The notes below the pieces were generated by a model. That model was not told the DNA's origin, made no database searches, and worked only from the letters and a program-made list of their open reading frames with translations. Below, one piece after another: positions 1 to 64,000 of a stretch of 64,000 nt of DNA; position 1 is the first letter of the stretch; each line of letters starts with the position of its first letter. The stretch lies in NCBI GenBank assembly GCA_019059635.1, contig JAGVRJ010000004.1, positions 1,302,001-1,366,000 on the forward strand, in the 5' to 3' direction. Source of the DNA: Proales similis. Its lineage: Eukaryota > Rotifera > Eurotatoria > Ploima > Proalidae. A program made the position numbers and the translations under genes.

Positions 1-270
1 CAGATCAGCTGCTGGACGAGCCAATCAGCCGAGTGCGCGTCATCAAGAGCCGTCGAGGAATGCGAATGGCCCAACTGCGCCAGCACTTGTCCACGTCTGC
101 AGCATCCGTACTCGAATCTCGATGCCGATCCGATCGAATACTTCAGCTATTATGGCCTGGTCGACTTGGCCTCGCTTCGTCGACGTTTGCACTTGAACTC
201 GAGCAGAGTGAAAACGCTCGGCTATCAGCGTCTTATCAGATTGTTGATGAGCTCGGCGAAACTGTTCTAA
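1..270 (+). CDS. C-terminal end of an unidentified protein (5' partial)
   Basis: Reading from base 1 in frame 1, an open frame runs about 89 codons to a TAA at 268-270. It is cysteine-rich at the start (C..C..CEWPNC..C) and then basic and leucine-rich (ending RLLMSSAKLF). A possible poly(A) signal AATAAA follows at 353-358. I do not recognise the family. Another frame over the same bases also stays open (to 275), so the frame choice rests on composition only. The rest of the gene lies to the left of the window. Confidence 0.35.
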   Translation, partial: QISCWTSQSAECASSRAVEECEWPNCASTCPRLQHPYSNLDADPIEYFSYYGLVDLASLRRRLHLNSSRVKTLGYQRLIRLLMSSAKLF

Positions 271-914
271 ACTGAACGCAATTATTTATTTTGCATGTCG
301 TTCCGTATTCGTTTCTATTTATGACGAATCGTTAGATTTCCAAAAGTAAGCAAATAAAACTCAAAATCTTGCTGAGCATTCAGTTCTTGTTCACCTGTGT
401 GCCGTCGCGCTGATTGCCCTGATTGCCCCGTGAATGTGAAAATGAAGCGACCAGGCGACTGGCTATCTGAGTGGCTACCTGGACGCTCGCTGGCTATCAG
501 CTTCAAGTGAGACCTTCAAAAACGTGCGTTTCAGCTATTTGCGCAACAATTTCATTCACTTTTTTAAAAGCGATATCATCATTATTCATCATGAGTGCGA
601 TAATGACAACCATGATAGTGACGACAATGAAGATAATTCAGACGGCGGTAATAATTGCCAACTGCTTGCGCCACTTGAACCGCCTTATCTTGTCAGCGCA
701 ATTCAATGAGCAAAAGCGCTGACGAACCAAAATAAAAAAAAAAAAGAATCGTCTCGAATCTAAAATGTCAATGCGAATGCCGATCCAGGCGCTGCGTTAT
801 GTAACCGGTATAAATAAGAGTGACAGACGGCCTAAAGCGGCATAAAGCCAAGTTAAGAAAAGTGCTCAGGTTTCTAGAGAATTTCAGAACAAACAGTCAA
901 CACACGGCCAGAAA
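271..914. other. intergenic region with a TATA-type promoter at its right end
   Basis: No convincing gene. It holds AATAAA at 353-358 and again at about 732 just before an A-rich run, both usable as 3' ends for the gene on the left. A short frame at 524-709 rich in Asp/Asn/His has low complexity and no recognisable similarity. The right end carries a TATA box (809-816) for the next gene. Confidence 0.4.
809..816 (+). promoter_or_regulatory. TATA box of the small basic orphan gene
   Basis: TATAAATA at 809-816, preceded by CCGG. A start about 30 bases downstream would give a roughly 75-base leader in which the ATG at 915 is the first ATG. The spacing and the Kozak-like context (AAAATG) support a real promoter. 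Confidence 0.5.
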
Positions 915-1121
915 ATGTCAGTCTACGTCGGAATACCACAAATGGACCTCGACAAATACAGACGCAAGCGTAGTCCGAGCAACAAGCGATTTCGCGAGTG
1001 GACCAAAAGCCAGCGCAGCAACACAAGCAGCAGCAACACAAGCAGTTCGAACCAGTCGAGTACAGGTAGCAAGCTGAGACTGGCTTCTCAGCGAGTAAAA
1101 AAGTTCTTTCACTCGTCCTAA
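915..1121 (+). CDS. small basic Ser-rich orphan protein, 68 aa
   Basis: A single-exon frame of 68 codons. The protein opens MSVYVGIPQMDLDKY, has a basic stretch (RRKRSPSNKRFREW), a Ser/Asn/Thr repeat (NTSSS twice) and a basic end (RVKKFFHSS). No signal peptide or membrane segment is visible. I do not recognise it. Support for a gene is contextual: a TATA box about 100 bases upstream, the ATG being first after the predicted start with an AAA in front, and AATAAA at 1300-1305. The Ser repeat could also arise by chance in CAG-rich DNA, so this stays tentative. Confidence 0.4.
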   Translation: MSVYVGIPQMDLDKYRRKRSPSNKRFREWTKSQRSNTSSSNTSSSNQSSTGSKLRLASQRVKKFFHSS

Positions 1122-1488
1122 AATGCTGCCCGAACGCTCAAACATCTCTTGGCCTCTAAGGGAGGGGCGCAAATGCTTTCATCTATCGTGCTAGTCTTTT
1201 CTCTCGAATTATTCTGTACGCTTCCTGAAGCATCATGAACAATAATTTTGGTTTTCTTTTCCTTAACGAACAAACTTTTTTCCACATTTGTCCGACGAAA
1301 ATAAAATTGGTTGGCGCCCAAATTCAAACTCATGCTCAACTTGATTTAATTCAAACTGACCAAAAGGCGAGTTAGTTTTGCCATGTTCATCTCAACTAGC
1401 TGCCTGTTCACCCAGTTTGCTCTTCTTGCCCAAGTCCTTTCAATCTTTAGTCAAACATCTTTTTTTTTTTGTTGGTTTATTCACAAGA
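1122..1488 (+). other. intergenic region and 5' leader of CTU1
   Basis: No gene seen. It contains AATAAA at 1300-1305 for the upstream gene. Just before the CTU1 start codon is a T10 run, then TTGGTTTATTCACAAG ending one base before the ATG. This reads like a 3' splice acceptor, so a 5'-UTR intron is possible (a weak donor GTTAGT lies near 1369). Confidence 0.35.
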
Positions 1489-2640
1489 ATGCCCGTCAAA
1501 TGTGTGAGATGTGAAGAGAACCGGGCGATCCTGAAACGACCCAAGACAAGCGATGCAATGTGCAAGGAATGCTTCTTTTTTGTGTTTGAAGAGGAGATTC
1601 ACAACACAATTGTGGAAGGTGGCCTTTTCAAACCGGGCGAGCGCATTGGCATCGGCGCTAGCGGCGGCAAGGACTCAACTGTGCTGGCCAGCGTGCTGAA
1701 CACGCTGAACCAGCGCTACAACTACCAGGTCGAGTTGATATTGCTGTCTGTGGACGAGGGCATCACCGGCTATCGCGACGACTCGCTCGAGAGCGTCAAG
1801 AGAAACCAGACCGCGTTCGGCCTGCCGCTCAAAGTGGTCACGTACGAGGAGCTCTACGGATGGACTATGGACGAGATTGTGAAAAAAGTCGGCAGGAAGA
1901 ACAACTGCACGTTTTGCGGCGTATTCCGACGCCAAGCGCTCGACAGAGGCGCCATGATCCTTCAAGTGGACAAACTGGTCACCGGACACAACGCTGACGA
2001 CGTGGCCGAAACCATTCTGATGAACATTCTTAGAGGAGACATCGGACGACTTGAACGCTGCACGGCGATCACCACCGGCCAGGAGGGCGCCATTCCACGC
2101 TGCAAGCCGTTCAAGTACACGTACGAAAAGGAGATTGTCATGTACGCGTATTTCAAGAAGCTCGACTACTTCTCGACCGAGTGCATTTACTCGCCGAACG
2201 CGTATCGAGGCCACGCGCGAGCCTTCATCAAAGACTTGGAGGCGATTCGTCCGCGCAGCATTCTCGACATAATCCACAGCGGCGAGAAGTTGGCCATTAA
2301 AAAAGACGCCAAAATGCCGGTGCAGGGCATTTGTGAACGATGCGGATACATATCGTCGATGAACTTGTGCAAAGCCTGCAATCTGCTCGAAGGTCTGAAC
2401 AAGGGAATTGCCAAACTCGGCATTGGCAAGACACATCGTCTTCGAAAGCAGTACAATCTCACGCCGACCTATTCGCTCAACTCGAGCATGGCCAGTTTGC
2501 GCACCAGCAGCGAGCAGTCTCTGCTCCTCGACTCTGATGCGAACAACAACCAGAAATGCTGCGCAGGAAAGGGCTCCTGTTCGAAGCGGCCAGAAACGGA
2601 GCGTCTGGAGCCCGTTGTCGACTCTCTTGACGAGCCCTGA
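1489..2640 (+). CDS. CTU1: cytoplasmic tRNA 2-thiolation protein 1 (CTU1/NCS6)
   Basis: A 383-residue, single-exon protein. CTU1 with CTU2 adenylates and thiolates the wobble uridine (U34) of cytosolic tRNA-Lys, -Glu and -Gln, taking sulfur from URM1. Visible signatures are an N-terminal Cys cluster (CVRC..CKEC), the PP-loop ATPase motif SGGKDST (residues 58-64), the central TFCG motif inside [21 protein letters not shown], and the C-terminal CERCGY and CKAC pairs. Length matches the family. The start is the first in-frame ATG; codons upstream stay open only without an ATG. It is convergent with WDR33, and its AATAAA overlaps the stop codon. Confidence 0.95.
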
Positions 2641-2645
2641 ATAAA
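2640..2645 (+). promoter_or_regulatory. poly(A) signal overlapping the CTU1 stop codon
   Basis: The last A of the TGA stop (2638-2640) is the first A of AATAAA (2640-2645), followed by an A-rich run. It is the only AATAAA close to the gene end, so the 3' UTR may be only 15-30 bases long. Confidence 0.6.
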
Positions 2646-2973
2646 AGCAAAAAAAAAAAAGATTAACCGAATAGATTGAGTGTTCTCTTCTCACTCGGCC
2701 TTTTTTGTTAAACAACAGCGCCATATGGATCAAATAGGCGAGTGTGAAATTTTGGGCTGGAACTAGCCAAAGTCACGTGATTCGTAGGCCACGAGCGAGA
2801 TAGAGGCGTGCGTGAATTGTTTCAAGTTAAATAACTGTAAATTGAAGAGACAAAGAACAGAAGCCAAGAAAAAGAGAGAAAGAGAGAGAGAGAGTGTAAA
2901 CAAAAGACCACAAAGAAGAGAAGGGGCCGATATTTTGAATCTTCTGGATGGTCGCCGAAGCACCAGATGAGCG
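2646..2973. other. convergent 3' ends of CTU1 and WDR33
   Basis: A 328-base gap between two genes reading toward each other. It contains a purine-rich GA tract at about 2868-2896 and no other coding signal. Confidence 0.5.
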
Positions 2974-5682
<2,709 letters not shown>

Positions 5683-6085
5683 TCTATTTCAAAGAGCTTG
5701 TTCTTCTCGTTTCTCGCTCTCTACGGCCCTTTGTCTATAATTTATTCCAACAACGATAAGCCAATGAGACACAATGCGATCAATGTGACTGGCTCTTGCT
5801 CTATTTAGCTTAACAAAATGCCAGGCCTGATCTGATCGAATCTTTTCGTTGCCTGGACCGGTTTGCAAAAAGGTAAATCGGGGGTCTATAAAAAAGAGGA
5901 AGAGAGCGGCGCTGAGCAGAAATGCTTATTTTCGACTGATGAATGGTTAATATGGAAAAGCAGCTTCAAGCTTGAATAATGCTAGTTGAGGTACTTGGCT
6001 GAGGCAAGATTGCGAATTTCAAGCCCTGACGCATATATAATTCGATCAATTCTCTTGGTTTCTGTTTTCAACTTTCGGACTCGCG
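5683..6085. other. divergent promoter region WDR33 / MICOS13
   Basis: A 403-base spacer between head-to-head genes. It carries TATATAA at 6034-6040, about 46 bases before the MICOS13 ATG, and a second TATA-like CTATAAAAAAG near 5886. Confidence 0.45.
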
Positions 6086-6508
6086 ATGCTATCCGTGACC
6101 AAGTAGGCTTGAAATTTGCTCCGATTCGGGCAGGCAGTTTTGAATGGGCAATTCGCTAGACTAGCGGCTAAACTGGCGATTGTGGGCTCGGCCGTCTACG
6201 TCACCGTGGACAACAGCATCTGGGACAAGAGCGAATACGCGAGCAATGCGATTAGCAAGCTGAAACGGGCGCTGCCCGAAACCACCGAGCTCTACAAGAA
6301 TGTATGTAAGCTTGAGAGCCACATGGGTTTGAGCTGAATTTAGTAAGACACTGAAAAGCTTCCGTCGCGAGACTCGGTGGCTAACAAATGGAACGAGGGC
6401 GTCTCGAGCGTTTTCACTCATGTGGCCAACCCGTCGTCCGACATCGAGGCCATCAGCCGCAAACTATCCGACCTTGCTTCATCATCCTCGTCTGGCCATT
6501 CTAAGTAA
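6086..6508 (+). CDS. MICOS13: MICOS complex subunit MIC13/QIL1 homologue
   Basis: Three exons: 6086-6102, 6160-6301, 6359-6508, joined by two 57-nt introns, giving 102 residues (human 118). MIC13 is a small inner-membrane protein that bridges MIC60 and MIC10 subcomplexes at mitochondrial crista junctions. After a short N-terminus (MLSVTKLAAK) there is one hydrophobic segment, AIVGSAVYVTVDNSIWDKS, then a helix and a conserved C-terminal stretch LPSRDSVANKWNEGV that matches the family's FPIRDSWNAG region. The last junction is the least certain; a 46-nt alternative intron also keeps the frame. AATAAA at about 6592. It converges on WDR77. Confidence 0.8.
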
Positions 6509-6651
6509 GGACAGAATGCTTGCGTCACAACTTCGATTTTAGTTCTTTATCAAATTGACCCCTTGACCAATTACATATAAACTTAAACAATAAAACTCGT
6601 GAGCGTGTGCCGATGGACGGTGCTGGGCAATTTTCTTCACTTTTATTCAAC

Positions 6652-8046
6652 TCAATGTCCGTTAGTGATCTTCGACTTGAGCTGATGCGTTCGAATGAGA
6701 CCGTCCCAGCTGCAAGTGAAGAGTTGTTGCTTGTCGTTCGGATTCCAGGCGACTCCGGTCACGTAGTCGTTGTGCTCGTACGAATAGCTGTTCGGTCGGA
6801 GCTGTTTTAGCGCTTGAAAGCGATTAATCAGCTGTAGCCTACCTCTGGCTCCACTTGGCTGTTTGAACATCAAATGAGCTGACAAGTGCTCTGCAGTCCT
6901 CGGAAGCGGTGCCGATGAAATGGCGCTTCATCGCAATTTGCCGAACTGAGCGATTGTGCAGCTTGGACTTGATCACGATCGGCTTGTCCAGGCAGCGAAT
7001 GTCAAAGAGCGCCAGACTTCCGGCCTCGTCTCCGATGGCAATTAAATCGCTCTCGTCCGACGACCAGCAAGATGAAGAGGGCGCCGCGCCGAGGCAATGA
7101 GCTAAACAAAAAGTTAATGGCCACGTGTCATCTGACTCGGAAACATGCGAACCTAACGAGAAGGCCGGCATTTCTTTGCGCAAGTCCCACAAAAGTGCTC
7201 TATCGTCCTGATTAGACGAATAAAGTCTGTTGGAGTCCAAAGTGAGTGAATGGGGCTTCTTACCGCCGAGGTCGAGACAAACACATTGCGCTGAGCGGGG
7301 CTGGCGGATATTGAGCTGACAGCGTCGTCATGGGCTAGAGAAGCGCGTCAAGCATCAAAACAGAAACTCAATGAAGCAGTCTGTGCTACCGTCAAGTGTG
7401 CGGATACTCAGCTCTTCGCTCAGGTCCCATTGCTTGATCCTTTTGAAGTTTGGTAGAGAGCGAACTGGTACAGTTGGGCAAAGGAGAGAATACTTGGAGT
7501 CATCGGAGCCTGACAGGACCACGTGCTGGTCGAGTGGAGACGTTTGAATGCACAGAAGCATGCTGTCGTGTTCCTGTTTTCTCATCACCTCGTCAAACCT
7601 GCTGCGAGATTCGTTGAGTCGAAGTTTGATTATTTCGCCTTTCCATTCGGATTGAGAGACCAGAGAGAGAGAGAGCAAGGAAGAGCGAGGGAGAGAATAT
7701 GAGTGAATCGAGCTTTAGAGCGGATACTGTGGCGCTTTGGTTTACCGTTGTCGGTGCCGAGAACCACTTCGTTGGTATTCAGCCAGCGCGCGTCGCACAC
7801 TCCGGAGGTGAATTTCTGATTCACTTGGAGGCAGTTGAGAAGAGTCGGTTGAGCTGGGTCGAGACGGTCAAGCTCTTCTCTGTTCAAAACGCCAATGAAA
7901 CCGATCCAGTGCCGGTAAGTCAGATAACTTGAACTGGCGAGCAGGTCGCCGTCTATGATTGGGCCGAGTATGAATTGGCTGCTTTTGCAAAGGAGAGCAG
8001 GCTACTCACTCTGGTTAAAGTCGATTGAACACAATAGCTCGTCCAT
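6652..8046 (-). CDS. WDR77: methylosome protein WDR77/MEP50 homologue
   Basis: Eight exons (minus): 8046-8010, 7952-7746, 7638-7494, 7439-7390, 7334-7264, 7207-7153, 7101-6843, 6787-6652; 319 residues in frame (human 342). MEP50 is the WD40 partner of the arginine methyltransferase PRMT5 and presents substrates such as Sm proteins and histones. WD-repeat landmarks in order: VVLSGSDDS, IKQWDLSEEL, DDRALLWDLRKE, IAIGDEAGSLALFD, ASEDCRAL, VTGVAWNP and LFTCSWDGLIR, which follow the MEP50 order. The first intron (57 nt) was chosen because shorter options break the frame. AATAAA lies about 5 bases after the stop. It is divergent from TMEM267 with only 177 bp between start codons. Confidence 0.85.
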
Positions 8047-8223
8047 TAGATTAAGGCCGGTCGACAATCACAACTGATCAGCTCGATATTTGCAAGTGGC
8101 GCGCAATTTCCCACACTGCAATGAAGTGAATCAAATTGTCAGGTTGAGTTTGCTCTGTTGGCTTCGGAGCGAACACCTCAGAAAATGTTTCACCTCACTT
8201 GAGCAGCAGTTCGAGGCAAAGGT

Positions 8224-8913
8224 ATGTTCGAGGAGCGCAGACTTGCGGGCATTGGCTGGTCTGGCCGACTTGTCAACAACCGACACCTCTTCACCAAGCG
8301 AGCCTTGTTCCTCTGCTCGGCCGAACTTGCACTGGCATTTATCTGCACCATTGGCGATCGCTTCATATTCACCGATGACAGGCTAATAGCCGCACTGAGC
8401 AAACAGACCGGCCGAAGCGAGCAGCTCATCCGGGCGTTGATGGACAACGCGGCGCATGCATTAATCGCGTCCTTGTCTTGGTTTCTAATCTCCTATCCGA
8501 ATCTGAGCCTGTCCGAGTTGGCTGTGAGTGGCGCGATCGGCTCTCTCATCGATTTGGACCATTTCCTCAGCGCCCGATCGTTTCTCTTGTCTGACGCCAT
8601 TTCACTTCCGAAGCGGCCTTTCTTGCACAACAGCCTCACGCTGAGCGCCGTCAACCTGTTGATTGCGTACTGTCTCTACTCGAGCGGTTCGACTCTCAAA
8701 TGGGCATTTTTGTTCTTCATTAGCTGGTTTTCTCATCATGTACGCGATGCCAATCGCCGAGGCCTCTGGTTTGGCCCGTTTTTCACTACGCCGGCCCTCA
8801 ATCAAGCAGCCTATCTCGGTCTAGTTCAACTTACGCCGCTTCTCATTCGAGCCCTTTTCAACAACGTGTCTGCAAGCGAGTCCAGAACTAAGCGTTTTGT
8901 ATTCGATGTTTGA
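8224..8913 (+). CDS. TMEM267: TMEM267 homologue, multi-pass membrane protein
   Basis: A single exon of 229 residues (human 215). Function in animals is not established. The sequence shows several hydrophobic segments and the family hallmarks in order: RALMDNAAHALIASLSW, GSLIDLDHFLSARSF, LPKRPFLHNS, and FISWFSHHVRDANRRGLW; the His and Asp residues of these motifs are conserved. The ATG at 8224 is the first that reads into the frame, since an in-frame TGA lies upstream. It sits inside AAAGGTATGT, which also resembles a splice donor, so a spliced 5' end is not excluded. It shares a short promoter with WDR77. Confidence 0.85.
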   Translation: MFEERRLAGIGWSGRLVNNRHLFTKRALFLCSAELALAFICTIGDRFIFTDDRLIAALSKQTGRSEQLIRALMDNAAHALIASLSWFLISYPNLSLSELAVSGAIGSLIDLDHFLSARSFLLSDAISLPKRPFLHNSLTLSAVNLLIAYCLYSSGSTLKWAFLFFISWFSHHVRDANRRGLWFGPFFTTPALNQAAYLGLVQLTPLLIRALFNNVSASESRTKRFVFDV

Positions 8914-9181
8914 ATTGCTTTATATTTCGTTTTGGCTATCAAAATCGCTCGCTTCGTCTTTAATCGTTGATTTCTTCTTTATTTAAATAAACAAACAAGT
9001 CTGGCGCTATTGAATGAACAACGAAATAAACTTTCTGGTAGATCGAGCAGTAACTTCTAAAAACGATCAAGACTAGCAAAAGTGGAATACATAAATACAA
9101 TTAGACAGACGACAGATGGATATGAACATGAAACGAATGGCTGGCCAACGCAAACCGAACGAATCTGAGGGGAATTGGATG

Positions 9182-10969
9182 TCAGATGAACTCGGAGACC
9201 GAGAGCAGGATTTTGTTCTTGATGGCCGCGCTCTCGCACAAGCCGCTTATGAGCTTGGCGCCGATCTGCTGACAAGCGAACGCGTTTGTCGAATTGGCGC
9301 TGGCCACTTTCAGTTCGGATGGCAGTTGCCCGCTCGTCGCCGTTGTGCTGCCGCAGTCGCCCAGTAACTGTTCCACATTGATCAGAGAGCCCAAGAGTAT
9401 GAGCGTAAAATGCAACGCTTTCAACTCGTTCTCTTTTAACTGAAACGCTGAAGCTGCTGGCTGGCTGTTGGCAGCGAATTTCTCATTCTGAACGGGATAA
9501 AAGGTCTGGCCGGCCAAAGTCGCTCTACTCTCGCGTGCGTTGGTAAAGAAAGGCGGCGTGGCTAGTTCTGTTTGAATTGTTGGTTCACTTTTAAGCTCAA
9601 AATTGTCTCTGGATTGAGTGTCGATCGCCTTGTCCGACAGCTTGGCTCGTTTGCTTTGCCGTTCAACACTGGACTCTGTTTGGAGGGCGATCGTCGAGTA
9701 GACTCTGTTCAGACTCTCAATGAGGCTCTTCTCGTACCGACTCAGGTCGGGCGTCTTTAGTGCCGACAATGATGTGCTCCGACTCAGATATTGACTCAGC
9801 GACTCGACTTGTGAATCAAAGTCGACCAGATAGGCAAAGGCCACAAACAGGCCGCGTCTTATTAGAGAGAGTTCTTTGGAGCTCTTGGAGAGGTGAAATG
9901 TTGGAGCTAGAAGGTCGCTGTTGTGGCTGTTGTTGTTCTGATTGTTGTTCTTGTCGATTTTAAAAGAGTTGCTCAACATCAGATTGCCGAGCGTAGCGGT
10001 CAGGTCAAGCAAATGCTCTTTGATGCTCGTTTCGTTGTTCGTCTGGCGGATCAGTGTCTTCTTAGACTCGATTTCGCACATGATCGCAGTGAGCAGCTGC
10101 TCGTCACTGGCGCCCTTCAGCGAAGTGTTGAACGGCGTCGAGCCGACCAGACTTCGATCTTCGTTTAGAAACTCGAACGAGGACAGAGTCGTCGAAGAGG
10201 ACGCCGACAGGTCTGTGCATAGACTGTAGGGGTCAGAGTTGAATGCGTTTCTTTGTTGAGCTGCTTGGCCCGACTCGAACGGATAGGAAAAGGCCCTGCT
10301 GCCACAAGCGGCTCGGCTATCACTGAAAAACTCGCGACCGAAATCGATCGACGCCGCCTCGTCTCTCGGCTTGTTCAGACCGCCGGCACTTATTTGACCG
10401 CCTGTGTACCAGACCGTGTTGTAGTAGGTGTCATAAGCGCTCTGACTGGTCAGCTCGGAGAACGAGTTGCGAGCATCGTGATAGGTCGATGCGCAAACGT
10501 GAGAGTAGTCATTTGTGGGACTGGCGATCTTGAGCCCAAACCGAGGCGAGGTGGACACCGCACTGTAGTGGTCTATGATTGACATCGACTGCAGAGAGTC
10601 GGGCGTGCCGAACGCGTTTGCTTGGCTGCTGGCAAGAGATGGGAGATGGCCTGACGAGTCGAAATAGACTTGGCCACTCGGCTGGCTGAACTCGTATTGC
10701 GAGCTGGACAGAACTGGCTCGTTGCTCGGGCCCATGCTGAAATAGCTCTTTTTCTCAATATCGTTCGGATAAGAATGCTGCAGCGGAGTGTCGAGTTTAG
10801 CGCTCTCCGAACGCTTCAAATTGAGCGAATGATGCTCTCGCTGAAGGTTGAAGTTGTTAGAGGACGGAGGCGAGAGAGACGACGAATGGTGATGGTGCTG
10901 ATGATAGCTGGAGCCTAAATTGACCGCCGGGCCTGAGGCTGATGTGGACGCCATGTACGATGTATCCAT
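9182..10969 (-). CDS. orphan intronless protein, 595 aa, Ser/Asn-rich
   Basis: A single uninterrupted frame of 595 codons from an ATG at 10969. I do not recognise the family. The N-terminal third is low complexity (a His run YHQHHHHSSS, many Ser/Asn/Gln). A central part has helical segments (LLTAIMCEIESKKTLIRQ; HLLDLTATLGNLML), then an Asn-rich run, a hydrophobic helix LFVAFAYLVDF, an NLS-like KRAKL, and a C-terminal helix KALHFTLILLGSLINVEQL. There is no signal peptide. The layout resembles a nuclear regulator, which is inference. A strong acceptor (pyrimidine tract plus CTTTAG at 11001-10996 on this strand) lies 26 bases before the ATG, implying an upstream non-coding exon. It faces the long gap shared with FARSB. 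Confidence 0.7.
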   Translation of the reverse strand: MDTSYMASTSASGPAVNLGSSYHQHHHHSSSLSPPSSNNFNLQREHHSLNLKRSESAKLDTPLQHSYPNDIEKKSYFSMGPSNEPVLSSSQYEFSQPSGQVYFDSSGHLPSLASSQANAFGTPDSLQSMSIIDHYSAVSTSPRFGLKIASPTNDYSHVCASTYHDARNSFSELTSQSAYDTYYNTVWYTGGQISAGGLNKPRDEAASIDFGREFFSDSRAACGSRAFSYPFESGQAAQQRNAFNSDPYSLCTDLSASSSTTLSSFEFLNEDRSLVGSTPFNTSLKGASDEQLLTAIMCEIESKKTLIRQTNNETSIKEHLLDLTATLGNLMLSNSFKIDKNNNQNNNSHNSDLLAPTFHLSKSSKELSLIRRGLFVAFAYLVDFDSQVESLSQYLSRSTSLSALKTPDLSRYEKSLIESLNRVYSTIALQTESSVERQSKRAKLSDKAIDTQSRDNFELKSEPTIQTELATPPFFTNARESRATLAGQTFYPVQNEKFAANSQPAASAFQLKENELKALHFTLILLGSLINVEQLLGDCGSTTATSGQLPSELKVASANSTNAFACQQIGAKLISGLCESAAIKNKILLSVSEFI

Positions 10970-10995
10970 CCGGTTGGCCTTTGCTCAGTCTAAAT

Positions 10996-11020
10996 CTAAA
11001 GAGGCAGAAGGAACAGGTTA
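10996..11020 (-). promoter_or_regulatory. predicted 3' splice acceptor in the 5' UTR of the 595-aa orphan
   Basis: On the minus strand a run CTGTTCCTTCTGCCTCTTTAG precedes the ATG by 26 bases. Its quality matches the acceptors used inside other genes here. It suggests that the first, non-coding exon lies further upstream in the 3.9-kb gap. The donor was not identified. Confidence 0.5.
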
Positions 11021-14000
11021 TAAAAGGCAGCGGCGTTCAACAAACAGAAATGCCCAAACTGCATCGTTTGCTCGAGCAGCATAAACAAATAGAAGCAAGT
11101 GGGCGTTACAGTCGAGTGCGTGCTCGACTTAACAGTGACATGCTAAATCAAACGTGCGACTGTTTATCATATCACTTTGGACGTTCAATCGTGAACGCTT
11201 ATCAGCATGTCTTTTTTTTTAAATGGCATTGATTTATTAGAATGATGATGTTCTGATGGCAGAACGTCGAGCACAGCCAATTAGGATCGAAATGTCAGCG
11301 CAGACACACTCGCCACTCATTGAGTTGCAATAAAACAGTTTGAGCTGACCGCCTCATGGGTGCACTTTAATGGAGCGCAAGGGCGAGCTATTGACGAGCG
11401 AGCGACCGACCAGTGAAGCGTGTTTCTTGGTCAACTCTCTGCTCGGCCGATCGCTTTCTTCCATCCTTCTACTACTGCTGCTACTCCTCCTCCTCCTCCT
11501 CCTCTTCGCCTTTTTGCTCTTCGGTTGCAATTAAGCGCGCCAGATGAGCGGCTATAAAGTGAAGGAACAATGGTCATAAAATGGCCCGCAATGCCTCATT
11601 TAGATTCTCATATTGAGCTCAAGGTGTATTTTCTTTCATACGCTTGCTCACACACACACACACACAGGCACATACAGAGTGTGCAAACAAATAAAATCAA
11701 ATAGCCCGATTCGCATTATAAACTGATTCACAGGTTAGGATTTTCGTGGGAGCTCACGACTGGCAGCAAACGCGCAGCCTTGATCGCAATATGAGAGAGA
11801 GAGAATAGCGGACTGAAACAAATGAGGACTGAATAGACGTCGATTATCTTTAGAGCGTTTAGCGTTAAACAGGAGAAGCCGAAATGAAGCAAAGCGGCAA
11901 ACAGACAGGAAGAGAGTAAAAGAGGGCAGCCTGCGACTCTAGGCAACGTGTCGAACGAGTCGAGCTTAGCCACCTGTTGCTAATTGGCCGTAATCAAGGA
12001 TATGAAACAAGCGGTTAGATGAAGCGCCTGACGCTTATTAGACAAGTGTGAGCTCATTTCGAGCTGCAGTGATTTCACGAGAGGCCTGCTCGTTGTCTGC
12101 CACCGCAGCCTCTGTTGCTCAATTGACATTAGCGCGATTCACGCTCGGCTGATGGCCACCAATGAGTAGGCCGTTCGTCTGTGTGCTGGTCGGCATAAAC
12201 GGCCGTGTGCCTGCTCTGGCCGTTCTTAACATTTAAATTCGCACGTGCACATCCGATTCAAATTGAAGTGGTTTCTGGCCGACCGGTTCCGGCCTCTAAA
12301 TATCTCGTCTCGGCTCAATCGGTGCCTGTTGGATGTTTGTTTGCTGGTTTTTGTTCTTTGTTTATTAATTAAACGACGCGCACGAAGATTTATCATTTCT
12401 AATTGCTTGCGAACACGGCTCGATTAAGCCCGACTCTGACAGGCATTGTCCTCGAGCTAGGTTAAATCCGTCTGCCAGACCGGTCTGTTCTCATGTCTCG
12501 GGCACTTGAGCAAGCCTAGCCTAGCCTTGGGCGCTCGAGCGTTTGCTCTCCTTTTCTCTGTCTTTCTGTGATTCTCGTTGCCTCGCCCCTAAATAGATTG
12601 ACTAGCACTGGAGGCCAAGCTTACCGTCATTCTAAACGGCAATTAATCAACTCAAATCGTCTAAAATCGAATATCCGTCTATTTGCTTAGTGTCGCATGG
12701 GCCTAGAATTGACTCTGGGTCCGAATGATTTTCTCAATTGAATACAACCAGCCACAGAGAGAGAGAGAGAGAGAGAGGGATATCAAGTTTCATTTAAACT
12801 CAGGCAGACAGGTTCATAGATAATAAACATGATGTTGATGATGATCTTGATGATCATGATGGTGGTGGTGGTTGCGATCAAGAAAGAGATGATAAAAATG
12901 GAACAAATAATAAAAGCCAGACTGACTCACTTAGTCCGAATGATTTATAGAGTCAATTAATGAATTGAGAAAGTGCACTGGCCGCTCTAAACTTTAGAGC
13001 GTCATAAAAAAGCCAAGCGAGTATAAACACGGTGTTGGCAAACCGTATAGCCTGACCAAGGCCAGTGGAACGAATTTGAAATAAAAATCAAAGATGAGCC
13101 TATCGCAGTTTAGCATGAAAGTGAGATATGAACGCTCGAGTCAGGTGGTTCAGTAGCAGGCGAAACAGAGACTAGCACAGCCGCCGACGAGAGGCATGTA
13201 ACTTGAGCAAATTCGTCGTTGCTTCGAGTGGCCAGCGATCGACGTCGGTCATTTACTCGCTTAGCAGCGCGGTGAGATTTAGAACGTTTGTAATAATCGT
13301 AAACCAAATTCCAAATGTTAAATGTCCTGCTTTAATGACTTGCTCTCGGCTTTTACACACATAAACGCAAACAGAGAGTGAGAGGGCCAGCCAGAGAGCG
13401 ATAGAGAGACAGAGAGGAGCTGAAAACATGGACCATCGCTTTGATGTGCGCTTAGGTAAATCGATGCGCATTAATGAGCATTGGCCGCGCTTAAAAGGCA
13501 ACAGAGCGACAACGAGCGCCGCGACGACATTTAAATCTAAACGAACGTTGCCACATAAAAAAAAATCACTTGCCCTGCCCGCCTCACTTGACTCTTGGAC
13601 TCGAGCGCCACTGCAACAGACCGGCTCGTAGAAACTACGCCGACTTATCCGAGACTCGCATCATGTGTTGATTTGGCACTTGTGTGACTCGTTGTGGTGT
13701 CATAGAAGAACAAGCAGCGGCAATTCACTGTGAGCACCTGAGCTAAGCAGTTTAAAATGGAATGTCGTTCGATTTAAAGTATCGGGGCGGTTGACGATCA
13801 AAGACGAACGCTCGACGACGACGACGACGAGCATTCAGACTGAATTGCTCGTTGTGCTGCAGCCGCCAATCAAATTCAAGTCGCGCAAACAGATGCCCAA
13901 ATTGATTGGTTGTTTTTTAAAACAAAGACCGGCCAACGTTGTTAGATAATATTCACTTTTCAAGCGATAAGCCATTAAAATTGATGATCGCCTGAACTGG

Positions 14001-14829
14001 CCGAACGAGACCAACATGTGCTCTTCTCCCTTTCTCTCTCTCTCTCTTCGTTCTGTTCTGTTCGAAATATATATTTTTTCGTTACTTGGCTGCTTGTTCG
14101 GGCGCCGCGATGCATTGGCCCCGTTTAGGGACACCTAATTTGTTTTCTCGTCAGCGTTCGTCTGCGCCTCATCTCAATTTTGATTGCTCGCATGAATATT
14201 TATTCGTTTGAATGCTCGTGTTCGCTCGAGTCGACTCTCTCTCTCTCTGCCTCGTTTTTTTTTCAAAACGAATTTTGCGCCTCGTCCCGTTTCAAGTACA
14301 AGCAAGTTTACATTTTCGATCGGTTTATTTGGATTCATATTGGAATTGCAGACGCCGGCTGTCAGCCCAAATCGCACGGTCCTCAATTCCTTGCCCGGTT
14401 TTCAGCCTCTCCTTCAAAACTTCCTCCTCTTGACTGTAACGCGGTCGGCATCGACTCTGGCCAAAATGACCAGTGCCCGTGCCGACTTGTAGAAACTCTT
14501 AAATTCCAGCGGCCAGAATCAAGCCGCCAAAGCAGACAATTCAAGTGTTCTTGAGGAGAGAGCACGCGGCCACTTGACTGCGTAGAAATTTGCCCGTCGA
14601 CTGGCTCTCTCGCTTCAAACGTGCTCAAGCACGTAAGTGCGGACGATCGCACCTGCGCGAATATTGAAACTGGCGGCGACCCAGTTAGACAGCGATTATG
14701 CTAATATAGTTGCGAAATCGTCCTTCACTCGACGAAGCGGTCTCATATGCACTTGGTATTGCAACAAACACACGCGTAATCTCTCTCTCTCGTTCACATC
14801 CGATTGATAGAAAGCTTCAGCAAGCAGAA
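11021..14829. other. 3.8-kb non-coding block between divergent genes
   Basis: No protein gene supported on either strand; frames here are short and lack family similarity. It holds simple repeats: (CTC)n at about 11480-11505, (CA)n at about 11649-11667, (GA)n at 12756-12778, GAT/GGT triplets at about 12833-12872, (GAC)n at about 13816-13830, and CT runs near 14036. Many AATTAA and TTAATTA sites are present, as in homeodomain-bound DNA. It probably carries the promoter and 5' UTR intron of the 595-aa orphan and the FARSB promoter. Confidence 0.5.
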
Positions 14830-17117
14830 ATGCCCACCATATCCATCAACCGAGAGCTCTTGTTCAACAAGATCGGCCAGAGCTTCAGTGGGTGATTCAG
14901 CTAAAAGCCTAAACCGAATACCGAATGTAACCTGTTTGCTTGTCGGGCTGAATAGCTGACGAAAAGTTCGACGAGCTTTGCTTTGAGTTTGGCATCGAGC
15001 TCGACGATGTGGTCACCGAAAAGACCCAAGTGACCGAGAGCGGCCAGAACGTGGAAAGGGAACATGTCGTTTACAAGATCGAGATTCCCGCCAACCGATA
15101 CGACCTTTTATGCGTGGAAGGCTTGGGCCGTGCTCTCAGCGTATTCCTGCAAAGGTGAACGTCCGCTCCGCTGCTCTTGTCAAGCAGACAGCTCATTCGC
15201 TCCATCTTTCAGGACCAGCCCTCCCAAGTTCGTGTTAGACAAGCCCTCGTCCGAGCAGCTGATCAGACTCAAGGCGTTGCCAAATGTATTCAATTGGCGA
15301 ATGCCTCATTTGACGTTTAACTGACATTTGCCGTTTCTAGTGTGCTACTGTGAGGCCGTTCGTTGTGGCCGCCGTGTTGCGCAACGTTAAATTCACTCAG
15401 GAGAACTACGACAGTTTCATTGAGCTCCAGGACAAACTGCACCAGAACTTGTGCCGGTAGATAATTAACCAGAATTGTTGATGACCATTCGAGTCTCATG
15501 GCGGCACAGAAAGCGAACCTTGGTGGCGATCGGAACACACGACTTGGACACGATCAAGGCGCCGTTCCGCTACGACGCACGTCGGCCCAAAGAGATTCGT
15601 TTCGTTCCTCTTAATCAGAGCAAGGAGGTGGACGGCGAGCAGCTGATGGAGCTCTACTCCAAGGACAGCCACCTCAAGCCCTATTTGCCCATCATTCAGG
15701 ACAAGGAGTTCTATCCGGTCATTTACGACGCCAACGACACTGTTCTATCGTTGCCGCCGATCATAAACGGTTCGTTGGGGTCGCTCAATGCCGCACGCTC
15801 CTCCTCGGCCTCATTCTCTTTGTTTCTCTCCTTTTCAGGCGACCACAGCAAAATAACGCTCAACACCAAGAACGTGTTCATCGAGTGCACGGCCACCGAT
15901 CTGCACAAGGCGGAGGTTGTGCTCGACACTATGGTGACCATGTTCAGCGAGTACTGCGAGTCGAAATTTCACATCGAGCCGGTCGAAGTAGAGCAGTTGG
16001 ACGGCACTCGGGCTCTTTATCCCACGCTTGAGGAGCGAACCGAGCTCGTGCAGGCCGACAAAATCAACCAGCAGATCGGCATAAAAATCGAGGCCGACGA
16101 GATGGTCCGTCTCCTGAACAAGATGAGTCTCAGCTCTAAAAAAGGCGCCGACGGCACAATCGAAGTTCTTGTGCCGCCCACTCGATCGGACATTCTGCAC
16201 GCCTGTGACATAATGGAGGACGTGGCCATCGGCTTTGGATTCAACAACATTCCTCGAACTGTTCCCAAGACCAACTGCTTCAGTGCGGAGGTGAGCAGAG
16301 CATTTCTCAAAACAGTTGCGTAATTCGCTCGGCTAAACACGACCACAGTTTGAGCTCAATCGTCTCACCGACTTGCTCCGACTCGAGCTTGCCCAGTGCG
16401 GTTACACTGAAGCGCTCACCTTCACTCTGGTAGGCAAATTGACTCAGTCTGTGCGGGAACTCAGCTCGCTCACTCGGCACAGTGTTCAAGAGAAGACGTG
16501 GCCGATAAAATGAGGCGAAAGATCGACCAAGTGCCGGCAGTGCACATCTCCAACCCAAAGACCCTTGACTTTCAAGTGGTGCGCACCTCTCTTTTGCCCG
16601 GTCTGCTCAAGACACTCGCCTGCAGCCGCAACATGCCTTTGCCGCTGAAAATCTTCGAAGTGTCTGACATTGTCCTCACCGATGCGAGCACGGGTAAGCA
16701 GAAGGGCGCATTTAAACAAACATCGACTACAAGACACTTGTTCTTCAAATCAGAGACGGGCGCCAGAAACCAGCGCAATCTGGCCGTTCTGTACTACAAC
16801 AAGACGGCCGGCTTTGAGATCGTTCACGGCGTTCTGGATCGGCTCATGCAGGTGCTTGGCATCGAGTGGAACTCGGCCTATCACCTCTCACACAAAGATG
16901 GTCGGTAACTCAAACAGCCGATCTCTGCGGCCACTCGTTTCAAAACAAGTTCTCTCCGTTTGAAGATGCGAGCTACATGCCAGGTCGATGTGCAGCGGTC
17001 AACGTTAACGGCCAAGTGATCGGCACCGTCGGCGTCCTCCATCCGGACGTGGTCACCAACTATGAGCTCAATTTGCCCTGTTGTGCGCTCGAGATCAACA
17101 TTGAGCCGTTCGTCTAA
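14830..17117 (+). CDS. FARSB: phenylalanine--tRNA ligase beta subunit
   Basis: Ten exons: 14830-14887, 14956-15154, 15213-15285, 15341-15456, 15510-15769, 15839-16290, 16349-16429, 16483-16693, 16754-16900, 16966-17117; 582 residues in frame (human 589). It forms the cytosolic alpha2-beta2 synthetase that charges tRNA-Phe; the beta chain supplies tRNA binding and editing. Landmarks: [41 protein letters not shown], the B3/B4 stretch [35 protein letters not shown], the B5-type [36 protein letters not shown], and C-terminal [15 protein letters not shown]. Introns are 53-69 nt. The ninth donor (GTCGGT) is non-standard but keeps the frame. AATAAA near 17147. Confidence 0.95.
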
Positions 17118-17271
17118 ACTAAGCGGCCAAGCAAAGCATCTTCTAAAAATAAAACCGTGACAGGCGAGAACAAGCCAGAATGAATTCATTTGTCTGAGCC
17201 AATTCGAGTAAAATCGAATTTTTCAAAGTCACTGCTTGTAAATCATAGAATTCACCAAGCTCAGAGTAGTG

Positions 17272-18501
17272 ATGCGGGTTTTCCGTCTATTCACGCCAAC
17301 CAAATGGAGTCAAGTAAAATTGACGATCGAGAGCGCACGAATGAGCTCAATAAACGACGTGCAATCGCTAGTGCACAGTCTGGGCTCATTTGACCAGCAA
17401 CTGAGCTCGTTGTGGCTGATCAATGAAAAGAGAATATTCGACATGCCTGTGCTGTTCGAGTCGATTCGAACCTGCGCGCTGAGTCTAAGCACGCTCTTCC
17501 CTGAGCTTGAGATTGCGCGGCTCGACTCGAACAATCTGCTGGTTGAGCTCACCAGACAACAGCTCAAGTGCTTACTTGCTCACATGCTTCTCTGCAGCTT
17601 GTGCAGGTCGAGAGAGAACGTCTACTGGGTTACGTTCGAGAACTGGCTCACTGACGGGCGTGCATGCGCAGTGGCCTACTTGACCACTCTGCTGCACTAT
17701 TTCGATCAGAGTCGACTTGGCCAAGAGCCCGATCAAAATCAGCTGGTCTCGTTCAAAAGGATTGTGCTGGACAAAAAGAGGCTGGAGAGCGCCCTTGCCG
17801 ATTCAAGGCCTGCGCAAGCTCAGTGCCAAGTTCGCCTAGAGGGCAGAATCGGCGACCTGAAAGGAGCCGAAGTTGACTTTGCCAATATGGACGTCGGATA
17901 CGGAGTAACTGGAACTCAGGAGGAGATTCTGTTTGGCGCCTCGCCCGAACTCTGTCCCGCCATGCTGTTCGCCGACACGATGAGAGACAATGAAGCGATC
18001 GTTATTCGCGGCGCACGCCGAGTAGCTCAGCTTGACGGCTACGGCACTCAGGTTTCCTTTGGCACTTTGCTTCCACTCGATCATCAGGACTGGAGTCGGC
18101 GAGCTTTAATTGCGATCGATTCAATTGACTTCAGTGAGCACGCAGAGCCGTTCGATGTGCAGTTCCAGCCTGAGCTAATCGACCGGGAGATTGGCAAAGC
18201 GTTCGCTGGCTTCAGCTCAGTCAGTGAGACACTGATCGAGACAGGCAACTGGGGCTGTGGCGCCTTCTGTTCGGACAAGAGCCTCAAAGCGACGATTCAA
18301 ATCATTGCGGCCTTGCTCACAAATAACCGCCTTGTGTTTTATACGTTCAGCGATCTTAACTTTGCCCGTTCGCTGGCTTCGTTCGTAGAAGCGCTTGAGC
18401 ACAAAAAGGTGTCGCCCGTTGAGTTGATTGGCTTCCTTAAATCCTTAGATGAGCCACAAAAACGCGACCTATTCAACTCAATCTTGGCCAAGCTTGATTA
18501 G
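17272..18501 (+). CDS. PARG: poly(ADP-ribose) glycohydrolase with a shortened catalytic loop
   Basis: A single exon of 409 residues, 154 bp after FARSB on the same strand. PARG cleaves ribose-ribose bonds in poly(ADP-ribose). It matches the catalytic half of the family: VDFAN (residues 201-205), the QEE catalytic pair (216-218), ELCPAMLF, IRGARRVAQLDGYG, and the late signature GNWGCGAF..D..LKATIQIIAA. There is no long N-terminal regulatory region. The oddity is the signature loop: canonical enzymes have three Gly and 6-8 residues before QEE, whereas here it is G-Y-G and only four residues (VTGT). Both catalytic glutamates remain. A second ATG at 17341 could also be the start. AATAAA near 18546. 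Confidence 0.9.
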   Translation: MRVFRLFTPTKWSQVKLTIESARMSSINDVQSLVHSLGSFDQQLSSLWLINEKRIFDMPVLFESIRTCALSLSTLFPELEIARLDSNNLLVELTRQQLKCLLAHMLLCSLCRSRENVYWVTFENWLTDGRACAVAYLTTLLHYFDQSRLGQEPDQNQLVSFKRIVLDKKRLESALADSRPAQAQCQVRLEGRIGDLKGAEVDFANMDVGYGVTGTQEEILFGASPELCPAMLFADTMRDNEAIVIRGARRVAQLDGYGTQVSFGTLLPLDHQDWSRRALIAIDSIDFSEHAEPFDVQFQPELIDREIGKAFAGFSSVSETLIETGNWGCGAFCSDKSLKATIQIIAALLTNNRLVFYTFSDLNFARSLASFVEALEHKKVSPVELIGFLKSLDEPQKRDLFNSILAKLD

Positions 18502-18618
18502 ACCTCTACTGAGAGCAGCCATGCCGATTAAAGACCAAATCCTCCTGAATAAATCAGAAAAATTTCTTTTTTTCAAACTTTTTGCATTTACAAACGAAAC
18601 GTTTGAATAAAACAATCA

Positions 18619-19387
18619 TCAGCAAGGTCGTTGGGTTCGTTCGAAATGAAATTCAAATTCGTTTCTTGGCTCGGCTTGGCCGGCGAAAAAGTCCGAGCTT
18701 GGGCGCTGCTCGTCGCCTTTTCGTTGATTGGCTTTAAGCTCCCTCTCGTAGTGCTCCAGTTTCTCCAGCAGACTCGCCTTCTCCTTTAATTTGAAGCAAA
18801 TGAGACACACTTGGCAATTGAAGGGCAATAGAGACCGAAGCTCGAACTTGATTCAAATGATTCAGCAGCTGGGTGAACGCATAGGTGCCATCGCCCCACG
18901 TTTCTACACTGTCGCTGACCAGTTCGTTGGGCGGGTTCAGTTTGCCTTTGCCTTTGGCGTGAATCTAGCCGAAATTGGCCGAGTTTAACTCACTTCCTCA
19001 GCGTCTGTGCTTGAGCGGCTTACTTTGACCTGCTTGCCAGGGTGAAGTACAAAGTGCTTGTCGAATACAAACTGACTGGCCGGCACGTCCACGCCACGTC
19101 TCCTAAGTTTCCAGTTGGTGAGCACAATCGGCTTTGAGAGTCGAGTCAGATCAAATCGGCCGGATCAAAATTGGAGGCGAGCTCTACCTTGTTGATGCAT
19201 GTGTTCTCAAGCACAATGAAATCGGCTTTCGAATCGACTCGTTTGATTGAAATCGGACCCTTGCAGCTGCGTTGGATTGTCTTTTTTTGAATCAAAGCTA
19301 ACGTCAAGCGAACAAATTAGAAGCGAACGAAAAGGCCACGGCTGCTCTCAGCTTACGGATTTCAAATCGCTGTAGATCGACGCTCAT
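18619..19387 (-). CDS. stand-alone lamin-tail-domain protein, 176 aa
   Basis: Five exons (minus): 19387-19357, 19297-19188, 19131-19024, 18964-18848, 18783-18619; introns 56-64 nt, frame kept throughout. After about 24 residues comes a lamin tail (Ig-like) domain: ISIKRVDSKADFIVLEN, the LTNWKLRRRG strand that corresponds to lamin's GNWQIKRQ, FVFDKHFVLHPGKQVKIHA, PPNELVSDSVETWGDG (lamin: TWGCG). It is followed by a short coiled coil (EKASLLEKLEHYERELKAN) and a charged tail. There is no IF rod, no CaaX box and no signal peptide. In lamins this domain binds nuclear partners; here the rod is absent, so the role is unknown. The neighbour upstream on the same strand is a long coiled-coil gene. Confidence 0.8.
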
Positions 19388-21382
19388 TTTACTCAACTTT
19401 GCCTGGCCAAGTTGAAGGCAACTGATTGCATCTAGAAACGAAACATTTGAAGTGAGCTGAAGTCGTTCGTTTCAAGCTGGTTGGTTCGTTGATTTGTTAC
19501 AACAACTTGAGCGAAGGGCCGTGCCCTTTTTATTTGCAAGCGGCAGTTGGAAACTAAAGAGCGATGATGCAACCGACGTTCGGTTGAGAACACGCATGAA
19601 TCAGAATAGGCAAAGGTGAAAGCGCTCATACAAACAGGCGAAACCGCTCTGAAGCCCTCTCTACGACAGATAGGCCTCTCGTGACTTTTTTCTTTTTTAG
19701 TGCGTTTGTAGGGCAAAGTTAAGCGAGCAGACGGCCAGAGCGGCAACGTGCACAACGGCAACTATTTGCGATTAGGACAAATTTGCATAGCTGGCCTAAT
19801 ATGCGATCAGGCAAAGAGAAAGAGAGAGACTTGGTCGGTTGATAGAGTCGGACGACAGAAAGGGAGGAGCTCGACGTCGGTGAGTTAGATGCCCGACCTT
19901 TCTGAGCTAACGATGACGATGAGTTACAAAGCGCTCGTCTTGCTTTAATTACTTTAAACCGATCCGGCCCGAGTTGAAATAAAAACATAAAATCCAATGA
20001 GCTTAAATAAAAACGGAAATCTCCTCGATTGAAGCAGAGCATTTGGATTGACCCTTTGAAGCTAATGTAGCGGCAGGCAGACAGACAGAGACACACTCAC
20101 GCAGCGCCGAGAGAGTGACTATTCAGCGCACTTGGATTGATTGCACCATTATGCAATGAAAAAGGAGGCTGAACCTAGAAAATCCATTTGAACGCCTCAA
20201 TTATAATTGGATTGAAAGTTGCCCGCATCGGTAATTATTAAGCTTCAATCAAATTTTGAACAGAGCGAGAGCATTGCTGATAAATTATGAGCAAATTAAA
20301 GGCAGTTAGAGCGCGTGTGTCGACGGCCATAAAGTGAGAATGGGAAACATAGAAAAAAGTTGAGAAGGAGAGAGAGAAAGAGAAGGAGAGAAAGAGAAGG
20401 AGAGAAAGAGAAGGAGAGAAAGAGAAGGAGAGAAAGAGAAGGAGAGAAAGAGAAGGAGAGAAAGAGAAGGAGAGAGAGAGAGAGAGAGCAAAGGCAAGTA
20501 CAAGTTACGGACTGAGAAAAAGTCAAAGAAAGGAGAAAAACAAAACTCGGGATGGACGGCCGGGGAGCTAGGGAGGCAAAGAGGGAGCACGCTAGGCTCA
20601 GCAGTAGCGTCAAGTTGAACAATTCGAGACCAAAAACAAGAGCTGCGCTTAAAATTCGTAAATATTTGCCTTGGCAAGTCGAGCTCATGGCTCGTTCTAG
20701 CTAACTGGACGCCAAGAGGCGATAAAGTGGATTGTTGTTATTAAATAATTAAATTGGATCTGAGCAGAATTGAAGCTTCATAAGCAAACGAGGCCGGCCC
20801 CAAGAAGACTGTGTAGGTGAGACGAGTTGCTAGACACTCGGCCTAGATGATCATGCAGATAAACGAGGCGGCTAGGCACCGACCATCGTCGAATAGAGAG
20901 ATGAAGAGAATTGGAATAGAAAATGAGAAACAAAGAGGGAGAGAGCGAGCAATGAGCAGGAGAACTCATGACTTGAAAGTTCATCATCGGCAGCCACCGC
21001 TGCACATAATTGCCCTCTGGCTTGCTTCTACGCAGCGTAAAGTAGAAAGCGATTCGATCAGCGATGCTTCGAGCGAACCAGCATCATCGCATCTGAACAA
21101 AAAAAAAAAAAGAGAGAAATCTTCACATGAAAGTTGCCTGCGCGTCTAATCATTATTCGCCTGTGCCGATCAATTGTGGACTCATTGTGGATGGTGGTCA
21201 GAAGAATTGTTTGTCTATACTGCTTCTATTCTTTATTTCTTTTCTTCTATTTCAAATTCTTGACCCATTTTTACTCGATGGCCAATCTAGCACGTGTTCG
21301 ACATGTATTTCGGTGTGCGAGTGAGCAACAAGAGAGTGTGTGTGTGTGTGGTCTACGAATAGACAAATGGGACGAGGGCGTC
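19388..21382. other. 2-kb non-coding region between two minus-strand genes
   Basis: No gene supported. It includes a 14-nt tandem repeat (20383-20466) with a GA run after it, and AT-rich stretches near 20170-20290. A frame on the minus strand across the GA repeat (20296-20688) is just translated repeat. Confidence 0.5.
20383..20480. repeat. 14-nt purine tandem repeat, six perfect copies
   Basis: The unit AAGGAGAGAAAGAG occurs six times without change from 20383 to 20466, with imperfect copies either side and a (GA)n run to about 20488. One strand is pure purine, which favours triplex or slippage structures. Confidence 0.9.
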
Positions 21383-24193
21383 TCACTCGCCGCTGGACGA
21401 TTGCGACTGAACACTTTTGATCGGATCAACACAAATACCAAGCAGCTCTCTCTCACACTCGGCTTCGTTCGGCGTCGAGGTCAACACTGATCCGCGCAAC
21501 CTCGTGGTCCTTGTGTCTCTTCTCGTCGACGCCCTCTCAACGCTGGGCAGCTTTGCGCGCGTTTTACTCGCTTGCGACTTGGCTCGCGGCTTCTTCTCGT
21601 CCAACTTCTGCTTTAGAACCCACAATTATCGAGCCGATCGATTCTTGGGTTAATTTAATTCACGAACCGTGATTTCAAGCGACGACTTTTTCCCTCCCAC
21701 TTCCTTGCTCTCCGTCCAGTCGTGAGCCGAAGGGTTGGGCGAGTCGCTATCCACGAGCTCAATGCTCACGTTCGATCGATTAGCCAGGCTTTTGCTTCGC
21801 TTCTCTTGACGCCCGTGCGATTGAATTGAACTTTTCTCGTCAGACGCCAGTCCTCTCTTCTGTCCGAGGACGCTTTTTTCCGCCTGGAGACGCCAACTGC
21901 GCTCGGCCTGCAGTTCCAGCTTGGCTTTGTCCAGCTCAGTCCTTAAACCTTCCAGCTCGTTTGTCTTTTAATTGTTCACTCTCTCTCTTCTCTTAATCGA
22001 ATAAAATCAAACGAGATCGCCTACTCTCATTGTGAACAAGCGATTGCCTTCGACCAAGTCGACTTGATAGCCTTCAATCTGAGTCTCTAAATCGTCCTTC
22101 GGAAAGCACAAACTCGAATTCGGAACAAGAATTGAAATAAAAGAGCGCCCTGACACCTTGGCAATGAGAAGGTCGTTGACTGTTCGCTGCAACTTTTCTT
22201 CCCTCTCCCGGGCCGCGTCCTCGTTCAATTTCATTTTGGCGTTCAGGAAATTCACCTTCTCCTCCATTGAGAGCAGCTCGTCACCCAGGCTTTTCAGCTA
22301 AAATTCAATTCACTCTGAGCGTCCAGCTCTTCTCGTTTAATTCAGCCTTTGATTTACGTTCGTGATCAGGTCTTGATTTTCTGTGCTCAATCGTTCAACT
22401 TCATTTGCCAGCTTTTCTTTCAGCTGCAACAGTGCGGCCACTTGCTCTTCGCTTGACTTGAATTTTCCTTCATACTCGTCCTCGTTGGCCTTGTACGCTG
22501 CCTCAAAAGTCAACTTAAGATCGTTCAGTTCGATCTCATGTTTCTTGGTTATCTCATCCATTTCGCGGCGGCTGTTCTTTTCAATTGCTTTGACTCGATT
22601 TTCAGACTCTTTCAGCTCGGCACTCATGGCCTCAAGTTGATTGCTTAACAGCTCCAACTCTTTGCGCTTTTCGCCTCGTTCCCTTTCGACAGTTTCGCTC
22701 GTGGCCTGCTCTTGCTGTAGCAAACTTGCAATCTGGTGTTCGAGTCGATCAATTTCGTCTTTAGAACGCTCCCTGGGTCGAGAAAAGCACTCTTAATGAA
22801 CCGAACCGAGGGGACAAGCGGATAGCACTCACTGAATTTCTTGGACCTGCTTCTCAAGTAAACTCAGCTGTTCGTTGAGGCCAGCATTCGACTGCTTTAA
22901 AAAATAAAAGTTTAGTAGACTCAGTGTCGAGACCGGTCACAATTTTCCAACTTTTTCCTCGTCCAATAAACGGCGCAAATCGTCGCGATCTGTCTGAATC
23001 TCGCACATTTGCTTCTAAGCTCAAATTAAAACAAGCTAAAAGTGCGATGGAATGCGAGGCACTGACATTCAACTCGTCTAGTTTGATGGCCCAAGTCTGA
23101 AGACTGCCCTTCTGACTTTCGACCGTTTTCTGCAGTTCAGCTTCTTTGGCTGTTAGAGCACCTGCGAGCAGAAGGAGCTTAAATTGACGTCAAGCAAAAC
23201 TCGGGACTCGGACACTTGCCAATTCGCTTCTCGAGCTGCTCCTTAAGCTCATTGAGCTCAACTATTCTTAGACACATTTCGTTCAGACTTTTGTTCTTTT
23301 CTTTGACTTCAGCGAGCAATTCTGAGCGTTCACTGCTGAGCAGTTCGATCTGAACAGCTGACTCTGACTTTACTCGCTTCAGCTCGCTCTTGTGCTGCTC
23401 AGCTATGCTCATTCGTTTGGTTTAGTGATCGCCACCTTGGCCAATCAGGACTCACTTTCAATTCGCAGGCGATCGATTTCTTCTCGTTGAAGCCTCAACT
23501 CGTTTTGCACGTGGTCTTCAATTTTCTCAAGAGACAAAAAGCTCCAAGCGACCAAAGACAAAGACACGGCGCTCGACACTCACCTCCAGCTTGCGTCTTC
23601 TCGACTCGTTCTCTTCCTTGTAAAGCTGGTGACTCCTTTCGTCTGAGACAAAACGCCTGATTAGACATAGGGCGCAACGGCCGACTGCGAAAAGGTTGCC
23701 AACAGCAGATTATCTGATTCTGAATCTCGTCCGATTGCGAGCCAAGCGATTTCACCGCCGTGGTGATCAATTCGATCCGTTTGCTCGTCTCGGCACAAAA
23801 CTTTTCCTTTCGATCGAGCTCCTCTCTCAGTCGGCTCTTCTCTATCTAACCGCACTCAAAGACAATTGAATAGGATTCAGACTTGAAGTTGCTTCACCTT
23901 CAACTGGCTGCATTCAGAGTCCAAGTCCGACAGGGTTTTCCTCAGCTCGTCAATCTCCTCTTCCTTTTTTTGAATAAAAACGATTATTGATCGCAACAGA
24001 GCGCGTGTGAGAGGCAGATAGAGAGAAAGAAAGAAAGATAAAACAGAAGAGAGTGCTCAACAACCTTTTGCTTGGCCGTCAGCTCGCTTGACAGCTTGTA
24101 TTTCTTAATCAGCTCGATCTGTTTGTGTACTTGCAATGAGAACGACTCATAGCGGCCCATCGCTGACTCACTGTACCCTGCACTCGCCTGCAT
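21383..24193 (-). CDS. long coiled-coil protein with basic tail, 673 aa, family unknown
   Basis: Fourteen exons (minus): 24193-24065, 23963-23898, 23845-23704, 23642-23584, 23525-23456, 23402-23220, 23161-23067, 23014-22952, 22894-22833, 22772-22358, 22297-22157, 22096-22025, 21964-21668, 21610-21383. All junctions keep the frame. From about residue 35 to 500 the chain is nearly continuous coiled coil (Glu, Lys, Leu rich, no Pro). The tail (about 520-673) is Ser/Lys/Arg rich, contains PNPSAHDW and LPSVERASTRRDTR, and ends QSQSSSGE. It lacks the intermediate-filament rod ends (no LNDRLA or YRKLLEGEE type motif), so I do not call it a lamin. The intron between exons 6 and 7 has a GC donor (GCAAGT). 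A cytoskeletal or centrosomal role is only a guess. Confidence 0.75.
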
Positions 24194-24557
24194 TTTTCGT
24201 TTTCACTTTTCAGTCAAACGCTCGAGTTTGCGTTTAAAGTAATTCGACGATTGGCGCTCGAAGCTTTTGAGTTTTCACTCGACCTTAGCCTCGTCACTCG
24301 GTCGCATTCGAGCGGATCACTCTTGCTCGTCTATAAATAGAAACAAGACGCCCTCTCGCCTCTGTCACACAATTTCCCGAGCACAGACACAATTTCAAGT
24401 GAATCAGCTTCGAATTGCTTTTATTCACAGTCGAGCATTGTGCGCCAATATACGCGTTTATGAGCTGGAAAAGCAAAGAGTTTGAGGCTGTTGGTGGCTG
24501 TTCACTGTTCCAAGTTGTTCACCGATCGACACGAATTGGGACTGAGCGGAGCTGCGT
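24194..24557 (-). other. spacer between UBE2U and the coiled-coil gene
   Basis: A 364-base gap between tandem minus-strand genes. It carries AATAAA on the minus strand at 24425-24420, a likely UBE2U 3' end, leaving about 230 bases for the next promoter. No other feature is seen. Confidence 0.5.
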
Positions 24558-25631
24558 TCAAATGTTTTGTGTCCATTGCAATAGAGCGTCGACCTCGTCG
24601 TCGTCGATCTCGTCCTCCTTCTGCTCAGTGACGATCTCAATCACTCTCAGTTTGGCACTGCTGGCCGTCGATGATGTTGCTCGGTTTGGTTTCTCGTTTT
24701 TCTTTTGGATGGTCTCGATTTCGGTGGACACGTTTGATATAGAGCGGCCCCTGTGGTTCTCGCTCGACGTGAAATCGAATCGGCCGTACATGATTGCCCG
24801 GTGCTCGTTCAGCTGCCGGTTTATCTCTTCTTCTAGCTCACGAACGGATATCGACACATGCTGACCGAGCAAGTGAGGCTTCTGCAAGAGCTCGCCGTTC
24901 AGATACGGGTTCTTGTCGACCGCTTTCGACTTGCTGGTGGCGATTCCTTGCCACAGTTTGAAGTAATCATCGTAGCAGATGTTTTTCGTCGCTCCTCTTG
25001 ACTCGGCTCTTTTGGCTGGCGAATTCGTCTCTCTCTTGTTGTTTGCCGCCTCTTTTCTGTTTGCCTTTTGCTCGAACAAATGCATCTTGTCAGAGCTGAG
25101 TGCGTCTGCGCTTTCAAACGCCTCAAGGCTATTCTGCGCACTGGCTCGAGGACTCGAGTCGAGCAAGTGGCGAAGTTTTCTACTCAATTGAACTGATTGC
25201 CGAGCGATCGACTCGTATCGATCTGGATCGTCTTTGTAGAGGAAGACGGCGTCGATGTTGACCGCTCTGTCGAGGAGAGGACAGGCCAGCAGATGCTGCA
25301 GAGTTCTCAGCAGTTGCTTGAGCGTGGTTCCCGCCTGCCATTTGCCCGGCTCGTCTAGAATGGCCATGCTCGGCTTTCCGCTGTGTGGGTCCACGTTCGG
25401 GTGATAAGGAATGGTCTGAAAGCAGACCTCGGGCGCTTCTCGGTCGTACTTTTCGCTGAAGCGAATGAACAGCTGAAATATGCCCGACTGCCAGCATGTT
25501 TGACTCGGGCCTTTGACAAACGCGACCAGCTCGTGGATGCTGTCCTTGTTGAGCTTTTTCACCAACAGATCCGACTCTTTGTTGGCTTCGTCGATCTGAT
25601 TTTGAATTAGAAGATGCGCTCGAGAGAGCAT
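24558..25631 (-). CDS. UBE2U: UBE2U-like E2 with serine at the catalytic cysteine position
   Basis: A single exon of 357 residues. The N-terminal ~150 residues are an E2 (UBC) fold most like UBE2U: WQSGIFQLFIRFSEKY, then IPYHPNVDPHSGKP and LDEPGKW. The HPN motif is at 77-79. In UBE2U the catalytic Cys follows P in this stretch; here the residue is Ser88 (codon AGC, 25370-25368). The link to UBE2U, rather than another E2, is confirmed by its special C-terminal half: DDYFKLWQGIATSK, LLGQH, and DEVDALLQWTQNI near the end. A Cys-to-Ser E2 cannot form the normal ubiquitin thioester and would act as an adaptor, or at best form an oxyester. The frame is intact, so it is not a decayed pseudogene. Confidence 0.88.
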   Translation of the reverse strand: MLSRAHLLIQNQIDEANKESDLLVKKLNKDSIHELVAFVKGPSQTCWQSGIFQLFIRFSEKYDREAPEVCFQTIPYHPNVDPHSGKPSMAILDEPGKWQAGTTLKQLLRTLQHLLACPLLDRAVNIDAVFLYKDDPDRYESIARQSVQLSRKLRHLLDSSPRASAQNSLEAFESADALSSDKMHLFEQKANRKEAANNKRETNSPAKRAESRGATKNICYDDYFKLWQGIATSKSKAVDKNPYLNGELLQKPHLLGQHVSISVRELEEEINRQLNEHRAIMYGRFDFTSSENHRGRSISNVSTEIETIQKKNEKPNRATSSTASSAKLRVIEIVTEQKEDEIDDDEVDALLQWTQNI

Positions 25632-26379
25632 TTTTCACGCATGACGGCAATCAGCAAACATTAGAGCAATGACTGCACAACTTAATCCGGGCTTAGGCGA
25701 CTGCTGGTAGGAAAAGAGAGAGCGCTTAAGCCAAAGGCTGCTTCTTTGCGATTATTGGTTGCCATGGCAACCGTTCATCTCGGTCGGTGGCGTTTGCTCA
25801 ACACCTCAGCCTAGCTTCTAAAGACCATTGATTTTGGCTTATTGGCTTTAAATATCAAGAATTCTCTAAATATCTAGCTTTTTCTTCACTTTATTTGAAG
25901 AAGTAGACGACGATAATGATCAGCAAGGGAAGATGAATAAGAACCAAAGAAGAAGAGGAAATAGACAATTGCTGTTTGAATGGAATAGATCTATTCCGCT
26001 TTAATGCACATAACGTCTCCAAAACATGTGATCGAGATGGCCATTCTGAAATGGCCGCCGTCTGAAATTATGTAATTTGCCTCTCAGGCGATTTATTGTG
26101 TTCAGCGAGAGAAAATTTTGTTTTTTTTTTTTGTCATTCGTTTTGTCGGTCGCTAATTATGACGCTGGCTGATGTCGTGTGCTGCATCCAGTCACTAAAA
26201 ATTGATTCAAATTGCGATTAAAACGCGGTAATGTCGACGTGAGCCGCAATAAATTGAGAGCGTTTAAGTTAAGAGTTTGAGAAGCAGCGAGCGGATTAAT
26301 GTTTAACGCAGCACAAAGAGTCTAAAGTGAGCCGTTAATTGAAATGAACGGACGACGCCACCTTGACAAAAAGAGATCA
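25632..26379. other. non-coding region between UBE2U and kinesin light chain
   Basis: A 748-base gap; UBE2U starts at its left edge and KLC ends at its right. AT-rich, with T-runs and no coding signal. It should hold the UBE2U promoter and the KLC 3' UTR. Confidence 0.45.
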
Positions 26380-30493
<4,114 letters not shown>

Positions 30494-33400
30494 ATGCGTT
30501 TGATATTGATCGCCTGTCTGCTGTTTGTCTGCTGCCTAGGCGTGCCTGTCGAGCAGGAGAAGGCGTCGGTGGGCAATGAGACCACTGCTCCGGCTTCCGT
30601 TCCTGAGGCGACATCCCGACGACCGTGGCTCGACTTTTCGTCTCTGCTCAATTTTTTCACTCGAAGCAATCAAACTGAGCCGCATGCCGGTAGATTCTCT
30701 TGCTGTTTACTAGCCTACTTGTCGTCCTCTTATAAAGCCCAGACCACCAAGGCCCCAAGGCGCCTCGAGTATTGAACAAACGCGAATACGGTAAGTGCTC
30801 GATTGCTTCTACTCGCCCGGTCCTTTGTGTGTATGTGGGTATCACGATCAGAAATGGACCAGGAGGCAGAGGCCGAAATCATTAGGAAAAGTATTGAGCT
30901 CGGTCTGCATCCGCACGAGAGCACTGTGAGGCAAGGCGTCACCTCTGGCACCGTGACTAGCACGACCAGGACGTTTGTCGAGTCGACCATGCCCCCTAGT
31001 CCCGTAAGCGACCAAACGAGCGCCTATCCATCGACGCTCGAAACTGAGTTAATAATTAGATCGACTGGCGAGGCTCAAGGTAAAATGAAAAAAAAAAAGA
31101 AAAAGAAGCGAACACCGCTGCCGATAGAGCAGGCGAGCCGAAATCCATTCCTTCTAGTTCTAATTTTAACTTAAAACCAAACGCTCTCCTGGTCTCAATT
31201 CGTTTCACAACCAATGTCCGCATTTGTTTGAACTAATGAAAACACCGATTTGCCAAATGAAGAAGACGACCAAGACGGAGAAGAAGAAGCAGAAGGCTCA
31301 AGCGACTACGAAGCGTCCGCTGGAGAGCAGGACAGCAGCGGTGAAAACGGAGAAGAGAGCTCTCAGTCCAAAAGAGGCCATCACAAATCACCTTCGTCGT
31401 CGTCGAGCTCACTCGAGTCCAAACTAAGTAAGCCGCTCTCTCTATCTCTTTCAGAGTTGCGTTAACCAATTTGCGTTTGAATGCAGGTCCCAGCCAAGTG
31501 AAGCAAATCGTGAAAATTTTGAAGCAGAAAAAGCACAGTAAATTACTAGAACGATCATAAACTAAAAGTAGAGCGCTCACTCAAATGACTCAGAAAAGGG
31601 CGGACGATCAAGTCAAATTGATTTATTGTCGGCGCTGCTGATGGCACCAGACGGCGAGCTGCATTCGAGTGTGAAGGACTCGTTGGCGGCCAGGGCGGCC
31701 AACGACGCTCTTCTCAAATGGCATTCGAAAATTCCGACCTCGAGCATCCAGGACCTGGAACGCATGTACAACAAGTTCTACGCGTTCTACTACGATCACA
31801 TTGAGCATTTGTCGCCGCTCTATTATGACACGCCGGAGCACTATCATCATTTCGCCGACTATCCGCTGAGCTCACTGCTCGCCTGGCAGCCCACGCATCC
31901 CTTCAGCTATTACCACCAGCATGGCCATCATCATAGTCATCGGCCGTTCGATTTGGTCGAGTTCATCGAGAGAAGGAAACAGCTGGAGGAGGGTGAAGAT
32001 GACGACAGCGACGAGCAAAAGGACTCTCTGGTCGGCAAGCTTGTCGGTACGGCGCCAAATGTCAGACTCTGCTTTTGACTCGAATTTGAAATTCGTGTTT
32101 AGAAAACTCTTATCTTGACCCGAACCATCACATCGTGGATCATTTGCACGCGCTCTACGACGAGCTGCCCGACTTGCATCTGCATCCGATGCTCAATCCG
32201 TACCACAATCGTTGGACCGTGGACAATAGCTACGGATATTATTTGAATCTAAAGTCGCAGCTTGACAGCTACTACGCCCATAATCTGTCGCCGCCCAGCT
32301 CGTTGCTGTCCGAGTTCGAGCGCTACAGGCCGCTGTATGCGCCGTTTGGCTCTGACATTCACGTAGATCACCACGATCTGATCCACTCGACTTCGGCGCC
32401 GATTTGGGAGAGTCACGCGTGGACCGGCCGGCTTCCATCCAGTCTAATGAGTCCAGGTTAGTCATTTACTCTTCTCCTGTCTCGGCCGTTCGCTAATTTC
32501 AACTCAAAGCAATCAACTTGCGCTCTCCTCGTAAGTGACCATCGACTACCGCCGCGCATTTCGCTTTTGCCGAACATTTTGTTAGTTCTCATATTTCTAA
32601 TCAAAATAGTTGTCTGCAACGATTATCCAGAGCATTCGCCCGAGGGCTTCAAGAGCTTCATATCGGTCGAGGGCTGCACACAGCCGTCGTACTTGGGCTC
32701 GTCCGGACTGCCGGTGTTTGGCAACGGCTGCACATTCAGATTCATCTGCGAGCTCGGCTACGAGCCGTACGAAGCGACTGGCTCGACTGTCAAGTGCGCC
32801 AACGGATTCTGGAGCGGCAAGGCCATTTGCATCAAACAGGTGAGGCGCGTCTGACATGACCGAGACGGCGGCGACTAATTTTTATCGAATTTGAAGGGCA
32901 GCGCGGCGGCCAATTTCATGCCGCGCTCAAGCGCTCAGCCAAGTTCAGGCGAGTCGAGCAACTCAGTGGCCTTCTCGGCAGAAAGCAGCAACTTGATCGA
33001 GAGAAAGCTGAGGTCAATAGCCGAGACAGAGCCGTCTCTCGAGTCAGAAACGATGCCAGCGGACGAGGAAGAAGAGCTGCAGCAGATCGATTCGATCCCA
33101 AGCTCCGACCCGATTGTCGAGGAGCGCAGTGAGCCCGATGTTCACTTTCACGAAGAGTACCAAGTGAACAGCAACGAGCCACCAAGCTCGACTGAGGACT
33201 TTTCATCGAACGATGATCAGCTCGTCGAACAGCTTGTGAGCGAGTCCAGTTCGCCGAGCGACGATGCTCAATCAGAATCTGGGCGGCTGAATGAGCTCAG
33301 TGTGTTGCGCGAGTTGTTCAATTCCAACCCGGAGCAGGATGTGAGTGAACTCATTCAACAGCTGTCATCAGTGAGTCCAACTCAAGCGTCCACTTGGTCG

Positions 33401-33730
33401 ACTCCGGCCACAAGAGCACCGACAACCAACGACCGGCTGACCTCAACAGTGAGCGAGACAAGCACCACAAGTTCAAGCTCTACCTCAACAAGCCGAGCCA
33501 GTACCATTCCGTTTGAGCAAGTTTCAAGTCAAAGCGAACAGGACAGTGAGTCAAGTTCACAGACATTAGCTCAAGTGGACATGGACGTTGATGACGATGA
33601 AACTGACCAAAGAGCTGACCAGAAAGCTGACCAGAACCAATCAAAAGAGCAGATCGACTGGAAGTCGATATTGAACAGCGATTCCGAAAAGACGATCTAC
33701 GAATCGTTCTATGAGCTTTTGGACAATTAA
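30494..33730 (+). CDS. large secreted His/Tyr- and Ser-rich protein with one sushi-type domain
   Basis: Ten exons: 30494-30689, 30743-30790, 30852-31079, 31263-31427, 31487-31537, 31594-32046, 32103-32456, 32510-32530, 32610-32839, 32897-33730; 859 residues. It starts with a clear signal peptide (MRLILIACLLFVCCLGVPV). A Thr/Ser linker, an acidic then basic stretch, and a His/Tyr-rich region (HFADYPL..YYHQHGHHHSHRPF; YHNRWTVDNSYGYYL) follow. A CCP/sushi-like module sits at about residues 510-580 (GCTQPSYLGSSGLPVFG..CELGYEPY..VKCANGFWSGKAIC). The last 278 residues are Ser/Thr/Glu/Gln rich, likely glycosylated. One exon is only 21 nt. The acceptor of exon 4 (31263 or 31266, 183-nt intron) is the weakest call. 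Function unknown; probably an extracellular or cuticle/matrix protein. Confidence 0.75.
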
Positions 33731-33858
33731 ATCGGCGCATTTTATTGATTAAATCGTTGTTCATTTGAATTGGGTTTAATTTTACAATTTTGATAATCAC
33801 CACGACCGTGTGACTGCTGATTGGCGTCAGGCGGCAAAAAGAAGACGCCACTGCGTGA

Positions 33859-36800
33859 CTACTCTTCGCTCATTGCTGTCTCTTCTAAATTGTGCGATTC
33901 GCTCAGGTCGGCTTGGCTCGACGCCTGAGCGGAGCGCGAAGACCGCTTGCCAGACGAGCTCAGTCGACAGTGTTTGTTTTGAAATAAATCGACACTGAAC
34001 GCCGCGTCTGACTGGTTCACGTAGAGCAGCTGTTTGACTCTTAAAAAGAGACTTTCCACAACTTTCATGTAGACGGGCGCTTGCTTGGCGATCGCCATGT
34101 TGGAGTTGGTCAAGCAGATCTCTTGCAAATAGTGAACAGAGTCTTGCACTTGACGCAGCACCGTGGCTACTTGCTGACGATTCTGCTCGAACGCTTGGTC
34201 GAGCCAGGGCATGCTGTGCTTGAGGAAGTTGGTCAAGAAGAGACGCGAGTTCTTCAACAGGCCGAGAACGTTGATCTCCTTGAGAGACGAGACACGTTTC
34301 AAATCGATAAGGCTTGAGTGCAGATGGACGACTCGTTTTATTTCATCGAGCGCTTCGTCAATCGCCTGTCTGCTGGTGCCGATCGATCTCAACTGCTTTG
34401 ACTCGACCGCTTTGAGGCGGTTGACGCTGAACTCAATCAGAACCTTGAAATAGCTCGCAAAGTGAAGCTTCAACGTGCTAAAGTGGCCGCAGTTCTCTCT
34501 GTCGCTCAGATAGTTCTCGTCGACCATAATCTCTGCGACCTGCTCGGCCAACTCGAGCGGCTTCTCTTCGTTCTTGAAGTAGATGCTCAATATATTGACG
34601 ATCGCCTCGTTGCTTGACTGTTTGCTGACGCTCACCGGAGCGAATTTCGAATTGTAGTCGTTGAGCAGGAAACTGCGGCACGTTTGCGTTAATATTTGAC
34701 GGCATTTTCTCACCGCGTCCGAGCTCATTTCAGAGTTCCTGGCAAACACTTTATTACACAAGAGCTCCATGGTCTGAGCAAGTAGGTCGGCCGTGCCCAA
34801 GTCCATGATAACCTCCTTCAGATTGCTGAGGTACTTGTAGCTGTAGAGCTCGACGGCCGAGTTGTGCTCATGACGCGTCATGTCCGATCGCAAGTCGAGC
34901 TTGGCGCTCAGCATTTTGAGCACTGTTTGTATTTGCTTCCAGCTGTTTGTCTCGTTCAGCCAAACGAGCAGCGTGTTCACAAGCTTGATCAAATGCGCAA
35001 AGCATTTGAGAATGCTCAGGTTGCTTTGGCTGGTCAGCTCGATCGGGTCTCTGATGCCGTCGTTCTTCTCCTGAATGCATTTCACGTGGCCGCTTATTTG
35101 CTCGAGTTGATCGCACACGCTCTCAAAGCATTCTTTCACGACCAGCTCAGCAGCTCGCTTCGCATCGAGCACATTCAGCTGAAGAAACGAATGCATGCGT
35201 GTGGGCTTGGACGCGGTTGACATGACACTGCCAACACGGCCACCGCCACTGCTCGGCTTCAACACGCTGGCCAGCTTCTGATTCAAGTCGCTCAGCAAGA
35301 AGGCGAGAACTTCTGGCCTCATTTTGACCGATTCGCTGTCCTGGTAGCCTTGTCCAGCGCGGCCGTGGCTCTCCACCGTGTCTGGTATGGACTGAGTTAA
35401 ATCGAGCTTCAATCGAATGAAATTCAAGTTTGTGAGATCGAAATCGCGAACGAAAACGAGCAGTTTTGGAAGCTCATGCTCGTCTATGCTCTCGACCGTG
35501 GACGCGACCATTTGCTCGTCGTCCTCTTCGTCTTCAGTGTCGTTGACGAGCTCTTTTTCGGCCATGTCGTCGTCGAGCTCGCCGCCGTCCTCATCGCAGC
35601 ACTCGTCTTCTTCATCTACTTTTTGAACCTTCTTCCTCTTGGCTGTTTTCTTCTCGCCCGTTTTCTTTCGTTTAACTGAGCGCCGCTTTTTCTTGCTTTC
35701 TTTCAGCTTGAGCACACTGCCGACCATGGGAGCTTGGCTGTCGCCGGTCGACGAATCTCCAAGGCCGAACACGGCCAGCGGAGGACGGTAGTGCCTCATG
35801 TACGGCAGCAGAGAGAGCAGAAGCAAGCTGAGCTCGTAAACGCTGTTCAGACGGCAGACTAGCTTTGTGACCGTCTCGTCTTGGCTGCGCATTCGAGGCA
35901 TGTGAGCTGCGAACACGTTCACCAGCTCTATGAACCAGTTGACCACGTAGAATATGTTGTCGCAAACGATCTGCTTTTCCTCCTCATTCAAAGTGGAGGC
36001 GAATTTGGAGACCAGTTCGGAGCTGTTGGCGATGTCCGAGATGCTCAAGATTGGCATTCCCAAATAGCCGTCAAGAGTGGTGAACTCTTTTCTCTCCAGT
36101 GCGCCCATTAGGCGGAATGTGGATGCCAGAGTGACGATCGGCAGACTCGTTTTAGATTGAAGGAGAAACACGTTGCGCTTTTGCATGAAGCTCATCATTT
36201 GCGGCAAGAGATTCAGCGCGCCCTGGCTCTGCTCGTCGATGCCGAACTCGTAGTTGACCTTGAACGAGCCGAGCTTTTGCTTGTACGGCTTGAGTTTGGA
36301 ACCGAAATTGGCGTCTATTTCGAACAGCTCGCGTGTGATCGAGGCCAGATTTTCTTTTATCAACTGCTCAACTTCGTTTGATATTGAGCTCTTGTGAAGA
36401 ATAAAAGTCAAATTGTCCTCGAACAGACCCAACGACTCTGGACACGATTTGCTGGCGGTCATGATCATCTGCCAAATGCTCTTGATCTCACTGGATGCTT
36501 TGGACGAAGACGACGAGCTATTGGACGAGGCCAACGAGGCAAGGGATATCTGATCGTCGTCTGAGCTGTCCGAACTTATTTGCATGCTTCTGATCATCAT
36601 GATGGCACCGATAACGCCGATCTGCTTGAATCTCAACGAGCCTGACGAGAGCTGTTTGTTCACGAGCTCGTTCAATTGCTGCTGCAATCGGCCGGCCTCG
36701 TTCTCTCCTTGGGCCGAGTAGGCAATGCTCGAGACAATCTCGTAGATTTTGCGCACTTGATTCACCTCAAAGTACTCGATTGTGTCGAGCAGGCGCTTTA

Positions 36801-38175
36801 TTTCAATCGAATAGGGCGCCAGTCTGCTGCCGATCAACCTCAAACTGTCCAGCGAGTTATCTCTCAGTGCGCCGCTCGATGATATGCAAGTGTCGACCAA
36901 CAGCTTAACTAGATCTTCGCCGAACGAGCTCTGCATGCTCTTGAACGCACATTTGAACATTTGCTGTCCAACGAAGCTGAACAACTGAACCGGACTGGCG
37001 AGGAACCATTTGGCCAGCTGGCAAATTGACTCGAACATTTCGTCCAGAATCGACGAACCCAACGCAAACATCTCCTTCACTCGGCTCTCAATGTTTCGAG
37101 GCGAGTCCTCACGCAGCAGCTGTTTAACCTGCTTTTCCAGCTGCTTGCAGCCGTTGGGCAGCGTGAAAACGATCGAAGCGACCAGCAAGTCGAGCGGACG
37201 AAGAAGGTCGCCGCCGGCCGCTTCGATTGTCTCTCTTTCAAGAGCCGCTCCGTACAATTCGGCCAGCGTGACAGATATTTGAAAGTACTCGCGCAAAGCA
37301 TCGAACGTGTCGTAGCGGCACTTTTCATCTTCGATCGTTTCTAACGAGAGCTTCTCTCTCAGGCCACGAACGAAATCCATCAGTTTGAGCGAGTTGGCCG
37401 TCTTGAGCAGGAAGCGAACCGCGCTGCACACGTTCTCGTCTCTGAGGCGAGCCAGCTTGCCGAGCAGACGATTCGAAATTCTGATCAGACTCTCCTGTCC
37501 ACACTTGAGACTGGCGATCGCTTCGAGAATGACGGCCAGAATGTCATGGTCGTTGAGCAGCTGCTCGAGCTCTTTGATTATCTCCGCGTGCTCTGACTCG
37601 CTGAGTATGTCCGGCAGGCAGTTGACGATCTCTTTTCGCAGCTCGATAAACTGAATGCTTTTCACAAGTTCGACCAGCTTCTGACACAACTGCTCTGGCT
37701 TGAGTATGCGAGGCTGGTACCGGAACTGGTTGAGGATATAAGTGGGCACGTTTATCTCGAGGCCCATCACCACGCGCTCTGGCTCGCCGCTCTCGCAGTA
37801 AGCGATCAGCTTTGACATCAAATAGTCGCACAGCTCTTGCTGAAGTGGCTCAATTTCGATCAGAATCTTTAGCAGACTGTCCTGATTGGAGCTGTGTGTG
37901 ACCATTGATTCCATCTGATTCTTGGTCGGCATCAATGACATCAGAAAGTTGATCTCCTCCTCGAAATAGAGCTCCAGCGAGCTGATCAACTCGCGCACTT
38001 TCTCCTCTTCGTTCCTGCCACCTCTGCTGCGCACGTTGCCGCCCTCGCTCAGCTTTTCTTGCAGGCGAGCTTGAAATATTTGCTGGTGAACGCTTAGTGT
38101 GTTAGAGGTCAGCTTGTTGCCGTTCAAATGCAGACCCAGCTGAGCCATCAGCGCGATGAAATCGGACGAGTCCAT
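33859..38175 (-). CDS. FANCD2: Fanconi anemia group D2 protein (FANCD2), intronless
   Basis: A single 1438-codon exon (human 1451). FANCD2 with FANCI is clamped on DNA at interstrand crosslinks and monoubiquitinated. Family stretches in order: NCLPDILSESEHAEIIKELE, LLVDTC, VRKIYEIVSSIAYSA, KQLSSGSLRFKQIGVIGAIM (the human monoubiquitination site lies in the matching STVFKYKLIGIIGA; Lys517 here is aligned), INLLPQM-type LNLLPQMMSFMQ, VVNWFIELVNVF. About residues 850-925 hold an added Lys/Arg-rich then acidic segment. The start at 38175 is the first ATG; upstream codons lack one. The frame is fully open over 4.3 kb while neighbours are intron-rich. It converges on the sushi gene with 128 bp between stops. 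Confidence 0.93.
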   Translation of the reverse strand: MDSSDFIALMAQLGLHLNGNKLTSNTLSVHQQIFQARLQEKLSEGGNVRSRGGRNEEEKVRELISSLELYFEEEINFLMSLMPTKNQMESMVTHSSNQDSLLKILIEIEPLQQELCDYLMSKLIAYCESGEPERVVMGLEINVPTYILNQFRYQPRILKPEQLCQKLVELVKSIQFIELRKEIVNCLPDILSESEHAEIIKELEQLLNDHDILAVILEAIASLKCGQESLIRISNRLLGKLARLRDENVCSAVRFLLKTANSLKLMDFVRGLREKLSLETIEDEKCRYDTFDALREYFQISVTLAELYGAALERETIEAAGGDLLRPLDLLVASIVFTLPNGCKQLEKQVKQLLREDSPRNIESRVKEMFALGSSILDEMFESICQLAKWFLASPVQLFSFVGQQMFKCAFKSMQSSFGEDLVKLLVDTCISSSGALRDNSLDSLRLIGSRLAPYSIEIKRLLDTIEYFEVNQVRKIYEIVSSIAYSAQGENEAGRLQQQLNELVNKQLSSGSLRFKQIGVIGAIMMIRSMQISSDSSDDDQISLASLASSNSSSSSSKASSEIKSIWQMIMTASKSCPESLGLFEDNLTFILHKSSISNEVEQLIKENLASITRELFEIDANFGSKLKPYKQKLGSFKVNYEFGIDEQSQGALNLLPQMMSFMQKRNVFLLQSKTSLPIVTLASTFRLMGALERKEFTTLDGYLGMPILSISDIANSSELVSKFASTLNEEEKQIVCDNIFYVVNWFIELVNVFAAHMPRMRSQDETVTKLVCRLNSVYELSLLLLSLLPYMRHYRPPLAVFGLGDSSTGDSQAPMVGSVLKLKESKKKRRSVKRKKTGEKKTAKRKKVQKVDEEDECCDEDGGELDDDMAEKELVNDTEDEEDDEQMVASTVESIDEHELPKLLVFVRDFDLTNLNFIRLKLDLTQSIPDTVESHGRAGQGYQDSESVKMRPEVLAFLLSDLNQKLASVLKPSSGGGRVGSVMSTASKPTRMHSFLQLNVLDAKRAAELVVKECFESVCDQLEQISGHVKCIQEKNDGIRDPIELTSQSNLSILKCFAHLIKLVNTLLVWLNETNSWKQIQTVLKMLSAKLDLRSDMTRHEHNSAVELYSYKYLSNLKEVIMDLGTADLLAQTMELLCNKVFARNSEMSSDAVRKCRQILTQTCRSFLLNDYNSKFAPVSVSKQSSNEAIVNILSIYFKNEEKPLELAEQVAEIMVDENYLSDRENCGHFSTLKLHFASYFKVLIEFSVNRLKAVESKQLRSIGTSRQAIDEALDEIKRVVHLHSSLIDLKRVSSLKEINVLGLLKNSRLFLTNFLKHSMPWLDQAFEQNRQQVATVLRQVQDSVHYLQEICLTNSNMAIAKQAPVYMKVVESLFLRVKQLLYVNQSDAAFSVDLFQNKHCRLSSSGKRSSRSAQASSQADLSESHNLEETAMSEE

Positions 38176-38436
38176 GTCGGTGATTCCAAACAAATTTACA
38201 TTAAAGAACAAAACAATTTATTCGCAAACAGGAAGCAGAACGTTCACATCACTCTCGACATGTCACTCACTGCATGCACAAGCCAGAACGGCAAAATAAT
38301 CTTGTTGAGAATCGGAGAAAGAGAATTGTGTATTTGAGCTTTTGTGCGATGGGCAGCAGTCGGCATTGAACAGCAAACAAGAAACAAACGAATCAGGCCG
38401 CCGTGGATCTCACGCCTTTTTGATGAAGCTTTGAGC
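38176..38436 (-). other. short spacer between the small sushi gene and FANCD2
   Basis: 261 bases. On the minus strand AATAAA at 38222-38217 is the likely 3' signal of the sushi gene, and it lies only about 42 bases before the FANCD2 ATG. No separate core promoter for FANCD2 is obvious. Confidence 0.5.
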
Positions 38437-39067
38437 TCAAGCTGATTGTAGAGTCATGAATTGTTTTTTACATTTAACAGGAATCCTGGACGACCACCGG
38501 CCAGAAGGCAGACAGACCACAGTCAGATCGTCTTTAGTGTACTCCGGCTCGAATCCTTCCTCGCATTCGTAAATCACATACGAGCCCTCGGCGATTCCTT
38601 TTTTTTTTTAATGAAATTTTCACTTCGTTTTGAATTGGCGTTGCTCTCAGGTTTCAAACCATCACTGGCCTTGTTGAGTGTGAGCTTGTTCTTGAGAATT
38701 TTGACATTTTGAGCCGGCTCGCGCAAAATGTCAAGAGAACAAGAGGCTTGCGATGCTTGCTCACAACTCGGCTGACTGGTCCACTCGCCGTTCTCGCATG
38801 TTATCAAACCCTCGCCAACAAGCCGATAAGAAGGCAGGCAGGCAATTTCGTACGAGCCGTCGTACGCCTCAGGACCGAGTTTCACCAGATTGTTCACCTT
38901 CCGATAGCCACCGGTTGGCGGCGCCGGTGGAGCAGGACACGGCTCTTGGTCTAATTTTAAACTCAGCGATGCGGCAACAATATATTTGACGGCCGTAAAT
39001 GCTTACATTGAGCCATTGAGCCGGTGGCCCACGCGGCCAAAGCAGCCAAGAAGATCATAAAGCGCAT
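38437..39067 (-). CDS. small secreted protein with two sushi (CCP) domains, 170 aa
   Basis: Three exons (minus): 39067-39007, 38950-38660, 38597-38437; introns 56 and 62 nt. Signal peptide MRFMIFLAALAAWATGSMA. First CCP: EPCPAPPAPPTGGY..GSYEIACLPSYRLVGEGLITCENGEWTSQPSC. Second CCP: CSLDILREP..GSYVIYECEEGFEPEY..VVCLPSGRWSS..VKC. Each shows four Cys and the Trp of the module. It ends ten residues after the second domain with no anchor. CCP modules bind proteins in extracellular or immune contexts; the partner here is unknown. Together with the larger sushi gene it flanks FANCD2. Confidence 0.85.
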
Positions 39068-39107
39068 GTTTGGTGGAAATGTCGCCTTTCAATCTGTTGG
39101 ACCTGAA

Positions 39108-39114
39108 TTTTATA
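39108..39114 (-). promoter_or_regulatory. TATA box of the small double-sushi gene
   Basis: On the minus strand TATAAAA at 39114-39108, about 45 bases upstream of the ATG at 39067, in the position expected for a short leader. Confidence 0.5.
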
Positions 39115-39365
39115 TTTGAATGGGGCCAAATTTAGACGAGTTCTAATAAAAGTAAACGAACGAAACTATGCGGGAATTAGAATGGCACTCAAATCGGCTC
39201 AGCCAAAAGAATGTTGACGCTAAAATTTTATTCGGCTTTCGCAAGTTGGGGTGAGAGTGAGAGATGGTCGGATATCGTCAAAGAACGTATTTTCTAGGCT
39301 TATTCGGCTGCTTTCTATTCAAAGAAAAATAATAAACGACGGAACTAAAAATAAAACCGAAGAAT

Positions 39366-41171
39366 TTAAATTGGCAGTTCGAATCGAACTCCGACCGATG
39401 CCGCCTTGGCCAGACCGACGATCTGTGATAACTTGACAGCCTATTGAATAGAAATGGGAGAATTTAAGAAGAAGCATCAGAATGAGGTCAAAAAAAGGTT
39501 TACCATTGCGGCCGCCTCGTCAAGATTGTCACAGGCAAGAATTCGGAGACGACTTGAAGCAATCAGGGCTTTGGCGTCGTCCACACGGGTTCCTTGTAGG
39601 CGGACTACGATGGGCACGGTTAGCTTGAGGCTTTGTGCGGCCTCAATGATGCCCTGAGCGATTGTGTCACAGCGCATGATTCCTCCGAAAATGTTCACCA
39701 GAATCGCTTGCACCTTTGAGCAGGTGACAGAGGCGTCGAGTTTTGTTGATTTTGAGATTCGCTTACTCGTGGATCGGCAGTAATGAGTTCGAATGCCTCT
39801 TTCACTTGAGATGTGGTCGCACCGCCTCCGACGTCCAAAAAGTTGGCCGGGCTTCCGCCATGCAGCTTGATGATGTCCATAGTGGACATGGCCAGTCCAG
39901 CACCTGGTCAGCAATTTAGCTAACGAGACCGGTTGAGAGGTTTCAAAAGAAGAAAGCGCCAACCATTGACAAGGCAGCCAATCTCTCCGTCCAGGCCGAT
40001 GTAGTTCAGGTTGGCTTTGGCGGCCTTGGTGTCTCGCCAGTCTTCCTGTGACTCGTCTTTCTTGGAGAATATGTCTTGCTGCCGAAACTCGGCGTTGTCG
40101 TCGATGTTTATTTTGCAGTCCATGCACAGAACTTGAATTGAAGGAGCGAGCTGTAGTCAAAGCCAAGCATCTAGATAATCACAACTTGCTTACTGTTTCC
40201 ATCAGTGGTCTCCGAGAACGGATTGATTTCGAGAAGGACGCAGTCTCTCTCCTGAAAAAGCTTGTACAAGCGAACCATTGTGTCGGCGGCCTGCTCGTGC
40301 GCCTTGCCCTCAAAGCCAAGCCGAGTGGCGATCGACAGCGCCTGAGTCTTAGTAAGGCCCTTGTCGATATCGACCGGCTCCTTGATAATGGCGTCCGGAT
40401 TCTCAGCCGCTATTTGCTCGATGTTGCTGCCGCCCTGGGTGCTTGTGATCACAACTGGTCCCTGGTAGGCTCGTTCGAGGGTGATTGCAAAGTAGAACTC
40501 GCGTCTGGTGAAGATTCGCTCGCAGACCATCACCTGGTTGCAAGGCTTGCCTTCGCGGCCGGTCTGTTTTGTGTAAAGTCTATGACCGAGCATGTTCTTT
40601 GACACTCTTTCTGCCTCTTCCGGGCTATAGTTTGCAAATTCTGATCAAATTCACCGCACGCCGAACAGCTCTTGTATATCTGTACCTGTAAACAAGTTTG
40701 ACGCCACCTTTCATGCCGCTGTCAAAAGTGCCTTTGCCTCGACCGCCAGCCAGAACTTGCGCTTTGATGACCACGTCTTTGCCGAGTGCTGGAAGCAAAC
40801 CGAAGACGCTTACTCTCAGAGCAAAAGGAAAGCGCAAATAGCCGTTAGAAGCCCACCTCCGCTTTCTGTCGCGTGCTTTACTTCCTCGGGCTTTTCGGCC
40901 ACTTGGAACTTGGGCACAGCAATGCCGTAGTCTTTCAAGAGGCCCATTGAAATGTACTCGTGCAGAAGCAGATAGCTTCTCATTTGGCTTTTCGAGTTCA
41001 ATTGAGAATTGAAGTTATTCAGCAGCTAGTCGCGTTTTGAAAATAGACTTAAGTTCGGGTCAAATGTCAGCTGCTTGTTCTTTTGCGCTTTACCTGTCGA
41101 GAAGAGCCCAGGGCAGCGTTTCGGATCAGGCTGGCGCCAAGACTAATCGAGCTTTTACAAAAGTTGGCCAT
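39366..41171 (-). CDS. SUCLA2: succinate--CoA ligase (ADP-forming) beta subunit, mitochondrial
   Basis: Eight exons (minus): 41171-41094, 41025-40857, 40788-40686, 40624-40194, 40131-39964, 39903-39767, 39713-39504, 39440-39366; 456 residues (human 463). It makes ATP from succinyl-CoA in the mitochondrial matrix. Exon 1 encodes a basic, Ser/Ala-rich import signal ([15 protein letters not shown]). ATP-grasp and CoA-ligase landmarks: [130 protein letters not shown]. These match the ADP-forming rather than the GDP-forming paralogue. Confidence 0.95.
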
Positions 41172-41433
41172 TCTCTCTTTCCTCTAAGATACCAAATTTT
41201 CGAATATTTTCGTGCAATACGTGCGCGCTGTACGCTCTATTTGGACTCGCTTTGAACCTTTCAGCGGTCTCGATAATTTATGCTTATGCTTGCAACTCGT
41301 ATACTCGCGCAATAAGACCGCGCCTCTGCTCCCTTCTCTCTTGCTCGTATTGCATGGCGTTGCGATTCAAGCGTCATTCTCCAACATTGCACATTAATCT
41401 GCACTGTTTGCACATGCCGTAAACTGTGAGCGC

Positions 41434-41465
<32 letters not shown>

Positions 41466-41546
41466 TATTCTCTCTCTTATTCTCTCTCTTATTCTCTCTC
41501 TTATTCTCTCTCTTATTCTCTCTCTTATTCTCTCTTATTCTCTTCA
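41434..41546. repeat. pyrimidine microsatellite with 12-nt higher-order unit
   Basis: A CT run is followed by TTATTCTCTCTC repeated five times exactly (41465-41524) and two shortened 10-nt copies. The plus strand is almost pure pyrimidine plus single A residues. Confidence 0.9.
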
Positions 41547-41711
41547 AATAATTTCAAACAAGTGAGATAGAGTTAAGAATAAGAAAATCAAAAGCTAATC
41601 GGCTTGTCCGCCAGCTCCTGAAATAATTATTGGATGAAATTTCAGCTGAAATTCTCGATCTGTTTTCGACTGAATGAAATAAAAATCTTGAGAGTGACCA
41701 GTAGGAGCAAG

Positions 41712-41784
41712 GACTCCGTGGCGCAACTGGTAGCGCGTCTGACTCCAGATCAGAAGGTTGCGTGTTCGAGTCACGTCGGGGTCA
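41712..41784 (+). tRNA. tRNA-Trp (anticodon CCA)
   Basis: The acceptor arm GACTCCG (41712-41718) pairs with CGGGGTC (41777-41783, one G-U), followed by discriminator A. The anticodon loop reads CTCCAGA with CCA at 41745-41747. The T arm is GCGTG TTCGAGT CACGT. The intact A box (TGGCGCAACTGGTAGCGC) and B box (GTTCGAGTC) are present, and a T6 run starting about 41788 ends transcription. No intron. It lies in the gap between SUCLA2 and Ena. Confidence 0.95.
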
Positions 41785-43143
41785 AATGTTTTTTGCCAAC
41801 GCGCCTTTTTAACAAGCAGCGGCTCTCAATTCGCTTACTCCGCAATCATATCAAGTCCTTATCACCTCTCTCGTAATCCAGTCAGGTAATGATTCAAGAC
41901 AAGCGAAGCCGCGTAGCGACCTTGAATATTGTCACTGATTTCGGAAAAACAAAACTAGAATTTTCAATTTGATTTTGAAAATTTGTTGTTTATTCGTCAA
42001 AGCTCGAGAAATAGAAGAGAGATAGAGAGAGAGAGAGAGAGAAAAAAAGTAAAAAAGAGAAAAGAGTGAGTAAAAGTAAATGAGTGCAAATTCAAACGAA
42101 GGCGTCAATGAGCGAAAAAGACGTTTGGTCTGTGATGGTCACAAATGAATGTCGGTTCAGGTAAGTTGGCTGGCTTGCTTGCTTTCATTGTTGTGAGCCT
42201 GGTTTGGGTGGAAAAAACAGAAATAATTTGCAATTACAATCAACTTAGACAAATACGAATATCACATAGGAGAACAAAGGCTGAAGGAGGTGAGCACATG
42301 GTTGGACAATTGAGTGGCGTTGGATAGAAAGTCGTGGTTCGAAACGGCTCGCGAGTGCTGGCTGCTCGAGTTGCTGCAATCAGACTGAGAGCAAGTGTGT
42401 CACACTGCCTTGTGCCTCATAAATATTGAAAGGTTAATAAACACAAATAATAATAATAATAAAGATAATGATAATAAATAAGCGTCTCGAATGACTCGAG
42501 TTGTACGAGTTCGCGACGACCGATGTCGGTTTGTATTGTTTTGATCGACTAGTTCAAGTCGGTCATCATCACCATTCAATAGGAGCCGTTTGCGTGCCAG
42601 TAATTGCTGTTGTTGTTGCTGTTTTGTTTGTACATTTGACTTTGAATCGAGTTGAGAGCGGCTTTGGTTGGTTGATAAATATTAATCGCAACAAGCGCCT
42701 GTGATAGAGAGAGAGATGCAAAGCAAAAAGAGGAGAGGCGATGCTTCAGTTCACACTTTTAAATACTCGAGAAATGAAAAACTCAACACAATCAATGTCA
42801 ATGAAGTAAACAGACATGAAGCGATGCTGTTTTGAAGGGCTCTCTTTGGCTGGGTAGATTGCGCAGCAGCGATTTGATAGATGTACTTGTCCGCCTTATT
42901 GCCGTATTCAACTGTGCACCGCACAGCGGTCTCTTTCTCTGCGGGTATATCTCTCTCTCTCTATTGTGGTCTTGTGTTGGCTGGACGATCGAGTCAAGGT
43001 TTTATTTGGATTAAAAAATGTTGAGGAATCGAGAGGAAAAAATGAACATCGCAAACGCCTGCTTATCGGCTGGCCAGAACAAACGAGTGAGCTTTTTCTT
43101 TTCTTATTCTTTTTTTTTTCTTTGCTTTTTACACGCTTCTGTT

Positions 43144-44616
43144 CTATCGCCTCAACTCGTTCAGAATGCAGCTGATTATATCCGACTTGAACGACTGCAG
43201 CTCCTTTCTGAACTCGACAATTAGCTCTTGCTTTAGCTTGTCGTAGTTGCTCAGCGCATTCGAGTCGCCGCTGCCATTCATTGCGGTGCCATTTGTACCA
43301 TTGCTGCTGGTGCCGTTCTGTCCATTTAAATTGGCTTTTTTAACGTTTGAAGTCATGCTGGTCGCTGTGGGCTTTTTGGCCATTAGACTGGACGGCTTGT
43401 AGCCGCTTGATGTGTCGATTTGATCGTCGCCACCATTCTGCTGCATTTCTGAATGTTTCTTTTCTATTTTCTGCCGAATCTCAGTGAGGAAGTCTAGTTT
43501 GGGCGCCGTCTGTTGGATCGGTCGATTGGCGTTCGATTCTTGTCTCTTGGGAGCGGCGGCCACTCTCACAGGCTCGTTGACTGTATTGGCATTCATGAGC
43601 GGTGGTGGTGGCGGCGGAGGAGGTGCGCCTCCGACCCCAGAGGAGCTCGACGTACTGAACAGTCCATTGGGTAGTGGCGGAGGGGGCGGCGGGGCTGCCG
43701 CGTTGGACGACTGCACCGGTGCTGCTGCCGAGTCTGGTATGACGTCGTAAATCTTTTGAGAGTAATTGTCCGTGTTAGAGAACAGGGGGCCAGAAGGCGG
43801 CGGCGGCGGAGGTGGAGCGGCAGAGTTGATTGACATGCCTGAGGTAATTGTCGAATTGTGAAAGTTGTAATTGTCCGAGCTGGTGCGGTTGTGGTGGCTC
43901 TGCTGCTGCTGCTGGTGGTGGTGGTACTGCATTTGTGATGCGCTGTGGTAGCCGTTCTGGTGGTTAATGTTTATGGATAGACCGTGGGCGGACGACGTGG
44001 ATGATGTGGACGATGTAGATGAAGTGGACAGTGGCGGCGATGTGACCGTGTTTAGCTGGCCCTGGCGCAGGTACTGGCCAGAGGCAGGTGTTTGCTGGTG
44101 CATTCCATTCCGACTCTCTGCCTCGTCGTAAATGGATTGGTTATAGTCGTTTGAAGAAATAGATCGCTTGCCGATTGATATGTTGTCGCCGTTGGCCGCC
44201 GCCATTCTGTTCAGATTGTCGACTGCCTGCTTGAGTGTGTTGGAGAAGGCCTCTGCTTCTTCTTTGACCTGAAAATGCAGCCCGTATACTTGCTTGAGGT
44301 CGCGCCACTGGAGAAACGTCTGACCGGCAAGATTGTATTTTATGCCCTTGGTGAGTAGACAGTTGATGACCACCTCCTGATCTTGCAGCTTGCGGCCCAC
44401 CACTCGATAGGTCTGACTCATGGCGTTCTGATAAATTTGAACTTTGGCAATGCCCGGACAGCTGCCGCTTGTGCTCCATTTCTTGCTGGCGTCATCGTAG
44501 ATCATCACATTGGCCCGAGCGCTCACTATGGCCTGTTCGTTGCCACTTTTAGAACACACACAAAGCAAATTAGTGAGTCAAAGTGAATGGTACGATAGGT
44601 CAGCTGCATACCTCAT
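43144..44616 (-). CDS. ENA: Ena/VASP actin-regulatory protein
   Basis: Two exons (minus): 44616-44612 and 44545-43144, 468 residues; exon 1 holds only ATG plus two bases. Ena/VASP proteins elongate actin filaments at leading edges, filopodia and growth cones. The EVH1 domain spans about residues 2-115 (QAIVSARANVMIYDDASKKW; YRVVGRKLQDQEVVINC; FLQWRDLKQVYGLHF). The middle is Gln/His/Ser rich with three polyproline tracts of 7-8 Pro that bind profilin. The C-terminal EVH2 includes a Lys-containing KLDFLTEIRQKIEKK stretch and the tetramerising coiled coil YDKLKQELIVEFRKELQSF, ending LNELRR. The tiny first exon would allow alternative promoters. Its upstream flank is 3.7 kb without genes. Confidence 0.93.
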
Positions 44617-47600
44617 TTTCAAGTGCCGCTCTTTCCCTTAAGACTTGGAACTGAACTGTCTGGGTGTTGTTTGATTTTGTGATGGCGATGTGGTTTCGGT
44701 AGTTTATTTTTAATCTAAGCTGCTGACTTCAAATTGCATCCGATGTCCGTTCCGGCGCGGCTCATCTAAACTCTAATTGTACAGACCGCATGAACAGCAA
44801 CTCGTTCACACAAACCGCAGCCACAAAGCGATTATGAATGGCCGTGCGGCGAATTAGCGAGCGATCGAACATTGCCGGCTCGCACAAGCGCGTGCACTCA
44901 CACTCCAATCATGACGGGAGCGGTGGATTGGCGCGGCTGGCCGACCGACGGCAACGCGGATGGAACGAATAATATGGCGCTATTATGAGCCTGGCGTACG
45001 CCTGTCATTCAGGGCGTTGCCTCGGCCAGGCGCATTATGCGTCCAGTCGCTCAGGCTTCCTCCCTCCCTCTCTCTCTTTCTCTCTCTGGCAGATAAATCA
45101 ACGATCGATCATGATGTTCGCTCGTTCGTCGATGAATTCGGCCACCATTGAGAAACATAAGCCAGATGTGCGACTGGTCAAGCCGGTCATAATTTATGCC
45201 GCTGGACTCTTTAAACGCTCCTAATTATGTCTGACATTAAGGCAGCTGCCAAAGAGGAAAGCCCTTGAACATTCTGAATCTTGCAAACGCTCATTTGCTC
45301 TCATTTGGCCAAACAAAAGCCGGCCTGCCGCTGGCTCTTCGCTGGCCAGTCGTTCGATGAGAATTCGAACAGCGTCTGCTCGCTCGTCTAATCAAACAAC
45401 GCGGTCACAAATTGTTTGCTCGACTGCGAGCAGAGGCAACAACAACCAAAATGAATGAGCAATGCCTTTCAGAGAGCAAGACACTCTTTATGGGAGCGTG
45501 TGTGTATGTGTACGTGTTTGTGTTGTGAGCGCGCGTGCATGCTTGGATGAATGGATGGAATGAATGGACCATCATTCACTTGGTTAATTCAATCGAGTCG
45601 AGCATTTGATCCTCGCTCAGATTAACCAACAACGATGGCAGTGATTGCGTCGAGCAGAGAGAAACAAAAAAAAAGAAGAAGAAACGAAAGAGCAGCTCGA
45701 GAAGGAAAAAGGCTTTAATATTAGGACGGAAGGATGAGCCATGGCAAATTTTAGAGCCAAGCGATTAGGAAAGGACCCGTTCGAGCCCTGACTTGTTCGT
45801 CGGCCAATTATGTGGCGGTGCTCGGTCTCCCCAAGGGCCGGCGCGCGACTTGAAATCGATCGAGGAGCAGTGTTTCTCAAGAATCACATGTTGCTCGTCG
45901 TGCGCTCTCATAATACAATGCCTTGTTAATTAGGCCAATTTGGAAGTGCAAATAGGCTCGGCGGGCAACTGCATCATTCTCAAGCAGCAATACATATCTC
46001 ATCTAAGCTTCGAATATGCAAATCAAAACATAAGGCGTCCAAGCTTGTTGTCCAGTGTCTGGGAATCATTACGCGCACCAAACGAGAGAGTGCGCACACA
46101 CACACCCATAAAAAGAAAAATAGAGAAAATAGACCACAAATAGGCAGAGACCACGAATAGGCATCTGAGGCCGACACTTGAACTCGAGTCAAAGTCTAGG
46201 TCGGCAGCGCTCTGAGCTCAATCTCAAATAGAATCAAAACTGAAGGAACTCCATAATAAGCGAGAATTAAATAATCACTAATAGAGCCCAAATGAATTGG
46301 AGCAGTGTGCCTAGAGCAGCGATCGGATTAAGGCTCGATTGAAAGATTAATTTGGCGAGCAAGATAGATAGACATCGAACAAACAGCGAGCGACATCAGC
46401 CGGACGCTCGTAAATACTAAACATGGAGCGAAGGAGAGACAGAGAGACTCTGAATGAATGAATGAGTGAGTGAAGATGATTGGCGACGACGGCCGCGATG
46501 ACGACCAGCGCGATCATCACCCAAAAAAGACCCTTCAAAACAAGATGATCGAAAATTAGGACCGAGCGGACAGCAACAATGAGCGACCAGTGGCCCTGGA
46601 TTAGACTCATGCAAGCATAAATAGATGAATATGGTCCATCAAGCAACCCTCGCTGTCTGCCTTTATGTTGTTTGGAGTCCCTCTCTCTCTCTCGCTATTA
46701 AATGTTAAATTGCGGTCGAGGATCATGTTCACACAAACGAATCTAGGCTTTAATGTCGATAGACGCTGCTCACGCGCCACTCGATCGCGCTCGTTGTCTG
46801 TCGACTTGTTTGCCGCCGATGCAATCCATTGCCGACTATCGAGCGGCGAGATGTAGATTCACTGGGCGCCATCTTCATCGCTGCCAGTTAGTTAGATCAT
46901 AAACAAAGACTGAGCGCGTTCTGGCGAATAGACTGAACGGGTCGAGCCTCTCGTGCAAACCGTATGTTTCAGTCGGATCAACGGCTTTGCAAGGGGTCAG
47001 GCGGAGAAAGAGAAAATTTGGCGTAGGAAAGCTCTCTGCCTCCTGCCTCTGATTTAATTGCATTTGCGTGGACCCGCTTGAGTTAGAGATCGGCAAACTG
47101 CTGTGGCCCTTTTGATCGAAGCAATCGGCAGCAATCAAGCACCGTTCTGGCTCCTCTCTCGTTGCTTTAATGCACCCGACCCGGCTATCGCAAGCACCGA
47201 CCACCAATATTGGCCGAGAACAATCGACTTGATTGATAAAACAGAGTCTTGAGCCAAACAAGATTCACTTGGCCTAGTTGGCGGCGGTTCTTGTCAGCTC
47301 ATTTAACTTTTCAAAGTTTACGAGGCGAAAAGTAATAAATCATGCTGCAATAAATCAGGTATCGAGGCCATCTGAAAAAGGCCAAAATCGGCTTGAGAGA
47401 GCATGAGCTAATGGCGAAGAGCGCGATGCCCGAGCGAGCCGACGCCACTATTATTGCGAGTTCCGCATTCATTCGAATAAACAGACAAAGCCGAGCAGCG
47501 AGTTGGTCAACAGAGGCACAAGTTGCAATAATAATGCCGCCGGCATATGCTGATCAAAGGCTGATTATTCTGATCGAGTCATTTGTTGATTGTGCTGTTT

Positions 47601-48326
47601 GCTCATCTATAAACTGCTAGGGCATCGTCATATGTAGAGCTTTAAATAAAACTCTCATCTCTGCCATTCTCTTTGACTCTCTTTGGTAATTGCTCTCTTC
47701 CTCTCACAAATTCGCTCTCTCTCTTGCTTTCGATTCTCCATTCTCTCATTGTCTCGGTCCGCTCCATTCACCAGATCTGCGCAAGCAAGCAGACACTCAG
47801 GCGAATTTCAAAATGCCGGCAAAATGGAGAAAATCGAGAGCATTTAAATCGATGCTCATGCAAAAGCGAGCAAAAGACAGTTGCAATGACGTCGACACAC
47901 CAAATTATTTGGCTCATAATTTGTATTCGCGCCTATACCTGATTCTGAGCTAAGTCTCTCATTATGTGCCGATGAGGTGTACCACATAGAAAGTGGTCGG
48001 CCTGGGCTTCTGTCACTTTGAACCGGTGCGCTCTCTGAGGCGTTCGAACGTCAACATTCAACTTGCCCAGTTTGTCTTCTTAGTTCTGAGCTCGCACGGA
48101 CCATTGCGCTCTAACATTCGCTCTGCCTCCCTCTCTCTCTCTGCCGGGGCGTTCTCTTTTATCTTATCTATTTGGGCGTTGTTGTTCACGGTCAATACGA
48201 GTAGTTGGCGTTTTTCTCAATTCATAATTCGATTGAAAGTCTAGAAACTGATTATTTGCCGAATGATCATCTCGCAAAGGGCTGATGAGTAACGCTTCTA
48301 CATGGTCATCGATTACGTGCTGAGCG
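44617..48326. other. 3.7-kb non-coding divergent region Ena / PPP1R37
   Basis: No gene supported on either strand. It holds CT runs (45056-45088), a GT-rich stretch (45498-45530), (CA)n near 46092-46104, and scattered TTAATTA-like sites. It should contain the Ena promoter and leader, and the PPP1R37 promoter at the right end. Confidence 0.45.
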
Positions 48327-50490
48327 ATGAGCCTTATATACGATTTGACCAAATTTGCGTTCGGCAAATCGACAAGCTCCAGCTCAACTCAAGCTGAAAT
48401 GGCAGCTCAGTCGAGTGGCAGCGAATCGCAATCGACGTCACGTGCCGATCAAGAGATCATACTCCGAGCGCCAAAGCTCGAAGAAATAAAGTTCTTCACC
48501 GAGCCTCAGACAGAAGCGAGCTCTTCCACAATTCTAATCGACAGAGCGCTTCGTCTCAAGCACATGGAGCAGAAGACGCAGCGTCCGAAGAAGAAAGTTC
48601 GCTTTCCCGAGAACCTCATCAAAGACTACTCGGAGGCGCCCAAGCGAGGCTGGATGCCAGGCTCCTATTCGACAGCAGATCTTGTCCAGTCCTACGTGAG
48701 CTCGTGTGAGCGTCACAAGTGCAAGCCGCTCAACCGGCTCATTCCTCAACTAAAGGCTCTGCAAGATTTGGAATGCTCAAACGGCGAAAAGGTGAACGTG
48801 TTGAATTTGAAGAACGAACGCTTCGACTCGAGGCAAATGGAGTCGCTCGAGGAGATATTCAAGCGGCTATCGTTCAAAACTATCGATCTGGACTCGACCA
48901 GCTTCGATGACGACTTGACCGGCTCGACCCTGTTTGACATTCTCGAATACTACGACACGTGTGAACGACTCTTACTTGCAAACAACCGCGTGATTGGCTA
49001 CTTGGGCTGGCAGTCACTTTCAAAATACATTAGACAGGTAAAGCAGCTCAATTGCTCTAACTGAGCTCACTCACAACTAATTTGCGTTGTCTAGTCGACA
49101 AGTCTCGAATACGTTGATCTCCAGGCTCATTCCTTTCCCGAGCCGATCTACTTCACCTATTTGGCGCGAGCCATCCGCATGACCACTAGTCTCCGCGTGC
49201 TTCATCTGGAGCACTCAAACGTCCAAGGCCGCATGCTGCTGATGTTGGCCGCTGCCATGCGCGACAACACAGTCATCAAAGAGCTCTACTTGGCCGACAA
49301 CCGCCTGCAGGCGACCGACGGCCAGCCGTTGTGTGGCATTTTGAAAGAGAGCCGATCTCTTGAGCTGCTCGATTTGCACAGCAATTCATTGCAAGACGCC
49401 GGCATGTCGCACATTTGCAGCGCTCTGAGCGAGCTCAGCTCCGGCACGCCCGGAGTGAAGAGTTTGAATTTGGCCTACAACGGCATCACGTCGACCGGAT
49501 TCTCTTATCTATCCAAAGCTTTGGTAAGTCGATTGTCGCTCGAAAGCCAAGAATTAATCACCGAGTTGAAATGCTGTCCAGATTCACAACCAAAGCCTCG
49601 AGTCGTTGAACATTGGTCAGAACACTCTCACAAACGAATCGATGTTTGAGTTAAAAGACGCACTGATTGTAAATAAGCGAATGGCGAGTCTATTTTTATC
49701 GAAAACAAAGCTGAGCGACGAGGGCATCGTGGCACTCGCCGAGTACATTGCCGAAACACAGTCGCTCAGGCGACTCGACATTCGCGGCTTGGACATTCGA
49801 CTCGGTGGTCTGATGGCGTTGGCCTCTTCGCTTAAATTCAACAACACGTTGACCCGCATCGACATGGACCGAGAGCCCAAGAAGGAAAACAACGTAAAAC
49901 AGCAAAAAATTTCAATTTCGGCAGCAGCGAGCGTTTATCGTTGTCGTTTTTTGTTTCAGTTTAAGGACAGTCTAGAGACGTCGCGACGCTTGATTGCCGA
50001 AATTCAAGAGATTTGCACTCGGAATAGACGCGCTCAGCTCAATCGGGTCGCGTCTGAGAGTCAAGAACTGAAAGAGGACGAGCCAGAGCGGTCAAGCAGC
50101 AAATCGAAGCGATCGTCTGAAACTGGCGAATTCGAGCAGGAAATGTCAAGTCAACTAGTCGAAGGCGACGACTCGGATGATCAGCTGCTGCGCAAGATTC
50201 TGAGCAGGAAAAGCACTGCCACTCTGTTCTCGCCCAGCGTGTCGGTGAGCAGCAATTTAAACGAGCTGCTCTCGCTCACTGCTCAGCCATGCGATGCAGA
50301 CAAGCTCCAGTCAATACAGCTCTTGCTCGAGCAAATGATCGATAGAGTAGAGACTGATCTCAAGCAAACATCCAGGCCAGAGCCGGTGCCAGATCAACAA
50401 GCGCACGTTGATCATCTTGAACAGGTCGAGGCTTTGAGTCAAATTTGTTCAGATATCGACATGAATGAGGAGAACAGTGCGAGCAGCTAG
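48327..50490 (+). CDS. PPP1R37: PPP1R37 homologue, leucine-rich repeat PP1 regulator
   Basis: Four exons: 48327-49037, 49095-49523, 49582-49893, 49960-50490; 660 residues in frame. PPP1R37 binds and inhibits protein phosphatase 1. The PP1-docking RVxF motif is visible as KKKVRFPENLI (KVRF at residues 90-93), as in the vertebrate protein. Ribonuclease-inhibitor-type LRRs follow (LRVLHLEHSNVQGRMLLMLA; IKELYLADNRLQ; LELLDLHSNSLQDAGMSHIC; LNIGQNTLTNESM; LRRLDIRGLDIRLGGLMAL), closing with IDMDREPKKE, the family signature. The last exon is Ser/Glu-rich. Introns are 57-66 nt. Confidence 0.93.
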
Positions 50491-53400
50491 ATTTTGTTCA
50501 ACTGACGCCAGCCTCCGACAAACGGACGAGCGCGTCCGCTGCATACTATCTCTTCGTTGTTGCTTTTTGTACGTTTCTGGTCGTTGGTTTTTATTATTCA
50601 ATTTGAGCTTTGATTTACTGTCTCGCTGCGAGCGGAAATACTTTGAAAAGTCACAGACTTTTCCCAAATCTTCATCATTAAGTTACTAAGCCGGCCATTA
50701 AGTTTGATTGTATCGCTCGTTTGCCTTTGTTTCTGTTTCTCCTTGTCTAATTTCGCTGCTCTTTTTGTTTCTACTTTCTTCAAATTCGTTCACCTCCACT
50801 TGGCTCGCTCATTCTCTTGCTCTTCTTATTCACTTTTTTTTTTATCATCGTCACCGTCATCTTGTCAGCAGCTTCGTTTGGATCTATGTGCGAAACTCAG
50901 CTATCGGTTAAAAATAAAACAAATCCGTAAATGAACAATACAACCTCACTGGGCTTAGCCCAGAGCCGAATGAATTAATGAAGAAATTGCCGTGTCTTCA
51001 GAAACGTTTGGAGGGCATCTTTCTCTGTCTGATTAAAACGGAACTGGGTGACAGATATTGGCGAATGCATTTTACGCTCGACATATAAGGCCCTGATTAG
51101 CATATATGCGATATGGAAATAGATTCAGAGGGAACCTCCTGCTGGCCGCTCCTCTGTGGATCGCATGCGCTTACGTAATTGATCATGTCAGCATTCGCGT
51201 CAGATATTCCGTCCGATCGGCCTGACCCGGGCTCGCTCAGACCTTTCCTATTTGCTTCTGTGTCGTCTGCGTGTCTCTTATTCATGGCTCCACTTTTCCC
51301 TCGCCTCTAATCTCATCATCAATCCTCTCTCTGTGTCTTTTTCGCTCGCTTGTCTGCATGCTTGCTTTGCTTTTAATTGAACAATATGCAAACTTCCCCC
51401 TCAAACTTGTAGCCCATTTGGCATGCTAGCCATGGTCGGCTCTTTTTTTTTTATATTTTATTTGCTGCGCTTATGATTTCATTAACGTCTCATTCTACTC
51501 TGGCAGGCAAACGGCGTCCGAACCAAATGCCGGACGAGACATATTCGAGTGGAAAGCGCTCTTTCCTTAAATGAATCTCGCTTCCCGACCGAATTTCCGC
51601 CCTTTCTAAGATGTTTGCCAATTGGTGAGTGACGAACGCATGGGTGTGCGTCGACGAGAAGAAGAGAAAAACCGACCAACGATAAAGAGAGAGAGTTGAA
51701 CGAATCGTTGACTCTTTGCAGGCGTGAGCATTCGCTTGTGTGTGTGTGTGACCAGACAACGAAAATTCATGAATTTACAATCGAACAAGCAATTACTGAC
51801 TGTTTACCAGCTCGTTGCCGCCTCATTAATTTATCTGTTCTGATTTCCACTTCCGACTTTGGCCGGCTACTGTTTGCCGCGCAGCAGTCGAAGCCGCCGG
51901 CCAAAGTAGCAACACGTTAAATAATTCAACGGCGCGATTATTCACTCGGGCTTCGATTTGCCGCCAGTGTAGTCCGCTCTGCTTAAAACGACCTCAAACT
52001 CAAACGAGAGCCTTTCGAATTGAAGTGTAAATAGCAACTTAATCTGAGTCTCAATTTAAGCCCGGCCAGTCAACAAAAGTTGAAAATCAAATCAAATGAA
52101 GCCGATCGTTCAACAAGCGCCGCCAAGCAGAGTAAACAATCGTTCCAACAAGAGAAATAATAATTAAAAAATTAAATTGAAACGAATCTACGAGCTCATT
52201 GTTCATCTTGTTCTTCTTTTCTCAGGCCTTCAAGTGTCACTTACTTGGTCGGCTTTTTCTATTCGCATTCTGGCTCATTGCATCAATAGCTCTGCCTGGC
52301 CGTCTTTTCGCTTCTATTTTTAGTCAAGTTCTAAGGAACACAAGGAAGCCCAGATGGAGGCAATTGCTTGTGCAATTTACTCGGGCTCAGGGTGTTGAAA
52401 CGCCAAATTAATTGAAACCTGCCTCGTGCCGAGCTCGTCGATTGACTTTGTGACCGGCTGAATTGGATCAGTCTGATACACCTGTCCGTCTGGCTCATTA
52501 ATAAGCGCTTAAGACTTATTGCGTCTTGAGTGAATTCAGCAATGAAAGACGCAGTTTGACTGCTGTCGTTCAGATAGACATTTGAATGAGAGAAAGGAAA
52601 CGAGAGAGCATGGGAGAGAAGAAGAGGACGCGGACGACAGTGTGCGATTAGGACAAGAGTGAAGCACTTTAAGAATGACTGCTTGGACAGACAGGCCTCC
52701 TGTGGAGATACGAGAGAGAGAGAGAGAGAGAGCGCGGGCACAGACGCAGCGTGTAGCAGCAGTCTGACTCGAATATTCAGAAAAATAAAGTACACGACGA
52801 CACAAGGAGCCGCATGTTGGCTTTGTACTTGAAGCACTTTGCTCGGCAAATGTGCTGACCATTGGCCGGGCCCAAGTGCGTCAGTCGGTCAAATCGATCG
52901 ATTTAAATATTTAATTAAACCAACAGGCCGGTGTCATTTGCATGTGAATGCGTTCATTATTGATTTGATTATTTGCGACTCTTGAATGATAGCCAGAAGA
53001 GAAGGAGAACGTTGCACACAAAGCTACAACAGCTGTTTTAGTAAAAGTAGCCGTCTAGAGCTGGTGGATGAATAGCCTCAACAACTTCGATCGGCCTCAA
53101 ATCTTTGAGTTGGTCAAAAGTCAGAAAGAGAGAGAGAGAGAGAGCAAGACGGACAGAGAATGAGAAACAAGAGCGACACCTTTTAATTTGGATTCGATCT
53201 ATTTCGATTCGACTGGCACTTGTTAATCAAGTTGTCAATTGTTATGATTTCTGTTTTTATGACGAGTCTATTCAAACGAATACTTGAAACGTCTCTCTCT
53301 CTCTCTCTCAATACATTGGACTTTGACTTTTTTTGTTCAGATTTGAGAGAAAGGCACTCAAGCGACGCCGAGCAGTGTGCTGTGCTCAACCACTCCTCAT

Positions 53401-56400
53401 TGACTTTCTCGCCTTCGTTTGCTTTTTCGAATTGCAGTCGGCCATTCAAGTTTCTATTCTTTTCTGCTCCACTCACAGTGCCCCCCTACTCTCCCTCGCT
53501 CTCTTCCACTCTGCTTCTTTCAGTCTTAATCGGCCGATGTGGGCGTATAGAATTCGAATTATCTCGCAATTAGTAAGTTATTCAGCCTGTCTGACAGGCC
53601 ACGAGCCCTATTAGACTCACGCCCGCCCATTTATTCCGAGTCAAATATCATGTTTGCAAATAGATAAAAAAAAAAAACGAAAACGCTCAGACAGAAAGCA
53701 AGAGGCAGAGTGGAAAGATGATGAGAGGACTGCGAAGCAAACATGATCTTTGTTTACACGCGCATCTCCAGCACTCAAATTTAGGTCACTTATCTTATCT
53801 GGCTGACCGAGCTCCCTGCCAATGCCCATCTTTCTTTACATAACTGGGCATCTAGCGTCTGTGTATGTTTGTTCGTGTGCGCGCTCAAGATAGCCACTGC
53901 GCAAACTCCGGACAGAGCGGGTGCATCTGACTGTCGAACGCATTCACATTATGGTTCCAATTGATCGCATAGACGAGGTCGGACGCGCTTTAAATCGGTT
54001 AGCGTCATATTGGTTCAAATCAAACCGACATTCATTGCTGCTCTATGCCCTGATAGACCAAGCCGGTGTCAGGCAATATCTTCTTCGTATTAGAGCGTTC
54101 ATGATGAAGCTCGTTAGCAGCGAATGTTGGCCGCCTCAATTCGCCGCCCATCGCGCATCCATTCGCTTGCTCCGCGTGTTCTTTTGCCGATGATTGCCAG
54201 ATGCGATTGCAATCAAATTGCCTCAATCTGTGTTTACAGCTCGGCCGTACCGTTTATATTCGCCCATTCTCCACCAAATCCTCTTCTCCTTTTTCTTGTT
54301 GAATAACCACTCGAGAGTTTTCGAATGTTTTTGAAAATCGCTTCCATTTAAAGCACTGATTTTTAAATGAACCTGAGCGCCGACTTGAAAGCGATAGTCA
54401 CTTGAATCAGACTGACCAGCGTCCAATTGATCTCATATCTTAGATAAACAAAGAATTGGAATAGAGTGCGCACGCGCCAGAGAGAGAGAGAAGCTGAGAC
54501 GACCCGACAACAATGGCTGTCCACGCAAGTGGTAATCTCGTGATCGCTCAAGCCACAAATTGATGCTCGCAAATCAAAATAATTAACTCTGTTCGATTAG
54601 ACCCAGCGTGAGAGTGTTGTGGTTACATTTGTTCGAACGATTGTAGTTCGCCTCGATTTCGTGTATATTTGACATGCGTTTATTTGTTTAGTGCTCTTTT
54701 CCATTCAAAAATTCGAGCCCCGAAATGGATACTTGAGAGCATTGCTCCCTCGGCTCGCTCGAGTCGGACAAGTCCGAGCCAATTGTTGATTGTCTTTATT
54801 TCTCTCGAGTTTTCTTATTCTCTCTCTTTCTCTCTCTCAACTTTCTGATTGCTCTCGGATTTATCAATTTACAACGAGCAGGCCTCAAATCGGAGGATCA
54901 TCTCAACTCTTCAGTTCTTTTTTCATTCGGCCGATAATTCGATTCGATTATCTGGCCGCGTTAATTGGCAGAGAAAAGCGAGCATAGTTCGTTATTTAGA
55001 ACCACAGCTGCACAAATGCGGCTAATCGACAGACAACCGGAATATTGCAATATCGATTTAAGAAGGCCAGCGAGCCAAGGTTACGAAGAGATTATCAAGC
55101 CAACACCAGCATGCCTGTTCTATTCACTTTTCTCGATGCGTGCTCCGTTCCAAAAAGAGATAAGCCGATTAGACACACACACACGAGCTTGTGCAAGCGA
55201 TTGTTCATCTTCAATTTGATTAGGCAATCACACACACACACATCTTGATGAGTTATGGCCTAAAAGCGCTCTTCTCTCCTTCTTTTACTCTTTCTCTTGG
55301 TTCCTCCTGTTCTTTCTTCATCGGCGGCTGCTGTTGCTGCTCGTGCGATTACTTGCTCTTCTTTGTTCAGTTGAGAGTATGTGTCTGTTCTGGACTACCT
55401 TATGTCTATAATCTCGCACCCAGCAATGGCCTAGAGTATTTCAAACGAGTCTAATCGAACGGAAAAGAAAGCTTCCAGCGGCAGCGATTTCACGCTCCAG
55501 TCGAGCAATCGCGTTCGTGTAATTGCCGTCATCGTCCGACAAGGATCGCTGTAGTTCGATTCCGAGCTGTTTGCTCCTTAAACTCAACTTGTTCCATCTG
55601 CGCTGCCAAAAGAGTCTTTTGTTTAAACGGCCAGCTGCAATCTCAAATCGTGATTTTAGCTCTCTTACTTATTTCATGCCGCATCTTCTACTTGATGAAT
55701 TCTATATTTTTTTCTGCTTTCGACTCGCACGCGTGTGGTTTGAAGGCAATAGACGAGGCACTCACGAGTGTGTTTGGTGAGCTGGTTTTCAGCAAACGCT
55801 CGCTCTCTTAACTTTGTGTGTTGTTAATTGTTTCATTCTTCAAGCTCGTTCGATTAGTATGTGAGCAAATATTGCGTCTAATTGCGCTTCAAACTGGCGT
55901 ATTGGCCGACCGAACAAAATTAAGCATCGAATGGGTGAGGCGCGGCTCGAGTGGCCAACTACGATTGTTCGCCTGCACAATTTTAACTGCTGCCTCTCTG
56001 CTGCCGTTGGATGCTGCCGCTGATTAGGATGAGTTGGAATAGGGGAATGAGAAGGGAAAATTCACGATGCTGCTGCTGCTGATGATGATATGGCTAATGC
56101 AATTTGAACTCGAGAGGCATGAGCGTCTGATAAAAGCCAATTGAAGCGAGCTCTGCCTTCATCGGCCTTTATTGCCTTCTTTCAATAATTTTTCGACTTT
56201 CTCAACTCTCATTGCTGGCCGTCAGAGGTCAGACTGATGCGTCAGAATCGTCGTCATAATTAACATTCGCCTGCTCTCCCTCGTGATTTTCTCTTTTAAT
56301 TTTTAATGATCACATCACTAATTGAAAAATAACACAGAGAGAGAGAGAGGGAAGATTTTAATCCGTTGGCAGCTCTGATCTGTCGCATTCTCCAGTCATT

Positions 56401-57646
56401 TCTGTTTCAATTGGCTGCGATCAAATTCCTTTCCGCTTTTTGCTCACCTTCACGACTGCTCGACTTGGGCTTCGACCGCGTTGAGCAGCTTCAATTTTTT
56501 TTTTTAATTTTGCTTCCTGATTCGCTCTGGCGCTATTCGCGTCTCTCAAGTGTAATTTTCTCTCATTATGACTCTAATTTACGCTCGGCAATTCTCTTCT
56601 TTTCTGTTGCAGGCGCTCTGATTTCATTGTTATTCTTGTTGTAATCTGCACTGACACCGCTCATTTGTGTTGGCGTCATTTCGCGCAATATTTTCACAAC
56701 AATCCACGCCCGGCTATTCGCACGATCAAAAGCCGATGACTTTTGATTCAACGCGCCAAGTAATTAACTGATTTGCGTGCTTGCGTGTGAATATTTGGCC
56801 AACTGGACGCAAGCGAGCTTCCATCACTCTTACTTTGTGTGTGTGTGTGTTTGCTAAGCAGAGCACGCGTGAAAAATTTGAGATCTGGCGATCAACGAGC
56901 AAACAACTATTTAGTATTGGCAGTGGCAGCAACAAGCAAAAGGCCGTTACGTACAAATCTGCAGAGTATTTCGCCTCCTCTGACTAAAAATAGACGAAAA
57001 GCGAAGGTACGCAGGCGCAATACTCACTCAAGTGGCACAATCGGGCAGTTGGCTTCATCTGCGCACGAATCACTCTTTTCCTTTTATTTCGCTCGCTTCA
57101 TTCGATTAGGGAAGTTGGCTGACGCCGACCATGCATGCTGATCAGCGGCTGTGTGAGCTCATGCGATTATTAGACCAAAGCTGCTTTTGCACCAATGATC
57201 GATTTGTGCATTCGAATGATGCGCGTCCTCGCAGAGAAGATGCAAGCAGATCATCTGGTCGCAGTTATGTTATGTAACGCTTGTGCCTTTCTTTTAGACT
57301 CTTTGGACTTTCTAGCTCGTTGGCTATCAAGCTCGATTCCAGTCGATCATCGACCCGACCGAGCCAAGACAAACAACAGAGGAGCGGATAATTGCAAATA
57401 CTTGACGCGTCTGTTGCGAAATTTTCTGCCAAAGTGAATCGAATTAATTAGGAATGGTCGATTGAGACAGAATGCTTCTATGCCAGAACCGAACAACAAA
57501 TTGACTGCAATCAAAGAAACTTGAGAGAGAGCCACCGCAATAGAGCAACAGAGTGTTTGTCTATTCTGAATTAGCAGTCGTCGCAAAAACAGCACCAACA
57601 CGAAGCAGAAAGAGAGCGAAATGAATTAAAATTCGACGTTTGAAGA
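50491..57646. other. 7.2-kb stretch without recognisable genes upstream of neurexin
   Basis: I see no gene. The longest open frame (172 codons, minus, 52849-52331) is rich in Ser/Leu from a translated (GA)n repeat at about 52712-52731. Other simple repeats: GA near 53128-53145, CT near 53293-53310, CA near 55167-55178 and 55231-55243, GT near 56838-56851. AT-rich homeobox-like sites are frequent. Such a gap in a compact genome probably contains neurexin 5' UTR exons, enhancers or non-coding RNAs. Confidence 0.45.
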
Positions 57647-60600
57647 ATGAGGACAGTCGACAGAAATTCAAGTTCATCATTCAAGTCAAGTCGTCTGCGG
57701 CCGAGAGATGCCACTTCAAGTCAGATAAAGGCTCCGACACGCAAGGCCAACGCATTTGTTTATTTACTTTTATTCTATTTGATCAGCGTGACGGTAGCGC
57801 GCGGCGCACAGGCGTCCACTTATCGTCTGATGGGCGGCACAAGCTCATATGCACAGTACGCCGAGTGGCATCCGTGTCTAAACGGAACGCTAATATTCGA
57901 ATTCAACACGCACGAGCCGAACGGGCTATTACTTTACGCTCAATCGCTGCCCTACAAATATATTCAACTCAGCCTGGTAAACGGCCACTTGCACGCGCGT
58001 TTCCGCATCAGCGAACGGGACGATCCGCGCGGTGTTGTTCTGGTGCAGGAGAAAACACGGCTGAATGACCAGGCTTGGCATCGCGTCGAGCTGAAGCGAA
58101 TGAACGAACAGACCGTGCTCGAAGTAGACAAGGAGAAGCTGTTTCACGTGCATTTGGCAGCTGACCTTGCCGGCTACGATCTTTACTTTAGCAAACGCGC
58201 GCCATATCAGATCGGCGGCGAGGCGAACGCCAGAAATCTGCTCGCGTTCGGCGGCGTGCCAGAGAACATGCAAACGTTCGACCTATCGTACGGCACCGCT
58301 TTGTTCGAGACACGCTACAGCGGCCTGATAAGAAATGTGCGCTTGCTCAACTGCTCGTCGGCTTACATGATTAAGGCCCAAGTGATTGCAAGCAAAGGAG
58401 CCGTGTTCATCAGCGAGCAAGACGCATGCCACTCAAATCCGTGCATGAACAACGGCGTGTGTCTGGTGACTGGTCCCGGCCAGTTCGAGTGCGACTGCTC
58501 ATTGACTGACCACACTGGCAGTCTGTGCGAGCTATTGCGCCCCTTCGAACGTGTGGACGAGATTACTCTGACGGGCAAAGAGTATTTCTCATTCGAGATG
58601 CCTTCCTCTTCCACTTTCATTGTCACCTACGAGGAAGAGTTCAGTCTGGAGTTCAAAACAAGCCGATCAACCGGCCTGTTTGTCTACTCAGGTAAAGAGT
58701 CCTCGCGCTTTTTTTTTGCTGTACACAAACTGAATCAATCGAGAAAAGGTGACACGCATGACCATTTCGCACTGGGCCTTTTGGACGGCGCCTTGTTCTT
58801 CAGTATCAACATCAAAGGCCAAAAGTTCGAGCGGGCCATCACTGTGCCTGGCACTCATCTTTACAACAACCACTGGCACTCTGTAAAATTCAAGCGTCAA
58901 ATGAAAACGGTAAGTCAAAGCGCGAATCGTTCTCTTCATTCTTTCTCATTGCGTCATCTGGCTCGAATCTCTGCTCAGATTGAGGTGACCATCGACGACA
59001 TGCGGCGAGAGACGAGCAATCTCACCGGCGACTTCATTGCCATGCAGACTCGGCACATATTTGTGGGCGGCACTCCGCTGCAGGCAGGCATCAGTCGAGT
59101 CATAAGGAAAAATTTCGTCGGCTGCTTAAGAAACGTAAGTTGAGTGAAGCAATCTGCACCTGACTGTGAATCCGAGCTGAGCCGGTTTTCGTTTTAGCTT
59201 TTGTTCAAGACCGAGTCGATTTCGCTCAATCTGATCGAGCTGGCGGTCAACAACAGCAAATTCATCAAACAAGTGGGCCGCACGGAAAAGAGCTGTCACG
59301 AGGTCATTCAGCCTGTGACGTTCACGTCGGCCGATGCCTACATTCCCATTCACGTGTGGCGCGATTATCCCAAGCTTCGCTCGTTTGCCATCGAATTTCA
59401 AACGAGCGAGAACAACGGCATTCTTGCCTACGTGATGGGTCCTGCAAATCCGAGCGGGCACTCGCCTCCATCAGTGCATCGCGACTTTTTCTCACTTGAA
59501 ATACACAATCGCTTCTTGAACGCCTATTTGAGCATGGGCTCGCACTACATTCGTCACGAGGTCATTCACGAGCATGTGGCCGGCGGCAAATCGCATCAAG
59601 TGATTGTCGAGTTCGGAGATGAGCTGGCCACGTTCAGAGTGGACGGGCGGCATGAGACCACTGTGCGGTTGGAAGGAGCGAACCTCATGAACTTAGAGGG
59701 CCCATTGGTGATCGGCGGCATTTATCCGCAGCATCGAGCGGCGGCCGGCACCAATCCCTCGCAGCATTTGCCTCCTTACTTTTACTCGGGCATGCTAGAC
59801 CACGGCTACGTTGGCTGTGTACAAGACGTGGAGATAAACGGCGAGCTGATGAACTTGGCTCACTACGCCACCATTGAAGGTGTGAGCGGAGTAAACACCG
59901 AAATGTGTGTGCCCATGCCCAATCAGTGCGATATCGGCCACTGCATGAACGACGGTCTTTGCATGGAAGGCTGGAACCGTTTCATCTGCGACTGCTCGGC
60001 CACTGGCCACAACGGGCCCATCTGCAACCAACGTAATTATCATTCTGCTTCATTTTAGTTCGCATATTAGTTTGCATTTCGGCATTTTGCTTTAATTTCG
60101 AAGCGGCTCTGATCGCCGAGTTCAGTGGACACGAATTCATTCGGCTTCGATTCTCGCCCGAATGGAGCAGTGAGGCCGAGCATTTTTCTCTTCGTTTCAA
60201 GACCAACTCGGACAAGTATTTGATGCTGTTCAACACCAAGTCAGAGCTGAGCGAAGATTATCTCCAGCTCTCGCTTGAGAACACTCAAGTTCGGCTTTAC
60301 CTTCGAATCGGACAAACCGAAACGGTAACCGCCCGCCTCGACCTTGTTTGTGTTCTATTTGCTCATTTAGTTTGACACCATGATTGCTCAGGACATGTTC
60401 ACCAACGGTGGACTCAATGACGGCGAATGGCATTCTATTCGCCTCCTCCGAGAGGGCACTCGTCTCATTCTTCAGGTGGACAACGACGAGCCAATCACTG
60501 GTACGTAATCGGTCGCTTTGATTGCTCCTTCTCGCCTCGACTGCCCGCATGTATTGAATGAACGAATGAAGGCATGCTGAATGGACTTCCCTTTGCACAG

Positions 60601-63600
60601 TTTCGATTCAGACATTTGTTTGTTGCTGCGACTAACCCCGAACGTAATAACGACCGTTTTGCTTAATTCTTTGCTTTTTTGTCGTCGTCGTTTGTTGCCT
60701 CTGTTTGTTGGTTGAATTTTCTCAATTTAACCCTCTGACGGGCCTAAACCGCTCTGACCGCCAGCTAAATTGTGTTCAATTTCAAGATCAAACAAAGGCG
60801 AGCGGAAGAGAGTCGCTCTCGTATTCGAGTGTTGCTCTGGCAGTCGGCTTCAACAGAACGCAGAGCCCGCGTCTGCACGCATTTGAAGGCCAAATGCAGC
60901 AGTTGATCATCAACGGCCGCTCTTACTTCGAGCTCATACACAACGGAGAGCTGGAGCATGTGGTCGAGAGTAGCGCCAGCTTCTCGCGAGCAGACACCAT
61001 CCATCGCTACCCGATCACGTTTCACCAGCACAGCTCGTGGCTCACTCTGCCGCGGGTGCGCGCCTCGCATCGATTTCTCATTCAGCTTCATTTCAAAACA
61101 AGCGAGCCGCACGGCCTTTTGCTCTTCAACGCCGGCGTGGGCAGCGACTTCATTTCGTTGGAGCTCATCAACGGTCAGATACAGTTCGCGTTCGGCGTCG
61201 ACGATCAAATCGGGCAAATAGAGTCGAAAATGAAGCGTCTGCTAAACGACAATCGATCGCACGTGGTCAGCGTCTGGCGTCCGACCGTCAACGAGTTTGA
61301 GCTCAGCGTCGACTCGCTTGTCTACACAAGCACCCTGAAAAAGTCCAGCAGCCGATCGTTTAATCTGATCGACGAGCTCTACGTTGGCGGACTGAGGTCG
61401 CCGAGCGAATTTGACCAATACAAGTCGAGAGGCTTCATCGAGTCGAAGCAGGGATTTAAAGGCTGCTTGGCATCGATTGAAGTGAACGGACGCTCGCCCG
61501 ACTACGACCAGCTCTTTCATTTGACCGGCAACTTGCGTGGCAGCATCTCCAAAGGCTGTGAGAGTAAGTATCAGTCAATTTCTCTTGCTGACGCGTCAGG
61601 CTACAGTTTGTCGACTAGACCCGACCAGATGCGAACCAGACACTTGTCAGAACGGCGGCGTTTGCATCGAAAAGTGGCACGAAGATCGACGAGTGTGCGA
61701 GTGCAGCATGACCTCTTACATGGGCGACTTTTGTCAAATAAGTAAGATCCTGCCCGAACTTGAACCGAGTGCTGAATTCGACAAATGTACTTGGTCGCCA
61801 CACAGGAAGCCTGGGCTTCGAGTTCCGCGACTCGATGATTCGCTTCGAATACAAAAGCCCCCTGTTCTGGCAAGAGGACAGTGTGGCATTCGGCATTCAA
61901 ACTCAACAGCCTGAAGTGTTCCTGTTCCGCTCTTTCAAGCCTCGGACTAACGAGACAATCATGATTGAGATAGTGAGTAGCAGCAAGAATAATGCCGAAA
62001 TTCTTCAACTATTTCAACTTGTCAAAAGGTGAACGGGATGATTCGGGCCACCATGCGAGACCTGAACGGCATCGTTCACTTGCAGCGGTTCAGCAAGTTT
62101 GCAGTCAACGATGCAGCCTATCACGTGGTTCAGTTCAAAACGGCCAATTTCAACACGAGCCTTATTGTCGACGGCCAGAGTAGTCGCAAAGAGCTGATCG
62201 CGCCCAACAGTAAGTCCCGCAGCGTTTTAAATTATCTTATTTGTCTATTGACAAATTATCTAATTTGTTCGGATCGTGTGTGTGTGTGTGTGTTTGCGAG
62301 ATCGATTTAAAATGTTCCAACAGAAGAGCAAAACATAAAAAAGAAAGAAATAGCAGCAAAATGGTGCAAAATAAGAAGAAGAGAAGGAAAAAGGCCTCGG
62401 CGCACAGCATATTATTTACACAAAGGTTTAGAACCTTTAGAGAAGCGGAGTCGAACGAGTCTGACAACAAGCAGGAAAAACACCGTTATCAGAGTGAGCA
62501 CAAGTCGAGAAGGACGCGAATCGAAGCATCTCAATCGGGTGAGAGTGCTGTCCGATTGATTAGGCAGTTTAGGGCCGATGCTAGACGATGCGGACGAAGT
62601 CAATCGCTCACTATCGAGTCGATTGGCTACTTGACGCATCAGCTGATGCTCTGGTGGCGGCAACGTTGGCGCAGATGGCTGATGCTTTGTTCCTGATTTC
62701 GCCTCTTGAAGCTCGAACTCGATTGACTTGACTCGAATCAGATCGACCAGTTGACGCAGAGAAACGTTCACATCGGGCAGCGAGCTGGCCAGCTCTCGAC
62801 GGCACATCGGACATGTTCGCTTCCTGTGCTGAACAAACCACTGAAGAGAACAGGCACGGCAAAAACTGTGCCCACAGCTCATCGTGGTCGGCTCAATAAG
62901 CTGGTTGTGGCAGATTGAGCAGTTTAGAATTTGGCCCACTTGGTCCATTAGCAGCATTTCAGATCGATCCATCGCCTCGGTTTGTTGCCTGTTCGCGCTG
63001 ATTATTTTCACTCTCGAATTTCAACTTGATGCTGAGCGCCGCTCGCTGAGTAGCTCGAGTATTCGCATTCGATGCTCGCCGCTTTTTTTAAATATCCCAG
63101 ACATGCATTCACACCCTTTTTGGTTTGAATTGCTTATTCTATTTCAAACGACGTAGGTTGCATTGGGCGAACATTTGAACACGAGCGACATAATTAAACT
63201 TTATAATTCGGTCCTGAACATTTTCATTACGTAATTGTACTCTTCATCTTCTTTTTTATGCTGCTCACTTGCTCACTCGCTCTCTGGCCCTCAATTCTAA
63301 AGAGCAAGTCTATTCCACACGTGCTTTGATAAGTTGATTTTCCCATTTTGCGCACTCCCTCTCTCTTGAGCCCTGCTCGACAATGCTTCGCTTTATTTAC
63401 TTTTAATCCAGTTTCGCTGGCCAACCCTTCTTTTTTTTATTGTCGAGTTTTAACATTCTTTACCTGGCGTTTAAGGTGAAGGTCCTTTGAAGCATTACAG
63501 ACCATGGGCAATTCATGTGGACCCCAATCTGCTCGCAGTGGAAGTCGGCGGCTGCCTAGAGTTCAACGATCTAGACAACAGCATTGAGCATCGCGTGAGT

Positions 63601-63987
63601 CTGGTGCCAATTAAGCAGAAATTCACAGGCAAGCTGTACGGCCTTGTATTGAACGGCCAGAGGTAAAACTAGACGCGTCACTGGTTTAATCTAATGAATG
63701 CATCTCTCTCTAACGTAATTACTCGATGTGAAGGATTCTTGATTTGGCTGCACGACACGACAGTCGAGTGAAGCGCTATGGAACGCTGGATGAAATCCCG
63801 CCGCTGATGATCAGCAGGTGAGAATAAGAGCGAAATCTAATCAATAGCCGAACGTGCTCTAATCCAATATTATTCAAACAGAGAGCAGCTGCCAGACGCT
63901 TCTGATTGCACATCGGATGCTTGTTCCCCAAAACACGCAACTCCGGCGAGCGGCAGCGAATTCAATTATGATTCCAAGGCCACTGAC
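57647..63987 (+). CDS. NRXN: alpha-neurexin (3' partial, continues beyond window)
   Basis: Exons: 57647-58691, 58749-58909, 58979-59134, 59198-60032, 60104-60324, 60392-60500 (or from 60371), 60787-61563, 61619-61741, 61806-61972, 62029-62209, 63476-63662, 63734-63817, 63882-63987; about 1384 residues so far. Alpha-neurexin is a presynaptic adhesion protein. A hydrophobic signal (NAFVYLLLFYLISVTVARG) follows an unusually long N-region. The order is LNS1, EGF (CHSNPCMNNGVC), LNS2, LNS3, EGF (CDIGHCMNDGLC), LNS4, LNS5, EGF (CEPDTCQNGGVC), LNS6 (KLYGLVLNGQRILDLAARHD), i.e. the complete extracellular layout. The mucin-like stalk, membrane span and PDZ-binding tail lie to the right. Most introns are 55-71 nt; two are longer (286 and 1266 nt). 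Confidence 0.95.
62210..63475 (+). other. largest neurexin intron, containing an antisense gene
   Basis: 1266 nt from a GTAAGT donor to TTTAAG. It contains a (GT)n run at about 62277-62293 and the RING-finger gene on the minus strand. About 500 nt from 62973 to 63475 hold T-rich sequence and no other gene. Confidence 0.7.
62412..62972 (-). CDS. RING-finger protein with C-terminal membrane anchor, nested in neurexin
   Basis: A single exon of 186 residues from ATG 62972. Residues about 18-58 form a C3HC4 RING: CSIC, an 11-residue loop, CGHSFCRAC, then CPMC, so an E3 ubiquitin ligase is expected. A Leu-rich helix (LRQLVDLIRVKSIEFELQEA) and a Ser/Pro linker follow, and near the end is one hydrophobic span LVLTLITVFFLLVVRLV with basic residues after it, typical of a tail anchor in ER or mitochondrial outer membrane. 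I cannot assign it to a named RNF family. The intact domain and good start context argue for a real gene. Confidence 0.8.
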   Translation of the reverse strand: MDRSEMLLMDQVGQILNCSICHNQLIEPTTMSCGHSFCRACSLQWFVQHRKRTCPMCRRELASSLPDVNVSLRQLVDLIRVKSIEFELQEAKSGTKHQPSAPTLPPPEHQLMRQVANRLDSERLTSSASSSIGPKLPNQSDSTLTRLRCFDSRPSRLVLTLITVFFLLVVRLVRLRFSKGSKPLCK

Positions 63988-64000
63988 GTGAGTTTCGTAC

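Follow-up and report, generated by a model that had tools for sequence, protein, structure and literature searches.

What becomes of a ubiquitin-conjugating enzyme (E2) when the cysteine that accepts ubiquitin is replaced? The question is raised by a gene of the monogonont rotifer Proales similis, located in the stretch of 64,000 nucleotides analyzed here (the window), whose product resembles UBE2U and has a Ser at the catalytic position. A first, sequence-only reading of the locus had described a UBE2U homologue in which HPN is kept, the residue after GKP is Ser88 (AGC, 25370-25368) instead of Cys, the C-terminal UBE2U region is kept, and the frame is open. It concluded that selection seems to maintain a non-classical or pseudo-E2 and added that a recent origin or an assembly error could account for the change. 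The gene is confirmed here as an intact, single-exon, single-copy UBE2U homologue with Ser88, directly after GKP (residues 85–87), in place of the catalytic Cys. Its features are collected in Table 1.

Table 1. Positions, in the window, of the UBE2U-like gene, its domains and motifs, and the promoter element.
Feature	Position	Strand	Basis or remark
Palindromic X-box (RFX site) GTTGCCATGGCAAC	25758..25771 (genome C4:1327758-1327771)	.	126 bp before ATG
CDS of UBE2U-like putative pseudo-E2	24558..25631	-	357 aa, one exon, ATG to TGA; start and end align with homologues
UBC (E2) fold, residues 11–146	25194..25601	-	Pfam UQ_con, E 1.6e-24; pLDDT; Foldseek
HPN motif, residues 77–79, kept	25395..25403	-	122/122 aligned rows
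Ser88 codon AGC at catalytic Cys position	25368..25370	-	Cys in 0/27 clade members
Asp121–Arg122, loop next to the former active site, aligned with the CES/D position	25266..25271	-	D in 27/27 and R in 27/27 of clade
Residues 129–133	25233..25247	-	V129, F130, and K133 fixed at >=96% in clade, rare in Cys-type rows (conservation comparison)
UBE2U-specific C-terminal region, residues 219–289, helices	24765..24977	-	Conserved Y223, W227, A231, T232
C-terminal motif, residues 344–357, EVDxLxxWTxN(L/I) in most homologues	24561..24602	-	Conserved L350, W353; helix 344–356

The UBC domain is nearest to that of UBE2U by both sequence and fold. The best match of the window protein among PDB sequences is 1yrv (E = 4.7e-25), in which the aligned catalytic residue is Cys; this entry is labelled “ubiquitin-conjugating ligase MGC351130” and is, we assume, human UBE2U. 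The same entry is the top Foldseek match of the predicted fold (RMSD 1.7 over 143 columns, 36% identity). Among the best 120 of 126 proteins, named homologues are mostly annotated as UBE2U, and the matches listed include UBE2U from molluscs, annelids, a brachiopod, echinoderms, amphioxus, and vertebrates. When the genome was searched with the window protein, its own locus (3.0e-238) was followed by other E2s at 25 to 35% identity, and the Cys-bearing amphioxus UBE2U also ranked this locus first. A second, intact UBE2U, with the present gene evolving neutrally, had been named as the finding that would overturn the first reading; neither query detected a second UBE2U-type locus in the P. similis genome.

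The C-terminal half of the protein is colinear with that of UBE2U. Residues 178–327 of amphioxus UBE2U match at the P. similis locus in the genome search, and both the C-terminal region and the terminal motif align with those of homologues. AlphaFold2, run on 80 aligned sequences, predicted residues 1–150 as a block with mean pLDDT values of 93 to 98 (pTM 0.54) and, with medium confidence, helices at residues 220–231, 242–248, 252–258, 263–282, and 344–356, confidence being low in between. The C-terminal region had zero matches among PDB sequences. Pfam PF28463, which is listed in databases for some homologues, was absent from our own Pfam scans.

An alignment with UBE2U of related species had been called for, and we assembled one from two protein searches, the second providing the best 120 of 126 proteins. 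The resulting 121 homologues and the window protein give 122 rows, of which the catalytic column contains 91 Cys, 27 Ser, 2 Ala, 1 Asn, and 1 Met. Quick trees were built from the 105 rows left after 17 Cys-bearing rows had been dropped, for the most part mammalian isoforms and near-duplicates, together with one chimeric model and two mollusc models. A careful tree was built from 80 of the 122 rows, leaving out the rodent Ser rows and removing the catalytic column. In this careful tree, the window protein and 26 relatives form one clade with a support of 100/100. Cys is found in none of the 27 members (referred to below as the clade); the catalytic residue is Ser in 23, Ala in two (P0019 and P0022), Asn in one (P0008), and Met in one (P0068), and the Ala, Asn, and Met members sit on separate tips. 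Five members consist of the UBC domain alone, with lengths of 165 to 174 residues, and the N-terminal part is missing from P0011 and P0074.

The clade shares with UBE2U, as represented by 1yrv and the named homologues, the UBC fold, the PxHPNxxxxxGxP context, and the C-terminal region and motif. UBE2U is also its closest relative in score and in fold and, among the UBE2U-type sequences that make up the trees, in phylogeny; the other E2s of the genome were compared by score. Ser also occupies the catalytic position outside the clade, in Dreissena polymorpha (P0049) and in the cricetids Cricetulus, Phodopus, and Sigmodon (P0086, P0088, and P0113), the three cricetid rows forming one clade (SH-aLRT 99). 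The minimum number of changes between Cys and non-Cys on the 105-row tree is three, and the minimum among all five states is seven, as expected if Ser was the outcome of each loss and four tips of the clade underwent a second change. Judged by the tree, Dreissena and the cricetid rodents lost the Cys of UBE2U independently of the clade. Like the clade, their proteins combine a Cys-to-Ser change with a kept HPN motif; unlike it, they are without the D121/R122 pair.

The 26 relatives are probably rotifers, since they group with a named rotifer and since CTU1 sequences from the same kinds of metagenome source resemble that of P. similis no less closely than Brachionus CTU1 does. CTU1 adjoins the UBE2U locus; among the best 120 of 5087 matches, the best named ones, from Brachionus plicatilis and B. 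calyciflorus, are 79% identical to the P. similis protein, compared with 82 to 83% for CTU1 from these metagenome sources. Among the 121 homologues listed there is no named UBE2U from Brachionus or bdelloids, though the database includes Brachionus proteins.

The surroundings of the former active site differ between the clade and Cys-bearing UBE2U. In a comparison of 27 clade rows with 52 Cys-type rows, the active-site strand (residues 70–98) is about equally conserved, with mean entropies of 0.94 and 0.89, whereas residues 110–131 are more conserved in the clade (0.60 vs 1.27). Eight positions are at least 90% identical in the clade and at most 15% in Cys-type rows, namely D121, R122, V129, F130, K133, Y243, Q257, and F287. 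Arg at position 122 occurs in 27/27 clade members and in 0/91 Cys-bearing rows, and Phe at position 130 is likewise found in 0/91 Cys-bearing rows. We mapped position 122 to the CES/D site through an alignment with Ubc9 and by correspondence with UbcH5; from the general E2 fold, we take residues 121–133 to be the rim of the active site. The protein of P. similis thus has the HPN motif of active E2s, lacks their catalytic Cys, and carries Arg122 at the CES/D position, where active E2s have an acidic or phosphorylatable residue (PMC4604453, in part).

A thiol that had moved to a nearby position was also considered. No such thiol has moved in, because 15 of the 25 members with a complete UBC domain have no Cys in it at all, and C117 is private to the window protein; a shifted thiol is thereby ruled out. 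The second Cys position, 146, holds Cys in 92% of Cys-type rows and Ser or Thr in 26/27 clade members. Clade proteins are also generally poor in Cys (0.30 vs 1.07 per 100 residues), and nine of the 20 full-length members have none. CTU1 needs its cysteines and is hence a poor control for this comparison.

These data bear on several explanations of Ser88. AGC and TGC differ by one base, and a sequencing or assembly error at a single codon is conceivable on that ground, but 26 relatives from other records are also without Cys and other positions have changed too, which leaves such an error with a negligible probability. For the same reason, the alignment and tree indicate that the loss is old and clade-wide, and the suggestion of a recent or artifactual change in the sequence-only reading is unsupported. 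A gene that is neutral or relaxed and on its way to being lost in P. similis would fit the long terminal branch of the window protein (0.92 in the careful tree) and two private changes beside Ser88, D90A and F91I. Because of this branch and the loss of D90, which is kept in 26/27 clade members, constraint on the P. similis protein may be weaker than that on its relatives. Against loss of the gene stand an intact C-terminal motif, clade-wide conservation, and 357 open codons, given that all of 300 neutral simulations (substitutions only) had acquired at least one stop by the point of 70% protein identity, as they also had at 55% and 45%; the open reading frame is therefore not a chance frame, and we consider decay of the gene very improbable. 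Related DNA suitable for a dN/dS analysis was absent from a scan of viral contigs.

If the gene is maintained, it could still serve ubiquitin transfer. One way would be an E2 that depends on Ser, carrying ubiquitin as an oxyester on Ser88 and passing it on slowly, perhaps to hydroxyls. The Ser found in 23/27 clade members, in Dreissena, and in the cricetid rows would agree with this, as would the HPN motif of all 122 rows. Cys-to-Ser mutants of E2s, however, are used as stable oxyester traps that transfer poorly, and Arg stands at the CES/D position throughout the clade. Moreover, four of 27 members, on separate tips, have Ala, Asn, or Met instead, so that the clade as a whole cannot depend on a Ser ester. 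Taken together, we regard Ser-based transfer as quite unlikely, and these four members favor the pseudo-E2 alternative of the earlier claim of a maintained non-classical or pseudo-E2, a claim that otherwise holds. Another way would be a cofactor of the UEV type, that is, a dead E2 that, as the partner of an active E2, holds the acceptor ubiquitin in position, in the way Mms2/UBE2V assists UBE2N. These variants share with the clade the general state of an E2 fold without the catalytic Cys, and the clade differs in forming a separate lineage, in keeping HPN, and in having the UBE2U C-terminal region. The nearest structure is 1yrv, and none of the best 60 of 258 PDB sequences is a UBE2V, UEV, or MMS2 by name, so that kinship with UBE2V is not seen. 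In the accessible part of an interactome study, a UBE2U bait bound other E2s, from which its authors suggest that UBE2U may have an accessory role (PMC10646096); this would suit a UEV-like part, which we nonetheless hold to be unlikely.

What remains, and is well supported by the comparisons above, is that the clade would have taken the step to a pseudo-E2. By this reading, ubiquitin loading is probably absent, and D121/R122 together with V129/F130/K133 would most likely form a partner surface.

Published work, as far as its accessible passages go, agrees in portraying UBE2U as an odd E2 even where the Cys is present. UBE2U is described as lacking both canonical conjugating activity and the CES/D residue (PMC4604453), the reported interactome names no E3 or DUB partners (PMC10646096), and UBE2U did not support Cbl E3s in vitro and made a two-hybrid contact independent of the RING (PMC6533038). 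The title of a 2017 JBC paper, cited in PMC8385108, refers to an RNF17–UBE2U pair regulating RNF168, which speaks for a catalytic function of UBE2U in mammals. Expression has been placed in the urogenital tract (PMC11354881 and PMC9380329, both in excerpt). Two further mentions are weak pointers from partial texts: swine UBE2U is among the down-regulated genes tabulated in a study about ciliary genes (PMC7426424), and UBE2U appears in a list of Pax6 targets that are up after brain injury (PMC5828078). Among the papers listed in a literature search, no title or abstract opening reports a Cys-less or ciliary UBE2U.

Where the protein might work is suggested by its promoter. The element GTTGCCATGGCAAC upstream of the start codon is a perfect palindromic X-box, as would be expected in the promoter of an RFX-controlled gene, and it is the only match in 64 kb when up to one mismatch is allowed (0.01 expected) and also when up to two are allowed. 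A perfect X-box before the ATG of a Cys-less UBE2U is newly seen here. The consensus GTNRCC N0-3 RGYAAC, given in an excerpt of PMC10530576, is looser and also matches the window at 9356 and 27333 (shuffling gives an expectation of 0.3 per strand), for which reason only the perfect form is informative. The upstream neighbor, a gene with TPR matches that presumably encodes a kinesin-light-chain-like protein, is encoded on the same strand, with its end at a distance of about 1.2 kb; the X-box therefore most likely belongs to the UBE2U promoter. The genome of P. similis also contains an RFX gene (E = 7.9e-32).

Perfect palindromic X-boxes occur 25 times in the 32.7 Mb of the genome, compared with 0 for a reversed control. 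We sampled 15 of the 24 other sites (14 at loci L035–L048 and one at L005), picked 30 ORFs from the open frames at these loci for Pfam scans, and searched six of them also against PDB sequences. Ciliary or sperm genes were found at 4/15 loci, two above the Pfam cut-off and two as weaker calls. CFAP206 (FAP206 Pfam, 2.3e-40) has an exon 1.45 kb from its site, which it has in common with a TFIIA gene whose ORF is nearer, at 0.38 kb on the opposite side, and SPATA6 (Pfam, 4.1e-14) has an ORF 0.55 kb away. A WD40 exon has DAW1 as PDB ranks 2 and 3, below a WD-40 repeat protein (2ymu) and above WDR5; reading it as the dynein assembly factor DAW1 is in part our assumption. An IFT56-like exon has a single PDB match (E = 0.0013). 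Two other loci resemble, to our eye, ciliary genes: L040, which we would liken to DYNC2I1, has no match among PDB sequences, and L045, which we would liken to a MAK/CILK1-type kinase, matches MAPK1 and CDK2 there. L037 and L044 have no match among PDB sequences, and the loci beyond these are unmatched or have non-ciliary domains (WSC, SSF, F-BAR, and Pkinase). A background Pfam scan of 10 window ORFs without such an X-box returned zero ciliary families, apart from the kinesin-light-chain-like TPRs, which resemble the nephrocystin-3 TPR model. The perfect X-box is thus a possible marker for ciliary genes in P. similis.

The genome search found eleven other E2 loci, all of which (11/11) have the catalytic Cys. 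One of them, L005, which we take to encode a UBE2L3-like E2, has a perfect X-box (position 893; C13:989493-989506) 485 bp upstream of its open frame; this site lies between the E2 and a divergent coiled-coil frame and may serve either. Within about 1.5 kb of nine other E2 loci there is no X-box with at most one mismatch, and one of them has a site with two mismatches. In the E2 of L003 (C6:2343905-2344246), presumably UBE2D/E-like, HCN replaces HPN and the catalytic Cys is kept. Elsewhere in the window, 62412-62972 (-) encodes a RING-finger protein with a hydrophobic C-terminal stretch.

We think it probable, on balance, that the gene is a maintained E2 pseudoenzyme kept for binding, most likely as a structural or adaptor part in the motile cilium or sperm flagellum. 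In this course of events, the Cys would have been replaced once, most simply by Ser, before the sampled clade split. The fold would have been kept afterward for binding rather than catalysis, with no ubiquitin borne as a thioester, and the rim of the dead site (D121/R122 and V129/F130/K133) would have become fixed as a surface for a partner. The cilium or sperm flagellum is the most likely place of work because X-boxes like this one also lie near ciliary and sperm genes of the same genome; motile cilia or sperm are proposed from one promoter element in one species and from the neighbors of that element. On a second look at the DAW1 and CFAP206 loci, we give this step slightly less weight. A wider proposal, possible but doubtful at present, is that UBE2U across animals is mainly a non-catalytic part of motile cilia and sperm flagella built on an E2 fold, whose thiol is dispensable and was lost at least three times and whose dead site in rotifers was rebuilt as a binding surface around Arg122 and Phe130.

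Little is understood about UBE2U, an E2 whose activity was weak or absent in published tests, as far as their accessible text reports. A clade that has lost the thiol yet retains the fold, HPN, and the C-terminal region, together with two further independent losses, means that UBE2U may be able to do its conserved job without transferring ubiquitin. As E2 pseudoenzymes in which the catalytic position is occupied by Ser, Ala, Asn, or Met, its members would form a natural series. The cilia-type promoter is a pointer to where UBE2U function can be sought, and this function thereby becomes testable, in mouse sperm or in an animal with cilia.
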